From the NCBI RefSeq assembly GCF_025148125.1, contig NZ_CP102267.1, forward strand, positions 1,622,501 through 1,686,500: 64,000 bases of DNA. The letters run 5' to 3'. A program made the position numbers and the translations under genes. The notes under the pieces were generated by a model that saw only the letters and a program-made list of their open reading frames with translations, had not been told where the DNA came from and ran no database searches. This DNA comes from Blautia wexlerae DSM 19850. GTDB taxonomy: Bacteria > Bacillota > Clostridia > Lachnospirales > Lachnospiraceae. Shown piece after piece: positions 1 to 64,000 of this stretch (the stretch's first letter is position 1; every line of letters starts with the position of its first letter).

Positions 1-546
1 AAAGAAACATTGAAAAGTACACCGCTGAAAGGAAGAGGAGATATTGTAGTTGCTTTCATTGCAGTAGCCATTGTGATTGTCTTCCTTGTATTTTTCTTAA
101 GGACAAGACTTGGTCTGGCAATCAGGGCAACAGGAAATAATGCAGATATGGTAAAATCCTCATCTATTAATCCGGTATTTACTACGATTGTAGGTCTCTG
201 TGTTGCCAATTCCTTCACAGCACTTTCCGGATGTCTTCTGTCTCAGTCACAGAAATCTGTAGATATCAATATCGGACAGGGAATGGTTACCATCGCGCTG
301 GCTTCCCTGCTGATCGGTGGTACGATTCTTGGCAGAGGTGGAATTTTCGTGAGAGCTGTTGGCATGGTACTTGGATCTTTTATTTTCCGTCTGGTATATA
401 CCGTCGCACTGAGATTCAATATGCCGGCATTTATGCTGAAACTGGTATCTTCTGTGATCGTTGTGCTGGCTATTTCAGGTCCATATTTGAAAAAACAGTG
501 GCCGCAGATTAAGAGAAGAATGACTCACAGGAAGGGAGTACAGTGA
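1..546 (+). CDS. ABC transporter permease, C-terminal part (cut by window edge)
   Basis: The reading frame is open from the first base, so the true start lies outside the window; about 181 residues are visible. It is a polytopic membrane protein with at least four hydrophobic segments. The segment GLAIRATGNN followed by a long Ala/Gly/Leu-rich stretch ending LIGGTILG is typical of the branched-chain-type permease family (BPD_transp_2), specifically the group annotated as tryptophan/tyrosine-type transport permeases. The C-terminus is basic (KRRMTHRKG), as expected for a cytoplasmic tail. It is followed after 3 bases by an ATPase, so the two form one importer; the substrate-binding protein is probably upstream. 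The substrate is inferred from the family only. Confidence 0.85.
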   Translation, partial: KETLKSTPLKGRGDIVVAFIAVAIVIVFLVFFLRTRLGLAIRATGNNADMVKSSSINPVFTTIVGLCVANSFTALSGCLLSQSQKSVDINIGQGMVTIALASLLIGGTILGRGGIFVRAVGMVLGSFIFRLVYTVALRFNMPAFMLKLVSSVIVVLAISGPYLKKQWPQIKRRMTHRKGVQ

Positions 547-549
547 TTT

Positions 550-1344
550 ATGCTGAAGATTGAACATATTTCCAAGACTTTTAATCCGGGTACGGTAAAC
601 GAGAAACAGGCCATCAGAGATTTATCCCTGAATCTGGAGAAGGGCGATTTTGCAACGATCATCGGTTCCAATGGAGCTGGTAAATCCACTCTGTTTAATG
701 CGATCTGTGGAGATTTTCTTACAGATTCCGGTGTGATCATGCTGGATGGACAGGACATTACTTTTATGCCCCAGCATGTACGTGCAAAGACCATCGGTCG
801 CCTGTATCAGGATCCTATGAGGGGAACTGCACCTGGAATGACTATAGAAGAGAATCTGGCACTTGCAGCAGGGAAAGGCGGATGGCTTTCCCATGTGTCC
901 AGACAGGAGAAAGAACGATTCCATGAAGAACTGAAGCTTCTGGATATCGGACTTGAGAAGCGTATGACTCAGCCGGTAGGACTTCTTTCCGGCGGACAGA
1001 GACAGGCGCTGACACTTCTCATGGCAACCATGAATCCGCCCAAGCTTCTGCTTCTGGATGAGCATACAGCAGCCCTTGACCCGGGCACAGCAGAGAAGGT
1101 GCTGAATCTTACGAAACGAATTGTAGAGGAACATCAGCTTACCTGTCTGATGATCACTCACAATATGCAGTCGGCCCTTGATCTGGGGAATCGTATTCTG
1201 ATGATGGATTCCGGAGATATTGTGCTGGATATCCATGAAGAAGAAAAGAAAGGCCTGACAGTGGAAGGTCTTCTGGAGAAGTTTAAGACAGGTGCCGGTA
1301 AGATGCTGGATAATGACCGTATTCTTCTTTCCGGAGAAAAGTAA
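550..1344 (+). CDS. ABC transporter ATP-binding protein of amino-acid-type importer
   Basis: This is a 264-residue single-domain ABC ATPase. The Walker A loop GSNGAGKST lies at about residues 39-47, the signature LLSGGQRQ near 145-152, the Walker B LLLLDE near 166-171 and the switch histidine in MITHNMQ near 204. Placement 3 bases after the permease stop shows one transcript and one complex: two copies of each would drive import across the cytoplasmic membrane. The C-terminal 40 residues after the ATPase core match the usual length of this importer group. The start is ATG with only a weak upstream AGGAAGG-type site inside the preceding gene, consistent with translational coupling. Confidence 0.9.
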   Translation: MLKIEHISKTFNPGTVNEKQAIRDLSLNLEKGDFATIIGSNGAGKSTLFNAICGDFLTDSGVIMLDGQDITFMPQHVRAKTIGRLYQDPMRGTAPGMTIEENLALAAGKGGWLSHVSRQEKERFHEELKLLDIGLEKRMTQPVGLLSGGQRQALTLLMATMNPPKLLLLDEHTAALDPGTAEKVLNLTKRIVEEHQLTCLMITHNMQSALDLGNRILMMDSGDIVLDIHEEEKKGLTVEGLLEKFKTGAGKMLDNDRILLSGEK

Positions 1345-1372
1345 TTATAAAAATAACATATAATTGTAAATG

Positions 1373-1447
1373 AAAGAACCATTATATACAGAAGCTATAG
1401 TTGTTGCCTGAAGCATACAGCCATGTTTTCTGATATAATGGTTCTTT
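1373..1447. terminator. Long-loop inverted repeat between convergent genes
   Basis: A perfect 15-bp inverted repeat (AAAGAACCATTATAT and its complement) is separated by 45 bases. The right arm runs into TTTG and the left arm starts with AAA, so it could end transcription from both the importer and the ClC gene. The long loop is unusual for an intrinsic terminator. Confidence 0.5.
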
Positions 1448-1463
1448 TTGTCTGGTAGCGACT

Positions 1464-2738
1464 CTATTGCTTGCTGTAATTTGCAGAAGGTTCCTGCTCT
1501 GGTTTGAGTGTGATAAGTTTGCTCCCAACCGCTGCTGCGATGAATATCCAGATAAACATTTTAACCGGGAAGCAGAGGAAGAGAAGCATGGTTACTGCCA
1601 GTGGCTTTTTCATAATTCCACCCAGAAGTGATGCAGTAACGATTGCAGCTCCAAATACCACATGTCCCCCGTCTGGCCCGCAGGTCAACATTGCCACGCC
1701 GTATCCCATACATACTCCGGCAAAGATGACAGGGAAGAAATGTCCTCCCTTTAAACCGAACTGAATACACAGATTTGTCAGCAGGAGCTTAAAAAACGCA
1801 ATGCCAATAAGTGCCAGCGGCAGATAAGAGGTATAGGTTTTCATAAGTGTTCCCATCTGTTCTTCTCCGGAAAACATAAGTGCAGGTAAGAATGAACCTG
1901 CGATTCCAAGGCATAAACCTGCAAAAATCTCTTTTACAACTGCCGGGAATCTGTTGGAAATATTTCCGGTCAGCTTGTGTGTTGCCTGATAGAAGTATGC
2001 CAGGATAAGACCGCACAAAATATACAGAATCATAAGCAGATAGTCTTTTCTCTGGATTTCCACCATATCAAAGGATGGAAATCCGGAAAGCCCTGCACCA
2101 AAAAGTGCAGATAAACCTGCATAAATACCAGTGCCTGCAGCCAGCGCGATTCCGTAAATAAATAATTTGGAACCCTTTGTTAAGGCTGCAAGGTCTTCTT
2201 CAGAGTTTTCTTCTACTTCGAAAATACCGAACAGAGGTGCGTGAAACAGCATACTCATGGAGACTGCGGCACCAATCTGCGAATAATTTCTGGTATTCTG
2301 TTTGGCAAACTTAAGGTTGTCTCCGGCCCAGTAGCATAAACCTACGATAATACCGGTAAGTCCGGCTTCGGGACCTACACTGCTTCCTATGAGTAATGGC
2401 AGCAGTGCTGCCACCATCATTACAAGCATGTTTTTGTATTCGTATCTTTTTTCTGCTCTGACTTTTTCCATAACGGTTTCAAGATTTTCGGGATAGTCTC
2501 CGAATATTTTTCGGAAAATACCGATAATTGCCGCACCGGCTACACAGATAAGAATCGTATAATAGGGAACAGAGGTTTTTCCGGGAAGCCATTTCCATAG
2601 AAATTCAGTTCCGACTGCCATTATTTTCAGCAGGATCCATACCAGTGCACCGGCAACAGCACCAATGAGTGCACAGAACAGCCACAATTCAAGCTGATTT
2701 TTTAAAGATACGTTTTTGGGGCTTTTTGTGTTATTCAT
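1464..2738 (-). CDS. ClC-family chloride channel or transporter
   Basis: A 424-residue polytopic membrane protein of the voltage-gated chloride channel family. The block GSSVGPEAGL at about 119-128 corresponds to the second selectivity motif (GPEAG aligns with GREGP, so the gating glutamate is kept), and GGHFFPVIFAG in the C-terminal half corresponds to the GxFxP anion-binding motif. There are no C-terminal CBS domains, as in short bacterial members. Family members move chloride or related anions, either as channels or as proton antiporters; the sequence alone does not decide which. The next gene on the same strand is the DUF308 protein 18 bases upstream, so the two may be co-transcribed. Confidence 0.88.
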   Translation of the reverse strand: MNNTKSPKNVSLKNQLELWLFCALIGAVAGALVWILLKIMAVGTEFLWKWLPGKTSVPYYTILICVAGAAIIGIFRKIFGDYPENLETVMEKVRAEKRYEYKNMLVMMVAALLPLLIGSSVGPEAGLTGIIVGLCYWAGDNLKFAKQNTRNYSQIGAAVSMSMLFHAPLFGIFEVEENSEEDLAALTKGSKLFIYGIALAAGTGIYAGLSALFGAGLSGFPSFDMVEIQRKDYLLMILYILCGLILAYFYQATHKLTGNISNRFPAVVKEIFAGLCLGIAGSFLPALMFSGEEQMGTLMKTYTSYLPLALIGIAFFKLLLTNLCIQFGLKGGHFFPVIFAGVCMGYGVAMLTCGPDGGHVVFGAAIVTASLLGGIMKKPLAVTMLLFLCFPVKMFIWIFIAAAVGSKLITLKPEQEPSANYSKQ

Positions 2739-2756
2739 ATAGCCATAACCTTTTTG

Positions 2757-3293
2757 TCAACTTTCTGCCTTTCCGAAATTAATTCCAAGTACGATCATGT
2801 TGATACCCTGCATTAAAACAGAAAATGCGATCATATATCCTGCAGAGATCATGGTAAGTACAGGATGGGTAAATGAAATGATGCTGACAATTACGGATAA
2901 AACACCGCACACAATACTCAGGATACCTTTTCCTTTAGATGTTTTATATACCTTTGTGCCGGCGGCAATCTGGAAAATACCGTAGATCAGAATGATTGCA
3001 CCGACCATATAAGCTGCCATTACGTCTGTGATGAACCGCTGAATGCCGCTGAATAATAAGATAATACCCGCAAGTCCTTCCAGAACACCGAGAATACATG
3101 CTCCGATTTCTTTCTTTTCTTTGGATAAAGAAAGGATTACAAGTTCAATACCATTTACAAACAGAAGGATTCCCAGGATCCATCCGATTGCAAGAAAAGT
3201 TCTCATTGGTCTTACAAGAGTGTAGACTCCTAATAACAATGTTAAAACTCCGGTGATCAAAGTGAGGTATTTTAGTGCTTTATTATCTTTCAT
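2757..3293 (-). CDS. DUF308 / HdeD-like membrane protein
   Basis: A 178-residue protein made almost entirely of six hydrophobic helices in three similar pairs. The segment RPMRTFLAIGWILGIL followed by NGIEL and a charged SLSKEKKE turn is characteristic of the DUF308 family, which includes the E. coli acid-resistance protein HdeD. Function in Firmicutes is not established. The ATG is preceded on its own strand by GAGAGGAGC, a good ribosome binding site. It precedes the ClC gene in the same orientation and diverges from the potassium channel gene. Confidence 0.75.
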   Translation of the reverse strand: MKDNKALKYLTLITGVLTLLLGVYTLVRPMRTFLAIGWILGILLFVNGIELVILSLSKEKKEIGACILGVLEGLAGIILLFSGIQRFITDVMAAYMVGAIILIYGIFQIAAGTKVYKTSKGKGILSIVCGVLSVIVSIISFTHPVLTMISAGYMIAFSVLMQGINMIVLGINFGKAES

Positions 3294-3387
3294 ACTGTTA
3301 AGCTCCTCTCATATTGCAAGTGAAACCGTTTTATACTATACTTCAATTAATTTCAGGCAGTATATTATTTCATTGGAGGACAAGTGC

Positions 3388-3801
3388 ATGAAAAGAATTA
3401 AAGTATTAGGCAGTGTTTTAAAACGGACTCGCGCAGATAAAATTATCATTGGTTTTATTGTGTTTATTTTTGCTATCGCAGCAGTGATCCAGCTGGTTGA
3501 ACCGGACATTAACCGATACGGAGATGCACTGTGGTATTGCTATGCGGTGATCTCCACTGCCGGATTTGGCGATGTGGTTGCGGTTACTTTTATTGGAAAA
3601 ATGTGTTCCGTTCTTCTGACGATCTATTCGCTTTTTGTAGTTGCCATTGCCACCGGGGTAGTGGTTAATTTCTACACCCAGATGGTGGAATTGCAGCGAA
3701 AAGAGACACTTGCCATGTTTATGGATCAGCTGGAAAGACTTCCTGAGCTTTCCAGAGAAGAGCTGGAGAATATTTCCAGAAAAGTGCGCCAGTTTCGGTA
3801 G
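3388..3801 (+). CDS. Two-transmembrane potassium-channel-like protein
   Basis: A 137-residue protein with two hydrophobic helices around a pore loop. The selectivity filter reads STAGFGDVV in place of the classical TVGYGD, a variant also seen in other bacterial channels. A short cytoplasmic tail (MVELQRKETLAMF onward) is probably helical. No ligand-binding RCK domain is fused or adjacent. The ATG at 3388 was chosen because GGAGGA lies 7 bases upstream; an in-frame extension to 3253 would run through the promoter region. It likely conducts monovalent cations across the cytoplasmic membrane. Confidence 0.78.
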   Translation: MKRIKVLGSVLKRTRADKIIIGFIVFIFAIAAVIQLVEPDINRYGDALWYCYAVISTAGFGDVVAVTFIGKMCSVLLTIYSLFVVAIATGVVVNFYTQMVELQRKETLAMFMDQLERLPELSREELENISRKVRQFR

Positions 3802-3810
3802 CTGTGGATC

Positions 3811-4599
3811 TTACTGATCTTTGGAAGAAAGTTCTTCTTCCTGCTTGCTGCGTACCTGCGGGATCAGAGAAGCTGCCAGCTTTCCTTTTCCGCGGTTTCG
3901 CAGATACAGAATACCGATGATAGAAAATACGACTGCGCCGATAAAGTTTACGATCAAATCTTTCATGGTATCAACAATACCAATATCAAGATAGCCTCCC
4001 AGATTCCAGGTCTCGCCGTTAACGGCCAGGGACTGAACATCTACATGGATCGGAACATTTGCACCGGTAGGATTCAGCTTCACAGAGTTGATGGCCGGTA
4101 CGATCCAGTCCTTCTGCATATCCATTCCAAAAAACCAGTCCATGCTGAATTCAAAGAATTCCCACATAACACCAACAGTCATTGAAAAACAGAATGCAAA
4201 AAAAGCTACAAAATACGGTGACATTTTAATGGAAAACCTGTCGCTGCGGTTAAAAAGATCAATCAGTGCAAATCCGATGGCAGCCATCAGAAAACCGTTA
4301 GTAGTATGTAAAATGGTATCCCAGATAGGGATTTTTACATAAAAGGCATTGATTTCGCCAAGAATTTCTGCTGAAAAGATAAAGATCAGAATCACTGTTT
4401 CCAGTCCCGGTGGTATTGTGACGTTCAGTTTCCTGTCCAGAAACTGGGGAACCATAAAAAGGATCAATGTCAAGATTCCCAGAAACATATTGTGGTAATT
4501 TCCCAGGAAAAACTGACGTACAACAGATAAGATTACCAGGGCGGTAAGTACCATCTGAATCTTTGTTCTGTTCTTTTTCAAACCTGAATTAGCTTTCAT
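3811..4599 (-). CDS. YjdF-like (DUF2238) integral membrane protein
   Basis: 262 residues with about six hydrophobic helices. The middle contains IWDTILHTTNGFLMAAIG and SMTVGVMWEFFEFSMDWF, two blocks with conserved His, Asp, Glu and Trp reminiscent of the DUF2238 (YjdF) membrane family. The C-terminal part contains a further helix pair around DLIVNFIGAVVFSIIG. Function is unknown. GGAAGGAGG precedes the ATG. It converges with the potassium channel gene, leaving only 9 bases between the stops. The family call is by motif recall and is moderate. Confidence 0.6.
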   Translation of the reverse strand: MKANSGLKKNRTKIQMVLTALVILSVVRQFFLGNYHNMFLGILTLILFMVPQFLDRKLNVTIPPGLETVILIFIFSAEILGEINAFYVKIPIWDTILHTTNGFLMAAIGFALIDLFNRSDRFSIKMSPYFVAFFAFCFSMTVGVMWEFFEFSMDWFFGMDMQKDWIVPAINSVKLNPTGANVPIHVDVQSLAVNGETWNLGGYLDIGIVDTMKDLIVNFIGAVVFSIIGILYLRNRGKGKLAASLIPQVRSKQEEELSSKDQ

Positions 4600-4679
4600 T
4601 TTTCTTTTCCTCCTTCCTTATTTTATATCCTTATCCTCACTGTTTGTATTTTAACATAAGTGCATCCAAACAACAAGAA

Positions 4680-6047
4680 TTATAGGATAATAAGCTGTTT
4701 CTGGGACTCGTGGCAGAATTTTCTGCCGGTTTTCAGACACAGAAGTTTTTCATATAAATTGGAAGAAAAAACAGTTTCAGATAAAATCTGATTACCTTCA
4801 CTGTCCAAAAGATTTTGGGCGTCCGCAAGCTTGGTGATAAGAGGAATTCGGCTGTGCTGCTTGATCCGGCTTAGCAGTTCGCTGCTTTCTTTGCGGAAAC
4901 CAAGAACCCGGGCAAAGGGAATCTGTGCTGGTGCAGTATGGATATTTAATATAATATGAAGCAATGCCCTCTGTATCCTTGTCTGAGTCAGTTCTCTGGT
5001 TTTTAAAACAGATACAGACTGGGAAAAGGACAACAGAAGATTCTGTTGATTTATGATCCGCCGGGCGAGATCCTCGGAAACATCCATATAGGAAGAAAGG
5101 CTTTCTACATTTTCTTTCATAAGGCAGTAAGAAAGAATAGAGTCCAGAGAATTTTCTGTGAGAAATTCACCGGAGTCCAGCACCTTTTTGAAAACGTAAA
5201 AAGCATCTGGTGGAATCTGGGATGATAATATATTGGCAGTTTTGGTATCCGGATTCCTGACTGGATTATTTATGTCTGAGATTGCCTCTGAATGGTCACC
5301 TTCCAGATTCTGAATAAGACTGCGTATAGCAGTTGCAGATGCAAAGGAATCAGTAGATGAGTGTAAATCAGGGGAGGAGCTTGCTAAATCTCCTTCAGGG
5401 ACAGTGGTTTCATGATACCCCATTCCTTCCCTGCGGATGGTAACAGGGCGGATCTGGCTGTTCAGGCGGAGAAGTGCCTTGCAGTATTCGATCCCCAGAA
5501 TATTATTCGGTGTATTCAGAATCTGTGTAACTTCATTTAACAGAGGAGTAAGGACTCCGTCAAAATCGTCACCATTGAAGTTGCGCGGATTCTTAAAATA
5601 TTCTGTCAGTGCCTGGCTTCTGGCAGCCGGAAAAGTCAGCCCTTCGCTTAAAAAGCTTTTCAGCAGCTTTTTATATTCTTCAGGTTCTTCTACAAGGATC
5701 TCAGCCAGTTCTTTCAGTGCGCTGATCTCCCCGGATTCACTTCCAAAGCAGAGCATATCAACAATACCAAGGCTGTCTAACAGGGAAACACCCCCCATTG
5801 CAAAGGCTTCTGCACTTGCTGTAGAGATGGATACCGGCATTTCAAGTACAAGGTCAGCACCACACCGCAGAGCCATTTCTGCACGTGCGTGTTTGGAGAT
5901 GAGAGCAGGAGTGCCGCGCTGCACATAATCTCCGCTCATGGCAACGATAACGTAGTCTGCTTTTAACCTTTCCTTTGTATACCTGATTTGATATTCATGT
6001 CCTTTGTGAAAAGGATTATATTCTGCAATAATTCCTGCTGTTTTCAT
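4680..6047 (-). CDS. tmcAL: tRNA(Met) cytidine acetate ligase
   Basis: A 455-residue protein that begins GIIAEYNPFHKGH, the nucleotidyltransferase-like HxGH region of the YlbM/TmcAL family. TmcAL activates acetate with ATP and acetylates the wobble cytidine of elongator tRNA(Met). The N-terminal 200 residues also contain MSGDYVQRGTPALI and SESGEISALKEL, conserved in the family. Length is slightly above the usual 400 or so residues because of a Ser/Asp-rich insert near residues 210-260. It stands alone with its own upstream region, facing away from pta. A site AGGAAGGAGC lies somewhat far (about 14 bases) from the ATG. Confidence 0.9.
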   Translation of the reverse strand: MKTAGIIAEYNPFHKGHEYQIRYTKERLKADYVIVAMSGDYVQRGTPALISKHARAEMALRCGADLVLEMPVSISTASAEAFAMGGVSLLDSLGIVDMLCFGSESGEISALKELAEILVEEPEEYKKLLKSFLSEGLTFPAARSQALTEYFKNPRNFNGDDFDGVLTPLLNEVTQILNTPNNILGIEYCKALLRLNSQIRPVTIRREGMGYHETTVPEGDLASSSPDLHSSTDSFASATAIRSLIQNLEGDHSEAISDINNPVRNPDTKTANILSSQIPPDAFYVFKKVLDSGEFLTENSLDSILSYCLMKENVESLSSYMDVSEDLARRIINQQNLLLSFSQSVSVLKTRELTQTRIQRALLHIILNIHTAPAQIPFARVLGFRKESSELLSRIKQHSRIPLITKLADAQNLLDSEGNQILSETVFSSNLYEKLLCLKTGRKFCHESQKQLIIL

Positions 6048-6152
6048 AAATTTACACAGATGCTCCTTCCTGAAATTTTGTAGAGTTCTCTTTTTTAACC
6101 ATATTGCATCTTAAAAAATACTTTTTTATGTCATATTCTACCATTCAGATGC

Positions 6153-6181
6153 TTGAAATACAAGGCTTCAGGAGGTATAAT
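6153..6181 (+). promoter_or_regulatory. Sigma-A promoter of pta
   Basis: TTGAAA and TATAAT are separated by exactly 17 bases, about 120 bases before the pta start codon. No operator resembling the Rex site is visible nearby. Confidence 0.65.
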
Positions 6182-6298
6182 GAAGACAGCGCAGAAAACA
6201 GATTACTGTTTACTGTATATATTCGGTGAATGGTAATGACATCTGGTATACAGATATTGTGATATCAGAACTGCTATATGAAAGGAGCCATTTTAATC

Positions 6299-7309
6299 AT
6301 GGGATTTATTGACACACTCAAAGAGAGAGCAAAAGCAAACGTAAAAACAATCGTACTTCCGGAGACAGAGGATAAGAGAACTCTGGCAGCTACAGAGAAA
6401 ATTTTAAAAGAAGGAATTGCAAAGGTTATCCTTGTTGGTAACGAAGAAGCTGTTAAAAAGAGTGCAGCTGAAGACGGATATGATATTTCCGGCGCACAGA
6501 TCGTAGATCCTGCTACATCAGAGAAAACACAGGGATACATTGACAAGTTAGTAGAATTAAGACAGAAAAAAGGCATGACACCGGATCAGGCTAAAGAGAT
6601 TCTTCTTAACCAGTATCTGTACTATGGTGTAATGATGGTAAAAATGGGCGATGCAGACGGTATGGTATCCGGTGCATGTCACTCTACAGCTGATACATTA
6701 AGACCATGTCTTCAGATCCTGAAAACAAAACCAGGTACAAAACTTGTATCTGCATTCTTCTTAATGGTAGTTCCGAACTGCGAATATGGCGCAAACGGCG
6801 CATTTGTATTTGCTGATTCCGGTCTGAACCAGAACCCGACTTCAGAAGAGCTTGCAGCAATCGCAGCATCTTCTGCAGAATCCTTTGAACTTCTTGTTAA
6901 GGAGAAACCAATCGTTGCAATGCTTTCACACTCCACTAAAGGCAGTGCAAAACATGCTGACGTAGATAAAGTTGTAGAAGCTACAAAGATCGCAAAAGAG
7001 CAGAATCCGGAACTTGCACTTGACGGAGAATTCCAGCTTGATGCAGCTATCGTTCCAAGCGTAGGCGCTTCTAAAGCTCCTGGAAGCGAAGTTGCAGGTA
7101 AAGCTAACGTACTTGTATTCCCAGACCTTGATGCAGGTAACATCGGATACAAACTTGTACAGCGTCTTGCAAAAGCAGAAGCTTACGGACCTGTAACCCA
7201 GGGTATCGCTAAACCTGTAAATGACCTGTCCCGTGGATGCTCTGCAGACGATATCGTTGGTGTGGTAGCTATCACAGCAGTACAGTGCCAGGCTGACGAC
7301 AACAAATAA
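6299..7309 (+). CDS. pta: Phosphate acetyltransferase
   Basis: A 336-residue enzyme that converts acetyl-CoA and phosphate to acetyl phosphate, the first step of acetate formation. It has the short single-domain form usual in Firmicutes, without the N-terminal regulatory domains of the E. coli protein. Recognisable blocks are VKTIVLPETEDKRTL near the start, KMGDADGMVSGACHSTADT, and the C-terminal VNDLSRGCSADDIVGV. The start at 6299 is preferred because AAAGGAG lies 11 bases upstream; an ATG at 6278 would sit before that site. It is followed 230 bases later by ackA, completing the pathway. Confidence 0.96.
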   Translation: MGFIDTLKERAKANVKTIVLPETEDKRTLAATEKILKEGIAKVILVGNEEAVKKSAAEDGYDISGAQIVDPATSEKTQGYIDKLVELRQKKGMTPDQAKEILLNQYLYYGVMMVKMGDADGMVSGACHSTADTLRPCLQILKTKPGTKLVSAFFLMVVPNCEYGANGAFVFADSGLNQNPTSEELAAIAASSAESFELLVKEKPIVAMLSHSTKGSAKHADVDKVVEATKIAKEQNPELALDGEFQLDAAIVPSVGASKAPGSEVAGKANVLVFPDLDAGNIGYKLVQRLAKAEAYGPVTQGIAKPVNDLSRGCSADDIVGVVAITAVQCQADDNK

Positions 7310-7365
7310 GATTTCAGTCAGACCGTAAAACGGACTGAGAATTATTTCATTGACTACATAATGTT

Positions 7366-7404
7366 AAAGGCATCGGAGGAGATATTTCTGATTCTGATGC
7401 CTTT
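7366..7404 (+). terminator. Hairpin between pta and ackA
   Basis: A perfect 9-bp stem (AAAGGCATC / GATGCCTTT) encloses 21 bases. No uridine run follows, so it may reduce read-through or protect the pta transcript end rather than stop transcription completely. A TATAAT lies downstream at 7448-7453, suggesting a separate weak start for ackA. Confidence 0.4.
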
Positions 7405-7540
7405 GATATCATTACTCATATTTCCCTAGAAATGATGAGAATAATATTATAATATGAAAGGAAAAGCTGACAGAAATATTCGAAGACTTGTGTCAGGATT
7501 ATGGACAGTATTCGAAATTTGTTGCCGGCAGAATATGAAA

Positions 7541-8731
7541 ATGAACGTATTAGTAATCAACTGTGGAAGTTCATCCCTTAAATATCAGCTGATCAACTCT
7601 GATTCAGAAGCAGTTCTTGCAAAAGGTCTCTGCGAAAGAATCGGTATCGATGGAAGATTAGTATATCAGAAAACAGGCTGTGACAAAGAGATCACAGAAG
7701 CTGCAATGCCTACACATAAAGAAGCAATCCAGATGGTACTGGATGCCCTCACAAATGATAAAACAGGCGCAATCGGAAGCCTGAAAGAAGTAAATGCTGT
7801 TGGACATCGTGTTGTACATGGTGGTGAGAAATTTGCCAAATCTGTAGTGATCACAGATGAAGTAATCTCAGCAGTAGAAGAATGCAATGACCTTGCACCA
7901 CTTCATAACCCTGCAAACCTGATCGGTATCCGTGTATGCTCCGAGCTTATGCCGGGTGTACCTCAGGTAGCAGTATTCGATACAGCTTTCCATCAGACAA
8001 TGCCTGCAAAAGCATATCTCTATGGTCTTCCGATCGAATATTACAAGAACTACAAAGTAAGAAGATATGGTTTCCACGGAACATCCCACAGCTTTGTTTC
8101 CAAACGTGCTGTTGAATTCCTTGGTCTTGACAAAGACAACTCCAAAGTTATCGTCTGCCACCTTGGAAACGGTTCTTCCATCAGTGCTGTAGTAAACGGA
8201 CAGTGTGTAGACACAACAATGGGTCTTACTCCACTTGAAGGTGTTGTTATGGGAACACGTTCCGGTAACATCGACCCGGCTATCATGGAATTCATCGCTA
8301 AGAAAGAAAACCTTGATATCGCAGGTATGATGAACGTTCTTAATAAGAAATCCGGTCTTCTTGGATTATCCGGCGGATTATCCAGTGACTTCCGTGACCT
8401 GAACGATGCAGCTCAGAGCGGAAACGAAGATGCAGCTAACGCAATCGATGTTCTCTGCTATGGTATCGCTAAATTCGTTGGCGGATATGTTGCAGCTATG
8501 AACGGTGTAGATGCCATCGTATTTACAGCAGGTATCGGCGAGAATGCTATTCCTGTACGTGAGAAAGTTGTAAGCTATCTTGGATACCTTGGAGTTACAC
8601 TTGACAAAGAAGCTAACGGAGTTCGCGGAGAAGAGATCGTTATCTCTACACCGGATTCCAAAGTTAAAGTTGCTGTAATTCCTACAAACGAAGAACTTGC
8701 AATCTGCAGAGAGACAGTAGCTCTGGTTTAA
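7541..8731 (+). CDS. ackA: Acetate kinase
   Basis: A 396-residue enzyme that makes ATP and acetate from acetyl phosphate. The N-terminus MNVLVINCGSSSLKYQL, the AVFDTAFHQTMP block, GFHGTSHSFV and the late TAGIGENA motif are all diagnostic of the ASKHA-fold acetate kinases. The frame is open from an ATG at 7454, but a TATAAT sits immediately before it (7448-7453), so transcripts from that promoter would not include it; 7535 (two residues longer) is also possible. No clear ribosome binding site is seen for 7535 or 7541, which is odd for such a highly expressed gene. Confidence 0.96.
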   Translation: MNVLVINCGSSSLKYQLINSDSEAVLAKGLCERIGIDGRLVYQKTGCDKEITEAAMPTHKEAIQMVLDALTNDKTGAIGSLKEVNAVGHRVVHGGEKFAKSVVITDEVISAVEECNDLAPLHNPANLIGIRVCSELMPGVPQVAVFDTAFHQTMPAKAYLYGLPIEYYKNYKVRRYGFHGTSHSFVSKRAVEFLGLDKDNSKVIVCHLGNGSSISAVVNGQCVDTTMGLTPLEGVVMGTRSGNIDPAIMEFIAKKENLDIAGMMNVLNKKSGLLGLSGGLSSDFRDLNDAAQSGNEDAANAIDVLCYGIAKFVGGYVAAMNGVDAIVFTAGIGENAIPVREKVVSYLGYLGVTLDKEANGVRGEEIVISTPDSKVKVAVIPTNEELAICRETVALV

Positions 8732-8811
8732 TTTTCACAGATAATAAAGTGTCTGTTTTGTGTCCAAACGAGAGAAATATAACTGGATAAAAGTTATATT
8801 TATATAGAAGG

Positions 8812-8843
8812 GAAGGGTGCATCTGTCAGGAGCACCCTTCTTT
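8812..8843 (+). terminator. Intrinsic terminator after ackA
   Basis: A perfect 9-bp stem GAAGGGTGC / GCACCCTTC with an 11-base loop, followed by TTT. It closes the acetate pathway transcript. Confidence 0.75.
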
Positions 8844-8950
8844 GTGCCCGTAAGGCATGTGGAAATTACCTGATAATAATGCCGCCGGATGATAAAATAC
8901 TTCGTAAAGGAATATTACTTGACAAAATGTGAAATTTTTCTAATTTATCG

Positions 8951-8979
8951 TTGACAAAAGCAGAGGCGGTATGTATAAT
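8951..8979 (+). promoter_or_regulatory. Consensus sigma-A promoter of yceD-rpmF
   Basis: A perfect TTGACA and a perfect TATAAT are separated by 17 bases, 27 bases before the yceD start codon. This is the strongest promoter seen in the window and fits high ribosomal protein expression. A further TTGACA at 8919-8924 has no matching -10. Confidence 0.85.
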
Positions 8980-9005
8980 AAAACAAGTGTGGATAGGAGA
9001 AAAGT

Positions 9006-9533
9006 ATGCAGATACATTTATCAGATATTTCATCCAGTGAAGGAATGCGTATTCAGAAGACTGCAGAGTTTGGAATGGATACGATCACCTTTCAATCAGG
9101 AAGCTTTCCGGTACTTGCAAAAGAACCCATAGAGCTTACGATCACGAATACAGGTGACAGAAATCTTGAGATCAGAGGAACGGGTAAGATTACCGTAGGT
9201 ATTCCCTGTGACAGATGTCTGGAAGAGGTTTCAACAGAGATTCCTTTGGAGATTGAGCGAAAACTTGATATGAAGCTTACGGATGAAGACCGTGTGAATG
9301 ATCTGGACGAAAGTTCTTATCTCACAGGTATGGACCTGGATGTGGACCAGCTGGTCTATCTTGAGGTACTGATGAGCTGGCCTTTGAAGGTTTTATGTAG
9401 AGAAGACTGCAAAGGAATCTGTAGCCAGTGCGGGAAAAACCTCAATGACGGTCCCTGTGGATGCGTCGAGGAACCTAAGGATCCCCGTATGGCAGCTATC
9501 AGTGATATATTTAGTAAATTTAAGGAGGTGTAA
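9006..9533 (+). CDS. YceD / DUF177 family protein
   Basis: 175 residues. The central PCDRCLEEVSTEIP and the C-terminal CREDCKGICSQCGKNL, followed by GPCGC, give the conserved cysteine pattern of the YceD family, which is found directly before rpmF in most bacteria. Roles proposed for the family include 23S rRNA or ribosomal protein metabolism; the cysteines suggest zinc binding. The stop codon is 4 bases before the L32 start, and the L32 ribosome binding site lies inside this gene, so the pair is translationally coupled. Confidence 0.88.
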   Translation: MQIHLSDISSSEGMRIQKTAEFGMDTITFQSGSFPVLAKEPIELTITNTGDRNLEIRGTGKITVGIPCDRCLEEVSTEIPLEIERKLDMKLTDEDRVNDLDESSYLTGMDLDVDQLVYLEVLMSWPLKVLCREDCKGICSQCGKNLNDGPCGCVEEPKDPRMAAISDIFSKFKEV

Positions 9534-9537
9534 CATA

Positions 9538-9720
9538 ATGTCCATCTGTCCGAAGAATAAATCTTCCAAAGCAAGACGCGATAAGAGAAGAGCAAACTGG
9601 AAAATGAGCGCTCCGAACCTTGTAAAATGCAGCAAATGTGGCGAACTGATGATGCCACACAGAGTATGCAAAGCTTGCGGAAGCTACAACAAAAAGGAAA
9701 TCATTAAAGTTGAAGACTAA
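9538..9720 (+). CDS. rpmF: 50S ribosomal protein L32
   Basis: A 60-residue protein starting MSICPKNKSSKARRDKRRAN. The C-terminal half carries CSKCG and, 9 residues later, CKACG, the zinc-ribbon form of L32. TAAGGAGGTG upstream of the ATG is a near-perfect ribosome binding site. In many Firmicutes plsX follows directly; here it is about 10 kb away at 19648, after an accessory block. Confidence 0.95.
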   Translation: MSICPKNKSSKARRDKRRANWKMSAPNLVKCSKCGELMMPHRVCKACGSYNKKEIIKVED

Positions 9721-9742
9721 TTTTTAATGGTTGCAAAGTATG

Positions 9743-9775
9743 GCAGGTTCTCCCGTTTGGGATGCCTGCTTTTTT
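9743..9775 (+). terminator. Intrinsic terminator after rpmF
   Basis: Outer stem GCAGG/CCTGC and inner stem TCCC/GGGA around GTTT, followed by six T. It ends the yceD-rpmF transcript, separating it from the accessory genes. Confidence 0.8.
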
Positions 9776-9937
9776 GTGTATTATTTTATGTTATAGGAAA
9801 TTACTCTGTAATGTTCCGGAATTGCTATAAAATTCTGTGTAGCGCGAAACGGTTTGCCGGGCAGCGTGGACAGTAACTGCAGATGATCCATATAAAGATA
9901 GATACATCTGAACATTATAATGGATGAGGAAAAAGTA

Positions 9938-11290
9938 ATGAATGAGAAGGAGAAGGTAAATCAGATCACAGAAGGTGTGATCTGGAAACAGCTGCTGTTA
10001 TTTTTCTTTCCTATTGTATTTGGAACATTTTTTCAGCAGATTTATAATACGGCAGATACTATTGTTGTCGGCCGTTTCGTAGGAAAACAGGCACTTGCTG
10101 CAGTTGGAGGTTCTGCCAGTCAGATCGCCAATCTGATCGTTGGCTTTTTTGTAGGGCTTTCCTCAGGGGCGGCAGTTGTGATTTCGCAGTTTTATGGGGC
10201 AAAAGATAAGAAGAATCTGAGTAAGGCACTGCATACAGCATTCGCATTCTCCATTGCAGCGGGAATTGTTCTTACTGTAGTGGGGATTTTTCTGACCAGA
10301 CCTGCATTAATGCTTATGAAGACACCTGCAGATGTGGTAGAGGACTCTGCAGTGTATCTTCATATTTATTTTGGCGGAATGGTTTTTAACCTGGTTTATA
10401 ATATGGGGGCCGCCATCCTGCGTGCAGTAGGAGACTCCAAAAGACCACTGTATGTTCTGATCATTACCTGTGTGCTGAACATTATTCTTGATCTGCTGTT
10501 TGTGGTTGCGTTTGGCATGGGTGTGACAGGAGTAGCTGTTGCTACAGTTACTTCTCAGGTAATCAGTGCGCTGATCGTAACAGTAATGCTTCTGAAAACC
10601 AGAGAGATATATGTGCTGAAGATCAATCAGATCCGTTTTGACAGAAGAATGCTGTTTTCAGTTCTGAGAATCGGTATTCCGGCAGGTCTGGAATCTGTAA
10701 TGTATAATATTTCCAATATTGTGATACAGGTATTTGTAAATAATCTGGGAACTGACACAGTGGCGGCATGGGGAACTCTTGGGAAAATCGATGCTATTTT
10801 CTGGATGGTGATCAATGCGTTCGCAATTTCCATTACTACCTTTGTGGGACAGAATTTCGGAGCCGGCAAATATCACCGTATGCGAAAGAGTGTGAGTGTC
10901 TGCATGGTCATGAGTATGGTCAGTTCTGCGGTGATGATCATTTTGATGTATTCATTTGCTCCCTGGATTTATCGTCTGTTTACCACAGACAGTGCAGTGA
11001 TCGTCCATGGTGTTCATATGAGTCGTTTTTTACTGCCGTCCTATTTCATTTATGTGATCATAGGGATTCTGTCCGGGGCACTGAGGGGTACCGGGAAGGT
11101 TCTGGTGCCTATGCTCCTTACCTGCGGCGGTGTGTGTTCCCTGAGAATCCTGTGGCTTTTTACAGCCGGACAGATGTACCCGGGAATTAATACGATCATG
11201 CTCAGTTATCCGGTTTCATGGAGCATTACGGCAGTATTGTTTATTGTATATTATTTTATGAAATTTCCAGGAAAGAAAAAGGAGAATTAA
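9938..11290 (+). CDS. MATE family efflux transporter
   Basis: A 450-residue membrane protein with about 12 helices. The first helix region (IVFGTFFQQIYNTADTIVVG) and GAAILRAVGDSKRPLYV are typical of the NorM/DinF-like MATE family, which exports organic cations and drugs using sodium or proton gradients. GAGGA lies 7 bases before the ATG at 9938, so this start is chosen over 9920. It is transcribed alone; the next gene starts 150 bases later. Substrate cannot be read from the sequence. Confidence 0.9.
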   Translation: MNEKEKVNQITEGVIWKQLLLFFFPIVFGTFFQQIYNTADTIVVGRFVGKQALAAVGGSASQIANLIVGFFVGLSSGAAVVISQFYGAKDKKNLSKALHTAFAFSIAAGIVLTVVGIFLTRPALMLMKTPADVVEDSAVYLHIYFGGMVFNLVYNMGAAILRAVGDSKRPLYVLIITCVLNIILDLLFVVAFGMGVTGVAVATVTSQVISALIVTVMLLKTREIYVLKINQIRFDRRMLFSVLRIGIPAGLESVMYNISNIVIQVFVNNLGTDTVAAWGTLGKIDAIFWMVINAFAISITTFVGQNFGAGKYHRMRKSVSVCMVMSMVSSAVMIILMYSFAPWIYRLFTTDSAVIVHGVHMSRFLLPSYFIYVIIGILSGALRGTGKVLVPMLLTCGGVCSLRILWLFTAGQMYPGINTIMLSYPVSWSITAVLFIVYYFMKFPGKKKEN

Positions 11291-11442
11291 TCATTTTTCG
11301 GTACACCATTTTTCATGAAATAATGCAGTTTATCCTATGTCTGTTGCCGAAATTCACCAGATAAGGTAAGCTAAGAACAAAGGAAATTGAGAATAAAGAT
11401 AACGGATCGAGTAGTAATGTAAAATGAAAGTATGAAAAAAGC

Positions 11443-13659
11443 ATGAGAAAACAGAAAATAACAGTTCTGATTTTAATGATAACTCTGTGCCTGACTGGCA
11501 TATGGGGAATGAAAAAAAATACCACAGTATGGGGCGCGGTGATCCGGGTAAATGATGTGATCGTACCGAAGGATATTCCTGCAGTAGCTGTAGAAATAAA
11601 TAAAAGCAGCGAACTGATTACTGAGAAACTGTCTCGGGTTTTCTATACAGTTTATACAGACACAGATACACTGCATATTCCAGTGTTCTGGGATGTTTCG
11701 TCTGTAAATATGAAACTGGCAGGCGTTTACACAATGAAAGGTGTACTGAAGCTTCCGCCTGAGTATGCTTTTGATGAGAGTGAAAGTCTGCAGGTACAGA
11801 CAACTGTTTCTGTGCAGTACCCGGACAAACCGGATATTAATATATATTACAGGCTGACTGCGGCAGGAATCTATATATTTCCCTGGTTGAAGCAGGAAAA
11901 TTTTGACTCCATGGAAGCTTATCTGAAGAAAGAAAGCGGACAGTGGATCAACCTCACTGAGGAGGGCTTTGCTCTCTGTGAAGAGGAGGGCCTGTATGTA
12001 TCTAACCAGAGTATGGTTGTGGGCAATACCTATTCTCTGTTGGTAACCTATGATAATGGAAGGAAGCAGACCAATACTCTGCGGTTTCAATACCAAAAAG
12101 ACGGCAGTCTTAAAATTTACGGTTATCAGCACAGTTTGCTTGGAAACACAGAGAAGCCTGGAAAGATCATCTGCTCTTATGATACCGGAGATGAGAAATA
12201 TCTCAGCAGATGTGCTGCCTATGCAGTAAAAACGGGGGGAAGCCTGAAGCAGATTGAGAAAGAATTGAAGGAGAATGTCAGACTGCGTGTCAGCACTGCA
12301 GAAACATTTGAAAATACAGCGGAGAATCCGGAGCTGATTTTGGAATCCTCCTGGGATCTGAGCCAGGTAAATACAAAAAAACAAGGCGTGTACAAGGTAA
12401 CCGGGTCATTTGTGATCCCAGAGGGATATGAAGTAGCTGACAGCCTGACGCTGCCAGAGGCATATGCATATCTTTCTGTACAGAAAAAAGGAGAACCACA
12501 GATAAATACCTACAGCATGCCGGCTGTAGATCTGTTGGAATTTCCGGTGCTGCTGGATGGATTTTCTGCAGAGGAACGCCGGAACATACAGGTTTACCTC
12601 TCTGAGAATGAGGGAAATTACCGGAAAATTGATGATGACTTGGTGGAAGTGACTTCTGATGGAATTCAGATTTATTACAGAGAGATATTAAAGAAAGGAC
12701 AGAACTACCAGATCTGTGCTGTCTATGAGAAAGGGAGCACAGGAATTTATTCTTTTTCCTATAATGATGCGTTTATTGTCAATGAATACTGGCATGAGCG
12801 AAATTTTTCGGACAGAGAGGAAAAAGATCTTCCTGACATTGTGCAGAAAGCACCTGCTTCGTCAGAAGTAGTACAGGAAGAAAAGAAAGAGAATCTGAAT
12901 ACGGGAAGTGCCGGATATCATTATGGTGACTCTTACGGAACAGACAATAATACAGACGGACAGAATAGCAGCAGTAACAAAGCTTCTGATGCAAAATCTG
13001 CTGAAATATCGGATACAGAGAATTCCGTGACAGAGTTAAGCACCGACACCATTACTGCAGTCAGTGGAAAGAGAATGCTTCTTATGATCCAACAGAATGG
13101 AAGTGCAAGGTTTGAGAAACAGGGAATCTCTGTAACATTTTCTCCGGATACAGTGAACGGATGGAAGATCAATGCAGAGGATGAAATCCAGATAAGAATC
13201 GAGAAAACGTCAGAAACTGCATTTTCTCTGCGGATTTTTGTCAGAGGTGAGGAGGTAACAGAAGTTCCGGGAACAGTGGTGGAATTTCAGACATCTGTGT
13301 TTGGCGGAATCCAGTTACCTGAAACAGTAAAAGCGGAGGATGTGCAGGGAAATCAATATGCAGTGAATTATCAGGAAAAGCAAAATGTTCTCCGTATGGA
13401 AATCAGCCAGACGGGAGACTATTTCCTCATAGATGGAGAATCAGAAAGTATGGGAGATCAGACGGATGAGGACAGTGTGGAAGCTGTTTCAGATGGAGAA
13501 GATACAGGATTTACAGAAGAAGAGTCGGTGCCGGAAGAGAAAACAGAACAGAAAACAGAAGCTTCCGGCAGGCAGCTTCTGATGATAATACCTACATTAC
13601 TGGCAGTATGTATCATGGCATTTGCTGCTATTTTTGTATTTTGTAAAAAACGCAGATAA
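11443..13659 (+). CDS. Large cell-surface protein with Ig-like repeats and C-terminal membrane anchor
   Basis: 738 residues. A signal peptide (residues 1-30, ending near TTVWGA) and a C-terminal hydrophobic helix followed by CKKRR predict a protein anchored in the membrane with its bulk outside. Two related segments, PVFWDVSSVNMKLAGVYTM and SSWDLSQVNTKKQGVYKVTG, share the W-D-x-S-x-V-N...G-x-Y pattern of bacterial Ig-like domains. A Ser/Asp/Asn-rich linker lies near residues 485-535, and an acidic stretch precedes the anchor. No LPxTG sortase signal is present. It is followed after 52 bases by a sensor kinase, suggesting the two work together at the envelope. The exact role is unknown. Confidence 0.7.
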   Translation: MRKQKITVLILMITLCLTGIWGMKKNTTVWGAVIRVNDVIVPKDIPAVAVEINKSSELITEKLSRVFYTVYTDTDTLHIPVFWDVSSVNMKLAGVYTMKGVLKLPPEYAFDESESLQVQTTVSVQYPDKPDINIYYRLTAAGIYIFPWLKQENFDSMEAYLKKESGQWINLTEEGFALCEEEGLYVSNQSMVVGNTYSLLVTYDNGRKQTNTLRFQYQKDGSLKIYGYQHSLLGNTEKPGKIICSYDTGDEKYLSRCAAYAVKTGGSLKQIEKELKENVRLRVSTAETFENTAENPELILESSWDLSQVNTKKQGVYKVTGSFVIPEGYEVADSLTLPEAYAYLSVQKKGEPQINTYSMPAVDLLEFPVLLDGFSAEERRNIQVYLSENEGNYRKIDDDLVEVTSDGIQIYYREILKKGQNYQICAVYEKGSTGIYSFSYNDAFIVNEYWHERNFSDREEKDLPDIVQKAPASSEVVQEEKKENLNTGSAGYHYGDSYGTDNNTDGQNSSSNKASDAKSAEISDTENSVTELSTDTITAVSGKRMLLMIQQNGSARFEKQGISVTFSPDTVNGWKINAEDEIQIRIEKTSETAFSLRIFVRGEEVTEVPGTVVEFQTSVFGGIQLPETVKAEDVQGNQYAVNYQEKQNVLRMEISQTGDYFLIDGESESMGDQTDEDSVEAVSDGEDTGFTEEESVPEEKTEQKTEASGRQLLMIIPTLLAVCIMAFAAIFVFCKKRR

Positions 13660-13711
13660 GGGACAGAGGAAAAGCAAAAAAAGCACCCGAAAACAGAAGG
13701 AGGTGTCAGCA

Positions 13712-15616
13712 ATGAAGAAGAACTGGAAATATTCATTACTACTTATAGCAACTGTATTTGCATTGACTATGGGCATATTCTTTCTGTTTTACCGCTTTGA
13801 TAACAAATATACGGCCAGGGGGGACCAGGCCATTCAGGGAATCCTCTATGTGCCTGATGATGATTCTGTGCATTATCTTGCCAGGGAATGGGAATATTAT
13901 CCGGATGTATTGCTGACACCGCAGGAAATAAAGGAACAGAAGGAGGACTACTACAGCCGTTATGTTTCCATTGGCGAGTACGGTGGAATGGACCTGGGCG
14001 ACAAAAATAAATCTCCTTTTGGAAGTGGTACCTATCGGATGACCCTGGTGCTTCCTGAAAAAGAAAAACAATATGCTATTGGCCTGACAGAGATTTTTTC
14101 TGCTTACAAGCTGTATATTAATGGGGAATTGATGGGGCAGATGGGAAATCCGGATCCGGACAATTACCAGGAGCAGATTCAGAACAGGGTATTTACCTTT
14201 GAGGGAAAAGGAACTGCAGAGATTGTGATCGCAGTGACAGACAAACATTCGGTGTCATCGGGAATTCAGTATGTGCCGGTTTTGGCTTCTCCTTTTAAAG
14301 TGAATATTATCCGCGGGTTGTCGCTTATGATTGCTGTGGTATTTATGGCTTTTACATTTTTTGTCCTGATTTTTTCAGTGTATATGTATATGCGAACTAA
14401 AAAAGTGGAGTTTGGACTTTTTGCCCTGCTTTGTATCTGTGTGCTGGGATATGGTTCTTATCCGATCCTGCATTCCTTTGTTGCAGTAAAAGTACAGCCT
14501 TGTTATGGAATGGAGGCATTGTTCTATTATCTGATGTTTGCCGGTGTTATGCTGGTACAACAGAAGATCCTGGGAGGTGAGGAAAGGATTCCGGAAATTC
14601 TTGCAGGTGTGGCCGCAGTAGCCGGAGTGATGGTTTTTGTGGCAGAAATGCTGTGCAGCAGAGCCCAGTCTGCAACAGGGCTGTATCTGATCTCTAAGCT
14701 TACAGAGATTTTGAAGTGGGCAGCAGCCGGTTATCTGCTTTTCAGAAGTGTAAAGGAGATAAAACAGAAGTACAGTAATGTACTTTTAGTGGGAATTGTT
14801 GTTTATGCAGCGTCTCTGGCAGCAGACCGGATATGGAGATTATATGAGCCGATCATTGGCGGGTGGTTTATGGAAATTGGTGCAGCAGTGCTTGTAGCCA
14901 GTGTGGGACTGACTCTGTGGATGGAGCTTGCCAATGCTTACAGATTTCAGCTTACCTATGGAGAATACAGCCGTCAGATGGAACAGAAACTGCAGATACA
15001 GAAACAGAATTATGAGGAACTTACAGAAAAGATGGATGAGATCAGCAGGATGCGCCATGATATGAGACACCATCTGCGCACCATCATGTCTTACACCCAG
15101 CAGGGAAAATATCAGGAGATGATGGAATATCTGCAGGAGTATGCATCCGTTATAACAGAAGAGGAAAAGCTAATCTGTTATTGCAGAAACATGGCCGTAG
15201 ATGCAGTGATCCATTTTTATGCAGGAGAACTGAGGAAGAAAGGGATTCCTTTTGAATGTGATATGATGCTGCCACAGAATATTGGCATTTCAGATACAGA
15301 TCTGTGCAAAATATATGGAAATCTTCTGGAAAATGCCGTAGATGCAGTAAAAGATCTGCTGCCGGAAAATAAGCCTTATGTAAAGATGCTTACAAAGGTT
15401 AAGAACAGGAAGCTTCTGATAGAGATTTCAAATCCATATTCCAATGGAATCCAGCGAAGGGAAAAAGTTTTTTATTCAACAAAGCATGAAGGCTTTGGAA
15501 TCGGAACAGCGTCTGTGGCAGAAGTGGTACAACGAATGGGCGGATATGTAGTTTTTAATACAGAAGAGGGTATTTTTAAAGTAAATATCTTTCTGCCGGT
15601 GAAAACAGTACAGTAA
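13712..15616 (+). CDS. Membrane sensor histidine kinase with 7TM-type sensor and GHKL ATPase domain
   Basis: 634 residues. One N-terminal helix, an extracellular region of about 180 residues (including FGSGTYRMTLVLPEKEKQ and YKLYINGELMGQMGNPDP, resembling the 7TMR-DISM extracellular fold), then seven helices, a coiled coil and the kinase core. The phosphoacceptor is likely His449 in RMRHDMRHHLRT. NLLENAVDAV is the N box and GFGIGTASVAEVV a G box of the AgrC/LytS-like GHKL type. GAAGGAGGTG precedes the ATG at 13712. It faces a LytTR regulator on the opposite strand, the probable partner. Confidence 0.85.
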   Translation: MKKNWKYSLLLIATVFALTMGIFFLFYRFDNKYTARGDQAIQGILYVPDDDSVHYLAREWEYYPDVLLTPQEIKEQKEDYYSRYVSIGEYGGMDLGDKNKSPFGSGTYRMTLVLPEKEKQYAIGLTEIFSAYKLYINGELMGQMGNPDPDNYQEQIQNRVFTFEGKGTAEIVIAVTDKHSVSSGIQYVPVLASPFKVNIIRGLSLMIAVVFMAFTFFVLIFSVYMYMRTKKVEFGLFALLCICVLGYGSYPILHSFVAVKVQPCYGMEALFYYLMFAGVMLVQQKILGGEERIPEILAGVAAVAGVMVFVAEMLCSRAQSATGLYLISKLTEILKWAAAGYLLFRSVKEIKQKYSNVLLVGIVVYAASLAADRIWRLYEPIIGGWFMEIGAAVLVASVGLTLWMELANAYRFQLTYGEYSRQMEQKLQIQKQNYEELTEKMDEISRMRHDMRHHLRTIMSYTQQGKYQEMMEYLQEYASVITEEEKLICYCRNMAVDAVIHFYAGELRKKGIPFECDMMLPQNIGISDTDLCKIYGNLLENAVDAVKDLLPENKPYVKMLTKVKNRKLLIEISNPYSNGIQRREKVFYSTKHEGFGIGTASVAEVVQRMGGYVVFNTEEGIFKVNIFLPVKTVQ

Positions 15617-15660
15617 ATAAATAGTTACTGCCCGGAGGGGAAGAGGCATATCGGAAATAC

Positions 15661-16383
15661 TTATTTATCAGAGTCTGAAGAGAATAAGTATTCCAGATAT
15701 GCTTTTTTTATTGCGTTGGAGCCACGCTTGCGTACAGTAACAAGCTCCTGATTGTCCATAACAAAGCCTTCATCTGTGGATTTCTCGATGTGATCCATAT
15801 TTACGATACAGCCTCTGTAACAGGAGAGAAAACATTTCATTCCCTCCAGAAGCTCTTCGAATTTCTGGAAGGTTATGTAGGAGCGTATAATGCCTGCATC
15901 TGTGGTATGTACCTGAACTGCATTGCGGTAGGTATCCACGTACAGGATGCTCCTGACAGGGATCTTTACAGGGGTACGGTCGGAAATCAGCTCTATATAT
16001 CTGGAATTCTGCGACTGCCTGAACTGGATTGTTGAGAGGATCCGGCAAAGCTTCTCCGGGTCAAAGGGCTTCAGCAGATAGTAGGATGCCTGTACATCAT
16101 AGCTTTCCACAGCAAAGGAATCACTGCTTGAAATAAAAATCAGAGCAGCTGTATCCCTGGCTTCGCGGAGCTTTCTGGCTGCATCCATACCGGTCATACT
16201 GCCCATATAAATATCCATAATGATCAGGTCGTAAAATCCGGGTATGTATTTAGTAAAAAAAGCTTCTGCGCTGGAATACAAATGGATGTCTGCGGATGTG
16301 TTCTGGGATTCATAATAAGAAGAAATGACAGATTTTACCTGACGCAGATCTTCCTTTGAATCGTCAAGGATTGCAATATTCAA
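15661..16383 (-). CDS. LytTR-family response regulator
   Basis: 240 residues. The receiver domain has the acidic pair LDD at residues 6-8, the phosphoacceptor Asp57 in LIIMDIYMG, and the conserved Lys in YLLKPFDP. The second half (from about 135) with VRSILYVDTYRNAVQVHT and FLSCYRGCIVNMDHIE is a LytTR DNA-binding domain. It is convergent with the sensor kinase rather than in one operon with it, with only 44 bases between the stops. The start is TTG with AGGAGG 8 bases upstream; no ATG fits better. It probably controls envelope or secreted protein genes nearby. Confidence 0.88.
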   Translation of the reverse strand: MNIAILDDSKEDLRQVKSVISSYYESQNTSADIHLYSSAEAFFTKYIPGFYDLIIMDIYMGSMTGMDAARKLREARDTAALIFISSSDSFAVESYDVQASYYLLKPFDPEKLCRILSTIQFRQSQNSRYIELISDRTPVKIPVRSILYVDTYRNAVQVHTTDAGIIRSYITFQKFEELLEGMKCFLSCYRGCIVNMDHIEKSTDEGFVMDNQELVTVRKRGSNAIKKAYLEYLFSSDSDK

Positions 16384-16384
16384 A

Positions 16385-16397
16385 AGGAGTACCTCCT
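16385..16397 (-). promoter_or_regulatory. Ribosome binding site inside a small hairpin
   Basis: On the minus strand the AGGAGG of the LytTR regulator gene lies in AGGAGGTACTCCT, where AGGAG can pair with CTCCT across a 3-base turn. Together with the TTG start this would hold translation of the regulator low. Confidence 0.35.
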
Positions 16398-16494
16398 AAA
16401 TTAACTTAAACATAATTTGTATTTTAGCGTATTTTCATGAGTTATTCAAGTACGGATTCCTTACTGAAAGCAAGTAATACCATAAGTATTTATT

Positions 16495-16568
16495 CATTTT
16501 TCCATATTTCATGAAAAATGTCATTTAATCCCATGTATCTTGAAAATAAGACTGAAATTTTTTATAGT
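16495..16568 (+). promoter_or_regulatory. Promoter and upstream inverted repeat of secreted protein gene
   Basis: TTGAAA (16540-16545) and TATAGT (16563-16568) are 17 bases apart. Twenty bases before the -35 is an 8-bp inverted repeat, CATTTTTC and GAAAAATG with a 10-base spacer (16495-16520), a possible binding site for an activator. Whether this is the adjacent LytTR regulator is a guess; no clear LytTR direct repeat was recognised. Confidence 0.5.
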
Positions 16569-16631
16569 AAGAACATAGAAATTCAGTTTAGAAATATGTA
16601 CACACATTTTAAGAAAGGATGGTAAAAAAAT

Positions 16632-17444
16632 ATGAAAAACTGGAAAAAAATAATGGCAGGTCTTTGTGCTGCTGCAATGGTAAGCTCTATGGTTGTTCCG
16701 GTATGGGCAGCAGAGGAGACTACAGAAGAAGCAGCAGATGACGGAGATGTCGCGGATGTATCAGAGGCAATGTTAGGACTCTGGAAGGACAGCGCAGGAG
16801 ATATCTACGGATTCTACAAAGATAATTCGTTTTTTGGTCAGTGGAAGGATGAAGAGCAGGATGTTCTTGGTGTATATGCCCTGAGTTCAGACGGAGAATA
16901 TACAGCTCTGGTAATGCAGTTCGCAAATGACGACGGCACGTATGATGATGAAAATATGGTAACTTATCTGGTGCAGGCAAATGAGGAAGAGAATCTTCTG
17001 GAACTTTATGATCCGGACAGTCTGGACCTGACTGCAACCCTGGAGCCTTATGAGGCAGACGGTGATGAGTCGGATTACAATCAGACTTATCAGGATATGG
17101 GTGATATCCTGACAGAGTGTTATTCCGGCGAAACAGAAGCGGGTGAGACTTTTATTTATGCAGCTAATGATGATGGAACTTTCTGCTCAGTACTTGTGAT
17201 CGATCAGGATGATAACTATGTAAGCTTTGTTGGTGAAGGTACTTTTGATGAAGAGAATGGTACTGTGACGATTACTGATGAAGTTTCTGAGATGGCACTT
17301 ACTTTTGGCGTGGCAGTGAATGATGATGATACACTGACACTGGATATGGGTGATCTTGGAAGCGCTACTGTAGAGGAAGCTACGCTGGCGGTTGCTGTGC
17401 AGGGACTGAAGTATGCAGTTGAGAATGGAACTGAGATGAACTAA
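16632..17444 (+). CDS. Secreted acidic protein of unknown function
   Basis: 270 residues with a clear signal peptide ending at PVWAAEE (cleavage near residue 25). The mature part is strongly acidic, rich in Asp and Glu. Two loosely similar halves each contain a segment with the pattern FY.DN.FFGQW or IYAANDDGTF followed by short beta strands, suggesting a repeated beta-rich fold similar to lipocalin-like or META-like small domains, but no family is recognised with certainty. AAAGGATGG precedes the ATG. It lies just behind the divergent LytTR regulator, a plausible controller. No cell-wall anchor is present, so it is probably released. Confidence 0.65.
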   Translation: MKNWKKIMAGLCAAAMVSSMVVPVWAAEETTEEAADDGDVADVSEAMLGLWKDSAGDIYGFYKDNSFFGQWKDEEQDVLGVYALSSDGEYTALVMQFANDDGTYDDENMVTYLVQANEEENLLELYDPDSLDLTATLEPYEADGDESDYNQTYQDMGDILTECYSGETEAGETFIYAANDDGTFCSVLVIDQDDNYVSFVGEGTFDEENGTVTITDEVSEMALTFGVAVNDDDTLTLDMGDLGSATVEEATLAVAVQGLKYAVENGTEMN

Positions 17445-17485
17445 GCAATTCTTTTTCAGGAACAAAAATATGTGATTTTGAGGAT

Positions 17486-17526
17486 ACTCCTCTTCGGATA
17501 GATTTATTCGGAGGGGAGTGTTTTTT
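17486..17526 (+). terminator. Intrinsic terminator after the secreted protein gene
   Basis: A stem of about 13 pairs (including G-T pairs) between ACTCCTCTTCGGA and TTCGGAGGGGAGT, then six T. Confidence 0.8.
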
Positions 17527-17654
17527 CTGTGCCGGGGGTTTTAGAATGGCTGGGAAGATGGTATAATGAGGAGCGAATTCTATAGTTTTTGTGGAAGTGT
17601 TACAGATGAGCAGAAACAGACAGGAAGCGAAAATTACGAGAGAGGTTTGAATTT

Positions 17655-19472
17655 ATGAATATTCTGAATATAGAGCATGTTTCCAAGGTGTTTGGTGAGA
17701 AGGTGGTGCTGGATGATGTTTCCTACGGGGTGCATCAGGGAGATAAGATTGGGATCATCGGGATTAATGGGACTGGGAAGTCTACGATTCTGAAGATCAT
17801 CGGCGGTCTGGAGGAGCCGGATGAGGGGCAGGTGATCACTCAAAATGGCCTGAGAATCACGTATCTTCCGCAGATGCCGGAGTTTCCGCAGGGAGCTTCT
17901 GTCCTGGATTATGTGGCAGAAGGAAAGTGGCAGAAAGACTGGAGTACTGAGAGCGAGGCAAGGAATGTTCTGAATAAGCTGGGAATTACAGACCATGAGG
18001 AGAAGATCGATCATTTATCCGGGGGACAGAAGAAAAGGGTGGCACTGGCAAGGACTCTGGTGAATCCCTGTGATGTGCTGCTTCTGGACGAGCCTACCAA
18101 CCATCTGGATAATGAGATGGTGACCTGGCTGGAGGACTTTCTGAGAAGTTTTAAGGGCGTTGTGATTATGGTTACTCATGACAGATATTTCCTCGACAGG
18201 GTTACTAATAAGATTCTGGAGATTTCCCATGGCGGCCTTTATGCTTATGAGGCTAATTACTCGAAGTTTCTGGAACTGAAGGCAGAGCGTGAGGAGATGG
18301 AGCTTGCCAGTGAGAGGAAGAGACAGAGCGTACTCCGCATGGAACTGGAGTGGGCAAAGCGTGGATGCAGAGCCAGAAGTACCAAGCAGCGGGCACGTCT
18401 GGAACGCCTGGAGGCACTGAAGAACGGAAAGGCTCCGGTGCGTGATGCGAATGTGGAGCTGGATTCTGTTGAGACACGTATGGGAAAGAAGACAATCGAA
18501 CTTCACCATATCAGCAAGAGTTTTGGTGAGAAGAAGATCCTGGATGATTTTAATTATATTGTGCTGCGCAATCAGCGTCTGGGAATTATCGGCCCCAATG
18601 GATGCGGAAAGTCAACTTTGATCAAGATTATTGATGGGATGGTACAGCCGGATGCAGGAGAAGTGGAAATTGGAGAAACCATCCGCATAGGGTATTTTGC
18701 ACAGGAAGTGCCGGATATGGATACCAATCAGCGTGTGATCGATTATATCCGCGACGTGGCAGAGTATATTCCGACCAGAGACGGGAAGATTTCCGCAACA
18801 ATGATGCTGGAGAGGTTTCTCTTTGATTCTGCCATGCAGTATGCACCCATTGCCAAATTGTCAGGTGGTGAGAAGAGGCGTCTGTATCTGCTGAAGGTTC
18901 TGATGGAGGCGCCGAATGTGCTTCTTCTGGATGAGCCAAGTAATGATCTGGATATTCCTACACTGACCATTCTGGAGGATTATCTGGATTCTTTTGCAGG
19001 GATTGTGATCGCAGTGTCTCATGACAGGTATTTTCTGGATAATATTGTGGACAGGATTTTTGCTTTTGAGGGGAATGGACATCTGACCCAGTATGAGGGC
19101 GGATATACGGATTATACAGAGGCGCTGGCGAGAAAAGGCGGGGCAGTATCTGAAGGACAGAGCATTGCAGTTGGTGCGGAAAAGAAGAAGTCGGCTCAGG
19201 CAGACTGGAAGCAGAATCGTCCCCAGAAGCTGAAATTTACCTATAAAGAGCAGAGGGAATTTGAAACTATCGATGATGATATTGCAACGCTGGAGGAACT
19301 GCTGGAGAAGCTGGATAAGGATATGGAGGCCAATGCCACCAATTCTGTGAAGCTTCGTGAGATCATGGAGCAGAAGGAGAAGGCACAGGCAGATCTGGAT
19401 GAGAAGATGGACAGGTGGGTTTATCTGAATGATCTGGCGGAGCGAATCGAGGCACAAAAAAGTGAAAAGTGA
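17655..19472 (+). CDS. ABC-F family ATPase, Uup-like
   Basis: 605 residues with two ABC ATPase domains and no membrane segments. Walker A loops are GINGTGKST (about 36-44) and GPNGCGKST; signatures are LSGGQKKR and LSGGEKRR; Walker B regions are LLLDEPTNHLD and LLLDEPSNDLD. The C-terminal 80 residues form a coiled coil (LEELLEKLDKDMEAN onward) typical of the Uup branch. ABC-F proteins act on ribosomes or on branched nucleic-acid structures, not in transport. An extended -10 TGGTATAAT lies at 17560-17567. It ends the accessory block before plsX. Confidence 0.9.
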   Translation: MNILNIEHVSKVFGEKVVLDDVSYGVHQGDKIGIIGINGTGKSTILKIIGGLEEPDEGQVITQNGLRITYLPQMPEFPQGASVLDYVAEGKWQKDWSTESEARNVLNKLGITDHEEKIDHLSGGQKKRVALARTLVNPCDVLLLDEPTNHLDNEMVTWLEDFLRSFKGVVIMVTHDRYFLDRVTNKILEISHGGLYAYEANYSKFLELKAEREEMELASERKRQSVLRMELEWAKRGCRARSTKQRARLERLEALKNGKAPVRDANVELDSVETRMGKKTIELHHISKSFGEKKILDDFNYIVLRNQRLGIIGPNGCGKSTLIKIIDGMVQPDAGEVEIGETIRIGYFAQEVPDMDTNQRVIDYIRDVAEYIPTRDGKISATMMLERFLFDSAMQYAPIAKLSGGEKRRLYLLKVLMEAPNVLLLDEPSNDLDIPTLTILEDYLDSFAGIVIAVSHDRYFLDNIVDRIFAFEGNGHLTQYEGGYTDYTEALARKGGAVSEGQSIAVGAEKKKSAQADWKQNRPQKLKFTYKEQREFETIDDDIATLEELLEKLDKDMEANATNSVKLREIMEQKEKAQADLDEKMDRWVYLNDLAERIEAQKSEK

Positions 19473-19488
19473 TTTTTTTCAGATGCTA

Positions 19489-19518
19489 TTGACTTTGCAG
19501 AGGGTTCTTTAGTATGAT
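19489..19518 (+). promoter_or_regulatory. Promoter of the plsX-acpP-rnc block
   Basis: TTGACT and TATGAT separated by 18 bases, 130 bases before plsX. The usual promoter of this group lies before yceD, so this one allows expression despite the 10-kb separation. No FapR-type site was recognised. Confidence 0.6.
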
Positions 19519-19532
19519 ACAGATTATGGAAG

Positions 19533-19556
19533 ATTGCAGGAGCTGCTTTGCAGCGG
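19533..19556 (+). repeat. 24-bp repeat with a small GCTGC hairpin, copy 1
   Basis: The segment ends GGAGCTGCTTTGCAGCGG and contains the self-complementary GCTGCTTTGCAGC. The reverse complement recurs at 59298-59321 with 23 of 24 bases the same. It lies in the plsX leader just after the promoter. Confidence 0.55.
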
Positions 19557-19647
19557 GGCAATTTGCGGATGCCGGGTCAGTAACAGAAAATATCTTTTGA
19601 TTCTGACATCTGTAAGTGAACAGTAAGTGAACAGGAGATATAAAAAT

Positions 19648-20685
19648 ATGGCAGAACAGGTCAGAGTTGTAGTGGACGCAATGGGCGGGGATAATGCCCC
19701 GGCAGAACCTGTCAGAGCTGCAGTGGAAGCTGTAACAGAGAGACAGGACATAAAAGTAATTCTTACAGGAAAACAGGAAGTGATAGATAAGGAACTGGCG
19801 AAATATTCCGGATATCCGAAGAACCAGATTCAGGTTGTCAATGCATCCCAGGTGATCGAGACAGCAGAACCCCCTGTTTTTGCGATCCGTAAGAAAAAAG
19901 ATTCATCAATCGTAGTAGGTTTGAATATGGTTAAGAAACAGGAGGCAGATGCCTTTGTTTCATCAGGAAGTACAGGAGCTGTTCTTGTTGGCGGACAGGT
20001 ACTGGTAGGCAGAAGTAAAGGTGTGGAGAGGCCGCCTCTTGCACCGTTGATCCCTACCACGAAGGGTGTTTCCCTTCTGATCGACTGTGGTGCCAATGTG
20101 GATGCACGTCCATCGCATCTGGTGCAGTTTGCGAAGATGGGCTCTATTTATATGGAGAACGTAGTCGGTATTAAAAATCCAAAAGTTGCCATTGTAAATA
20201 ACGGGGCGGAAGAGGAGAAGGGAAATGCACTTGTAAAAGAAACTTTCCCCCTTCTGAAAGAATGCAAAAGCATTAATTTCATCGGAAGTATAGAAGCCAG
20301 AGATATCCCGGCAGGATATGCGGATGTGGTCGTATGCGAAGCATTTGTGGGAAATGTGATCCTTAAATTATATGAGGGAGTTGGTTCTGCCCTGGTCCAG
20401 AAGATCAAAGAAGGAATGATGACCAGCACAAGAAGTAAGATCGGTGCACTTCTGGTAAAGCCTGCACTGAAAGAAACTCTGAAATCCTTTGATGCAACGG
20501 AATATGGCGGAGCACCGCTTCTGGGGCTTAAAGGACTTGTGGTAAAGACGCATGGAAGTGCCAAAGCCATTGAGATCAAACATGGTATTTTCCAGTGTGT
20601 ACAGTTTAAACAGGAGAAGATCAACGAGAAGATCGCAGAGCGTATCCTGGAGGATCAGGAAGTACTGAAGTCCGGAGCAGAATAG
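19648..20685 (+). CDS. plsX: Phosphate acyltransferase
   Basis: 345 residues. It makes acyl phosphate from acyl-ACP, feeding phospholipid synthesis. VVVDAMGGDNAPAEPV at the start, SSGSTGAVLVGGQ and the late DATEYGGAPLLGLKG are diagnostic. The ATG at 19648 has AGGAG 10 bases upstream and gives the usual N-terminus; an ATG at 19627 is less likely. It is followed 31 bases later by acpP, then rnc, smc and ftsY, the standard lipid/division gene order in Firmicutes. Confidence 0.95.
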   Translation: MAEQVRVVVDAMGGDNAPAEPVRAAVEAVTERQDIKVILTGKQEVIDKELAKYSGYPKNQIQVVNASQVIETAEPPVFAIRKKKDSSIVVGLNMVKKQEADAFVSSGSTGAVLVGGQVLVGRSKGVERPPLAPLIPTTKGVSLLIDCGANVDARPSHLVQFAKMGSIYMENVVGIKNPKVAIVNNGAEEEKGNALVKETFPLLKECKSINFIGSIEARDIPAGYADVVVCEAFVGNVILKLYEGVGSALVQKIKEGMMTSTRSKIGALLVKPALKETLKSFDATEYGGAPLLGLKGLVVKTHGSAKAIEIKHGIFQCVQFKQEKINEKIAERILEDQEVLKSGAE

Positions 20686-20716
20686 AGCAGGACAGGAACA
20701 GGAAGGAGGGTTGAAG

Positions 20717-20944
20717 ATGGAACTGGAGAAAATAAAAGCTATCATAGCAGAGGTTCTGAATATTGATGCAGATTCGATCACAGAAGACACTACATTTGTA
20801 GATGATCTTGGTGCAGACTCTCTTGATATTTTTCAGATTATTATGGGGATTGAAGAGGAGTATGACATTGAGCTGGATAATGAATCTGTCGAACAGATTC
20901 AGACAGTTGGTGATGCTGTTGAAGCAATTCGGACAATTAAATAA
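20717..20944 (+). CDS. acpP: Acyl carrier protein
   Basis: 75 residues, acidic, four-helix carrier. The phosphopantetheine attachment serine is Ser35 in LGADSLDIFQ. GGAAGGAGG lies 7 bases before the ATG. It supplies acyl groups to the PlsX reaction encoded just upstream. Confidence 0.95.
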   Translation: MELEKIKAIIAEVLNIDADSITEDTTFVDDLGADSLDIFQIIMGIEEEYDIELDNESVEQIQTVGDAVEAIRTIK

Positions 20945-21068
20945 AAATGTAACTGTCCGGCAGTCTGAAATTTGACAGGAGCATAATACAGGCGCACTGA
21001 GCAGTTGCAAAAATGATGTCGCAGGGTTGTCAGATGACAGCCCTGCGCATATGGAGAGGGTTAGAGGA

Positions 21069-21752
21069 ATGAATAGAAAGACAGAAGAATTAGAAGAAAT
21101 CATAGGATATCATTTTAAAAATAAACATTATCTTACACAGGCACTGACTCACAGTTCCTATGCAAATGAGAAGAAGCTGGGGAAGCTGGGCAGCAATGAG
21201 AGACTGGAGTTTCTGGGAGATGCTGTGCTGGAGCTGATCAGCAGTGATTATCTGTATGCAAGATTTACCCAGATACCGGAGGGAGAGCTGACAAAGAAGA
21301 GAGCCAGCCTGGTGTGTGAGCCAAGCCTTGCCTATTGTGCAAGAGAATTCGGACTGCCGCAGTTTCTGTTGCTTGGAAAGGGCGAGGATATGACAGGCGG
21401 AAGAAACAGGGATTCTATCGTCTCTGATGCAACAGAGGCTTTACTGGGAGCTATCTATCTGGATGGTGGTTTTGCTAATGCAAAGGAGTTTGTGCTGAAT
21501 TTTATCCTGAATGATATTGAACACAAACAGCTCTTTTATGATAGCAAGACCATCCTGCAGGAAATCGTGCAGGAAAACGGAACACAGCCGGTGGAATATA
21601 TTCTGACAAAAGAAGAAGGCCCGGATCATAACAAAAACTTTACTGTGGAGGCAAGAGTAAACGGAAAAGTGATGGGACAGGGAAGCGGTCATACAAAGAA
21701 AGCAGCAGAACAGGCCGCAGCATACCAGGCGATTCGTGTACTCAGAAAATAA
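21069..21752 (+). CDS. rnc: Ribonuclease III
   Basis: 227 residues. The catalytic signature ERLEFLGDAVLEL is present near residues 43-55, with the second acidic cluster in DATEALLGAIYLDGG. The last 70 residues (TILQEIVQENGTQPVEY to the end) form the double-stranded RNA binding domain. It processes rRNA precursors and structured mRNAs, including any large hairpins in transcripts such as those from the palindromic repeats in this window. Start 21069 is chosen because it gives the usual N-terminus and a GAGAGG site lies 8 bases upstream; 21051 and 21027 are alternatives. Confidence 0.95.
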   Translation: MNRKTEELEEIIGYHFKNKHYLTQALTHSSYANEKKLGKLGSNERLEFLGDAVLELISSDYLYARFTQIPEGELTKKRASLVCEPSLAYCAREFGLPQFLLLGKGEDMTGGRNRDSIVSDATEALLGAIYLDGGFANAKEFVLNFILNDIEHKQLFYDSKTILQEIVQENGTQPVEYILTKEEGPDHNKNFTVEARVNGKVMGQGSGHTKKAAEQAAAYQAIRVLRK

Positions 21753-21763
21753 ACAGGAGAATT

Positions 21764-24700
21764 ATGTATTTAAAGAATATAGAGGTACAGGGATTTAAGT
21801 CTTTCGCCCAGAAGATCAATTTTGAATTTCATAACGGGATCACCGGTATTGTAGGTCCGAACGGAAGTGGAAAGAGCAATGTCGGTGATGCGGTGAGATG
21901 GGTGCTGGGTGAACAGAGTGCCAGATCTCTGCGAGGAGGAAATATGCAGGATGTTATTTTCTCCGGTACAGAGACAAGAAAACCCCTGGGTTATGCATCG
22001 GTGGCGATCACACTGGATAATTCAGACCATAAGCTTCCGGTTGATTTTAACGAGGTTACGGTTACCAGAAGGCTTTACCGTTCAGGAGAGAGTGAATATA
22101 AGATCAACGGAAGTGCCTGCAGACTGAAAGATATCAATGAGATGTTTTATGATACAGGTATCGGTAAAGAAGGATATTCCATTATCGGACAGGGACAGAT
22201 CGACAGGATCCTAAGCGGTAAACCGGAAGAGAGAAGAGAGCTTTTTGATGAGGCAGCAGGTATTGTTAAATTTAAGAGAAGAAAGAATACCACGATCAAA
22301 AAACTGGAGGAAGAACGCCAGAACCTGGTCAGAGTGACAGATATCCTCTCGGAGCTTACCAGACAGCTGGAACCACTGGAGAAACAGTCAGAGACAGCAA
22401 GAGTTTATCTTTCCAAAAGAGAGACTCTTAAGGAACTGGATGTGAATATGTTCCTGATGGAGTATGCTGCTGCAGCCAAAGAACTCAAGGAACTGGAAGA
22501 GAAGAACATAATTGCGCAGAATCAGCTGAAGGATACCCAGAGTTCCTATGACCGGACCAAGGTGGAATATGAACGTCTGGAACAGGAGTTGGAAGATTTA
22601 AATTCCAAAATGGATGCACTTCGCATTTCCGGCCAGGAGCAGGCAATCCGTAAACAGCAGCTGGAAGGCCAGATCAATGTATTAAATGAGCAGATACTGG
22701 CAGGGGCACAGAATGAAGAGCATTATAAGGGACGTATCCAGACTATTGAGGCTGAACTTTCAGTAAGAACAGATTCAAAGAAGAAACTTGAAGAAGAAAA
22801 AACGGATATTTATGCACAGTTAAAGGCTGTCCGTAAGAAACTTTCTGAGGAAGAAGAGAAATTAAGGACAGCACAGGAGAATATGGAAGCCTGTACTCTC
22901 GAAGTGGAGAATGGCAAAAATGAGATCATTGAAATTCTGAACAGCCGCGCCAATGTCAAGGGTAAAGCCCAGAGATTTGATGCAATGATGGAACAGGCAG
23001 AAATCCGTAAGGCAGAGATCAGCCAGCGTATTCTCAGACTGAAGAGTGAAGAGGAAGAGCAGCAGACCATTCTGACTACAGCCCGGAAACAGTATGATGA
23101 GATTACATCCCAGATTGAAAATGCCAATGAGGAATGTGAACATCTGAATCTGAGTGTGATGAAGATTCAGGAAAAGCTGAAGGAACAGAACACAAAGCTG
23201 GAAGCAGAACAGACAGCCTATCACAGAGAGGCATCCCGGCTGGATTCTCTCAGAAATATCGCGGAGCGCTATGATGGATACGGAAACAGTATCCGGAGAG
23301 TTATGGAACAAAAAGAACGTGTTCCGGGAATCCAGGGTGTTGTCGCAGATCTGATCCAGGTAAACAAAGATTATGAGATCGCTATCGAGACAGCTCTTGG
23401 TGGGAGCATTCAGAATATTGTTACAGATAATGAGCAGACTGCCAAAACCATGATCGAATTTCTGAAAAAGAATCGTTATGGACGTGCGACCTTTCTTCCC
23501 ATGAGCAGCATAAGTCCCAGAGGTGAGTTTACACCGAAAGAAGCACTGAAAGAGCCGGGCGTTGTGGGGATTGCCAGCGAACTGGTGTCCGTAGCTTCTC
23601 AGTATCAGCAGATCACGAAATTCCTTCTTGGAAGAGTGCTGGTAGTTGATAACATTGATCATGCCATTGCAATAGGAAAAAAATACAGACACAGTCTGAG
23701 AATGGTCACAACAGAGGGTGAATCCTTAAGCCCGGGAGGTTCCATGACCGGCGGTGCCTTCAGAAACAACAGCAATCTGCTTGGAAGACGGCGTGAAATA
23801 GAGGAACTGGAAACAAAAGTAAATCAGCTGAAGCAGAATCTGACCGAAATGCAGAATGCTGTTGAGGAAAATAAAAATCAGAGAAACAGGCTTCGTGATG
23901 CCATTGCAGGATTTCAGGAAAGACTCCGTCAGAAATATATAGAACAGAATACTGCCAGAATGAATATCAAACAGCAGGAAAAGAAAGCTGAGGAGATCCG
24001 AAGCGGATATGCGCAGATCAACAGAGATCAGGCAGAGATCAAACGCCAGGTCATGGAAATCCGGCAGGATCATGACCGGATTTCCAGGGAACTGGAGAAT
24101 TCAAAGCAGGATGAGAAAGAACTGGAGAGTTTTATTGAGGCAAAGCAGTCAGAACTGGATGAATGGAAAGAAGAAGAGAAGAAAATCACCCGGGAGTTAG
24201 AAGAAATCCGTCTTCAGTCATCCGCTCTTGAACAGAAAGAGAAATTTGACCAGGAAAACCTGAGCCGTCTGAAAGCAGAAATCACAGCTTTTATGACTGA
24301 GAAAGAGGATATTTATCAGTCTCTTGCTCACAGCAGTGAAGAGATGGAAAAGAAGCAGGAGATGATCACCCAGCTAAAAAAAGAGTCGGAAGAGTCTGTC
24401 CTTCATGAAGAACAGGCACAGATGCAGCTGAAAAATCTGCAGAAGGAGAAAGAGAGCAGAACTTCTCAGCATAAAGATTTTTTTGAGAAAAGAGATTATC
24501 TGTCCGGTCAGATCGGACTTCTGGATAAGGAATGTTACCGTCTGCAGGGACAGATGGACAAGCTGGAGGAGAACAGGGAAGAGCGGATTGCCTATATGTG
24601 GTCCGAGTATGAGATTACTCCCAATAATGCTGTTTCCTACAGAAAAGAGGAACTTACTGATCTTTCGCAGATGAAGCGACAGGCAGCTCAGATTAAAGAT

Positions 24701-25324
24701 GATATCAGAAAGCTGGGACCTGTAAATGTAAATGCTATTGAGGATTATAAGGAACTTCTGGAAAGACACACCTTTCTGTCCGGCCAGTATGAGGATTTGG
24801 TCACAGCGGAGAAAACTCTGGAACAGATCATTCAGGAGCTGGATGAGGGAATGCGGAAACAGTTTTCTGAGAAATTCGGCGAGATCCAGAAGGAATTTGA
24901 CAAGGCATTTAAGGAATTGTTCGGAGGCGGAAAAGGAACTCTGGAGCTGGATGAAGAGGCAGATATCCTGGAGGCAGGAATTAAGATCATTTCCCAGCCG
25001 CCGGGAAAGAAACTGCAGAATATGATGCAGCTTTCCGGTGGGGAAAAAGCTCTGACAGCTATCGCACTTCTTTTCGCGATCCAGAATCTGAAGCCGTCAC
25101 CGTTCTGTCTGCTGGATGAGATCGAGGCAGCGCTGGACGATTCCAATGTTGGGCGATTTGCCGGATATTTACAGAAGTTGACGAAAAACACACAATTTAT
25201 TATAATAACCCATAGACGTGGAACTATGAATGCCGCAGACCGGCTTTATGGTATTACCATGCAGGAAAAAGGGGTATCCACACTGGTTTCCGTCGATCTG
25301 GTGGAGAATCAGCTTACCCAGTAA
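21764..25324 (+). CDS. smc: Chromosome segregation protein SMC
   Basis: 1186 residues, the usual length. Walker A GPNGSGKSNVGD is at about 31-42. Two long coiled coils flank a hinge around residues 510-650 (VPGIQGVVADLIQVN; SPGGSMTGGAF). The C-terminal head holds the signature LSGGEKALTAIALLFA and the Walker B CLLDEIEAALDD. SMC dimers with ScpA and ScpB organise and help separate the chromosome. It begins 11 bases after rnc and ends 15 bases before ftsY, so the three are one transcript. Confidence 0.97.
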   Translation: MYLKNIEVQGFKSFAQKINFEFHNGITGIVGPNGSGKSNVGDAVRWVLGEQSARSLRGGNMQDVIFSGTETRKPLGYASVAITLDNSDHKLPVDFNEVTVTRRLYRSGESEYKINGSACRLKDINEMFYDTGIGKEGYSIIGQGQIDRILSGKPEERRELFDEAAGIVKFKRRKNTTIKKLEEERQNLVRVTDILSELTRQLEPLEKQSETARVYLSKRETLKELDVNMFLMEYAAAAKELKELEEKNIIAQNQLKDTQSSYDRTKVEYERLEQELEDLNSKMDALRISGQEQAIRKQQLEGQINVLNEQILAGAQNEEHYKGRIQTIEAELSVRTDSKKKLEEEKTDIYAQLKAVRKKLSEEEEKLRTAQENMEACTLEVENGKNEIIEILNSRANVKGKAQRFDAMMEQAEIRKAEISQRILRLKSEEEEQQTILTTARKQYDEITSQIENANEECEHLNLSVMKIQEKLKEQNTKLEAEQTAYHREASRLDSLRNIAERYDGYGNSIRRVMEQKERVPGIQGVVADLIQVNKDYEIAIETALGGSIQNIVTDNEQTAKTMIEFLKKNRYGRATFLPMSSISPRGEFTPKEALKEPGVVGIASELVSVASQYQQITKFLLGRVLVVDNIDHAIAIGKKYRHSLRMVTTEGESLSPGGSMTGGAFRNNSNLLGRRREIEELETKVNQLKQNLTEMQNAVEENKNQRNRLRDAIAGFQERLRQKYIEQNTARMNIKQQEKKAEEIRSGYAQINRDQAEIKRQVMEIRQDHDRISRELENSKQDEKELESFIEAKQSELDEWKEEEKKITRELEEIRLQSSALEQKEKFDQENLSRLKAEITAFMTEKEDIYQSLAHSSEEMEKKQEMITQLKKESEESVLHEEQAQMQLKNLQKEKESRTSQHKDFFEKRDYLSGQIGLLDKECYRLQGQMDKLEENREERIAYMWSEYEITPNNAVSYRKEELTDLSQMKRQAAQIKDDIRKLGPVNVNAIEDYKELLERHTFLSGQYEDLVTAEKTLEQIIQELDEGMRKQFSEKFGEIQKEFDKAFKELFGGGKGTLELDEEADILEAGIKIISQPPGKKLQNMMQLSGGEKALTAIALLFAIQNLKPSPFCLLDEIEAALDDSNVGRFAGYLQKLTKNTQFIIITHRRGTMNAADRLYGITMQEKGVSTLVSVDLVENQLTQ

Positions 25325-25339
25325 CAGGAGGAGTTTCAC

Positions 25340-26296
25340 ATGGCAGAAGAAAAGAAAGGTTTTTTTAAACGATTAGTCAGTGGACTGGCAAAGACCAGAG
25401 ACAATATCGTGGCCGGATTTGACAGTATTTTCAGTGGTTTTTCCAGTATTGATGAAGATTTTTATGAAGAGCTGGAAGAGATTCTGATCATGGGTGATAT
25501 CGGGATCAATGCGACCACTTCTATTATTGAGAATTTAAAGAAAGAGGTTTCCGAACGTCATATTAAGGAACCGATGGAATGTAAACAGCTTCTGATCAAT
25601 GAGATCAAGGATCAGATGCGTGTGGACAGCACAGAGTATGAATTTGAGAACCGCAGATCCGTAGTTTTGGTGATCGGTGTCAATGGTGTCGGAAAAACCA
25701 CTTCAGTAGGAAAGCTTGCAGGAAAATTAAAAGACCAGGGCAAGAAGGTTATCCTTGCAGCAGCCGATACTTTCCGCGCAGCAGCAGGAGAGCAGCTTAC
25801 TGAGTGGGCGAACCGCGCAGGTGTGGAGATCATCGGCGGACAGGCAGGAGCAGATCCTGCATCTGTTATCTATGATGCGGTGGCAGCAGCCAAAGCAAGA
25901 AATGCAGACGTACTTCTCTGCGATACAGCAGGACGTCTTCATAATAAAAAGAACCTTATGGAAGAACTCCGCAAGATTTACAGGATCCTGGAGAGGGAGT
26001 ATCCGGATGCATATCTGGAGACACTGGTAGTGCTGGATGGTACCACCGGACAGAATGCCCTTGCACAGGCGAGACAATTTGCGGAGGTCGCAAATGTCAG
26101 CGGTATTATCCTTACCAAGCTGGACGGAACTGCCAAGGGAGGTATTGCAGTTGCCATCCAGTCTGAACTGGATATTCCGGTGAAGTACATTGGCGTAGGA
26201 GAAAGTATTGACGATCTTCAGAAATTCGATGCAGATGCATTTGTAAATGCGTTGTTTGATGTAGACCATAAAGAAAACCCGGACGCTCAAGATTAG
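25340..26296 (+). CDS. ftsY: Signal recognition particle receptor FtsY
   Basis: 318 residues. The SRP-type GTPase has the P-loop GVNGVGKT at 113-120, DTAGRLHNKKNLMEEL, and TKLDGTAKGG. The N-terminal four-helix N domain starts almost at residue 1, so the long acidic membrane-binding A domain of E. coli FtsY is absent, as is usual in Firmicutes. It docks the Ffh particle (gene at 39102) at the membrane. In related genomes ylxM-ffh follow closely; here they are 12 kb away. Confidence 0.96.
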   Translation: MAEEKKGFFKRLVSGLAKTRDNIVAGFDSIFSGFSSIDEDFYEELEEILIMGDIGINATTSIIENLKKEVSERHIKEPMECKQLLINEIKDQMRVDSTEYEFENRRSVVLVIGVNGVGKTTSVGKLAGKLKDQGKKVILAAADTFRAAAGEQLTEWANRAGVEIIGGQAGADPASVIYDAVAAAKARNADVLLCDTAGRLHNKKNLMEELRKIYRILEREYPDAYLETLVVLDGTTGQNALAQARQFAEVANVSGIILTKLDGTAKGGIAVAIQSELDIPVKYIGVGESIDDLQKFDADAFVNALFDVDHKENPDAQD

Positions 26297-26370
26297 GATG
26301 TACTTTCGGAGTCAAATCAAGTACAAAAAGATTCTGGGAGTACATTTAGGACAAAATGGAGGAAAAAACA

Positions 26371-27582
26371 ATGCTTACTTTAGAGAGTTTTGAACAGGCA
26401 TCAGAGATCGTAAAACAGGTCACACAGGAAACAAAGCTGATCAAGAGCAGCTATTTCAGTGAACTTACAGGAAATAAGGTTTATTTAAAACCGGAAAATA
26501 TGCAGCGTACAGGTGCATATAAGGTTCGTGGTGCCTATTATAAGATCAGCACTCTTTCCGATGAAGAGAGAAATAAAGGTCTGATCACAGCATCCGCCGG
26601 AAATCATGCACAGGGTGTTGCCTATGCTGCGCATAAATATGGTGTGAAGGCAGTGATCGTTATGCCTACCACAACTCCGCTGATCAAGGTTGAGAGAACA
26701 AAGAGTTACGGTGCAGAGGTTATCCTGCATGGTGATGTATATGATGAGGCATGTGCACATGCACTGGAACTTGCTGAGAAAGAGGGATATACCTTTATCC
26801 ATCCTTTCGATGATCCGGCAGTTGCCACAGGGCAGGGTACCATTGCAATGGAGATCGTTCAGGAGCTTCCGCTTGTTGATTATATTCTGGTTCCAATCGG
26901 TGGAGGCGGACTTGCAACAGGTGTTTCCACACTTGCGAAGCTGTTAAATCCACATATCAAAGTCATTGGTGTGGAACCGGCAGGGGCTGCCTGCATGAAG
27001 GCTTCTCTGAAGAAGGGTGAGGTTGTGACTCTTCCGCACGTAAATACGATTGCTGACGGTACTGCCGTACAGACACCCGGAAAGAAAATCTTCCCGTATA
27101 TCCAGAAGAATCTGGACGATATCATCACTATCGAGGATGATGAACTGATTGTTGCTTTCCTTGACATGGTTGAGAACCATAAGATGATCGTAGAGAATTC
27201 CGGTCTTCTGACAGTGGCAGCGCTTCGTCATCTGGATGTGAAGGGAAAGAAGATTGTTTCTATCTTAAGCGGTGGAAACATGGATGTTATTACCATGTCT
27301 TCTGTTGTTCAGCATGGTCTGATCCAGAGAGACAGAATCTTCACAGTATCTGTGCTCATTCCGGATAAGCCGGGCGAACTGGTACGTGTGGCAAGCGTGA
27401 TCGCCAGAGCACAGGGCAATGTTATCAAGCTGGATCATAACCAGTTTGTAAGCACGAACAGAAATGCGGCAGTGGAACTTAAGATCACATTGGAGGCTTT
27501 TGGTACAGATCATAAGAATGAGATTGTTAAAGCTCTCGAAGATGCAGGATGCAGACCAAAGGTGATCCGCCCAAGTCTGTGA
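26371..27582 (+). CDS. ilvA: Threonine ammonia-lyase (threonine dehydratase)
   Basis: 403 residues. A PLP fold-type II enzyme that converts threonine to 2-oxobutanoate. The PLP lysine is probably Lys51 in TGAYKVRGAYYK, and the phosphate loop is GGGGLATG. A single C-terminal ACT domain (SVLIPDKPGELVRVASV) makes it the short type, which can be catabolic or biosynthetic. GGAGGA sits 7 bases before the ATG at 26371; 26356 is the less likely start because the ribosome binding site overlaps it. It stands 75 bases after ftsY and has its own terminator. Confidence 0.93.
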   Translation: MLTLESFEQASEIVKQVTQETKLIKSSYFSELTGNKVYLKPENMQRTGAYKVRGAYYKISTLSDEERNKGLITASAGNHAQGVAYAAHKYGVKAVIVMPTTTPLIKVERTKSYGAEVILHGDVYDEACAHALELAEKEGYTFIHPFDDPAVATGQGTIAMEIVQELPLVDYILVPIGGGGLATGVSTLAKLLNPHIKVIGVEPAGAACMKASLKKGEVVTLPHVNTIADGTAVQTPGKKIFPYIQKNLDDIITIEDDELIVAFLDMVENHKMIVENSGLLTVAALRHLDVKGKKIVSILSGGNMDVITMSSVVQHGLIQRDRIFTVSVLIPDKPGELVRVASVIARAQGNVIKLDHNQFVSTNRNAAVELKITLEAFGTDHKNEIVKALEDAGCRPKVIRPSL

Positions 27583-27624
27583 TTGTCTCAGAGTAGCATC
27601 TGCCATGTAAATAAATGAAATGGG

Positions 27625-27661
27625 AGCCCTGGTGTTCAGTATATGGATATCAGGGCTTTTT
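27625..27661 (+). terminator. Intrinsic terminator after ilvA
   Basis: A perfect AGCCCTG/CAGGGCT stem, partly extended inside, then five T. Confidence 0.8.
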
Positions 27662-27694
27662 GTAACTTATATTAGAGGTCTCAAAGGGACGCGC

Positions 27695-27900
27695 AGAAAA
27701 ACAGTTTGTTTCGTGTGCGGTTTCGGGATCTAAGATATTCTAAGCTGCCATAAATCTGCTAAAAGCATGAGCCGTCTTATCAAACTCGCTCCGTTGCAAA
27801 CTTCGCTCAGACAGTGATGCAGCCGGCTCATAACGCAGATTTCTGCCAGCTAAGAATATCTAAGATCCCTGCAAATGCACACGAAACAAACTGTTTTTCT
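27695..27900 (+). repeat. 206-bp palindromic element with conserved internal loops, copy A
   Basis: The outer 24 bases (27695-27718) are perfectly complementary to 27877-27900. Inside is a second, imperfect stem beginning GGGATC/GATCCC, with CTAAG on both strands, that ends at AAATCTGC/GCAGATTT. A third stem follows (GAGCCG/CGGCTC), and the top carries ACTCGCT and CGCTCAGACAG. The unpaired segments, including GCGGTTTCGGG opposite CCCTGCAAATGC and TAAAAGCATGA opposite TCATAACGC, recur in copy B at 61321-61520, but the paired arms are different in sequence there. It has no coding potential. It lies between the ilvA terminator and the MNT/HEPN pair. Confidence 0.85.
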
Positions 27901-28149
27901 TCGCTGGATATTTAGCGGTAATTTATGGAATTGCTATAAATTAACTTTGTCAAGAGAAGATGCTTGATATTAATTTTGAAAGAATGCCGTAAATACGCGC
28001 TTTTCCGGGCATATTGGCAGGAGTCTGTGACAATCTTGTGACAAATGCGGGAAAAATATGAATTTACAGTGTGAGAAAGCAGTAGAAAAGATATGGTGGT
28101 TCGGTTATAATAAAGAAAAAAGTATCGAAGCAGGAAAGGAGAAAACATT

Positions 28150-28491
28150 ATGCCGGTAACAATAAAAATATTGTTGGATCAGTATACCGAAATATTACGG
28201 AAGATATATGGAAGTCATTTAAAGACAGTAATTTTATATGGATCCTATGCAAGGGGAGATTATAAGGCAGATTCTGATATAGATATAATGATTCTCCTGG
28301 ACTTGTCAGACATAGATATTAAACAGTATCGCCATGAATTGTCAGGAGAAACTTTTGATTTCAATATGGATCATGACCTTGATATTAAACCGATAGCAAA
28401 AAGCCAACAGCATTTCCAGAACTGGGTTGATGTATACCCATTTTATGCGAATGTAAAGAAAGAAGGGGTGAAACTGTTTGATGCAGCCTAA
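28150..28491 (+). CDS. MNT-type nucleotidyltransferase, probable antitoxin of a HEPN/MNT pair
   Basis: 113 residues. The nucleotidyltransferase signature GSYARGDYKADSDIDI lies at 31-46, with a third acidic residue expected in DFNMDHDLDIKP. This minimal fold (no extra domains) is the MNT class that pairs with HEPN proteins. In characterised MntA/HepT systems the MNT enzyme adds AMP groups to the HEPN RNase and silences it. The ATG is preceded by GGAAAGGAG. It overlaps the HEPN gene by 11 bases. A TATAAT at 28106-28111 may be the promoter. Assignment as antitoxin is by analogy. Confidence 0.85.
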   Translation: MPVTIKILLDQYTEILRKIYGSHLKTVILYGSYARGDYKADSDIDIMILLDLSDIDIKQYRHELSGETFDFNMDHDLDIKPIAKSQQHFQNWVDVYPFYANVKKEGVKLFDAA

Positions 28492-29002
28492 TGAAAAGGG
28501 AACGCAGAAAGATTTGGTATTGTATCGTATTGAAACCTCTAAAAGTGACATCAAAGCAGCTGAAATCCTTTTGGCAGCTAAAGAATTCCGTGGAGCAAAT
28601 AACCGGGCATATTATGGGATTTACCATGCAATATCAGCTGTGCATGCGTTGGATGGCAATGCGTATAAAAGACATAAAGATGCTCTGGCGAATTTCAATA
28701 AGAATTATGTAAAAACGGAGATTTTTCCGAGAAAGCTTGGAAAGAAAATTGTTGAATCAGAAGAAATCCGTCATGCCAGTGATTATGATGATTTCTATAT
28801 AGCGACAAGAGAAGAGGCTGAGGAACAGATCCAGACAGCAAAAGAGTTGGTATCACGTGTAGAAGAATATGTACAGGCAAGATGGAAGAAAGAGTCTGAA
28901 AAAACTGTTCGAAATGCGGAATACCTGGATATGATAGACAGAGGAATTGCTCAGTTATCAGCAGGCAATGGGCAGGAACATGAGCTGAACGAGACAGACT
29001 GA
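28481..29002 (+). CDS. HEPN domain protein, partner of the MNT nucleotidyltransferase
   Basis: 173 residues, mainly helical. The block RGANNRAYYGIYHAISAVHA near residues 39-58 and ASDYDDFY near 100 are typical of the HEPN family that follows MNT genes. The catalytic RxxxxH motif of RNase-active HEPN proteins is not evident; instead there is R-H-A-S-D-Y, so it may be an inactive or substrate-binding HEPN protein. The ATG at 28481 has AGAAGGGGTG upstream and overlaps the MNT stop, so the two are coupled. The last 40 residues are charged and possibly disordered. Confidence 0.8.
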   Translation: MQPNEKGTQKDLVLYRIETSKSDIKAAEILLAAKEFRGANNRAYYGIYHAISAVHALDGNAYKRHKDALANFNKNYVKTEIFPRKLGKKIVESEEIRHASDYDDFYIATREEAEEQIQTAKELVSRVEEYVQARWKKESEKTVRNAEYLDMIDRGIAQLSAGNGQEHELNETD

Positions 29003-29088
29003 TGATGTAAGTTGGTTGTCTTACAACATAAATGGGAATGGATTTCTTTGGACCATCACCTGTAGAGGCCATTATGAAGATTAATTAG

Positions 29089-29129
29089 AAAAAGGACTGG
29101 GATCATAATAATATGGTTCTGGTCTTTTT
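29089..29129 (+). terminator. Intrinsic terminator after the MNT/HEPN pair
   Basis: A stem with several G-T pairs (AAAAAGGACTGGGATCAT against ATGGTTCTGGTCTTTTT), ending in five T. Confidence 0.65.
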
Positions 29130-29209
29130 GCGGTAGAAACGTGTTGCTGAATATAAAGAAAGTTAGATTTAAAAAATTATGATAAAGAAAATGTAGTGAG
29201 GAGGATAGT

Positions 29210-29809
29210 ATGCCATCAAAAGCGTATAAAACATTCCAAAAAAATCTTAATCAGGTGAATAAATTAATTGAAACATATAATCATGAATTGGAAAGAAACT
29301 CAGGAAGAGGAAAAAAGAGCCTTGATCATTTGACTAGGGCTGGATTGATTTTTTTATGTTCATCTTTTGAAGTATATGTAGAATCTGTTACTTACGAAAC
29401 GGGGAATTTCATAACAAGAAAAATATATCAGCCTAAAAAATTGCCCATGGAAGCAAAGAAAACTATTTCAGATGCTGTGAAAAAAGAAAAAAATGATATT
29501 TCGCCAATTTTATTTTACGATGATTGGAAAGAATATTATAGAAAATTAATATATTATGATATTAAGAAATTAAATACACCAAAAGTACAGAATATACAAC
29601 AGTTATTTAAAAATTATTTTGGAATTAGTGAAAATGAGATTGATGATACGGCATTTCCATTTAAATCTTTGGGTGATATTATTTCTACGAGGGGAGATGT
29701 TGCGCACAATATATATAGTGAAAAATATTTAAGGAAAGGTAAGTTATTAGAATATGTCGATACTATAAAAGCTTGTGTATTAGAAATGGATAAATTATTA
29801 TATAAGTAA
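29210..29809 (+). CDS. Stand-alone HEPN protein (RiboL-PSP-HEPN-like), AT-rich
   Basis: 199 residues, helical and basic. Near the C-terminus STRGDVAHN contains Arg161 and His166, the RxxxxH motif of RNase-active HEPN proteins, and the layout (helical bundle, FLCSSFEVYVESV near 55, motif near the end) resembles the RiboL-PSP-HEPN family. Base composition is visibly more AT-rich than its neighbours, with many AAA, ATA and TTA codons, suggesting recent transfer. There is no obvious antitoxin beside it. GAGGAGG precedes the ATG. A role in RNA cleavage during phage or stress response is inferred from the family. Confidence 0.7.
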   Translation: MPSKAYKTFQKNLNQVNKLIETYNHELERNSGRGKKSLDHLTRAGLIFLCSSFEVYVESVTYETGNFITRKIYQPKKLPMEAKKTISDAVKKEKNDISPILFYDDWKEYYRKLIYYDIKKLNTPKVQNIQQLFKNYFGISENEIDDTAFPFKSLGDIISTRGDVAHNIYSEKYLRKGKLLEYVDTIKACVLEMDKLLYK

Positions 29810-29852
29810 AGAATTTACGGCTAATTGCCAACACATAAATAAGTAATATTCT

Positions 29853-29893
29853 AATATGATGAGTTACCCATTTGTCGAGCAACTCATCATATT
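29853..29893. terminator. Bidirectional terminator between HEPN and AraC genes
   Basis: A perfect 13-bp stem AATATGATGAGTT/AACTCATCATATT with a 15-base loop, between two convergent genes and flanked by A/T-rich sequence on both sides. Confidence 0.75.
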
Positions 29894-29914
29894 ATTATGA
29901 AATTATATCGGCAT

Positions 29915-30904
29915 TTATGAATTTAAATTTCTATATCGCCTATATTCTAACGGTGACATAGAAAATCGTTTTTTAAAAACCAATGCAAATTTACTTTGAT
30001 TCATGTAACCGACCTGTTCTGCTATTTCTGCAACAGAGAGTGTAGTAGATACAAGTAATTCCGCAGCTCGTTTCATTCTACATTCACGCAGATAAAAAGA
30101 TATGTTCTGACCAAAAACTCCTCGAAAATAATTTTTTAAGCTAGTTTCACTAACAGAAAATTGCGCTGCTAATTCCCATGCTGGATGATGTTGACGTAAA
30201 TCAGAAGTAATAATTTTTTCAACACGTTTTGCGATATCTACCTGCGTTTCAGTAAAGAATGTGCAGGCTTGTGATGGGGGAATATCGTTAAGGTTTTGCA
30301 TCAGCGAAAATAATGCCAGAGCATAGACCTTCATTTGAGAAATTGAAAATGGGGGTGCAATATCCAAAAGTCCCCAAAGTTTCGTCAATATTTCCTCGAC
30401 TTCAGGAGCAACCGTCGAAATATAGGTATTACCATCAGGGCAAAAAAGTTCAATGATTTTGTGAAAGTCAATGCCGAACTCTTTTTTTATCCATGCACTT
30501 TCTGATGTCAGCGTATCAGTATCAACGAAAAGTTCCATTCCTTCATAGATACGGCGAGGATAGACATATTGTTTTTGTGCGAAACGCTCTGTGAGAGAAA
30601 TTTCTCTATCTTTCACATACACAAAGTTTTCGTTATTCAAGACAATCTCACAACGCCCGGTTACACAATAGTTTAGAAGTAATGGACCTTTTTCAATGGA
30701 GCTATCTTCACAGAAATTGGGTGCTACCCATGTAGGAGAATTTACGAAGATATAAGCAATAGTAAGCCCGGAGAAAAGCGGGAAAAAAGTCATCGATCCT
30801 TTTCCATCTTTGGTTTTCATAAGTAGTTCTGCGCTGAAATCACTGCGTTTTATTGAAATACCAGGAATTTCAATACATTTTCTTATAATATCATCAATCT
30901 TCAT
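29915..30904 (-). CDS. AraC-family transcriptional regulator
   Basis: 329 residues. The last 100 residues hold two helix-turn-helix units (WELAAQFSVSETSLKNYFR; TTLSVAEIAEQVGYMNQSKF) and the closing PLEYRRYR of the AraC/XylS family. The first 200 residues are a sensing domain. It diverges from the ECF/ABC import operon at 31107, so it probably controls it, as AraC-type YbtA controls siderophore import in Yersinia. On its strand AGGAG lies 5 bases before the ATG at 30904, preferred over 30919. The inducer cannot be read from the sequence. Confidence 0.88.
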   Translation of the reverse strand: MKIDDIIRKCIEIPGISIKRSDFSAELLMKTKDGKGSMTFFPLFSGLTIAYIFVNSPTWVAPNFCEDSSIEKGPLLLNYCVTGRCEIVLNNENFVYVKDREISLTERFAQKQYVYPRRIYEGMELFVDTDTLTSESAWIKKEFGIDFHKIIELFCPDGNTYISTVAPEVEEILTKLWGLLDIAPPFSISQMKVYALALFSLMQNLNDIPPSQACTFFTETQVDIAKRVEKIITSDLRQHHPAWELAAQFSVSETSLKNYFRGVFGQNISFYLRECRMKRAAELLVSTTLSVAEIAEQVGYMNQSKFALVFKKRFSMSPLEYRRYRNLNS

Positions 30905-31064
30905 TTTAGCTCCTATCACTCAATTATCGCACTTCTTACATTTGTTTTTAATTATATTATAGGTTTGGAAAAGGAGTCAGTCAACAGAAAAACTCGTTGC
31001 TGTTTGGAGCTAAAAAGCTAATTGGTTGTAGAGAGGCATGACTAACTGTGTTATCTTAGAAAGA

Positions 31065-31082
31065 GGTTAGAGTTTGCTAACC
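31065..31082 (+). promoter_or_regulatory. Inverted repeat GGTTAG-N6-CTAACC before the import operon
   Basis: A perfect 6-bp inverted repeat with a 6-base spacer, ending 11 bases before the ribosome binding site of the first operon gene. The half-sites match those of DtxR/IdeR iron boxes (GGTTAG/CTAACC), but the spacing is larger. A further CTAAC lies at 31042-31046. It would suit control by a DtxR-type regulator such as the one whose remains lie at the operon end. Confidence 0.45.
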
Positions 31083-31106
31083 AACAAATGAATGGAGGTA
31101 TTCGTT

Positions 31107-31691
31107 ATGAACAACAAGTTACAAGCAAAGGATCTGATTAACCTGGGTCTGTTCACCGTTCTCTACTTTGTGATTGGTTGTTGTGTCGCCATTCCTATTG
31201 GGTTTGTGCCTATCTTTTTGCCAATCCTCGGTGCCTTGTGGTCTTTGATTACAGGTATCCCCTTCATGCTGTTCCTGACAAGAGTAAAAAAATTCGGCAT
31301 GGTTACGATTATGGGGATTTTGAGCGGTTTACTGATGGGCCTGACCGGCATGGGTTTCTGGGGTGTACCAATGGGTCTGATCTTTGGCGTTCTGGGAGAT
31401 TTGATTTTGAAATCCGGCGGTTATAAAAGTGCTAAAAAGAGCCTGATTGGTTATGCGGTATTCAGTCTTTGGATGGTTGGTACATACATTCCGATGTATT
31501 TTATGGTAGAGGACTCCTGGACCAGTTTTGCGGCCAGCTTCGGTGAGGAATACGCTGACCAGGTGATGGCTGTCATGCCCATGTGGAGCATTGTTCTGGT
31601 AATTGCCGGAATTTTTGTCTTTGCAATTTTTGGCGGCCTGTTAGGTAAGGCGCTTCTGAAAAAACATTTTGTTAAAGCGGGAATTGTGTAA
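31107..31691 (+). CDS. ECF transporter S component, MptD family
   Basis: 194 residues, five or six hydrophobic helices with short loops. VLYFVIGCCVAIPIGFVP and the ILGALWSLITGIPF stretch fit the MptD-type substrate-binding subunits of energy-coupling-factor importers. GGAGG lies 8 bases before the ATG at 31107. The stop overlaps the start of the T component by one base, so the two are coupled. Family members are found next to T, A and YbtPQ-like genes in metal-chelate clusters; the actual ligand is not known. Confidence 0.75.
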   Translation: MNNKLQAKDLINLGLFTVLYFVIGCCVAIPIGFVPIFLPILGALWSLITGIPFMLFLTRVKKFGMVTIMGILSGLLMGLTGMGFWGVPMGLIFGVLGDLILKSGGYKSAKKSLIGYAVFSLWMVGTYIPMYFMVEDSWTSFAASFGEEYADQVMAVMPMWSIVLVIAGIFVFAIFGGLLGKALLKKHFVKAGIV

Positions 31692-32431
31692 TGGACGGGG
31701 TATCATTCTCTGCGACGACTGAAAATAGAAAAGGGATATTGCTTGACCCTCGTACAAAGCTTCTGTTGTTGTTGACGATTACAACTCTGATGTTCAGCAC
31801 CAGCAATGAGGGGATTATGAACATTGTCAAGCCCTGTTTAAGTCTTGTCCCTTTTGTACTGATTTTATCAGAACATCGCTTTAAAACAGCCGGAAAATAT
31901 TTACTGCTCTATGTAGCCTGCTTTGCATTGGAACGGATTGCCCTTGTATATTTAAGCGGCTTGCTTTCTTTCATTGTGATGGCAGTTACATCCATTATGA
32001 CACGGTTTGCGCCTGGCATCATGACTGGTGCATGGCTGATCTCCTCGACTTCCGTCAGCGAGTTTATCGGCGCTATGGAGCGTATGCACATCACAGAAAA
32101 AATCGTCATCCCCATGTCTGTGATTTTTCGCTTTTTCCCTACAATCAGCGAAGAATATCAGGCAATCCGGGATGCCATGAAAATGCGGGGTATCCGCTTC
32201 GGTGGGAGACATCCTTTGCTGATGGTGGAATACAGGCTGGTTCCTTTGATGGTATCCGTTGTAAAGATTGGTGACGAACTTTCTGCTGCTGCGTTGACAC
32301 GGGGGCTGGGTGCCCCTGTTAGACGCACAAATGTATGCCAAATTGGTTTTCATTTTCAAGATGTAGTTGCCGCCCTATTCTGTATCCTCTGTTTTATTGT
32401 ATTTCTGCTTCAGAAACAACTTGTCTTTTGA
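31691..32431 (+). CDS. ECF transporter T component
   Basis: 246 residues with N-terminal helices and a cytoplasmic coupling region. MRGIR in the segment AIRDAMKMRGIRFGG and TRG in AALTRGLGAP are the two short Arg-Gly motifs that couple T proteins to the ATPases. DPRTKLLLLLTITTL at the start is the usual first helix. The ATG overlaps the S-component stop (TAATG). It links the S subunit to the double ATPase that follows. Confidence 0.85.
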   Translation: MDGVSFSATTENRKGILLDPRTKLLLLLTITTLMFSTSNEGIMNIVKPCLSLVPFVLILSEHRFKTAGKYLLLYVACFALERIALVYLSGLLSFIVMAVTSIMTRFAPGIMTGAWLISSTSVSEFIGAMERMHITEKIVIPMSVIFRFFPTISEEYQAIRDAMKMRGIRFGGRHPLLMVEYRLVPLMVSVVKIGDELSAAALTRGLGAPVRRTNVCQIGFHFQDVVAALFCILCFIVFLLQKQLVF

Positions 32432-32445
32432 AAGGGGGTGAGCCT

Positions 32446-33918
32446 GTGATACGGATTGACCATGTGACCTTCTCTTATGGAGAAGAAAGCGAGAGTGCCG
32501 GTGGTGTTCAGGATATAAACCTGAACATAGAGGATGGACAATTTATTGTACTTTGCGGCGAAAGCGGCTGTGGGAAAACAACAATTACCCGCCTGATTAA
32601 CGGCCTGATCCCTCACTACTATGAGGGCAAAATGAGCGGAAATGTTTGGGTGAATAAGGCAAAGATTTCGGAGCAGCCCCTTTATGATACTGCAAAAACA
32701 GTTGGTAGCGTATTTCAAAATCCACGCTCTCAATTTTTTAATGTGGACACGACCAGTGAAATTACATTCGGATGTGAAAATCTCGGCCAGCCAGAGCGAA
32801 GTATTCGAGAACGATTAGAAAAAACCGTCCAGGATTTTCATTTGGAGAAACTGATGGGGCGCAATATTTTTCACCTCTCCGGGGGAGAAAAACAGAAAAT
32901 CGCCTGTGCCGGGGTGTCGATTATGGAGCCTGATGTACTTGTTATGGATGAACCATCATCTAACCTCGATGCTTCTTCTATTCTCGATTTGAGATCCATA
33001 CTTGCATTTTGGAAGTCGCAGGGAAAAACAATTATCGTGTCAGAACATCGGCTTTACTACCTGCGAGGCCTTGCGGATCGCTTTATTTATATTACTGCCG
33101 GACAAGTGGAAAGGGATTACTCTGCGGCAGAGTTTGAGCAACTTACAGAGCAGCAAAGAGCCGATATGGGACTTCGCACCTTTATTCTTGAAGATTTGCT
33201 ACCGCCCGAAATATCACCGCAAATCGGAGAACAAATGCAGCTTCGCAATTTCTGTTTTGCCTACAGAAACGAGCCGGAAACGCTTCACATTCATGAAAGC
33301 AAAATTCCGGCGAACCGTATTGTAGCGATTATTGGAAATAATGGAGCTGGAAAATCGACTTTCTCCCGGTGCTTTTGCGGTTTGGAAAAGCGGTGCGGCG
33401 AAGTTATATGGAATGGAAAAGCCTACCGTCCCAAAGACAGGTTGAATACCTGCTATATGGTAATGCAGGAAGTCAATCATCAGCTTTTTACGGAAACGGT
33501 GTTAGATGAGGTTTTAATCAGCATGGAGGACGAAAGCGAGGAGCAGGCAGAAAAAATCCTTGCCGAGTTAGATTTGACAGATTTCAAAGACAGACACCCT
33601 ATGTCCCTCTCCGGCGGTCAGAAACAGCGGGTAGCGATTGCCTCAGCAATCGCGTCTAAACGCTCTATTTTATTTTTTGATGAACCGACCAGCGGCCTTG
33701 ATTATAAGCACATGAAAGAGGTTGCAAATGTCCTGCGACAAGTCAGGGACACGGGTATTACCGTGTATGTCATTACTCATGACCTTGAGTTGATATTAGA
33801 CTGTTGTACGGATATTGTCCATTTTGAAGATGGTTCTATCATCGACCAATTTCCAATGGATGCGGATGGACTTGAAAAAATTAGAAACTATTTCATAAAG
33901 GGGGTATCTGTAAAGTGA
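32446..33918 (+). CDS. ECF transporter double ATPase (A components fused)
   Basis: 490 residues with two ABC ATPase domains in one chain. Walker A loops: GESGCGKTT (near 37) and GNNGAGKST (near 295); signatures LSGGEKQK and LSGGQKQR; Walker B VLVMDEPSSNLD and ILFFDEPTSGLD. In most ECF systems the two A subunits are separate; fused forms are known. The start is GTG at 32446, with AAAGGGGGTGA upstream; a longer frame starting at 32335 would overlap the T gene heavily. The stop overlaps the next gene's GTG by 4 bases. Confidence 0.88.
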   Translation: MIRIDHVTFSYGEESESAGGVQDINLNIEDGQFIVLCGESGCGKTTITRLINGLIPHYYEGKMSGNVWVNKAKISEQPLYDTAKTVGSVFQNPRSQFFNVDTTSEITFGCENLGQPERSIRERLEKTVQDFHLEKLMGRNIFHLSGGEKQKIACAGVSIMEPDVLVMDEPSSNLDASSILDLRSILAFWKSQGKTIIVSEHRLYYLRGLADRFIYITAGQVERDYSAAEFEQLTEQQRADMGLRTFILEDLLPPEISPQIGEQMQLRNFCFAYRNEPETLHIHESKIPANRIVAIIGNNGAGKSTFSRCFCGLEKRCGEVIWNGKAYRPKDRLNTCYMVMQEVNHQLFTETVLDEVLISMEDESEEQAEKILAELDLTDFKDRHPMSLSGGQKQRVAIASAIASKRSILFFDEPTSGLDYKHMKEVANVLRQVRDTGITVYVITHDLELILDCCTDIVHFEDGSIIDQFPMDADGLEKIRNYFIKGVSVK

Positions 33919-35660
33919 AAGAAGAAAAGAAAGAGTCGCCCATAGGCGTCTTATGGGGATGGGGCAAACTTTATCATGGAAAATTCATCGGCAGTATTAT
34001 CCTTGCAGTATTAGGCGTGGCCTGCCAGATGGTGCCCTATTTCTGCGTGGCGCATATTGTCACAATGATGTTGTCTGGGGAACAGAATTTTTCCCGCTAT
34101 GTGACCGCTGGCATTATTGCATTGTGCGGCTACTTTGGGAAAGTGCTGTTTTCCAGTCTTTCTACAACGATTTCCCACACGGCGACCTATTACACGCTGC
34201 GCGATCTGCGAGAGAATATCACCGCAAAGCTGGCCCGCGTCCCGATGGGGACGATTTTAGACACTCCGTCCGGCCAGTACAAAACGACGATTGTTGACCG
34301 GGTTGAAGGCATGGAATCGACCTTCGCACACCTGCTCCCGGAAATGACCGCAAATGTGCTGGTGCCTTTGGTGATTGTCGTATATCTGTTCGTTATGGAC
34401 TGGCGCATGGCGCTCCTGTCCCTTGTTACGTTGGTGGTGGGCCTTGCTGTCATGTCCGCCGGTATGAAGAATTATCCCGTCAAATGGGAGGGCGCGGTTA
34501 AAGCGGGAAAGCAGATGGCAAACGCCATTGTAGAATACATCGGCGGGATTGAGGTGGTAAAGGCGTTCAGCCAATCCGCCGGTTCCTACAAAAAATATTC
34601 TGACGCGGTGAATTATAACGCCAACTATTATGTGGACTGGATGCGTGAAAACCAGAAAATCATGAGCGCCTACAACGCCATCCTGCCCTCAGTGCTGATC
34701 TGCGTGCTGCCCTGCGGCTTCGCGTTCTGGCTCTCCGGCAGTCTGGAGCTTTCCACCTTCCTGTCCATTGTGATTTTCTCGCTGGGGCTGATCGGGCCGA
34801 TTATTGCGGCCTTTACCTTTACGGACGATTTGGCCGTACTGGGGACAAATGTGGAAGAAATCAGCCAGCTTCTGAACGCCGAAGAACTGAACCATAAAGA
34901 AACGCCGATCAAGCTGGAAGATACCGGCATTTCTCTTAGGTCTGTGTCGTTTTCCTATGACGGGACAACAGAGGTTTTGCATGATGTGAATCTCGCCATC
35001 CACCCCGGAACCATGACCGCCCTTGTAGGGCCGTCCGGCTCCGGCAAATCTACGGTGGCGAAGCTGATTGCCGGGTATTGGGATGTTACATCCGGCAGCA
35101 TTACCCTCGGCGGCCATGAGCTGAAGGATATGCCGCTGTCTGAAATTGCAGACCAGATTTCCTATGTATCTCAGGATAACTACCTGTTTAACCGCAGTAT
35201 CCGGGAGAATATCCGCATGGGAAGCCCCAGTGCCACGGACGCAGAGGTGGAGCAAGCAGCCAAACAAAGCGGCTGCGACGCCTTTATCCGCAAGCTGGAT
35301 AATGGCTATGATACGGTTGTCGGCAGCGCCGGTTCCCATCTTTCCGGCGGTGAACGCCAGCGGATTGCCATCGCCCGCGCCATGCTGAAAAATGCGCCGG
35401 TTGTCATTTTGGATGAGGCAACTGCCTATATCGACCCAGAGAATGAGGCGCTGGTGCAGAAAGCCATTTCCACTTTAACTGTCGGCAAGACCCTGATTGT
35501 GATCGCACACCGGCTGTCTACCATTGTTGGCGCAGATAACATCGTTGTGGTGAAGGATGGAACCATCCACGCACAGGGTACGCATGAGAAGCTGCTGGAA
35601 ACCTGCCCCCTCTACCGGGATATGTGGCAGGCGCACATCGGCGCGAAAGACCAGATGTAA
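33915..35660 (+). CDS. ABC half-transporter with fused membrane and ATPase domains (YbtP-like)
   Basis: 581 residues: six helices in the first 320, then an ATPase with Walker A GPSGSGKST, signature LSGGERQR and Walker B VVILDEATAYIDPENE. This is the type I exporter fold, but paired genes of this form next to metal-chelate systems (YbtP/YbtQ in Yersinia) act in import. Start is GTG overlapping the previous stop. From here to 37411 the DNA is clearly richer in G and C, especially in third codon positions, than the surrounding genes, a sign of separate origin. Confidence 0.85.
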   Translation: MKEEKKESPIGVLWGWGKLYHGKFIGSIILAVLGVACQMVPYFCVAHIVTMMLSGEQNFSRYVTAGIIALCGYFGKVLFSSLSTTISHTATYYTLRDLRENITAKLARVPMGTILDTPSGQYKTTIVDRVEGMESTFAHLLPEMTANVLVPLVIVVYLFVMDWRMALLSLVTLVVGLAVMSAGMKNYPVKWEGAVKAGKQMANAIVEYIGGIEVVKAFSQSAGSYKKYSDAVNYNANYYVDWMRENQKIMSAYNAILPSVLICVLPCGFAFWLSGSLELSTFLSIVIFSLGLIGPIIAAFTFTDDLAVLGTNVEEISQLLNAEELNHKETPIKLEDTGISLRSVSFSYDGTTEVLHDVNLAIHPGTMTALVGPSGSGKSTVAKLIAGYWDVTSGSITLGGHELKDMPLSEIADQISYVSQDNYLFNRSIRENIRMGSPSATDAEVEQAAKQSGCDAFIRKLDNGYDTVVGSAGSHLSGGERQRIAIARAMLKNAPVVILDEATAYIDPENEALVQKAISTLTVGKTLIVIAHRLSTIVGADNIVVVKDGTIHAQGTHEKLLETCPLYRDMWQAHIGAKDQM

Positions 35661-35674
35661 GGGGGTGTTGTCAG

Positions 35675-37411
35675 ATGTATGGAACATTGAAAAAAATCTT
35701 TGCTTTTGCAGGCAGCAAAAAGGGGCTTCTAAAAAAATCCCTGTTATTCTCATTCCTGTCCGGGCTGTTTTCAGCCATGCAGTTTGCCGCCCTCTTTGTA
35801 GTGATCGGCGCGGTAGTATCTGACAACCGGGACGGAAAGTTTATCTGCATTTCGCTGGGAATTATGGCCGTTTCCCTCATTGGGCGTATCATCACGACCT
35901 ATTTTTCCACGATGGAGCAGACGGAAACCGGCTATTGCATGGTGGCGGAAAAGCGTATCCACATCGGAGATCGGCTGCGCTACATCCCGATGGGCTACTT
36001 CAACAAGAATAGTATCGGGAATATTACCGCCATTGTCACAACAACTTTGGGTGATGTAGAGAACTCAGCAGCCCGTGTCCTGGTGTCAGTGCTGGGCGGT
36101 TTTTTCAACTCGGTTGCCCTCGTCATCGTCCTGTTGGTATTTGACTGGCGGATCGGTCTTGTGGCCGCTGCCGGTGTTCTGATTTACCTTGCGGCGGCGG
36201 AACTGGCGCTTCGCAAATCTGCCGCGCTCAGCGGGGTACGCCAGCACACACAGGAGTCCCTTGTGGAGTCTGTGTTGGAGTACATTCAGGGGATGGGGAT
36301 TGTCAAAGCATTTGGACTGGAACAGGACAGCACGCAGTCTATCGGCAGTGCAATTAAGGCGAGCTGCCGGGATAACCTGAAATTGACAAAGGCCAGCGTT
36401 CCCTATGACGCTATCAAACAGGCTGTTGTCCGAGTGTTCAGCGTCCTGTTGCTTTTGGCCTCGGTCTGGTTCTGGCTGGACGGCTCCCTGCCGCTGGCCT
36501 ACGGTCTGATTTTGGTGATTGCTTCTTTCATGGTGTTCAACGATTTGGAGAACGCCGGGAATATGGCCTCTTTGCTGCAAATGCTGGCGGCCTCGATGGA
36601 TACGGCAAACTCCATTGATGACACGCCGGTAATGGACGAGAAAGGCGCTGATATTACGCCGAAGTCCAGCGAGATCGTGTTTAACAAGGTGGATTTTTCC
36701 TACGCAGACCGTAAGATATTAGATCAGGTCAGCTTTACCATTACCGAAAAAACGACTACGGCCATTGTCGGCCCTTCCGGGGCAGGAAAGACAACGATGT
36801 GCAACCTGATTGCACGTTTTTGGGATGTGAATGCCGGGAAGATTACCATAGGCGGTACGGATGTACGGGATTTCAAGCTGGACAGCCTGATGAAGAATAT
36901 CTCGATGGTGTTCCAGAGCGTGTACCTCTTTGCAGATACGATTGAGAACAATATCAAGTTTGGCTGCCCGGACACTACCCATGAGCAGGTGGTTGAAGCG
37001 GCGAAAAAGGCTTGCTGTCATGACTTTATTTCTGCCCTGCCAGATGGCTATGACACCGTGATTGGCGAGGGCGGCGGCACTTTGTCCGGAGGCGAGAAAC
37101 AGCGGATTTCCATCGCCCGCGCCATGCTGAAGGACGCACCTATCATCATTTTGGACGAGGCAACAAGCAGCGTTGACCCGGAGAATGAGGATGAATTGCA
37201 GCGGGCTATCGAGGCATTGACCCATGACAAGACCATTATCATGATTGCCCACCGTCTGAAAACGGTCCGCGACGCCGATCAGATCCTTGTACTGGACAAT
37301 GCACACATTATCCAGCGCGGCACTCATGCAGAGCTGATTCGGCAGAAGGGCCTGTATGCCGATTTTGTATCGGCCAGACAGGAGGCCATCGGCTGGAAGC
37401 TGGCTCAGTAA
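35675..37411 (+). CDS. ABC half-transporter with fused membrane and ATPase domains (YbtQ-like)
   Basis: 578 residues with the same layout as the preceding gene: six helices, then Walker A GPSGAGKTT, signature LSGGEKQR and Walker B IIILDEATSSVDPENE. The two proteins should form a heterodimer. GGGGGTG precedes the ATG at 35675, 14 bases after the partner's stop. The GC-rich composition is shared with its partner. It is the last intact gene of the importer operon; the next gene in the operon is a truncated DtxR-type regulator with the ribosome binding site AAGGAGG. Confidence 0.87.
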   Translation: MYGTLKKIFAFAGSKKGLLKKSLLFSFLSGLFSAMQFAALFVVIGAVVSDNRDGKFICISLGIMAVSLIGRIITTYFSTMEQTETGYCMVAEKRIHIGDRLRYIPMGYFNKNSIGNITAIVTTTLGDVENSAARVLVSVLGGFFNSVALVIVLLVFDWRIGLVAAAGVLIYLAAAELALRKSAALSGVRQHTQESLVESVLEYIQGMGIVKAFGLEQDSTQSIGSAIKASCRDNLKLTKASVPYDAIKQAVVRVFSVLLLLASVWFWLDGSLPLAYGLILVIASFMVFNDLENAGNMASLLQMLAASMDTANSIDDTPVMDEKGADITPKSSEIVFNKVDFSYADRKILDQVSFTITEKTTTAIVGPSGAGKTTMCNLIARFWDVNAGKITIGGTDVRDFKLDSLMKNISMVFQSVYLFADTIENNIKFGCPDTTHEQVVEAAKKACCHDFISALPDGYDTVIGEGGGTLSGGEKQRISIARAMLKDAPIIILDEATSSVDPENEDELQRAIEALTHDKTIIMIAHRLKTVRDADQILVLDNAHIIQRGTHAELIRQKGLYADFVSARQEAIGWKLAQ

Positions 37412-37421
37412 AGGAGGACTT

Positions 37422-37526
37422 ATGAACCTTTATGCATCTGGAGAAGATTATGTAGAAGCAATTTTGGTTCTCTATAAAAAATTTGGAAGCGTCCGCTCGG
37501 TAGACATCGCTCGACATATGGAAGTA
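37422..37526 (+). pseudogene. Truncated DtxR/MntR-type metal-dependent regulator (N-terminal fragment)
   Basis: The first 35 codons encode SGEDYVEAILVLYKKFG and SVRSVDIARHMEV, the start of the winged-helix domain of DtxR/MntR repressors. The sequence then changes abruptly, just before the expected SKPSV recognition helix, into an ISL3-type transposase end. A strong ribosome binding site (AAGGAGG) shows that the gene once ended the importer operon. It points to metal-responsive control of the cluster; the fragment cannot bind DNA on its own. Confidence 0.7.
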
Positions 37527-37807
37527 TTAAGTGAGCTGTATACATTAACCAAAGATTTTTGTAACATTATATTCTCAAAAAATGCTGCAAAATTAGACGA
37601 ATGGATCAATACAGCACAAAAATATGATATTTCTGAATTTCAAACATTTATAAACGGTGTAAAAAAGGACTTAACTGCTGTAAAAAACGGAATCATATAT
37701 TCGTATAATAACGGCTTGCAGAAGGTAGTGTAAATAAAATCAAAATTATAAAACGAATAATGTATGGCAGAAACAGTTTTGAATTATTGAAAGCGGAAGT
37801 GTTATTT
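37527..37807 (+). pseudogene. ISL3-family transposase remnant (C-terminal part, frameshifted)
   Basis: LSELYTLTKDFCNIIFSKNA, then KLDEWINTAQKYDISEF and VKNGIIYSYNNGL, match the C-terminal region of ISL3 transposases. The frame then breaks: after GCTTG the sequence AEGSVNKIKIIKR and MYGRNSFELLKAEVL continues one frame over, so a single-base loss disrupts it. The N-terminal two thirds are missing. It is fused in frame to the broken regulator, suggesting insertion followed by deletion. Confidence 0.7.
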
Positions 37808-38268
37808 GATGAACTTTTTCACGATAAATTCAACGCTTACGTTTTTCCAGCTTTTCCAGGAGCAGGTGGAAGCATAAACGATGGAATATTGGATGCTGCA
37901 CTCACACCGAAGCTAATACGGCCAACAACATTTGCAGAGATATCGGGAAATACATCTGAAAGAGCGAAACAGTTTTCAAAGATATTAAAACATTCCCATA
38001 TACCATATCAGCAAGGTAAAAGATATGTATATGTGGCAGCTTTGCCATCTGGCTATGGTAGTTCCGATTGCAGATGCATATTATGAAGCAGATTGCCTGG
38101 AAAAAGCAGGAAAAGAATGGAAGACCGAGAGAAAAACAGCAAAAAGACTGAAAAGAAATTTTTGCTTTTTAAAGAAAAAGTTTACCTGCCGATAAGATTG
38201 CTAAAGCCGTTAAGATTGGTGTTGATATTGTACAGAAATGGATTGATGAGAGCATGAGAGTCGCACAT
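37808..38268 (+). other. Degenerate coding remnants, not recognised
   Basis: Several short open pieces in different frames follow the transposase remnant. One runs to 38086 and includes RPTTFAEISGNTSERAKQF; another contains VVPIADAYYEADCLEKAG; a third ends IGVDIVQKWIDESMRVAH, and its stop codon is provided by the first bases of the repeat at 38269. They look like decayed mobile or regulatory genes but no family is assigned. Confidence 0.35.
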
Positions 38269-38432
38269 TAGAGCGTGTCTGAAAAATCATTCCCGCAATC
38301 TGCACGCCCCACTTTGCGGTATATTTTGCCCGAATTCAGTTGCCGTAGCCCGCTACGGCGCCCTCATCCGGGCAAAATTTCCCACAAATTGTGACATACA
38401 TCTTGCGGAAAGCATTTTTCAGACACACTCTA
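38269..38432 (+). repeat. 164-bp MITE-like palindromic repeat, copy 1
   Basis: It begins TAGAGCGTGTCTGAAAAA and ends with the near-complement TTTTTCAGACACACTCTA. It is almost palindromic throughout, with the apex GCCGTAGCCCGCTACGGC. Two more copies of exactly the same length lie at 45378-45541 and 53314-53477 (the last inverted). Each is bounded by TA, as expected for a TA-targeting transposase. It has no coding capacity. Confidence 0.85.
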
Positions 38433-38452
38433 GCAAATACTGAATTACAATG

Positions 38453-38490
38453 AAGCTGCCAGAAGATATAATTTTCTGGTGGCTTTTTTT
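38453..38490 (+). terminator. Intrinsic terminator downstream of repeat copy 1
   Basis: A 12-pair stem AAGCTGCCAGAA/TTCTGGTGGCTT (two wobble pairs), then a run of T. No intact gene precedes it closely, so it probably belonged to a lost gene. Confidence 0.65.
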
Positions 38491-38535
38491 CTGATATCAC
38501 TGTATATAAAAATATGATAGAATGCAGGTCCTACG

Positions 38536-38703
38536 ATGTCAATTCCTTTTGTAGATGATTCCGGAAACATCAGGAGGCAGGTATCAGACATTGTATTTGC
38601 AAATTCTGTTGGACGTGTCTGGAATGAACCTGGTAAGACAAAAAGATGGCAAATCAGAGAAGCGTTGATTTTACGCAGGATAACACAAGACAAAACAAGA
38701 TAA
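38536..38703 (+). CDS. Small reading frame, 55 residues, unrecognised
   Basis: An ATG-started frame encoding MSIPFVDDSGNIRR and ending ILRRITQDKTR. No convincing ribosome binding site is present and no family is recognised; it may be a gene fragment left from the decayed region upstream. Confidence 0.15.
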   Translation: MSIPFVDDSGNIRRQVSDIVFANSVGRVWNEPGKTKRWQIREALILRRITQDKTR

Positions 38704-38728
38704 AATTTAGTTCGTCAAGATAAAATGC

Positions 38729-38757
38729 TTGACAGCACATTGTAAATAGGTTAATAT
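38729..38757 (+). promoter_or_regulatory. Promoter of ylxM-ffh
   Basis: TTGACA and TAATAT with a 17-base spacer, ending 17 bases before the ylxM start codon. It marks the return from the accessory block to housekeeping genes. Confidence 0.65.
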
Positions 38758-38774
38758 AGTCAAGGTGATTACAG

Positions 38775-39098
38775 ATGGAGAAGTTTGTAGAGCAAGGTTA
38801 TTTATATGATTTTTATGGAGAACTTCTGACAGAGAGACAGCAGCAGGTTTATGAGAGCGTGGTGCTGGAGGATTACTCGCTGAGTGAAGTTGCAGAGGAT
38901 TTGGGCATCAGCAGACAGGGTGTGCATGATATGATCAAGAGATGCAACAAGACCCTTGAAGAGTATGAACAGAAGCTTCATCTTGTAGAGAAATTCCTGA
39001 ATATACGGGCGCAGGTAAAGCAGATCCGTGTACTTGCCCGGGAATATCATTCCGATGAAATTGTAAATATTTCCAATGAGATTTTAGAGGAGTTATAA
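38775..39098 (+). CDS. ylxM: YlxM-family helix-turn-helix protein
   Basis: 107 residues. LTERQQQVYESVVLEDYSLSEVAEDLGISRQGVHDMIKR (read as two adjoining blocks, helix then helix-turn-helix) matches the sigma-factor-region-4-like fold of YlxM/p13, which always precedes ffh in Firmicutes and is linked to SRP function. Its stop lies 3 bases before the ffh start. Positions 8-60 carry most of the conservation. Confidence 0.9.
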   Translation: MEKFVEQGYLYDFYGELLTERQQQVYESVVLEDYSLSEVAEDLGISRQGVHDMIKRCNKTLEEYEQKLHLVEKFLNIRAQVKQIRVLAREYHSDEIVNISNEILEEL

Positions 39099-39101
39099 CA
39101 T

Positions 39102-40457
39102 ATGGCATTTGAAAGCTTGACAGATAAACTGCAGAATGTATTTAAGAAGTTGCGAAGCAAGGGCCGCCTGACAGAGGAGGACGTTAAGCTTGCCCTTAAG
39201 GAAGTAAAGATGGCTCTGTTAGAGGCAGACGTAAACTTTAAGGTTGTGAAGCAGTTTACTAAATCTGTACAGGAGCAGGCAATCGGACAGGACGTTATGA
39301 GTGGTCTGAATCCGGGTCAGATGGTGATCAAGATTGTTAATGATGAACTTGTGAAATTAATGGGAAGTGAGACAACAGATCTGCCTCTTCGCCCGGGAAA
39401 TGAGATCACAGTGTTCATGATGGCAGGTCTGCAGGGTGCAGGTAAGACCACCACAGTTGCGAAGCTTGCAGGTAAGCTGAAATCCAAAGGTAAGAAACCT
39501 CTTTTAGTAGCCTGCGATGTTTACCGTCCGGCGGCTATCACACAGCTGCAGGTCAACGGCGAGAAACAGGGCGTGGAAGTATTTTCCATGGGAGATAAGC
39601 AGAAGCCTGTGGATATTGCGAAAGCAGCCATAGAGCATGCGAAGGCAAATCAGCAGAATGTTGTACTTATCGATACAGCCGGTCGTCTTCATGTTGATGA
39701 AGATATGATGCAGGAACTTGCAGATATCAAGGCGAACATTCAGGTAGATGCAACCATCCTCATCGTAGATGCGATGACCGGACAGGATGCGGTAAATGTG
39801 GCAAGCACATTTGCTGATAAAGTAGGAATCGACGGTGTCATTCTTACCAAGATGGATGGTGATACCCGAGGCGGTGCAGCCCTTTCTATCAAGGCAGTAA
39901 CCGGTAAGCCTATTCTGTATGTAGGTATGGGCGAGAAACTTTCTGATCTGGAGCAGTTCTATCCGGAACGTATGGCTTCCAGAATCCTTGGTATGGGTGA
40001 TGTCATGAGTCTGATCGAGAAAGCAGAAGCTTCCATCGATAAAGAACAGGCGCAGGACATGCAGAAGAAGTTAAAGAAAATGGACTTTGACTTCAACGAT
40101 TACCTTACCAGTATGGAACAGATGAACAAGATGGGCGGTATCGGCAGTATCCTGAATATGCTTCCAGGTATGGGCGGTAAGATGAAGGATATTGAGGGAA
40201 TGATCGATGAGAAAGCCATGGACAGAACCAAGTCAATTATCCTTTCCATGACACCTCAGGAGAGAAGTAATCCGTCAATACTGAACATTTCCAGAAAGAA
40301 CCGTATTGCCAGAGGTGCAGGAGTAGATGTCTCTGAAGTAAACCGTCTGGTGAAACAGTTTGAGCAGAGCAAGAAGATGATGAAACAGATGCCTGGTCTT
40401 ATGGGCGGAAAAGCCGGTAAGCGCGGCGGTGGATTTAAACTTCCGTTCGGACTGTAA
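39102..40457 (+). CDS. ffh: Signal recognition particle protein Ffh
   Basis: 451 residues. The GTPase P-loop GLQGAGKTT is at 109-117, DTAGRLHVDEDMMQEL follows, and TKMDGDTRGGAALS closes the G domain. The C-terminal M domain is Met-rich (MNKMGGIGSILNMLPGMGG; KKMMKQMPGLMGG) and binds signal sequences and 4.5S RNA. It acts with FtsY, encoded 12 kb upstream. AGAGGAG precedes the ATG. Confidence 0.97.
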   Translation: MAFESLTDKLQNVFKKLRSKGRLTEEDVKLALKEVKMALLEADVNFKVVKQFTKSVQEQAIGQDVMSGLNPGQMVIKIVNDELVKLMGSETTDLPLRPGNEITVFMMAGLQGAGKTTTVAKLAGKLKSKGKKPLLVACDVYRPAAITQLQVNGEKQGVEVFSMGDKQKPVDIAKAAIEHAKANQQNVVLIDTAGRLHVDEDMMQELADIKANIQVDATILIVDAMTGQDAVNVASTFADKVGIDGVILTKMDGDTRGGAALSIKAVTGKPILYVGMGEKLSDLEQFYPERMASRILGMGDVMSLIEKAEASIDKEQAQDMQKKLKKMDFDFNDYLTSMEQMNKMGGIGSILNMLPGMGGKMKDIEGMIDEKAMDRTKSIILSMTPQERSNPSILNISRKNRIARGAGVDVSEVNRLVKQFEQSKKMMKQMPGLMGGKAGKRGGGFKLPFGL

Positions 40458-40570
40458 TTGAGAAGTTAGCGAAGCGGATAACGCTTTGACATAAAAGTTA
40501 CTGTTTCATAGCTGAACAGTAATATAACATAAGAAAACAATATATTTTATTTAATGGAGGAAAAGAAACA

Positions 40571-40816
40571 ATGGCAGTTAAAATCAGATTAAGAAGAATG
40601 GGACAGAAGAAAGCACCTTTTTATAGAATCGTAGTTGCAGATTCCCGTTGCAAACGTGATGGAAGATGTATCGAAGAAATCGGAACATACGATCCAAACC
40701 TTGAGCCAAGCGCTGTAACAGTTGATGAAGAAGCAGCTAAAAAATGGCTTGCAGCAGGAGCTCAGCCTACAGATGTTGTAGCAAAAATCCTCAAAGATGC
40801 CGGAATTGAAAAATAA
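40571..40816 (+). CDS. rpsP: 30S ribosomal protein S16
   Basis: 81 residues. [20 protein letters not shown] and [18 protein letters not shown] are the S16 hallmark. TGGAGGAAAAG precedes the ATG. Gene order ffh-rpsP-khpA-rimM-trmD is standard for Firmicutes and joins targeting, ribosome assembly and tRNA modification. Confidence 0.97.
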
Positions 40817-40880
40817 TTCAGATATACCAGGATAAGGTATTTCTGCAGCGTCCGTAGGGGACGGGTCAGGGAGGTATGTA

Positions 40881-41111
40881 ATGAAAGAATTAGTGGAAGT
40901 AATTGCAAAATCTCTTGTTGAAAATCCGGATGAAGTAGTTGTTACTGAGACAGAAAAGGAAGACGCAATCATCGTTGAACTGAAAGTCGGACCTGCTGAC
41001 ATGGGCAAGGTTATCGGACGGCAGGGAAGAATTGCGAAAGCGATCCGAACTGTGGTAAAAGCAGCTTCTTCAAAAAGCAGCAAAAAAGTGATTGTAGATA
41101 TTCTGCAATGA
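40881..41111 (+). CDS. khpA: KH-domain RNA-binding protein KhpA
   Basis: 76 residues, a single KH domain. The nucleic-acid-binding GxxG loop is IGRQGR in MGKVIGRQGRIAKAIRTVV. Homologues (YlqC, KhpA) act with KhpB in RNA binding and cell elongation in Gram-positive bacteria. GGGAGGT lies close before the ATG. Confidence 0.93.
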   Translation: MKELVEVIAKSLVENPDEVVVTETEKEDAIIVELKVGPADMGKVIGRQGRIAKAIRTVVKAASSKSSKKVIVDILQ

Positions 41112-41120
41112 AAATAAGGG

Positions 41121-41155
41121 TCAGGAGCTGTGGAACATCCCATGGCTCCTGATTT
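41121..41155 (+). terminator. Hairpin between khpA and rimM
   Basis: An 8-bp stem TCAGGAGC/GCTCCTGA with a 16-base loop, followed by TTTGGGTTT. It probably reduces rather than blocks read-through into rimM. Confidence 0.5.
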
Positions 41156-41255
41156 GGGTTTAAGCGGATTTGGAATATGGATCAGCATTCGCTGTGAGCA
41201 GGCATAAAAGCAGAATGCAAATGACGTATGATATGAAAATTATAGGAGTCAGCAG

Positions 41256-41759
41256 ATGGAAGATTTATTAAAAGTTGGTGTGATCACTACGACACACGGA
41301 ATACGCGGGGAAGTAAAAGTATATCCTACCACAGATGCAGACAGATTTCTGGATCTGGAATATGTTCTGCTTGACACAGGCAGAGAGAAAAGAAAGCTTG
41401 AAATAGAGAATGTTAAGTATTTCAAGAACCTTGTAATCCTGAAATTCAGGGGAATTGATAATATTAATGATATAGAGATGTATAAAAAAAGAGAACTCTG
41501 GATCCCGAGAGAAGAAGCGCAGGAGCTGGAAGAAGATGAATATTACATTGCAGACCTGATCGGTATGGATGTAGTTCTCGAAGACGGAAGCAAATTTGGA
41601 ACTCTGAAAGATGTAATGGAAACAGGCGCTAATGATGTCTATGTAGTAGAGGATGACAAAGGCGAAGAAATTCTGCTCCCTGCTATCAGGGAATGTATCC
41701 TTGATGTGGATGTGGAGAAGAATGTAATGACCATTCATCTGATGAAAGGATTAATATAA
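41256..41759 (+). CDS. rimM: Ribosome maturation factor RimM
   Basis: 167 residues. The N-terminal GVITTTHGIRGEVKVYP and the middle PRC-barrel start EEDEYYIADLIGMDVV identify it. RimM helps 16S rRNA processing at the 30S head. TAGGAG precedes the ATG, and the stop codon abuts the trmD start with no gap. Confidence 0.95.
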   Translation: MEDLLKVGVITTTHGIRGEVKVYPTTDADRFLDLEYVLLDTGREKRKLEIENVKYFKNLVILKFRGIDNINDIEMYKKRELWIPREEAQELEEDEYYIADLIGMDVVLEDGSKFGTLKDVMETGANDVYVVEDDKGEEILLPAIRECILDVDVEKNVMTIHLMKGLI

Positions 41760-42518
41760 ATGAATTTTCATGTTTTAACCCTGTTTCCGGAGATGATTGA
41801 AAATGGCATGAATACCAGCATTACCGGACGTGCGATCACAAAAGGTCTCCTCACACTGGAGGCAGTGAACATTCGTGATTATGCATTCAATAAGCACCAG
41901 AAAGTGGATGATTATACCTATGGCGGCGGTGCCGGAATGCTGATGCAGGCAGAACCGGTTTACCTTGCTTATGAGGCGATTGCAAACCGTACGGCAAAAA
42001 AGCCAAGAGTTGTATATCTGACTCCTCAGGGGCAGGTATTTAACCAGGCTATGGCCAGAGAAATGGCGCAGGAAGAGGATCTGGTATTCCTTTGTGGACA
42101 CTATGAGGGAATTGATGAGCGTGTTCTGGAGGAAATCGTCACAGATTACGTATCTATCGGAGATTACGTGCTTACAGGCGGCGAACTTCCTGCAATGGTC
42201 ATGATGGATTCCATTTCAAGAATGGTTCCGGGTGTACTGAACAATCAGGAGTCCGGTGAGACAGAATCCTTTGCAGGAAACCTTCTGGAGTATCCGCAGT
42301 ACAGCCGTCCGGAAGAGTGGCATGGCAAAAAAGTACCGGAGGTTCTTATGTCCGGTCATCACGCAAATATAGAAAAGTGGCGCAGAGAGCAGTCAATTTA
42401 CCGCACGGCAAAAAGACGCCCGGATCTTCTTAAGAAAGCTGATCTGACAAACAAAGAATGGAACTATGTGCGCCAGTTAAGGAAACAGTGGAAGGAAGAA
42501 GAGGAGCAGATAAAATGA
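41760..42518 (+). CDS. trmD: tRNA (guanine-37-N1) methyltransferase
   Basis: 252 residues. The SAM-binding knot contains [12 protein letters not shown] and [26 protein letters not shown] is also diagnostic. It methylates G37 next to the anticodon and prevents frameshifting. The gene overlaps the queA start by 4 bases (ATGA). In most Firmicutes rplS follows trmD; here it is queA. Confidence 0.96.
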
Positions 42519-43540
42519 AAACATCAGATTTTTATTATGACCTTCCTCAGGAACTGATCGCTCAGGATCCTCTGGAGGACAGAAGTTCATCCAGACTGAT
42601 GCATCTGTCTTTAAAAGATGGCAGCATTGAGCATCGCCATTTCACAGATGTTCTGGATTATATGGAAGAGGGAGACTGCCTGGTCATCAACGATACAAAG
42701 GTAATCCCTGCCCGGTTATACGGACATAAAGAAGAGACAGGAGCACTGATCGAGATCCTGCTTCTGAAGCGAAGAGAGAATGATATCTGGGAGTGTCTGG
42801 TAAAACCCGGAAAGAAGGCACGCCCGGGTGCTAAGATCACATTTGGAAATGGTATTTTAAAAGGTGAGATCATTGATGTGGTGGACGAGGGAAACCGTCT
42901 GATCCAGTTCCATTATGAAGGAATCTTTGAAGAAATCCTGGATCAGCTTGGCGAAATGCCTCTGCCGCCTTATATTACACATAAACTGAAAGATAAGAAC
43001 CGTTATCAGACAGTTTATGCAAAGAACGAAGGCTCCGCAGCAGCACCGACAGCAGGATTGCACTTTACTAAAGAGCTTCTTGAAAAAGTAAAGGAAAAAG
43101 GCGTCAATATCGCTCATGTGACTCTTCATGTAGGTCTCGGAACTTTCCGCCCTGTCAAAGTAGATGACGTGGAAAGCCACCATATGCATTCCGAATTCTA
43201 CATAGTAGAGGAGGATCAGGCAAAGCTGATCAATGACACAAAGAAGGCAGGTAAACGTGTAATAGCAGTAGGAACCACAAGCTGCAGAACACTGGAATCT
43301 GCAACAGGAGAAGATGGAATTCTGAAATCCGGAAGCGGATGGACAGAAATCTTTATCTATCCGGGCTATCATTTCAAAATGATCGATGCCCTGATCACAA
43401 ATTTCCACCTGCCGGAATCCACACTTGTGATGCTGGTGTCTGCGCTGGCAGGCAAGGAGAATATCATGCATGCCTATGAGACTGCAGTGCAGGAGAAATA
43501 TCGTTTCTTCTCCTTTGGAGACGCCATGATTATCATATAA
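42515..43540 (+). CDS. queA: S-adenosylmethionine:tRNA ribosyltransferase-isomerase
   Basis: 341 residues. It carries out the penultimate step of queuosine synthesis on t[33 protein letters not shown] and SHHMHSEFY are characteristic. The ATG at 42515 overlaps trmD, with GAGGAG 10 bases before it. It is the last gene before a terminator, so it belongs to the rimM-trmD transcript. Confidence 0.95.
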
Positions 43541-43639
43541 TGTCATCCATATAACTATATCAATCAGTTATCTGGTTATGAGCAAGTAGCGAAGAGGATA
43601 TTTTTATCTGCCTGATAAAAGCATAGTAAAAACATAAAA

Positions 43640-43684
43640 AGAGAGCTGAGAAGTCCTTAACAGGATTTTTCAGCTCTTTTGAAG
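43640..43684. terminator. Terminator after queA, facing capA
   Basis: Outer stem AGAGCTGA/TCAGCTCT, an inner AGTCCT/AGGATT pairing, and T-rich sequence after the right arm, A-rich before the left arm. It can serve both convergent genes. Confidence 0.75.
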
Positions 43685-43718
43685 TATTGATGTTTGGATG
43701 AATGAAGGAGTGAACCAT

Positions 43719-45113
43719 TTATTCGGCGCCCGAATTATCAGTATCATAGGATTCGTCGTATGTCTCTGCGTCTGTGTCATCTGAAGCTGAACTGTTCATA
43801 TCAACGATATCGCTATCTGAAGCAGCTGTATCTGCAGAACTGCTCTGGGAGTCGTTATTATTGTTATATTTTGCAGTAAAAGTACTGCCTTCTGCAGTAG
43901 AAATCCAGGAACTCCGCTCATTGATTTTTCCAAGGATTCTTGTTGCCTCATCACCTTCTGCCGGAGTTGGCTGATAATTATTATATCCATCATAGGCAGC
44001 AGAAGAAATGGAGCAGGGAATGATATTGGTCACGTTGTCTTTTTTTACCCCATCGGCATCAATAGTAAAGGTCTGCTGGTAGATCATGGTATCCATATCA
44101 CTTGGAGAACTGTTGCCGCCGAAGCAGAAGTTTCCGAGGCTGTATACAATATTCCTGCCTTTATAAGTTTCAATACCCTGAAGTACATGCGGATGATGTC
44201 CGCATACAAGATCAGCGCCTTCATCGATCGCGATGCGTCCAAGTGTTGTCTGGTTGCTGTCCGGAACGGTTTCCGTTTCATTACCCCAGTGGAAGATCAC
44301 TACGATCAGCTGTGCCCCGTCTGCCTTTACTTTTGCAATATTGTCTTTTAACTGCTGCTCGCGCTCAAGATGGTCATACAGTTCATAGATACCGACTAAT
44401 CCTACTTTGATTCCTTTTACATCCATAACAGCAGTTTCATCATATCCGAAATGCACAATCCCTGCGTCGTCCAATGCTGCCAGAGTATCATTGAAACTCT
44501 GCTCACCATAATCATGACTGTGATTGTTAGCGGTATTTACGGCTTCTACAGATCCGCCTGTCAGAATAGAGGCATAGGATGCGGGTGCTTTAAATGCAAA
44601 TGTTTTATCCTCCCGTTCATCAGAATCGGTGAGTGTTCCCTCAAAATTTGCAATAGTCAGATCATCTGTGGAGAAAATATCTTTTACATTCTGCAGGAAA
44701 TAATCTGCACCGTAATTTTCATAATAAGCATTTAAGCTGGTATCATAATCAAAAGTTTCATCTGTGCCAAGAGTGCAGTCACCGACAACACTGAGTGTCA
44801 GAGAAACAGGAGAAGATACTGTAGCATTGGAGGAATCCGTGTTCTGAGAATCTGAGGATGCTTTCTGGCTGTTGTCCTTAGAAGCGTTCATGGAAACAGT
44901 TTTTTTGGCTGCTGCCTGTCTGGAACTCATATAGTTGCTGCATCCGCGGATACCTGCCAGAATAAGTATAAAAACCAGAACAAAGATACCGATACCTGTT
45001 GCAATCAGCAATTTTTGCCTTTTTTCCTGATAGTATTTTGATTTTTTGTAGATGTCTTTCCTGCGTGCAGAAGAAGATTTCGTCTGGTTTCGCTTGTTGG
45101 ATTGTAGGCTCAT
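43719..45113 (-). CDS. CapA-family metallophosphatase-like surface protein
   Basis: 464 residues. A basic N-terminal tail and one helix (IGIFVLVFILILAGIRG) anchor it in the membrane with the rest outside. LSVVGDCTLGTDE, TIANFEGTLTD, TANNHSHDYGEQSF and FHWGNE, together with GHHPHVLQG, are the metal-binding blocks of the PGA_cap (CapA) family, linked to poly-gamma-glutamate or other capsule material. The C-terminal 60 residues are Ser/Asp-rich and probably disordered. No capsule synthesis genes adjoin, so its role here is open. Confidence 0.88.
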   Translation of the reverse strand: MSLQSNKRNQTKSSSARRKDIYKKSKYYQEKRQKLLIATGIGIFVLVFILILAGIRGCSNYMSSRQAAAKKTVSMNASKDNSQKASSDSQNTDSSNATVSSPVSLTLSVVGDCTLGTDETFDYDTSLNAYYENYGADYFLQNVKDIFSTDDLTIANFEGTLTDSDEREDKTFAFKAPASYASILTGGSVEAVNTANNHSHDYGEQSFNDTLAALDDAGIVHFGYDETAVMDVKGIKVGLVGIYELYDHLEREQQLKDNIAKVKADGAQLIVVIFHWGNETETVPDSNQTTLGRIAIDEGADLVCGHHPHVLQGIETYKGRNIVYSLGNFCFGGNSSPSDMDTMIYQQTFTIDADGVKKDNVTNIIPCSISSAAYDGYNNYQPTPAEGDEATRILGKINERSSWISTAEGSTFTAKYNNNNDSQSSSADTAASDSDIVDMNSSASDDTDAETYDESYDTDNSGAE

Positions 45114-45377
45114 ATGTATAGTTCTCGCTTTCGTTTATAATAGATTAGAGATATAGTATTAAAAAAATATTAAAGAGACCGGGCAGTTAAAATATCTGAA
45201 CAGATGATCAGAATTAACAAAAAATAAATCGTAATTGCTATAGGATATATTCAAAGTATATAGAGAATTCACAGAATCGTCAAGAAATAAGTCTTTTCAT
45301 AAAACCGTATTTTTGTTATAATACCATGACAAAAGGTTACATAAATATTACAGACAGAAAAAAGAGATGTGTTATCC
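45114..45377. other. Region between capA and repeat copy 2
   Basis: AT-rich, no gene seen. A weak promoter pair TTTTCA (45294-45299) and TATAAT (45317-45322), 17 bases apart, points toward the flavoprotein gene at 45638; the repeat copy 2 lies between that promoter and the gene. Confidence 0.4.
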
Positions 45378-45541
45378 TAGAGCGTGTCTGAAAAATCATT
45401 CCCGCAATCTGCACGCCCCACTTTGCGGGATATTTCACCCGAATTCAGTTGCCGTAGCCCGCTACGGCGCCCTCATTCGGGCAAAATATCCCACAAATTG
45501 TGACGCACATCTTGCAGAAAGCCTTTTTCAGACACGCTCTA
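45378..45541 (+). repeat. 164-bp MITE-like palindromic repeat, copy 2
   Basis: Same length and orientation as copy 1, differing at a small number of bases. It has the terminal TAGAGCGTGTCTGAAAAA and its near-perfect complement at the right end, plus the apex GCCGTAGCCCGCTACGGC. In this copy the terminal repeats are fully complementary. It would be transcribed as part of the flavoprotein leader if the upstream promoter is real. Confidence 0.85.
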
Positions 45542-45637
45542 AAGCGTATGAAACATGCTCTGAAAGCACTCAAAGATAATGAGGAGATGGGTACGTGAGA
45601 TAGCACTTCTCAGGAAAGAATATGAGGAAAAATAAAG

Positions 45638-46189
45638 ATGAAAACATTGATATTCAACGGTTCACCGAGAAAGAACGGTGAAACTGCATATATGATCCGG
45701 ACTCTGCAGGAAAATCTTGGAGGGGATTTTAAGGTGGTTAATGCCTACAGGGCAGATATCCGACCGTGTATAGACTGCAGATGGTGTTTTGACCATGCAG
45801 GATGCGCAGTCAAAGATGAATGGCAGGAGGTTCTTTCGTACATTGAAGAATGTGACCATATTATTATGGCATCTCCTGTATATTTTGAGGAGGTTACGGG
45901 AATGCTTCTTGCTGTGATGAGCAGACTGCAGACCTATTTCAGCGCAAGATATATCCGTAAAGAAGAACCTGTTCCTAAGAAGAAAACAGGAGCAGTTCTG
46001 CTGACAGCAGGAAGTATCGGACCCAGAGAAAAAGCGGAAAGTACGGCAGAGATGCTGCTTCGTCAGATGAGCTGTGACAGTCTGGGGACTGTATATGTAA
46101 ACCGTACAGACAAAGTGCCGGTCAGAGACAGAGAAGATATCATACAGGAAATAAAAGATCTGGCAGGCAGATTGAGAACAGCAGAATAA
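45638..46189 (+). CDS. Flavodoxin-fold NAD(P)H-dependent reductase with cluster-type cysteines
   Basis: 183 residues. FNGSPRKNGETAYM near the start binds FMN phosphate. The cysteines Cys44, Cys47, Cys50 and Cys56 in CIDCRWCFDHAGC have the CX2CX2CX5C spacing of iron-sulfur flavoproteins, so it may carry a 4Fe-4S cluster besides FMN. ASPVYFEEVTGMLLAVM is the usual flavin-side loop. The protein is likely a cytoplasmic electron carrier or reductase; the substrate is unknown. A lipoprotein gene follows 60 bases later. Confidence 0.85.
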   Translation: MKTLIFNGSPRKNGETAYMIRTLQENLGGDFKVVNAYRADIRPCIDCRWCFDHAGCAVKDEWQEVLSYIEECDHIIMASPVYFEEVTGMLLAVMSRLQTYFSARYIRKEEPVPKKKTGAVLLTAGSIGPREKAESTAEMLLRQMSCDSLGTVYVNRTDKVPVRDREDIIQEIKDLAGRLRTAE

Positions 46190-46249
46190 ATATTATCTGA
46201 AAATGAAACACCATTTGTGTTATGTGGAACAGACGAAAGGATGATTAAA

Positions 46250-46621
46250 ATGAAAAAAATAAAATACTTTATGATTACAGGAATGCTTCTGGCATCCATC
46301 GGTCTTGCCGGATGTGGGAAGAAGTCAGAAGATGATATTACAAATAAGGAAATTTATCAGGATGATCTTGAACCGCTGACAGAAGAAGAGCTGAATGAAA
46401 TGGATGCAGATACTTCTGACGAGGATATGAAACAGATTGATGAGCCTGAGGAAGAGACCGCTGACATTACAGATACTACAGATGCAACAGAAACTACAGA
46501 TAAAACGGAAAATACAGATAAAGCAGAAACTTCAGATTCTTCTGCAAAAAAATCTGCGGATAAAACTGAAACATCAGATTCTGCAGATACAACGAAATCA
46601 GAAACTAAAACTGAAAAATAA
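46250..46621 (+). CDS. Small lipoprotein with Thr/Asp-rich tail
   Basis: 123 residues. A lipoprotein signal ends with the lipobox LAGC, so the mature protein would be anchored by a lipid on the outside of the membrane. The rest is acidic and low in complexity, with repeated TD, TE and TTD units over the last 60 residues, and is probably disordered. No domain is recognised. AAAGGATG precedes the start; ATG 46241 is an alternative three residues upstream. Confidence 0.65.
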   Translation: MKKIKYFMITGMLLASIGLAGCGKKSEDDITNKEIYQDDLEPLTEEELNEMDADTSDEDMKQIDEPEEETADITDTTDATETTDKTENTDKAETSDSSAKKSADKTETSDSADTTKSETKTEK

Positions 46622-46626
46622 TCACA

Positions 46627-46665
46627 AGGGGGCTGTCGCTGGAATTATTATTGCGACAGCCCCCT
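46627..46665. terminator. Strong hairpin between lipoprotein and ldhA genes
   Basis: A perfect 13-bp GC-rich stem, AGGGGGCTGTCGC and its complement, with a 13-base loop between convergent genes. Confidence 0.75.
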
Positions 46666-46684
46666 GATCATATTTCTGTAATTA

Positions 46685-47674
46685 TCAGGAAAGAACCTCG
46701 TTCTTCAGTTCGTTCCCATCCATAAATGCTTTCGCATTTTCGAGAGTAGTCTCGGCAATGTTAGTCAGTGCTTCTTTTGTAAAGAATCCCTGATGAGAAG
46801 TCATCACTACATTCGGGAAGGAGAGCAGGCGCTGGGTAATGGAGCTCTGCAGAATACGCTCGGACATATCCTCGAATACGAAATCAGTTTCTTCTTCATA
46901 AACATCCAGTCCTACTGCAAAGAACTTATGATCACGGATTCCGGAGATCAGGTCCTCTGTCTTGATCAGGCCGCCGCGGGAAGTGTTTACAAGAATTACA
47001 CCATCTTTCATTTTGGCGATAGTTTCTTCATTGATGATGTGTTTGGTTTCTTCTGTAAGCGGGCAGTGAAGACTGATGAGATCACTGGTTGCCAGAAGCT
47101 CATCCAGAGATACATATTCCAGATAATCCAGGCTCTTATTCGGGAAAAGATCGTAAGCGATAACTCTCATACCAAAACCTTTGCAGATTTTTGCCATTGC
47201 CTGGCCAATTTTTCCGGTACCAATGATTCCGGCAGTTTTCTGATAGAAATTAAGTCCCATCAGACCACTTAAAGAGAAGTTGTTTTCGCGGCATTTGATG
47301 TATGCTTTATGTGTGTGGCGGTTTGCTGTCAGCGCAAGTGCCATTGCATGCTCAGCCACAGCTTCCGGAGAATATCCCGGAACACGCAGAACCTTCATTC
47401 CGAATTTGTGAGCAGTTTCCAGATCTACATTGTTATATCCTGCGCAGCGCATAAGAATCAGTTTTACACCCTGAGCATTCAGCTCTTCGATAACAGGAGT
47501 GCTCAGATCAGCGTTTACAAAAGCGCAGATTGCCTCATATCCTTTTGCAAGGGAAGCAGTTTCTTCGTGAATATTTGCTTCGGTAAATTTAATTGTAATT
47601 CCCGGATAGGAAGGAAGAAGCTTCTCGAAAAATTCTTCGTCGTAGTTTTTTGTGCCGTAAAATAAGATTTTCAT
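46685..47674 (-). CDS. ldhA: D-lactate dehydrogenase / D-isomer 2-hydroxyacid dehydrogenase
   Basis: 329 residues, the same length as E. coli LdhA. The NAD-binding loop is GIIGTGKIGQAMAKI; the catalytic Arg, Glu and His lie in VNTSRGGLI, the DVYEEE segment and TSHQGFFT. It reduces pyruvate to D-lactate, reoxidising NADH. The ATG at 47674 has GAGAGGAGC upstream on its strand; the frame extends to 47758 but without a ribosome binding site. A Rex-type operator lies 150 bases upstream, which would tie it to the NADH/NAD ratio. Confidence 0.92.
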   Translation of the reverse strand: MKILFYGTKNYDEEFFEKLLPSYPGITIKFTEANIHEETASLAKGYEAICAFVNADLSTPVIEELNAQGVKLILMRCAGYNNVDLETAHKFGMKVLRVPGYSPEAVAEHAMALALTANRHTHKAYIKCRENNFSLSGLMGLNFYQKTAGIIGTGKIGQAMAKICKGFGMRVIAYDLFPNKSLDYLEYVSLDELLATSDLISLHCPLTEETKHIINEETIAKMKDGVILVNTSRGGLIKTEDLISGIRDHKFFAVGLDVYEEETDFVFEDMSERILQSSITQRLLSFPNVVMTSHQGFFTKEALTNIAETTLENAKAFMDGNELKNEVLS

Positions 47675-47696
47675 AAATGTTAGCTCCTCTCTGGCT

Positions 47697-47715
47697 GTAT
47701 ACCTGTATGGTATAC
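47697..47715 (-). promoter_or_regulatory. Palindrome GTATACC-N5-GGTATAC in the ldhA leader
   Basis: A perfect 7-bp inverted repeat around TGTAT, 22 bases before the ldhA start codon. The size and symmetry resemble operators of GntR-type repressors. The cognate protein is not in this window. Confidence 0.4.
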
Positions 47716-47800
47716 TCACCGTGAAAATTATAATATCAGTGTTTATAGCAATCCTCATAAATAATGCATCTTAATCCAGACCATCAGAGTTTGAAATCCT

Positions 47801-47841
47801 GCTATAGTAAAACAAATCGAATAATGTTAAAATAATAACAA
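47801..47841 (-). promoter_or_regulatory. ldhA promoter overlapped by a Rex-like operator
   Basis: On the plus strand 47824-47841 reads ATGTTA-N6-TAACAA, one base different from the clostridial Rex consensus TTGTTA-N6-TAACAA. On the minus strand a -35 TTAACA (47825-47830) and -10 TATAGC (47801-47806) lie 18 bases apart, so the operator overlaps the -35. This fits repression by Rex when NADH is low. Confidence 0.6.
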
Positions 47842-48059
47842 TCTTCTGACGATTCACATTATAACCGATTTATCGGAAAAAGAAAAGACTATTTTGGATA
47901 AAATTTCTCAAGTATCTATAAAAATACAATCTGAGAGAGTATGAAGATACTGTAAATAGGAATTGCAAATTATGCTTTGTTATGAAAAGTATGTACAGAA
48001 AGACAAAAGATATGCAGGATAAAAAAACATCTTGCGGGATATTACAGGTGAACAGTAAA

Positions 48060-48114
48060 AATTATGCTGCTGTCAACAAACATAAAAAAATGATATGTTG
48101 ACAGCAGCATAATT
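48060..48114 (-). terminator. Terminator of the tyrA-aroA transcript
   Basis: A perfect inverted repeat of 19 bp with a 17-base loop. On the minus strand it is followed by TTTTAC, just after the aroA stop. Confidence 0.8.
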
Positions 48115-48128
48115 ATAAATGACAGTTG

Positions 48129-49403
48129 CTATTTTCCGAGAGAGTACAGATTTTCATAGAATTCCGGATAGGAAATTTTAACGCAGTCCCCATCTTTGAT
48201 AGTAAGTGTACCGTCACAAATTGTACCTGCAACAGCAAAGGACATGGCAATACGGTGATCAAGATAAGAATTGATCTCGGCACCATGAAGTGGCTTTCCT
48301 CCATGGATGATCATTCCGTCATCAGTCGGCTGAATATCAGCTCCCATGCGTTTCAGTCCTTCTGTTACCACTGCGATACGGTCGGATTCTTTTACCTTCA
48401 GCTCCTGTGCGTCCCTGATAACAGTAGTCCCCTCTGCAAAAGCTGCCATTACAGCGATCATCGGGATTTCATCGATCAGTGTGGGAATGATCTCACCCTC
48501 AACAGTGGTTCCGTGAAGACTGCTTGTGCGGATCAGCAGGTCAGCGGTAGGCTCACCCTCTGTACTTGCATTCAGCAGAGTAATATCAGCCCCCATAGCC
48601 TTACATACACGAAGCATTCCGTCTCTGGTTGGATTAATGCCTACATTTTTAAGAAGAATCTCACTTCCGGGAGTAAGAAGCCCTGCTGCGATAAAGTAAG
48701 CAGCAGAAGAAATATCTCCGGGAACTTTAATCTCGCGTCCGTTCAGCACAGGCTCCGGTTCAATAGAAGCAGTTGTTCCCCGGGAATTTACATTTGCGCC
48801 GAAATAATTCAGCATGATCTCCGTATGATTTCTGGAAAGTACCGGCTCAGTAACGCTGGTAATCCCATCTGCATACATACCAGCCAGAAGCACGCAGGAT
48901 TTTACCTGTGCGGAAGCAACCGGTGACTGATAATGAGCGGCATGTAAAGGCCTTCCTGTAATACGCAAAGGTGCGCATCCATTGCCCCTCAGACTTACGA
49001 TATCAGCGCCCATAGACAGAAGAGGAGTCATAATCCTTTTCATTGGACGGGACTGAATGGAAGCGTCGCCGTTTAATTCGCTGGTAAAAGACTGTCCTGC
49101 CAGAATTCCGGAGATCAGTCTTGTGGTAGTCCCGCTGTTTCCCACATCCAGAGTTTCAGACGGAGCACTGAGTCCGTGAAGTCCCTTTCCATGAACGAGG
49201 ATTTCGGAAGCATTTCTTTCAATATCGATTCCCATTTTCCGGAAACAGGAGATTGTAGAGAGGCAGTCAGCTCCCTCAAGAAAATGTGTGATCTTTGTAG
49301 TACCCTGTGCAAGAGAACCGAACATGACTGCACGATGAGAAATGGATTTATCTCCGGGTACAGTGAGTTCTCCTCTGAGGTTTGTCTGTTTTTTTATTTC
49401 CAT
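48129..49403 (-). CDS. aroA: 3-phosphoshikimate 1-carboxyvinyltransferase
   Basis: 424 residues. It joins shikimate-3-phosphate and PEP in aromatic amino acid synthesis. VPGDKSISHRAVM, VGNSGTTTRLISG, RPMKRI and ESDRIAVVTEGL mark the active site. The ATG at 49403 gives the normal N-terminus with CAGGAA upstream; the frame continues to 49499 without support. It follows tyrA by 108 bases on the same strand. Confidence 0.95.
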   Translation of the reverse strand: MEIKKQTNLRGELTVPGDKSISHRAVMFGSLAQGTTKITHFLEGADCLSTISCFRKMGIDIERNASEILVHGKGLHGLSAPSETLDVGNSGTTTRLISGILAGQSFTSELNGDASIQSRPMKRIMTPLLSMGADIVSLRGNGCAPLRITGRPLHAAHYQSPVASAQVKSCVLLAGMYADGITSVTEPVLSRNHTEIMLNYFGANVNSRGTTASIEPEPVLNGREIKVPGDISSAAYFIAAGLLTPGSEILLKNVGINPTRDGMLRVCKAMGADITLLNASTEGEPTADLLIRTSSLHGTTVEGEIIPTLIDEIPMIAVMAAFAEGTTVIRDAQELKVKESDRIAVVTEGLKRMGADIQPTDDGMIIHGGKPLHGAEINSYLDHRIAMSFAVAGTICDGTLTIKDGDCVKISYPEFYENLYSLGK

Positions 49404-49511
49404 GTTTGATTCCTGCCTGTTTTTATAATATTTCTGTATTTCCCTGCAGCTATTTATAGCAATCTGCTTTTGACAAAATATTTTTGAAATGAATGTCAAA
49501 GGGTGATCTGT

Positions 49512-50603
49512 TTAGCGTTCGTAGACAATATAATTTCTTTTTTTAAGGAGTGCGGCACCCTTTTCCATAGAGATTCCGTCGTAGAATTCAATTTTGAGGA
49601 CACCTTCCTCAAATTCACGGTTGTGAATGATACCGATATTTTTAATGCTGATCTTCTCCATTGCAAGGATAGTGGCAATCGTAGCAATACCGCCGGCCTC
49701 ATCCGCAATATCAAGATACAGGACATAAGCCTTTTTCAGCAGACCATTGTCTACCACATCAATAGAATCACGGTAATCCCTGGAACTTGCAAACATCTGA
49801 TACAGACTCCTGGAGTCCTTGTTATCCACAAAACATTTGATCTGAACCAGCAGGCGGATGTAGTCATCCAGAACATTGGAGATATTCTGATTATTTTCCA
49901 CACAGATCTGCTCCCACATAATTGGAGAAGAAGAAGCAATACGTGTGATATCACGGAAACCTCCGGCTGCAATCGTTTTCATATATTCCTGATCACTGTC
50001 CAGCATATTGACAAGATTTACCAGTGCAGAAGCAATAATATGAGGCAGATGGCTGACTCCGGCAGTGATGAAATCGTGTTCTTCACTTGTAAGGACCATC
50101 GGGATCGCACCAAGGGAAGAAATCATCTCTGTGAAATCTGTCAGGCGTTCCAGTGCAACTTCACCGCCCGGAGTAATAATATAGTAAGCATTCTCAATCA
50201 GACGGTCACTGGAAGCTTCGAATCCGGTCTTCTCAGAACCGGCCATTGGATGACCTCCGATAAAACGGGATTCCATTCCAAGACGTTCTACTTCTTTATG
50301 GATAATGCCCTTGACACTTCCAACATCTGTGAGGATCGTGTCAGGACCGATATTGTCTTTGAAATATTCAAGATATTTTACATTAAATTCTACAGGAGCA
50401 CACAGGAAAATATAATCGCAGCTCCTGAAACGTTCATCATGTTCTTCGCATACAGCATCGATCATATTGCTGCTTACTGCTGCAGCAAGTGTTTCCCGAT
50501 CCTGATCATAAGCAAGAAGTCGGTAGTCTTCATGGTATTTTCGGATGGCCTTGGCAATTGATCCGCCAATCAGTCCGAGACCGATAAAACCGATAGTTTT
50601 CAT
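49512..50603 (-). CDS. tyrA: Prephenate dehydrogenase with C-terminal ACT domain
   Basis: 363 residues. GFIGLGLIGGSIAKAIR at the start binds NAD; ADVGSVKG-like TDVGSVKGII and GGHPMAGSEKTG are catalytic blocks. The last 75 residues (GGIATIATILAMEKISIKNI) form an ACT domain, probably the tyrosine feedback site. It leads the tyrA-aroA pair. Its promoter and a perfect inverted repeat lie just upstream. Confidence 0.94.
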   Translation of the reverse strand: MKTIGFIGLGLIGGSIAKAIRKYHEDYRLLAYDQDRETLAAAVSSNMIDAVCEEHDERFRSCDYIFLCAPVEFNVKYLEYFKDNIGPDTILTDVGSVKGIIHKEVERLGMESRFIGGHPMAGSEKTGFEASSDRLIENAYYIITPGGEVALERLTDFTEMISSLGAIPMVLTSEEHDFITAGVSHLPHIIASALVNLVNMLDSDQEYMKTIAAGGFRDITRIASSSPIMWEQICVENNQNISNVLDDYIRLLVQIKCFVDNKDSRSLYQMFASSRDYRDSIDVVDNGLLKKAYVLYLDIADEAGGIATIATILAMEKISIKNIGIIHNREFEEGVLKIEFYDGISMEKGAALLKKRNYIVYER

Positions 50604-50637
50604 AGTGGTTTTTGCATCCTTTCAGGTAACATTATTC

Positions 50638-50664
50638 GTAACTGTGAAAATACGGAACAGTTAC
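50638..50664 (-). promoter_or_regulatory. Inverted repeat in the tyrA leader
   Basis: Perfect GTAACTGT-N11-ACAGTTAC, 35 bases before the tyrA start codon and just after the predicted transcript start. It may be an operator for an amino-acid-responsive repressor, or a leader hairpin. Confidence 0.45.
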
Positions 50665-50682
50665 ATGATTTCATAATTTACT

Positions 50683-50711
50683 ATTTTAAAGGATATGATT
50701 TGAAAAGTCAA
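50683..50711 (-). promoter_or_regulatory. Promoter of tyrA-aroA
   Basis: On the minus strand TTGACT (50706-50711) and TAAAAT (50683-50688) with a 17-base spacer. Confidence 0.6.
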
Positions 50712-50993
50712 TTCATACGGCACTTTTATACATAAATAATTTAAAGCGACAAAGCGAACGCCGTATCATATGCAGATATCTTCCATATCTTTCGCACTCT
50801 GGTTACGAAGACTGTTATAGTCAACTGAAAAAACGATGCACTATAAATATTCGTACAATCAAAATCAGTCAGCCAGCTGCACACTTGAGATAAAATTCAC
50901 AGTCGAGATCCATGAAAATTACTGAAAATATATAAAATGCTCATCAATTTACAAGAAGTTCACAAAAAAAGATGTTAAAATTTCATAAAATAC
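50712..50993. other. Gene-free stretch before the EF-G-like gene
   Basis: AT-rich; nothing coding is seen. It contains one small hairpin (AGATAT-N5-ATATCT, near 50773) and no recognisable riboswitch or repeat. Confidence 0.5.
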
Positions 50994-51022
50994 TTGAAAA
51001 ATATAAAAAAATTTAGTAATAT
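50994..51022 (+). promoter_or_regulatory. Promoter of the EF-G-like gene
   Basis: TTGAAA and TAATAT with a 17-base, A/T-only-like spacer, 70 bases before the start codon. Confidence 0.55.
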
Positions 51023-51091
51023 ATAGCCATATCGTTGCTGCGGACGTTGCAGGCGGCAATAACATAACAGACAAACAGGGAGGTACGCAAC

Positions 51092-53182
51092 ATGGATGTA
51101 TTTAGAACTGACCGAATTAGAAATGTAGTCCTTTTAGGTCATGGGGGCGCTGGCAAAACTACACTGGCAGAAGCAATGGCTTACTTAGCAGGAATGACTA
51201 ACCGTCTCGGAAGAGTAGAAGACGGAAATACTGTCAGCGATTATGACAAAGAAGAGATTAAGAGACATTTTTCCATTTCTACCACATTGATCCCGGTACC
51301 ATGGGATAAGGTAAAGATCAATGTGCTGGATACTCCCGGATATTTCGATTTCGTAGGCGAAGTAGAAGAAGCAGTAAGCGCAGCAGATGCAGCGATCATT
51401 GTAGTTTCCGGTAAAGCAGGCGTTCAGGTTGGAACACAGAAGGCATGGAACTTATGTGAGAAATATAAACTTCCGAGAATGATCTTTGTCACAGATATGG
51501 ACGTAGATGATGTCAGCTACCGTAAAGTAGTAGAACAGCTCACTGAACTCTACGGCAAGAAGATCGCACCGCTTCACTTCCCGATTCGTGAAGACGGCAA
51601 ATTTGTAGGATATGTAAATGTTGTAAAACAGGCAGGACGTAAGTACATAGATAAAGGTAAGAAAGAGGAATGCCCGATTCCTGAATACTTGGATGAATAT
51701 CTGGAGAAATATCACGATATCCTTATGGAATCTGTTGCAGAGACCAGCGAGGAATTCATGGACCGTTATTTTGAAGGTGATACATTCTCAGTAACAGAGG
51801 TTTCCGCAGCACTTGCAATGAACGTACAGGAAGCATCTATCGTACCTGTATGCATGGGCTCACCGATTAATCTTCGCGGTGTATCCAACTTACTGGATGA
51901 TATCTGCGGATATTTCCCAAGCCCGGACAAACGCTCCTGCAATGGAATCGCTCAGAAGACAAATGAGATCTTTGAAGCAAACTACGACTTCACGAAAGTG
52001 AAATCCGCATATGTGTGGAAAACAATTGCAGACCCGTTCCTTGGCAAATATTCTCTTATTAAAGTATGCTCCGGTGTTATCAAATCCGATGACACTTTAT
52101 TAAACGTAGAGAAAGGCGAAGAAGAACGTCTGAATAAATTATATGTACTTGAAGGATCCAAACCGATCGAGGTTCCGGAACTTCATGCCGGTGATATTGG
52201 TGCAATTGCCAAATTAAACAGCGTACAGACTGGTGACAGCCTTGCGACAAAAGCAAATCCGATTCTTTATCCGAAGGCACTCCTTTCCACACCATATACC
52301 TGCAAGAGATTTAAAGCAGTGAAGAAGGGTGATGAGGATAAGATTTCCCAGGCACTTGCGAAGATGATGAGTGAAGACAAGACACTTCGTGTAGTAAATG
52401 ACAGTGCAAACCGTCAGAGCCTTATCTATGGTATCGGTGATCAGCATCTCGATATCGTTATGAATAAATTAAAAGAACGCTACAAAGTAGATGTTGAGCT
52501 GAGCAAACCGAAGGTTCCGTTCCGCGAGACGATCCGTAAGAATGCAGATGTAGAGGGTAAACATAAGAAACAGTCCGGTGGACATGGACAGTATGGACAT
52601 GTTAAGATGCGTTTCGAGCCATCAGGCGATCTGGAGACACCTTATGAATTTGAACAGGTTGTAGTTGGTGGTGCAGTTCCGAAGAACTACTTCCCGGCAG
52701 TTGAGAAAGGCCTTCAGGAATGCGTATTAAAAGGACCTCTGGCTGCATATCCTGTAGTTGGTGTGAAAGCTACCTTATATGATGGATCTTATCATCCGGT
52801 AGACTCCTCAGAAATGGCATTCAAGATGGCAACGATTCTTGCATTTAAGAAAGGCTTTATGGATGCATCACCTGTACTCTTAGAGCCAATCGTATCTATG
52901 AAAGTAACTGTTCCGGATAAATTTACCGGTGATGTTATGGGCGACCTGAACAAACGTCGTGGCCGTGTTCTTGGTATGACTCCTGATCATCAGGGCAATA
53001 CCATTATTGAGGCAGATGTTCCACAGCTTGAGATTTATGGATATTCCACAGATCTTCGTTCTATGACAGGTGGAAGCGGAGAATTCTCCTATGAATTTGC
53101 ACGCTACGAGCAGGCTCCGAATGATATCCAGGCAAAAGAAATCGAAGCAAGAGCAAGCAAAGTGGATAAAGCCGAAGAATAA
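51092..53182 (+). CDS. EF-G-like translational GTPase
   Basis: 696 residues. G1 is GHGGAGKTT (17-25) and G3 is DTPGYFDF. The normal G4 motif NKMD is replaced by VTDMD, a feature of the EF-G-like paralogue group rather than of canonical FusA. Domains II-V follow, with KHKKQSGGHGQYGHV and MTGGSGEFSYEF as in EF-G. No str-operon partners (rpsL, rpsG, tuf) are beside it, so it is probably not the main translocase. Such paralogues may act in ribosome recycling or stress; that is inference. CAGGGAGGT precedes the ATG. Confidence 0.9.
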   Translation: MDVFRTDRIRNVVLLGHGGAGKTTLAEAMAYLAGMTNRLGRVEDGNTVSDYDKEEIKRHFSISTTLIPVPWDKVKINVLDTPGYFDFVGEVEEAVSAADAAIIVVSGKAGVQVGTQKAWNLCEKYKLPRMIFVTDMDVDDVSYRKVVEQLTELYGKKIAPLHFPIREDGKFVGYVNVVKQAGRKYIDKGKKEECPIPEYLDEYLEKYHDILMESVAETSEEFMDRYFEGDTFSVTEVSAALAMNVQEASIVPVCMGSPINLRGVSNLLDDICGYFPSPDKRSCNGIAQKTNEIFEANYDFTKVKSAYVWKTIADPFLGKYSLIKVCSGVIKSDDTLLNVEKGEEERLNKLYVLEGSKPIEVPELHAGDIGAIAKLNSVQTGDSLATKANPILYPKALLSTPYTCKRFKAVKKGDEDKISQALAKMMSEDKTLRVVNDSANRQSLIYGIGDQHLDIVMNKLKERYKVDVELSKPKVPFRETIRKNADVEGKHKKQSGGHGQYGHVKMRFEPSGDLETPYEFEQVVVGGAVPKNYFPAVEKGLQECVLKGPLAAYPVVGVKATLYDGSYHPVDSSEMAFKMATILAFKKGFMDASPVLLEPIVSMKVTVPDKFTGDVMGDLNKRRGRVLGMTPDHQGNTIIEADVPQLEIYGYSTDLRSMTGGSGEFSYEFARYEQAPNDIQAKEIEARASKVDKAEE

Positions 53183-53191
53183 AAAAAGGGT

Positions 53192-53213
53192 AATTACTGA
53201 CAGAGCAGTAATT
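53192..53213 (+). terminator. Short hairpin after the EF-G-like gene
   Basis: Perfect AATTACTG/CAGTAATT with a 6-base loop, no T run. It lies before the stronger terminator at 53258. Confidence 0.4.
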
Positions 53214-53257
53214 TGTGTTAGCACAGTAATTAAAATATAGTTAAGAAATAAAAATGG

Positions 53258-53295
53258 CAGGACATTTTGCAGAGATGCGGAATGTCCTGTTTTTT
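53258..53295 (+). terminator. Intrinsic terminator of the EF-G-like gene
   Basis: A perfect 9-bp stem CAGGACATT/AATGTCCTG, 14-base loop, then six T. Confidence 0.85.
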
Positions 53296-53313
53296 ACGTT
53301 TTGTTGACAGAAC

Positions 53314-53477
53314 TAGAGTGTGTCTGAAAAAGGCTTTCTGCAAGATGTGCGTCACAATTTGTGGGATATTTTGCCCGGATGAGGGCGCCGTAGCGGGCTA
53401 CGGCAACTGAATTCGGGTGAAATATCCCGCAAAGTGGGGCGTGCAGATTGCGGGAATGATTTTTCAGACACACTCTA
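53314..53477 (-). repeat. 164-bp MITE-like palindromic repeat, copy 3 (inverted)
   Basis: Read on the minus strand it matches copies 1 and 2, with the same 164-base length and terminal TAGAGTGTGTCTGAAAAA. It lies in the 256 bases between the EF-G-like terminator and the leuS promoter, where an insertion would do little harm. Confidence 0.85.
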
Positions 53478-53551
53478 GTGGTGTATTACTCGAAAATGCG
53501 AAATAAGTGCCATTTTTAAAGCAAAAACACTAGATACAACGAAACGTTACA

Positions 53552-53580
53552 TTGACAAACAGCCTTTGTTGAATTAAAAT
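53552..53580 (+). promoter_or_regulatory. Promoter of leuS
   Basis: TTGACA and TAAAAT with a 17-base spacer. It implies a leader of about 190 bases before leuS. Confidence 0.65.
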
Positions 53581-53596
53581 AAATTTTTAGGATAAG

Positions 53597-53757
53597 ATGT
53601 CCATAATCGGACTGAAACCGCCGGAAATAATAAAAGCAACTGTGTAGCTCAGTGGAGCAAACAGTAGTGGTGTCATGGACGCACCCTGAAAAAGACGATA
53701 TCTCGCCTTAAGTCAGATGCCCTGGTAACTCTGTTGCCGGGTAGTTCACATACAGCA
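53597..53757 (+). ncRNA. Structured leader of leuS, type not recognised
   Basis: Four hairpins are visible: GTCC-N6-GGAC (53599-53612); ACTGT with inner GCTC/GAGC (53639-53665); GGTGT/GCACC (53669-53685); and CCC plus GGTAAC against GTTGCC plus GGG (53720-53741). CTGTGT at 53640 can instead pair with ATACAG at 53750, closing the last three into one branch. The T-box core TGGNACCGCG is absent, so it is not a normal T-box. A 16-codon frame (MSIIGLKPPEIIKATV) starts at 53597 after TTAGGAT and ends inside the second hairpin; it may be a leader peptide. Confidence 0.45.
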
Positions 53758-53779
53758 AAATGTTGGAGGAAGTATAGAG

Positions 53780-56182
53780 ATGAAATACTTGTTTAAAAAG
53801 ATTGAGCCTAAGTGGCAGGCAAAATGGGAAGAGGCCAAAGTCTTCGAAGCCAAAGATAACAGTGACAAACCTAAATTCTATGGTCTGGTAGAGTTCCCAT
53901 ATCCAAGCGGTGCCGGTATGCACGTAGGACATATCAAAGCATATTCCAGTCTGGAGGTTATTTCCAGAAAACGTCGTATGGAAGGCTATAATGTACTTTT
54001 CCCGATCGGATTTGATGCATTTGGTCTCCCGACAGAGAACTACGCGGTAAAGACCGGAACACATCCACGTATCATCACAGATGAGAACATCAAGAGATTC
54101 TCAAACCAGTTAAAGAAAGTTGGATTTTCCTTTGACTGGAACCGTGTGATCGATACAACAGATGAAGACTACTACAAATGGACACAGTGGATTTTCCTGA
54201 AAATGTTCGAAAAAGGTCTTGTATTCAGAGACAGAACACTGGTTAATTACTGCCCGCACTGTAAAGTAGTCCTTTCCAATGAAGACAGCCAGGGCGGTAA
54301 ATGTGATATCTGCCACAGCGATGTTGTTCAGAAATCAAAAGATGTATGGTATTTAAGAATCACCCAGTATGCAGATAAGCTTCTGGAAGGTCTGAAAGAT
54401 GTAGACTATCCGGATAATGTAAAACAGCAGCAGATCCACTGGATCGGCAAATCAAAAGGTGCTTTCGTTAACTTCGATGTTGACGGAATCGATGAGAAAC
54501 TTGAAATCTATACAACCAGACCGGATACTCTGTTTGGTGTAACATTCATGGTAATCGCACCGGAACATCCGATCATTGACAAATATGCAGATAAAATCAC
54601 AAACATGGATGAGATCATTGCATATCGTAATGAGTGTGCAAAGAAAACAGAGTTTGAGAGAACTCAGCTTGTAAAAGATAAAACAGGTGTGAGAATCCAG
54701 GGACTTGAGGGAATCAACCCGGTTAACGGTAAGAAAATTCCAATCTACATTGCTGACTATGTAATGATGGGATATGGTACAGGTGCTATCATGGCAGTAC
54801 CTGCTCACGACCAGCGTGACTATGATTTCGCGAAGAAATTCGGCATCGACATTATCGAAGTTATCAAAGGCGGAGATATTTCCAAAGAAGCCTATACAGG
54901 CGACGGCGAAATGGTAAACTCCGATTTCCTGAACGGATATGCAAAGAAGAAAGATTCTATTGAGCGTATGTTGGAAGAACTGGAGAAAAAAGGAATCGGT
55001 AAAGCCGGTGTTCAGTATAAGATGAAAGACTGGGCATTCAACCGCCAGAGATACTGGGGTGAGCCAATCCCGCTTATCCACTGCCCGAACTGCGGTGTTG
55101 TGGCAGTTCCGGAGAACGAACTTCCGCTGCGCCTGCCGGATGTAAAGGACTTCGAGCCGGGTGAAGACGGACAGTCCCCACTTGCAAAGATTGATTCTTT
55201 CGTAAACTGCACATGCCCGAAATGTGGTGCTGCAGCGAAGCGTGAGACAGATACTATGCCTCAGTGGGCAGGATCTTCCTGGTATTTCTTAAGATATACA
55301 GATCCGCACAATGCAAATGCACTGGCAGATATGGACAAACTGAAATACTGGATGCCTGTTGACTGGTACAATGGTGGTATGGAACACGTTACCAGACATA
55401 TGATCTACTCCAGATTCTGGCATCATTTCCTGTATGATCTTGGCGTAGTAAATACACCGGAACCATACGCAAAACGTTCCATCCAGGGATTGATCCTCGG
55501 ACCGGACGGAGATAAAATGAGTAAATCCAAGGGTAATGTAGTTGACCCGCTGGATATTGTAGAAGAATACGGTGCAGATACTCTTCGTACCTATGTGCTG
55601 TTTATGGGTGACTATGGCGCAGCTACACCATGGAGCGAGAACTCTGTAAAGGGCTGTAAGAAGTTCCTGGACCGTGTTGCAGGGCTGACAGATATCCTTT
55701 CTGAAGAATCCGTATCTGATGAACTGGAGATGAAACTCCACCGTACCATCAAGAAAGTTTCTTCTGATATCGAGAACCTGAAATTCAATACAGCGATCGC
55801 CAGCCTGATGACACTCATTAATGAGATCACAGCAGAAGGACACTTAAGCAAAGATGACCTTACCATCTTTATCAAACTGCTTAGTCCGTTCGCACCGCAT
55901 ATCTGCGAAGAAATCTGGGAATTCATCGGAGGTGAAGGCTTACTGGCAGTTTCCGAATGGCCGAAATACGATGAAGGCAAAACAATTGCCAAGACCGTTG
56001 AGATTGGTGTACAGGTAAACGGTAAAGTAAGAGGAACAATCGTAATCCCTAACGGATGTGAAAAAGAAAAAGCATTCGAGATCGCCAAAGCAGACGAGAG
56101 AATTGCTTCCTTCCTGGAAGGCAAGAACCTTATCAAAGAGATTTATGTACCGAACAAGATCGTAAACTTTGTTGCGAAATAA
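53780..56182 (+). CDS. leuS: Leucyl-tRNA synthetase
   Basis: 800 residues, close to the usual bacterial length. The class I HIGH motif is HVGH in GAGMHVGHIKAYSS and the KMSKS loop is KMSKSKG. YCPHCKVVLSNED and CPNCGVV carry cysteines of the zinc-binding inserts; TTRPDTLFGVTFMV starts the editing domain. It charges tRNA(Leu). GGAGGA precedes the ATG. A structured leader of about 190 bases precedes it, and a strong terminator follows. Confidence 0.97.
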   Translation: MKYLFKKIEPKWQAKWEEAKVFEAKDNSDKPKFYGLVEFPYPSGAGMHVGHIKAYSSLEVISRKRRMEGYNVLFPIGFDAFGLPTENYAVKTGTHPRIITDENIKRFSNQLKKVGFSFDWNRVIDTTDEDYYKWTQWIFLKMFEKGLVFRDRTLVNYCPHCKVVLSNEDSQGGKCDICHSDVVQKSKDVWYLRITQYADKLLEGLKDVDYPDNVKQQQIHWIGKSKGAFVNFDVDGIDEKLEIYTTRPDTLFGVTFMVIAPEHPIIDKYADKITNMDEIIAYRNECAKKTEFERTQLVKDKTGVRIQGLEGINPVNGKKIPIYIADYVMMGYGTGAIMAVPAHDQRDYDFAKKFGIDIIEVIKGGDISKEAYTGDGEMVNSDFLNGYAKKKDSIERMLEELEKKGIGKAGVQYKMKDWAFNRQRYWGEPIPLIHCPNCGVVAVPENELPLRLPDVKDFEPGEDGQSPLAKIDSFVNCTCPKCGAAAKRETDTMPQWAGSSWYFLRYTDPHNANALADMDKLKYWMPVDWYNGGMEHVTRHMIYSRFWHHFLYDLGVVNTPEPYAKRSIQGLILGPDGDKMSKSKGNVVDPLDIVEEYGADTLRTYVLFMGDYGAATPWSENSVKGCKKFLDRVAGLTDILSEESVSDELEMKLHRTIKKVSSDIENLKFNTAIASLMTLINEITAEGHLSKDDLTIFIKLLSPFAPHICEEIWEFIGGEGLLAVSEWPKYDEGKTIAKTVEIGVQVNGKVRGTIVIPNGCEKEKAFEIAKADERIASFLEGKNLIKEIYVPNKIVNFVAK

Positions 56183-56193
56183 TAGAAACAGTA

Positions 56194-56234
56194 AAAAGAG
56201 GACTGACAGAAATTTTTCTGAACAGTCCTCTTTT
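56194..56234. terminator. Terminator after leuS
   Basis: A 12-bp stem AAAAGAGGACTG/CAGTCCTCTTTT, with T and A runs that suit both converging genes. Confidence 0.85.
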
Positions 56235-56261
56235 GAGTTTGCCAGCTGTATTAAGAAACCT

Positions 56262-57626
56262 TTAGACCTTTTCAGGCAACCGCCTGCTGATATGCCGGAA
56301 TGTCAGTGTAAACACGATTCCCTTCACGATAGAAGAGATTGTAAGCGCCCACCATACACCATTTAATCCCATTCCCGCATGTGTCAGGATCAATGCCAGC
56401 GGGATTCGTGAGCCTGTCAGGATCACACTGATCGTACTGGATAATCTGGTGCGTCCAAGTCCTGATAATGCGCCCACTGTCATCAGCTCAATGGACATAA
56501 AGACTTCACTGAATCCGATAATGACCAGATAATTGACAGCAGTATCCAGAGCTTCTTTTTCGTGGAAAAATAACCTGGCAATTGGTTCCGGAAGAAAGAC
56601 AAAAGCTGCAGTGACAAACAGGCCCCAAATTGTGAGAACGCGAAATGACAGACTGTAACCTTTACGGATACGGTCTTTTTTTCGTGCACCGTAATTTTGG
56701 GCAATAAAAGCATTCAGTGCTGAAGCAAAACCATCAGCAGTATTCCAGGATACGGATTCAATCTGTCCGCCAACACGCTGCGTTGCAATAGCGGCAGCAC
56801 CATAACCGGAAACCATACGGGTCAGAACCATGGAGATGAAACAGTAAATGCTTCCCTGTATAGCTGTGGGAAACCCGATCCTGAAGATGTGCTTATAATA
56901 TTCTTTTGGAAAAACAGACAGCAGATTCAGATGCTGTAAAACATTGGGCTCCAGTCTGGAATGCCGGATACGCAGAACCATCACTACAAAAACCAGAATC
57001 TGTGAACTTACTGTCGCAATAGCGGCTCCGGCAACCTCCAGCCTCGGGAAAGGTCCGATGCCAAGGATCAGCAGCGGATCCAGGATCATATTTCCTGCAA
57101 GCCCGATAAAGTTTGCAAGCAGGGGAGTGCGGGAATCGCCCTGCGCAGTAGAGAGTCCGGTCAACGTCAGATTCAGATAAGAAAAAAGGATCAGTCCACA
57201 GGTGATCAATGTATAAGATCTGGCAGCAGTATAAGTTTCTGCGTCGGTCAGATTAAAAAATCCCAGCAGAGGCTGTATGAAAATAACACAGACAGCAGCA
57301 AACAAAATGCCGGACAGTGCAGTGAGCTGCAGAGAACCGGCAGCATAGGAACGTGCTTGGTCATAATCTTTGCGCCCGCATGCCTGAGCTGTATTTACCT
57401 GTCCGCCCATTCTTGACAGGGATGCAAGTCCCTGGGAGAGCCAGACATACATTCCGCCTACTCCCACGCCTGCAACCGCCTTTGCACCAAGCAGTCCAAT
57501 CCATGCCATATCCATAATACTGTATGCTGTTCCCAGCATGGAAGAAATCATGATAGGCAGAGCCAGCTCTGCCAGAGTTTTCAGGATCGGACCGGAAGTC
57601 AGATCCACAGTTTTTGCTTTACTCAT
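56262..57626 (-). CDS. MATE family efflux transporter (second)
   Basis: 454 residues with about 12 helices. LALPIMISSMLGTAYSIMDM and GLSTAQGDSRTPLLANFIGL mark the MATE family. It differs clearly from the MATE gene at 9938, so it is not a recent duplicate. The chosen start (57626) has GAAGGGTT upstream. The ABC-F gene ends upstream on the same strand (57654), so the pair may be co-expressed. Substrate unknown. Confidence 0.88.
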   Translation of the reverse strand: MSKAKTVDLTSGPILKTLAELALPIMISSMLGTAYSIMDMAWIGLLGAKAVAGVGVGGMYVWLSQGLASLSRMGGQVNTAQACGRKDYDQARSYAAGSLQLTALSGILFAAVCVIFIQPLLGFFNLTDAETYTAARSYTLITCGLILFSYLNLTLTGLSTAQGDSRTPLLANFIGLAGNMILDPLLILGIGPFPRLEVAGAAIATVSSQILVFVVMVLRIRHSRLEPNVLQHLNLLSVFPKEYYKHIFRIGFPTAIQGSIYCFISMVLTRMVSGYGAAAIATQRVGGQIESVSWNTADGFASALNAFIAQNYGARKKDRIRKGYSLSFRVLTIWGLFVTAAFVFLPEPIARLFFHEKEALDTAVNYLVIIGFSEVFMSIELMTVGALSGLGRTRLSSTISVILTGSRIPLALILTHAGMGLNGVWWALTISSIVKGIVFTLTFRHISRRLPEKV

Positions 57627-57653
57627 TTGTAATAACCCTTCATGTACCAATTA

Positions 57654-59210
57654 TTATAATACTTTTGTAGTCCATTTACTGCAGTCCCATACCTGAGAAA
57701 CCACATCGCGGTAAAACTCTGGTTCATGGCAGATCAGGAGAATGCTTCCCTTATATTCGATCAATGCCTGCTTCAAAGCTTCTTTTGCATCCACATCCAG
57801 ATGATTGGTAGGCTCGTCCAGAAGCAGAATGTTCGTTTCTTTATTCACCAGCTTACACAGACGCACCTTCGCCTGCTCCCCGCCACTCAGTACACGTACC
57901 TGACTTTCAATATGCTTGGTAGTCAGACCGCATTTGGCGAGAGCAGACCGCACCTCATACTGAGTATAAGACGGAAACTCCGCCCAGATCTCATCAATAC
58001 AGGTAGTCTTGTTATCACCTTTGACTTCCTGCTCAAAATATCCAATCTGAAGATTCTCCCCAAGTTCGCAGGAACCCTTCAGAGACGGGATCAACCCCAG
58101 AATACTCTTCAGTAAAGTTGTCTTACCGATACCGTTTGCACCAACCAACGCAATCTTATTTCCTCTTTCCATAGAGAGAGTAACAGGTCTGGAAAGGGGT
58201 TCATTATAACCAATAACCAGATCCTTCGTTTCGAAAATATATTTCCCCGGAGTGCGTCCGTATTTAAAATGAAACTCAGGCTTCGGCTTCTCGGCAGCAA
58301 GCTCGATCACATCCATCTTATCCAGCTTCTTCTGTCTGGACATTGCCATATTTCTTGTAGAAACCCTGGCCTTATTTCTTGCGACGAAATCCTTCAGTTC
58401 ACTGATTTCCTGCTGCTGGCGTCTGTAAGCAGCCTCAAGCTGAGCCTTCTTCACCTCATACACTTCCTGGAAATGGTCATAATCCCCGACATAACGGTTC
58501 AGTTCCTGATTCTCCATATGATAAACCAGATTGATAACAGAATTCAGAAACGGAATATCGTGGGAGATAAGGATAAATGCATTCTCATAATCCTGCAGAT
58601 AACGCTTCAGCCATTCGATATGTTCCTCATCCAGATAGTTGGTAGGCTCGTCCAAAAGCAGGATATCCGGCTTCTCCAGAAGCAGCTTGCCAAGCAGAAC
58701 TTTGGTTCTCTGACCACCACTCAGGTCTGTAACATCACGTTCCAGTCCGATATCCAGAAGTCCCAGGGCTCTGGCAACTTCCTCCACCTTCGCATCGATC
58801 ACATAGAAATCATGCATGGTAAGGGTATCCTGAATAGTTCCCAGCTCCTCCATCAGAGTATCCATCTCCTCAGGAGAAGCAGTGCCAAGAGAGTCACAGA
58901 TCCCATTCATTCTTTCCTCCATCTCAAAGAGATAAGAGAATGCAGACTTCAGCACGTCACGGATGGACATACCCTGAGAAAGGACAGAATGCTGGTCCAG
59001 ATAGCCGACACGTACATTCTTTGCCCATTCAATCTTACCCTCATCCGGCATCAGCTTTCCGGTTACAATATTAAAGAAAGTAGATTTACCTTCCCCGTTG
59101 GCACCAACCAGTCCAATATGCTCGCCCTTTAACAGGCGGAAAGACACATCATTAAAAATCGCCCTGTCTCCGAAACCATGTGTCAGATGTTCAACATTCA
59201 AAATACTCAT
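57654..59210 (-). CDS. ABC-F family ATPase
   Basis: 518 residues, two ABC domains and no membrane helices. Walker A loops GANGEGKST (36-44) and GANGIGKTT; signatures LSGGQRTK and LSGGEQAK; Walker B LLLDEPTNYLD and LLLDEPTNHLD. The linker between domains (QQQEISELKDFVARNKARV) is the ribosome-contacting arm, and the short C-terminus resembles the YkpA/YbiT branch more than Uup. It may protect ribosomes or assist translation. AAGGAG precedes the ATG on its strand. Confidence 0.9.
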   Translation of the reverse strand: MSILNVEHLTHGFGDRAIFNDVSFRLLKGEHIGLVGANGEGKSTFFNIVTGKLMPDEGKIEWAKNVRVGYLDQHSVLSQGMSIRDVLKSAFSYLFEMEERMNGICDSLGTASPEEMDTLMEELGTIQDTLTMHDFYVIDAKVEEVARALGLLDIGLERDVTDLSGGQRTKVLLGKLLLEKPDILLLDEPTNYLDEEHIEWLKRYLQDYENAFILISHDIPFLNSVINLVYHMENQELNRYVGDYDHFQEVYEVKKAQLEAAYRRQQQEISELKDFVARNKARVSTRNMAMSRQKKLDKMDVIELAAEKPKPEFHFKYGRTPGKYIFETKDLVIGYNEPLSRPVTLSMERGNKIALVGANGIGKTTLLKSILGLIPSLKGSCELGENLQIGYFEQEVKGDNKTTCIDEIWAEFPSYTQYEVRSALAKCGLTTKHIESQVRVLSGGEQAKVRLCKLVNKETNILLLDEPTNHLDVDAKEALKQALIEYKGSILLICHEPEFYRDVVSQVWDCSKWTTKVL

Positions 59211-59242
59211 AAAAAGAAATTCTCCTTAATTATTGTTATATA

Positions 59243-59281
59243 ATGTCAGGGTCAAAAGGTATTTCACCCCTGACCTGACAT
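59243..59281 (-). terminator. Hairpin between rqcH and the ABC-F gene
   Basis: An 11-bp stem with one bulged base, ATGTCAGG(G)TCA against TGACCTGACAT. On the minus strand it follows rqcH but has no T run, so it may be an attenuator. Confidence 0.4.
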
Positions 59282-59297
59282 CCACGAATTACTTACT

Positions 59298-59321
59298 CCG
59301 CTGCAAAGCAGCTCCCGCAAT
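59298..59321 (-). repeat. 24-bp repeat with a small GCTGC hairpin, copy 2
   Basis: Reverse complement of 19533-19556 with one difference. It lies directly after the rqcH stop codon on its strand. Confidence 0.55.
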
Positions 59322-59354
59322 TCTTTTAATATTTGTAACTATACAACAGTATGA

Positions 59355-61100
59355 TCAGACTTCCCTGACTCCTTTTAATGACGGTTCAGCCATCAGCGAA
59401 TAATTTGTATAATAAACCACAAATCCGGGCTTCGCCCCTGCAGGTTTTTTCACCTGCTTCTTCTGGATATAATCAATCTCCACCTTAGGGGCAGTACGTC
59501 CTTTGGAATAATAAGCGGCAAGCTGTCCCGCAATCTCAAAGATATGATCCGGCAGTTCGCCGTCCTTAGACTTCACGACCACATGCGAACCGGCCATCTT
59601 CTTGGCATGAAACCACCAGTCATTCCCTGTGGCAAACTTAAAGGTAAGTTCATCATTCTGGAAATTATTTTTTCCCACATAAATATCATACCCATCCTCA
59701 GTCACATAATGGAACGGCTTAGACTTACTCTGCGCCTTCTGCCCCTTCCTGTGGTCATAATGCTTCTTAATATACCCATACTCCATCAGCTCTTCCTTGA
59801 TCTGTGCCAGATCACTCTCAGCCAGAGCAATATCCAGAGCATTGGAAACAGACTCCAGATGCTCAATCTCACTTCTCGTATCTGCAATCTGCTCAGTCAG
59901 AGCCTCCTCCGTACGCTTCAGCTTTCCATACTTGTCAAAATACTTCTTGGAATTCTCCGCCGGAGTCATAGTAGGATCAAGAGGAATGGTAATCTCCTCA
60001 TTGGTATAATAATTCAGAGCCTTAAACGACTTACATCCATCCTCCAGCCCATACCCGTAAGTATTGATCAGCTCCCCGTAAACCTTATACTTCTCCTTCT
60101 TCGCAGTATCCTTCATCTGCTTCTCCTGCAGACTCAACTTCTTACGGTTACGCTCCAGCGCAGTCTGCACGATCCTTCTCAGATCCGAAGACTTCTGATG
60201 GATACGCGTCAGCGTATTCTTCGTCGCATAATAAGTCTCCAGCATCTGTGAAACACTCTCAAACTCCACAGAATGATACTCCGGTCCATACTGCTGGAAC
60301 GCAAACACACCATACTCCACAGGTTCTTCCCCCCGGTAAACAATATTCGGAGAAAAATCCCCCTCCACAACCTGATCCATCAGCCTGCGGAACGTATGAT
60401 ACAAATGCACCCTCGCCGCCTCATCCAGAGACTGCGCTGCATCACTCCCGTCGATCGAAGCCCTGAAACAGATCTCCTCCGCAACAACCGGACTGATTCC
60501 AGTAAGAGAAGAGTAAACAGCCCTGGAAACATTACATGGCTTCCTGCACACAACATCACAGAACTCCTCCTCACTCACAGTCAGCGGATCCAGCTTATCC
60601 TGCGTCTTCGGAATAAAATACTCCCTTCCCGGAAGCACCTCACGCACAGAACTCATATGAGAAGAAACATGCTTGATACTATCCAGGATCATCCCCTTAT
60701 CATCACAGAAAATAATATTACTGTGCTTGCCCATCAGCTCCATGATAAGAACCTTCTTACAGGGATCTCCCAGCTCATTCAGATGCTCCAGCTCAAACAT
60801 CACCACACGCTCCATCCCCGGCTGCCTGATATCCGAAATCCTCGCACTTCCAATATGCTTACGCAGCAACATACAGAAATTAGGCGCAGTCATAGGACTG
60901 GGCTTATTCTTAGAAGTAAAATAAATCAGCGGAAGAGAAGCACTGGCCGAAAGCAGCAGCCTGCACTGCCCATTCGCCCCCTTCCCCGTAATCAAAAGCT
61001 CATCCGCCTCCGGCTGAGCAATCTTATTAAATCGTCCACCATCCAAATTCAAATGCAGCTCCTTCACCATAGCCGCAATCGTAATCCCATCAAAAGCCAT
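59355..61100 (-). CDS. rqcH: RqcH / NFACT ribosome quality-control protein
   Basis: 581 residues. The NFACT-N domain starts AFDGITIAAMVKEL and includes MELMGKHSNIIF; a coiled coil follows around residues 290-420; the C-terminal NFACT-R (DUF814) has NDWWFHAKKMAGSHVVV. RqcH binds stalled 50S subunits and adds C-terminal alanine tails that mark unfinished proteins for destruction; older annotations call it a fibronectin-binding protein. The ATG at 61100 has AAAGGAGTG upstream; an upstream in-frame ATG at 61142 lacks one. Confidence 0.93.
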   Translation of the reverse strand: MAFDGITIAAMVKELHLNLDGGRFNKIAQPEADELLITGKGANGQCRLLLSASASLPLIYFTSKNKPSPMTAPNFCMLLRKHIGSARISDIRQPGMERVVMFELEHLNELGDPCKKVLIMELMGKHSNIIFCDDKGMILDSIKHVSSHMSSVREVLPGREYFIPKTQDKLDPLTVSEEEFCDVVCRKPCNVSRAVYSSLTGISPVVAEEICFRASIDGSDAAQSLDEAARVHLYHTFRRLMDQVVEGDFSPNIVYRGEEPVEYGVFAFQQYGPEYHSVEFESVSQMLETYYATKNTLTRIHQKSSDLRRIVQTALERNRKKLSLQEKQMKDTAKKEKYKVYGELINTYGYGLEDGCKSFKALNYYTNEEITIPLDPTMTPAENSKKYFDKYGKLKRTEEALTEQIADTRSEIEHLESVSNALDIALAESDLAQIKEELMEYGYIKKHYDHRKGQKAQSKSKPFHYVTEDGYDIYVGKNNFQNDELTFKFATGNDWWFHAKKMAGSHVVVKSKDGELPDHIFEIAGQLAAYYSKGRTAPKVEIDYIQKKQVKKPAGAKPGFVVYYTNYSLMAEPSLKGVREV

Positions 61101-61214
61101 ATAAAAACACTCCTTTAAAAAATAATCAGTAAAAATAATCAAAACTCAATCAATACGACAGTACGATCAAGAAAAGAAAAAACAAATCAGTTAGTCAGAA
61201 TAATCAACGTTTTA

Positions 61215-61240
61215 CGTCAGAAAGGCGAAGCCCTTTCTGA
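61215..61240. other. Small perfect hairpin upstream of rqcH
   Basis: GTCAGAAAGG-N6-CCTTTCTGAC, 10 bp perfect, in the region between the divergent rqcH and yicC genes. The half AGGCCTTTCTGA recurs close by at 61260-61271. Confidence 0.4.
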
Positions 61241-61320
61241 CAAACAAACTCTAATATAACAGGCCTTTCTGAAAGCCGTCCAATTAAATATACCATATAC
61301 CTCCCACAGCCAGTCACCAG

Positions 61321-61520
61321 CAGGAGAAAATAAATAGTTCCGGGCGCATTTGCAGGGGTTGTAGTAACTCTTAGGCTTCGGGAATCTGCGTTATGAAAAA
61401 AACAGCAACCTGTCTGAGCGAAGCGAGTTTTGCTGTTTTTTTCATGCCTTTAGCAGATTTCCGAAGCCTTAGAGTTGACTAAACCCCGAAACCGCGCCCG
61501 GAACTATTTATTTTCTCCTG
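61321..61520 (-). repeat. 200-bp palindromic element with conserved internal loops, copy B
   Basis: The outer 27 bases (61321-61347) are perfectly complementary to 61494-61520. The next stem contains CTAAGG and ends at AATCTGC; the third is a perfect 16-bp A/T-rich stem ending in ACAGCAA/TTGCTGT. The apex has ACTCGCTTCGCTCAGACAG. Read on the minus strand, its unpaired segments match those of copy A at 27695-27900 while all its arms differ. It lies between the divergent rqcH and yicC genes. Confidence 0.85.
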
Positions 61521-61599
61521 CGTCCTATCTGCGTCCCACCTGCGCCGTCCCTTCTGCTAGTATACCACACATTTCCTACCGCCATCAACGAAAAAATGT

Positions 61600-61628
61600 T
61601 TGACTCCCATTCTATAATGAACTATAAT
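61600..61628 (+). promoter_or_regulatory. Promoter of yicC-remA-gmk-rpoZ
   Basis: TTGACT and TATAAT with a 17-base spacer, 70 bases before yicC. A second TATAAT at 61613 lacks a matching -35. Confidence 0.65.
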
Positions 61629-61698
61629 AAATCTGTATGTAAACCAGAACAGGAACACATACCCCGACACTAATAAGACAGACAAAGAGAGAAAAACT

Positions 61699-62580
61699 AT
61701 GATAAAAAGCATGACAGGTTTCGGCCGGGCAGAAGTCGTGACCAAAGAAAGAAAAATAACAATCGAACTAAAATCTGTCAACCACAGATACCTGGACCTC
61801 AGCATCAAAATGCCCAGAAAACTCAATTTCCTGGAAGGCGCAGTCAGAAACCTGATGAAAACCTACATCCAGAGAGGCAAAGTTGATGTATACATCACAT
61901 ACGAAGACTACACCCTGGACAACGGAGCTCTCAAATACAACAGAGAACTCGCATCCGAATACATCACCTGTCTTAAACAGATGCAGCAGGACTTTGACCT
62001 TGACTACGATATCAAAGTCAGCACCCTGTCACGCTATCCGGAGGTACTTGTCATGGAAGAACAGTCTGTTGATGAGGAAGCACTCTGGGAATCTCTGGAA
62101 CCGCCCCTTCGCGAGGCATGTGAGAAATTTGTCCAGACAAGGATACTGGAAGGCAGAAATCTTGAGAAAGACCTTATCGGAAAACTGGACAGCCTTGAAG
62201 AAAAAGTATTACGTGTAGAAGCCCGCTCTCCGGAAGTAGTCAATGCCTACAGGACCAAACTGGAAGCAAAAGTTTCCGAGTTGCTGGAAGACACACAGAT
62301 CGACGACAACCGCATCGCAGCAGAAGTCATCCTGTTTTCAGACAAAATCTGCAATGATGAGGAAACCGTCCGCCTTCACAGCCACATCAGGAATATGAAA
62401 AAGATGCTCACAACAGAGAAAGAAGGCATCGGACGCAAACTGGACTTCATGGCACAGGAAATGAACAGAGAAGCAAACACGATTTTATCCAAATCAAGTG
62501 ATCTGGAGATCTCCAACATTGCCATTGATCTGAAAACAGAGATCGAGAAAGTCAGAGAACAGATCCAGAACGTAGAATAG
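61699..62580 (+). CDS. yicC: YicC-family endoribonuclease
   Basis: 293 residues. MIKSMTGFGRAEV at the start and DFMAQEMNREANTILSKSSD near the end are the family's two signature blocks. YicC-like proteins are RNases implicated in small RNA turnover. It begins the yicC-remA-gmk-rpoZ order common in Firmicutes, with remA starting 11 bases after it. The first third of the gene uses more C-ending codons than its neighbours. Confidence 0.92.
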   Translation: MIKSMTGFGRAEVVTKERKITIELKSVNHRYLDLSIKMPRKLNFLEGAVRNLMKTYIQRGKVDVYITYEDYTLDNGALKYNRELASEYITCLKQMQQDFDLDYDIKVSTLSRYPEVLVMEEQSVDEEALWESLEPPLREACEKFVQTRILEGRNLEKDLIGKLDSLEEKVLRVEARSPEVVNAYRTKLEAKVSELLEDTQIDDNRIAAEVILFSDKICNDEETVRLHSHIRNMKKMLTTEKEGIGRKLDFMAQEMNREANTILSKSSDLEISNIAIDLKTEIEKVREQIQNVE

Positions 62581-62591
62581 AGGGAGAAAAC

Positions 62592-62864
62592 GTGGCAAGA
62601 CTTATTAATATCGGTTTTGGAAATGTAGTCAATTCACAGAAAATCGTGGCAGTGGTAAGCCCGGATGCGGCACCTGTAAAAAGAATGGTGCAGAGCATAA
62701 AGGGAACCCGGTCACTGATTGATGCAACTCAGGGGCGAAAGACAAAAGCAGTGATCGTCACAAGCGACGATTATCTGGTGCTCAGCGCACTTCAGCCTGA
62801 GACCATTGCCCGGAGATTTGCAGAAATATATGAAAACGAGGATAAGGGAGAGACCCATGAATAA
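62592..62864 (+). CDS. remA: RemA-like (DUF370) DNA-binding protein
   Basis: 90 residues. RLINIGFGNVVNSQKIVAVV and SDDYLVLSALQPETIARRF are the RemA/YlzA hallmarks; in Bacillus subtilis RemA activates matrix and osmoprotection genes. The start is GTG with AGGGAG upstream. The stop overlaps the gmk start by 8 bases. Confidence 0.92.
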   Translation: MARLINIGFGNVVNSQKIVAVVSPDAAPVKRMVQSIKGTRSLIDATQGRKTKAVIVTSDDYLVLSALQPETIARRFAEIYENEDKGETHE

Positions 62865-63480
62865 AGGAATTTTAGTAGTGGTTTCCGGATTTTCCGGTGC
62901 AGGAAAAGGCACAGTAATGAAACGCCTCATGGAGAAATATGATGGTTATGCATTATCTGTCTCCGCAACAACCAGAAAACCCCGTCCCGGTGAAGAGGAC
63001 GGCAGAGAATATTTCTTCCGTACAAGGGATGAATTTGAGAAGCTGATCGAAGAGGATGCATTGCTTGAATATGCCCGGTATGTGGAAAATTATTACGGTA
63101 CCCCACGCTCTTATGTCGAAGAGCAGCTTCAGGCAGGCAGAAATGTGATCCTTGAGATTGAGATCCAGGGCGCAATGAAGATCAAAGAGAAAATACCGGA
63201 AGCACTTTTAGTCTTTGTAACCCCGCCGACTGTGGAGGAACTGGAACGCCGCCTCACAGGCAGAGGAACAGAAACCGCACAGGTGATCGCAGACAGACTT
63301 GCAAGAGCCGGTGAAGAGGCAGAGGGTATGGGACAGTATGACTATATTCTTGTCAACGATACTGTGGAGGAATGCGTGGACCATCTTCATCAGATTATTG
63401 TGAGCGAACATTCCAGAGCATCCAGAAATACAGAATTTATCGCGGATATCCAGAAGCAGACAAAAGCATTTCAGAAATGA
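62857..63480 (+). CDS. gmk: Guanylate kinase
   Basis: 207 residues. The P-loop is GFSGAGKGT (11-19), then SVSATTRKPRPGEEDG and GREYFF, the GMP-binding region. It converts GMP to GDP. The ATG at 62857 overlaps remA and has AAGGGAGAG upstream. The gmk-rpoZ pair is widely conserved. Confidence 0.96.
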   Translation: MNKGILVVVSGFSGAGKGTVMKRLMEKYDGYALSVSATTRKPRPGEEDGREYFFRTRDEFEKLIEEDALLEYARYVENYYGTPRSYVEEQLQAGRNVILEIEIQGAMKIKEKIPEALLVFVTPPTVEELERRLTGRGTETAQVIADRLARAGEEAEGMGQYDYILVNDTVEECVDHLHQIIVSEHSRASRNTEFIADIQKQTKAFQK

Positions 63481-63522
63481 TAAACATGCGGCCCAGACCG
63501 CTTAAAAGAAAGGAGAAAATAC

Positions 63523-63906
63523 ATGATACATCCGTCTTATACAGAATTAATCGAAGCAATCAATACAAACAGTGAGGACGACGATACAACAATGTCCCTT
63601 AACAGCCGTTATTCCCTTGTACTTGCTGCAAGTAAACGTGCACGCCAGATCATCGCAGGTTCCAAACCAATGGTAGAGGGTGCAGCAGGCAAGAAACCTC
63701 TCTCAGTTGCGATCGACGAGCTCTACAAAGGAAAAGTAAAGATCCTTGCTCCGGAAGAAGAGGATGAAGAAGGAACAGCACAGACAGCTGAGGCACAGAC
63801 AGAAGAAACCTCAGAAGAATCAACACAGACATCTGAAATCGCAGAAACTTCTGAAAATTCTGAAACAACAGCAGAAACAGTATCTGAGGAAACAACTGAA
63901 GAGTAA
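63523..63906 (+). CDS. rpoZ: RNA polymerase omega subunit with acidic tail
   Basis: 127 residues. The first 75 (MIHPSYTELIEAI; SRYSLVLAASKRARQI; PLSVAIDELYKGKVKI) are the omega fold. The remaining 50 are almost only Glu, Thr, Ser, Ala and Gln and are probably disordered; the usual omega subunit ends soon after the fold. AAGGAG precedes the ATG. Confidence 0.93.
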   Translation: MIHPSYTELIEAINTNSEDDDTTMSLNSRYSLVLAASKRARQIIAGSKPMVEGAAGKKPLSVAIDELYKGKVKILAPEEEDEEGTAQTAEAQTEETSEESTQTSEIAETSENSETTAETVSEETTEE

Positions 63907-63939
63907 GAACTGATGGTAACACAATAGATAAACAAACGG

Positions 63940-63984
63940 ATGTGTCTGAGAATTACAGAGGTATATTTTCAGGCACATTCTTAT
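63940..63984 (+). terminator. Hairpin after rpoZ
   Basis: An imperfect stem GATGTGTCTGA/TCAGGCACATT with a wide loop and no long T run. Read-through into the next gene is likely. Confidence 0.4.
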
Positions 63985-63994
63985 AGGAGAATTT

Positions 63995-64000
63995 ATGAAA
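63995..64000 (+). CDS. Start of the next gene (cut by window edge)
   Basis: ATGAAA at the very end, preceded by TAGGAGA, a good ribosome binding site. Only two codons are visible, so the product cannot be named. Confidence 0.35.

Follow-up and report, generated by a model that had tools for sequence, protein, structure and literature searches.

The two long palindromes noticed in the window (the whole 64,000-nt stretch of Blautia wexlerae DSM 19850 DNA that was analyzed) belong to a family of hairpin elements, about 206-222 nt in length, that sit between genes at 40 places in the genome. The element is very likely a discrete mobile unit. Its ends, internal loops and tip are fixed, and its stems are rewritten in such a way that the two arms change together. 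The reading that we modestly favor is that of mobile DNA elements, about 220 bp long and non-autonomous, which would be read as a folded single strand through their loops, and whose stems would be kept paired by copying at the DNA level.

Layout and distribution of the element

The two window copies, A and B, each fold into a single long hairpin in which the internal loops and the tip are fixed. In the 5′ half, GGGACG (GGACG in copy B) is followed by the outer arm, GCGGTTTCGG, CTAAG boxes, a stem, TAAARGC, the inner stem and the tip, and in the 3′ half the tip is followed by AAC, CTAAG, CCTGCAAATGC, the second arm and GCTG. The palindrome with conserved loops that the original prediction described from these two copies is real by both sequence reading and folding, and the unpaired segments that it listed (GCGGTTTCGG opposite CCTGCAAATGC, CTAAG, TAAARGC opposite AAC, and the tip) are present in both. 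Folded as RNA, copy A reaches -107 kcal/mol (z -14.65) and copy B -123.6 kcal/mol (z -16.33), values matched by none of 200 shuffles in either case.

Copy A spans 221 nt on the forward strand, from GGGACG to GCTG (27686-27906), with edges taken from an alignment of 18 copies and from copies with unrelated flanks. It had been drawn too short at first; the unit has fixed ends and a loose 3′ tail. Its 5′ outer arm (27695-27718) is an inverted repeat of the 3′ outer arm (27877-27900), and the two pair perfectly over 24 bp. Inward from the 5′ arm, on the same strand, lie the conserved loop GGTTTCGGG (27719-27727, seen in the alignment), two CTAAG boxes (27730-27744, sequence and alignment), the conserved loop TAAAAGC (27760-27766), which the alignment and the consensus fold place opposite AAC at 27832-27834, and the inner stem GAGCCG (27769-27774), which pairs with 27824-27829 in the fold. 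The tip AAACTCGC...GCTCAGACAG (27782-27814) has a variable middle in the alignment and also occurs on other hairpins. On the 3′ side, the sequence has two more CTAAG boxes (27850-27864) and the alignment a conserved loop CCCTGCAAAT (27867-27876). Copy A thus has four CTAAG boxes; copy B has fewer intact. Copy B, defined by sequence, fold and alignment, is 209 nt long, lies on the reverse strand (61318-61526) and is present in the related genome G369. Its outer arm is a perfect 28 bp (61320-61347 with 61494-61521), one more than the original count of 27, and its tip AAACTCGC...GCTCAGACAG is at 61410-61431. Tandem 5′ tips, (G)GGACG, adjoin it on the reverse strand at 61522-61552, three here and two in G369.

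Copy A is flanked by a threonine-dehydratase-like gene (PALP domain) on one side and by a nucleotidyltransferase-domain gene on the other. The latter (PF01909) is followed by another ORF, and we take the layout of the two (28150-29002 of the window) to resemble that of MNT-HEPN toxin-antitoxin pairs. Copy B separates two divergent genes and is upstream of both, an rqcH-like gene (NFACT; 59355-61142, reverse strand) and yicC (61699-62580, forward strand).

A strict pattern, CGCTCAGACAGN{10,30}TCATAACGC, finds 18 places in the genome and none when reversed. The covariance-model search that had been proposed together with the two-copy picture was run with a model of the inner region, R1, built from these 18 copies, and it turns the pair into a family. 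Searching with R1 yields the 40 places of the own genome, all scoring at least 103 bits, with 150 of 1048 first-look candidates scored; 26 extra matches are the opposite-strand echo of the same 40 places. Across 61 genomes, R1 matches occur in 17 (own included), namely 16 of the 37 of the genus and one weak match in another family, and several of the weaker matches have little in common beyond the tip. G369, whose flanks are the most similar to those of copy A among the relatives, has 29 places that score at least 106 bits, and G029 has 23 matches to the element model. As the original prediction had supposed, the element falls into no named family as far as Rfam goes: neither the window nor nine cross-phylum loci yield a match at gathering score. 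A plant miRNA precursor model fell far below its cut-off on both strands of copy A and was put down to chance similarity with a long hairpin.

In the genome G014, the tip motif of one element (L083) is interrupted by an insertion of about 50 nt that separates its two halves. Several elements are followed downstream by a second, short repeat of 49-76 nt that is 92-94% alike; it lies in the right flanks of own_1620171, own_1933986, own_4116079, own_3476808 and L294 of G023. The element has no match in plasmids. It does match five short, unannotated 'Bacteriophage sp.' fecal records (MT836232, MT839563, MT835950, MT837157 and MT840008), three of which have element pieces at or near the record end.

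Joint change of the paired arms

In the 18-copy alignment both sides have changed in 57 of the 74 stem pairs, a number reached by none of 500 shuffles. The double-changed cells number 290, against a shuffle mean of 80.6 (none of 500 as high) and no more than 62 with slid partners, and all 26 outer pairs counted show more than one Watson-Crick type. Two copies had been too few statistically to carry the claim of compensated stems with fixed loops, which now stands on 18. The outer cells of these copies (n = 468) consist of 451 Watson-Crick pairs, 1 G.U, 6 A.C and 10 others; the middle stem has 494 Watson-Crick, 6 G.U, 14 A.C, 14 others and 12 gaps, and the apical stem 239 Watson-Crick, 11 G.U, 6 A.C, 13 others and 1 gap. 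Failed pairs in these 18 best copies therefore include 18 G.U and 26 A.C. In a wider set, for which arm was aligned against arm with worn copies included (33 of 40 own copies usable, 24 of 29 in G369 and 18 of 19 in G023), the own genome gives 950 Watson-Crick, 17 G.T, 6 A.C, 45 others and 28 gaps, and the failed pairs are 17 G.T versus 5 A.C in G369 and 22 versus 2 in G023. G.U is rare throughout, yet it exceeds A.C in the wider sets, so that its rarity is weak evidence. The excess of G.T over A.C among the failed arm pairs of these sets is what pairing at the RNA level, or pairing tolerant of G.T, would give.

Change at one and the same locus can be followed in relatives. Own copies form 15 same-locus pairs with G023 (12 matched at both flanks and three at the left only; flank identity 82-100%) and 25 with G369 (22 and three, respectively; 85-100%). 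These 40 comparisons hold 3035 stem pairs, among which 71 double changes kept Watson-Crick pairing, 47 of them by transversion, against about 2.2 expected if the arms were independent; another 14 double changes ended as a non-pair, and 113 changes were one-sided. Ten of the 40 comparisons, block-replaced or truncated and picked by eye after the alignments had been viewed, were left out to give a reduced set. The 2367 pairs that remain include 15 that changed on both sides and still form Watson-Crick pairs, nine of them by transversion, where about 0.28 would be expected; in two further cases a double change left a non-pair, and 55 changes affect one side only (22 give G.T and 14 give A.C). One-sided changes still outnumber double Watson-Crick changes in both sets.

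The double changes come in two modes. The first mode affects stretches of stem, which differ on the two sides together. Compared with both relatives, own_3263712 differs in its interior and retains the letters of its locus in the outer arms; in own_3093333 and own_3607905, compared with G023, the difference extends inward from part of the outer arm; own_1086211, compared with G369, keeps its interior and differs in the outer arm. The copy own_4097590 is less informative because its 5′ side is damaged. One inner stem, GAGAAGAAAAGT, is found in 4 of 19 G023 copies, 2 of 40 own copies and 1 of 29 in G369, and its presence at several loci makes it seem that modules spread between loci by conversion between copies. 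In the second mode, isolated pairs change with the adjoining pairs unchanged, as in own_688984, where A-T stands against C-G in both relatives, and in own_3224512, which differs from G023 at three scattered pairs. A transversion cannot go through a G.U pair, and the double transversions therefore did not arise from a G.U intermediate.

Coupled change of the arms thus likely reflects DNA-level copying, both between arms and between copies, to judge from the sequences compared; selection on pairing may also act on the stems. Template switching between the arms, combined with conversion between copies, would produce double changes without stepwise selection. The original prediction took the double change as the mark of selection on structure. 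Fixed loops and compensated stems agree with this, but block swaps and double transversions are explicable otherwise, and what looks selected is the set of fixed loops and fixed ends together with sufficient pairing. The family, with dozens of same-locus copies, is a natural experiment on the joint change of paired arms. It also calls for caution, since covariation, ordinarily taken to prove that an RNA is functional, can stem from arm-to-arm correction of DNA as well.

Mobility and the competing explanations

The boundaries of the unit are seen most directly in own_3988976 and own_3980165, whose elements are 95.6% alike and whose flanks agree at only 30 of 80 and 25 of 82 positions; the likeness ends at GGGACG and GCTG. 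The site of copy A is unoccupied in G023 and G001, where both flanks are present and the element is absent, and in G369, which likewise lacks the element and has the left flank together with 20 nt of the right one. Stems that merely repeat flanking host sequence, an outcome named beforehand as fatal to the structural claim, are not what copy A has, as the letters of its arms are absent from all three unoccupied sites. At the copy B site, the flanks are 54 bp apart in G001. No target-site duplication was seen by eye beside 18 copies, but the unoccupied sites are too drifted for the joints to be fixed to the base. The insertions recorded are all past events, with no new insertion observed. GGACG lies within 75 nt of the 5′ edge of the model in 37 of the 40 own copies, and TGG follows GCTG within 14 nt in 29 of 40, which suggests that the 3′ end may extend somewhat beyond GCTG. 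Three tandem 5′ tips with a 15-nt unit occur at own_3953263 (L050), and at own positions 182263-182500 (G000:C1, L435) a segment of about 79 bp, equivalent to the left half of an element (GGGACG to GCTAAA), is present as three tandem repeats. These tandem copies restart at GGGACG, as slippage on a DNA hairpin would produce.

The favored explanation, a mobile DNA element read through its loops, draws on several observations, namely the discrete unit, its dispersal, the unoccupied sites, the coupled double changes, the block swaps and the recurrence of the tip. From these we infer single-stranded recognition, an enzyme acting in trans, and template switching as the copying step. The best reading is that a putative trans-acting protein would recognize the element in its folded, single-stranded form, probably at replication, and that the cues would be the ends GGGACG and GCTG, the fixed internal loops and the fixed loop of the tip. 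The stems would serve as a scaffold for which many sequences suffice provided that the arms pair. Template switching inside the hairpin would copy a change in one arm into the other, and conversion, for which the conserved loops would supply the homology, would bring in stem stretches from other copies on both sides together.

A different account holds that the element is a transcribed RNA hairpin in untranslated regions, with a part in stability or termination or as a small RNA, and that its arms are selected for RNA pairing. The strong covariation with fixed loops is what this account expects, as is the excess of G.T over A.C among failed pairs in the wider sets, and a terminator-like site is found within 110 nt upstream of 17 of 40 copies versus 5 of 40 in a control stretch farther upstream that is probably coding. 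The genes around the copies are less accommodating: copy B stands upstream of two divergent genes, and rough ORF calling finds genes co-oriented with the element at 24 of 39 upstream and 28 of 40 downstream positions, a mixed orientation. A strict rule by which elements follow terminators or run along the gene orientation was rejected, as there is a weak tendency at most, though one that leaves room for an RNA role. Added to this are the single G.U among the 468 outer cells of the 18 best copies, the nine transversions among the 15 double changes of the reduced set, which are impossible via a G.U intermediate, and the lack of an Rfam match at gathering score. On balance, we regard the RNA account as unlikely.

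Two further accounts assign the element to a known type of enzyme. One takes it for an outsized REP-like element moved by an HUH Y1 transposase of the IS200 or TnpAREP/RAYT type, and the resemblance to REP/BIME/REPIN sequences (GTAG and CGTC super-families) is real: both are palindromic, intergenic and multicopy, with inverted pairs common and a short fixed foot, a feature noted for REPs in passages of PMC6006769. Strand placement also fits, since the GC skew of the fetched pieces flips from plus to minus near 2.1 Mb, which makes the GGGACG strand the G-rich strand in 30 of 40 copies; the same relation to the replichores would come from a mechanism that uses the lagging-strand template, but the co-orientation of genes may account for the bias. 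Y1 genes (PF01797) are present in 20 of 28 carrier genomes and missing from eight, including G029 with its 23 element matches, and Y1 was rejected as a universal mobilizer. In the arrangement typical of REP and RAYT, a Y1 gene is flanked by repeats, but element pieces are found at none of the 13 own PF01797 loci, no RAYT was found beside element copies, and of the 30 PF01797 loci fetched from other carriers just two have the tip motif. We hold this account to be improbable. The other account, mobilization by Rpn-type PD-(D/E)XK nucleases (PF12784 or PF04754), seems to us very improbable. In its favor, PF12784 is found in 12 of 16 carriers and in none of 14 controls, a hairpin of the order-mate G225 lies near an rpn gene, rpn paralogues of G024 share a stretch that begins inside the element, and a portion of PMC4853749 reports a Thiomargarita MITE that is related to YhgA-type genes. 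However, PF12784 is missing from 4 of the 16 carriers, as is PF04754, itself present in 2 of 17 searched, and the tip motif occurs at 1 of 30 fetched PF12784 loci (the two G024 loci lie outside those 30). Rpn as a universal mobilizer was likewise rejected.

No candidate for a mobilizing enzyme holds up. On reading, ORFs of at least 80-90 aa in four own intervals between inverted pairs include no obvious transposase, and clustering of 1068 neighboring ORFs (within 2 kb; L103-L212) yields no transposase as a recurrent neighbor of the tip among the 25 largest clusters, the largest of which consists of ABC ATPases (nine loci), a common family. A Pfam comparison took in three rpn proteins and two of the genes that adjoin copies A and B. 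The 13 own PF01797 matches (L019-L031) include some that are broken, and the one read fully has the look of an ordinary IS200-type tnpA. In G024, element hairpins lie about 240 bp upstream of each of two paralogous rpn (PF12784) genes (L422 and L423). The two genes lie in two copies of a 1274-bp stretch, 87.5% alike to each other in unlike surroundings, with its left edge inside an element hairpin, which makes Rpn a suggestive remaining lead for G024 only. The outermost parts of the arms differ between the two units and each still pairs with its own partner, an oddity on which no conclusion is based.

Known systems and the tip beyond the genus

The element departs from REPs in its length and in its several fixed inner loops. 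Sizes of 20-40 bp and of 21-65 nt are given for REPs in passages of PMC3733652 and PMC6006769, respectively. A GTAG-type REP would have about 20-65 nt and a GT[AG]G foot; the element, with about 206-222 nt (221 nt in copy A), has the foot GGGACG. The opposite strand ends in GCGTCCC, which recalls the CGTC type, described in part of PMC3733652 as having a CGTC tag at one end, a stem of 8-9 bp and a CCA-type tail, but the stem of the element is far longer. Integron attC sites may offer an analogy in principle: their stems are poorly conserved and one folded strand is recognized by unpaired features, according to a section of PMC2727003, and the element likewise has variable stems and may have loops that are read. 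They differ in being 57-142 nt long and bound by the integron integrase beside gene cassettes, and there are no cassettes here. MITEs and palindrome-associated PATEs are similarly small, non-coding, dispersed and palindromic, but the present family shows no target-site duplication to the eye, at joints that are only roughly placed, and no transposon sharing these ends was found as a parent. Finally, template switching is presented in part of PMC8794818 as both maker and keeper of hairpins, and quasipalindromes under such correction have arms that change jointly, as the element does; here, in contrast, there is a dispersed family with loops that escape correction.

The tip reaches well past the genus. 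Of the 295 genomes of the order, 10, the own genome among them, contain the pattern AAACTCGCN{0,16}GCTCAGACAG, and the reversed control has no match. In G225, which belongs to another family of the order, the pattern occurs at 15 places, and a slightly looser one gives 14 places, one of them truncated, that to the eye resemble hairpins roughly 230 nt long whose stems are unrelated. Among genome contigs, at least 120 stretches contain the tip; the 80 taken as loci have titles that include Nitrospirae, Bacteroidetes, Deltaproteobacteria, Burkholderiales, Clostridium and others. Among the 67 places in these 80 loci that have full flanks free of N, a perfect stem of at least 6 bp adjoins the tip in 50, compared with 1 of 67 when the 3′ flank is swapped in from another row; the remaining 17 include apparent coding matches. 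TTAACG, a word chosen from a list of common words, lies 3′ of the tip in 13 loci versus one when reversed, an excess that may point to an inner loop in common. For CTAAA, CTAAG and TAACG/AACGC the cross-phylum loci do not clearly exceed the reversed control, which leaves the tip as the only solid feature across phyla. The hairpins of different phyla are alike in the letters of their tip, a likeness that need not mean common ancestry.

It is possible, though doubtful, that all of these form one bacterial class of giant single-stranded DNA hairpins, in which a near-universal tip AAACTCGC...GCTCAGACAG, the loops and the ends would be inherited, the stems rewritten, and the whole read by a widespread hairpin-reading protein. 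If one protein does read the tip, a common hairpin-dependent mobile system has so far been overlooked; no description of the tip motif was found in the open-access literature. In viral contigs, the strict element pattern has no match and the tip pattern matches 10 contigs, with hairpins apparent by eye only in L255, L260 and L262. The contigs of L255 and L262 (IMG/VR) are phage-like, and their tip-bearing hairpins lie between phage-type genes.
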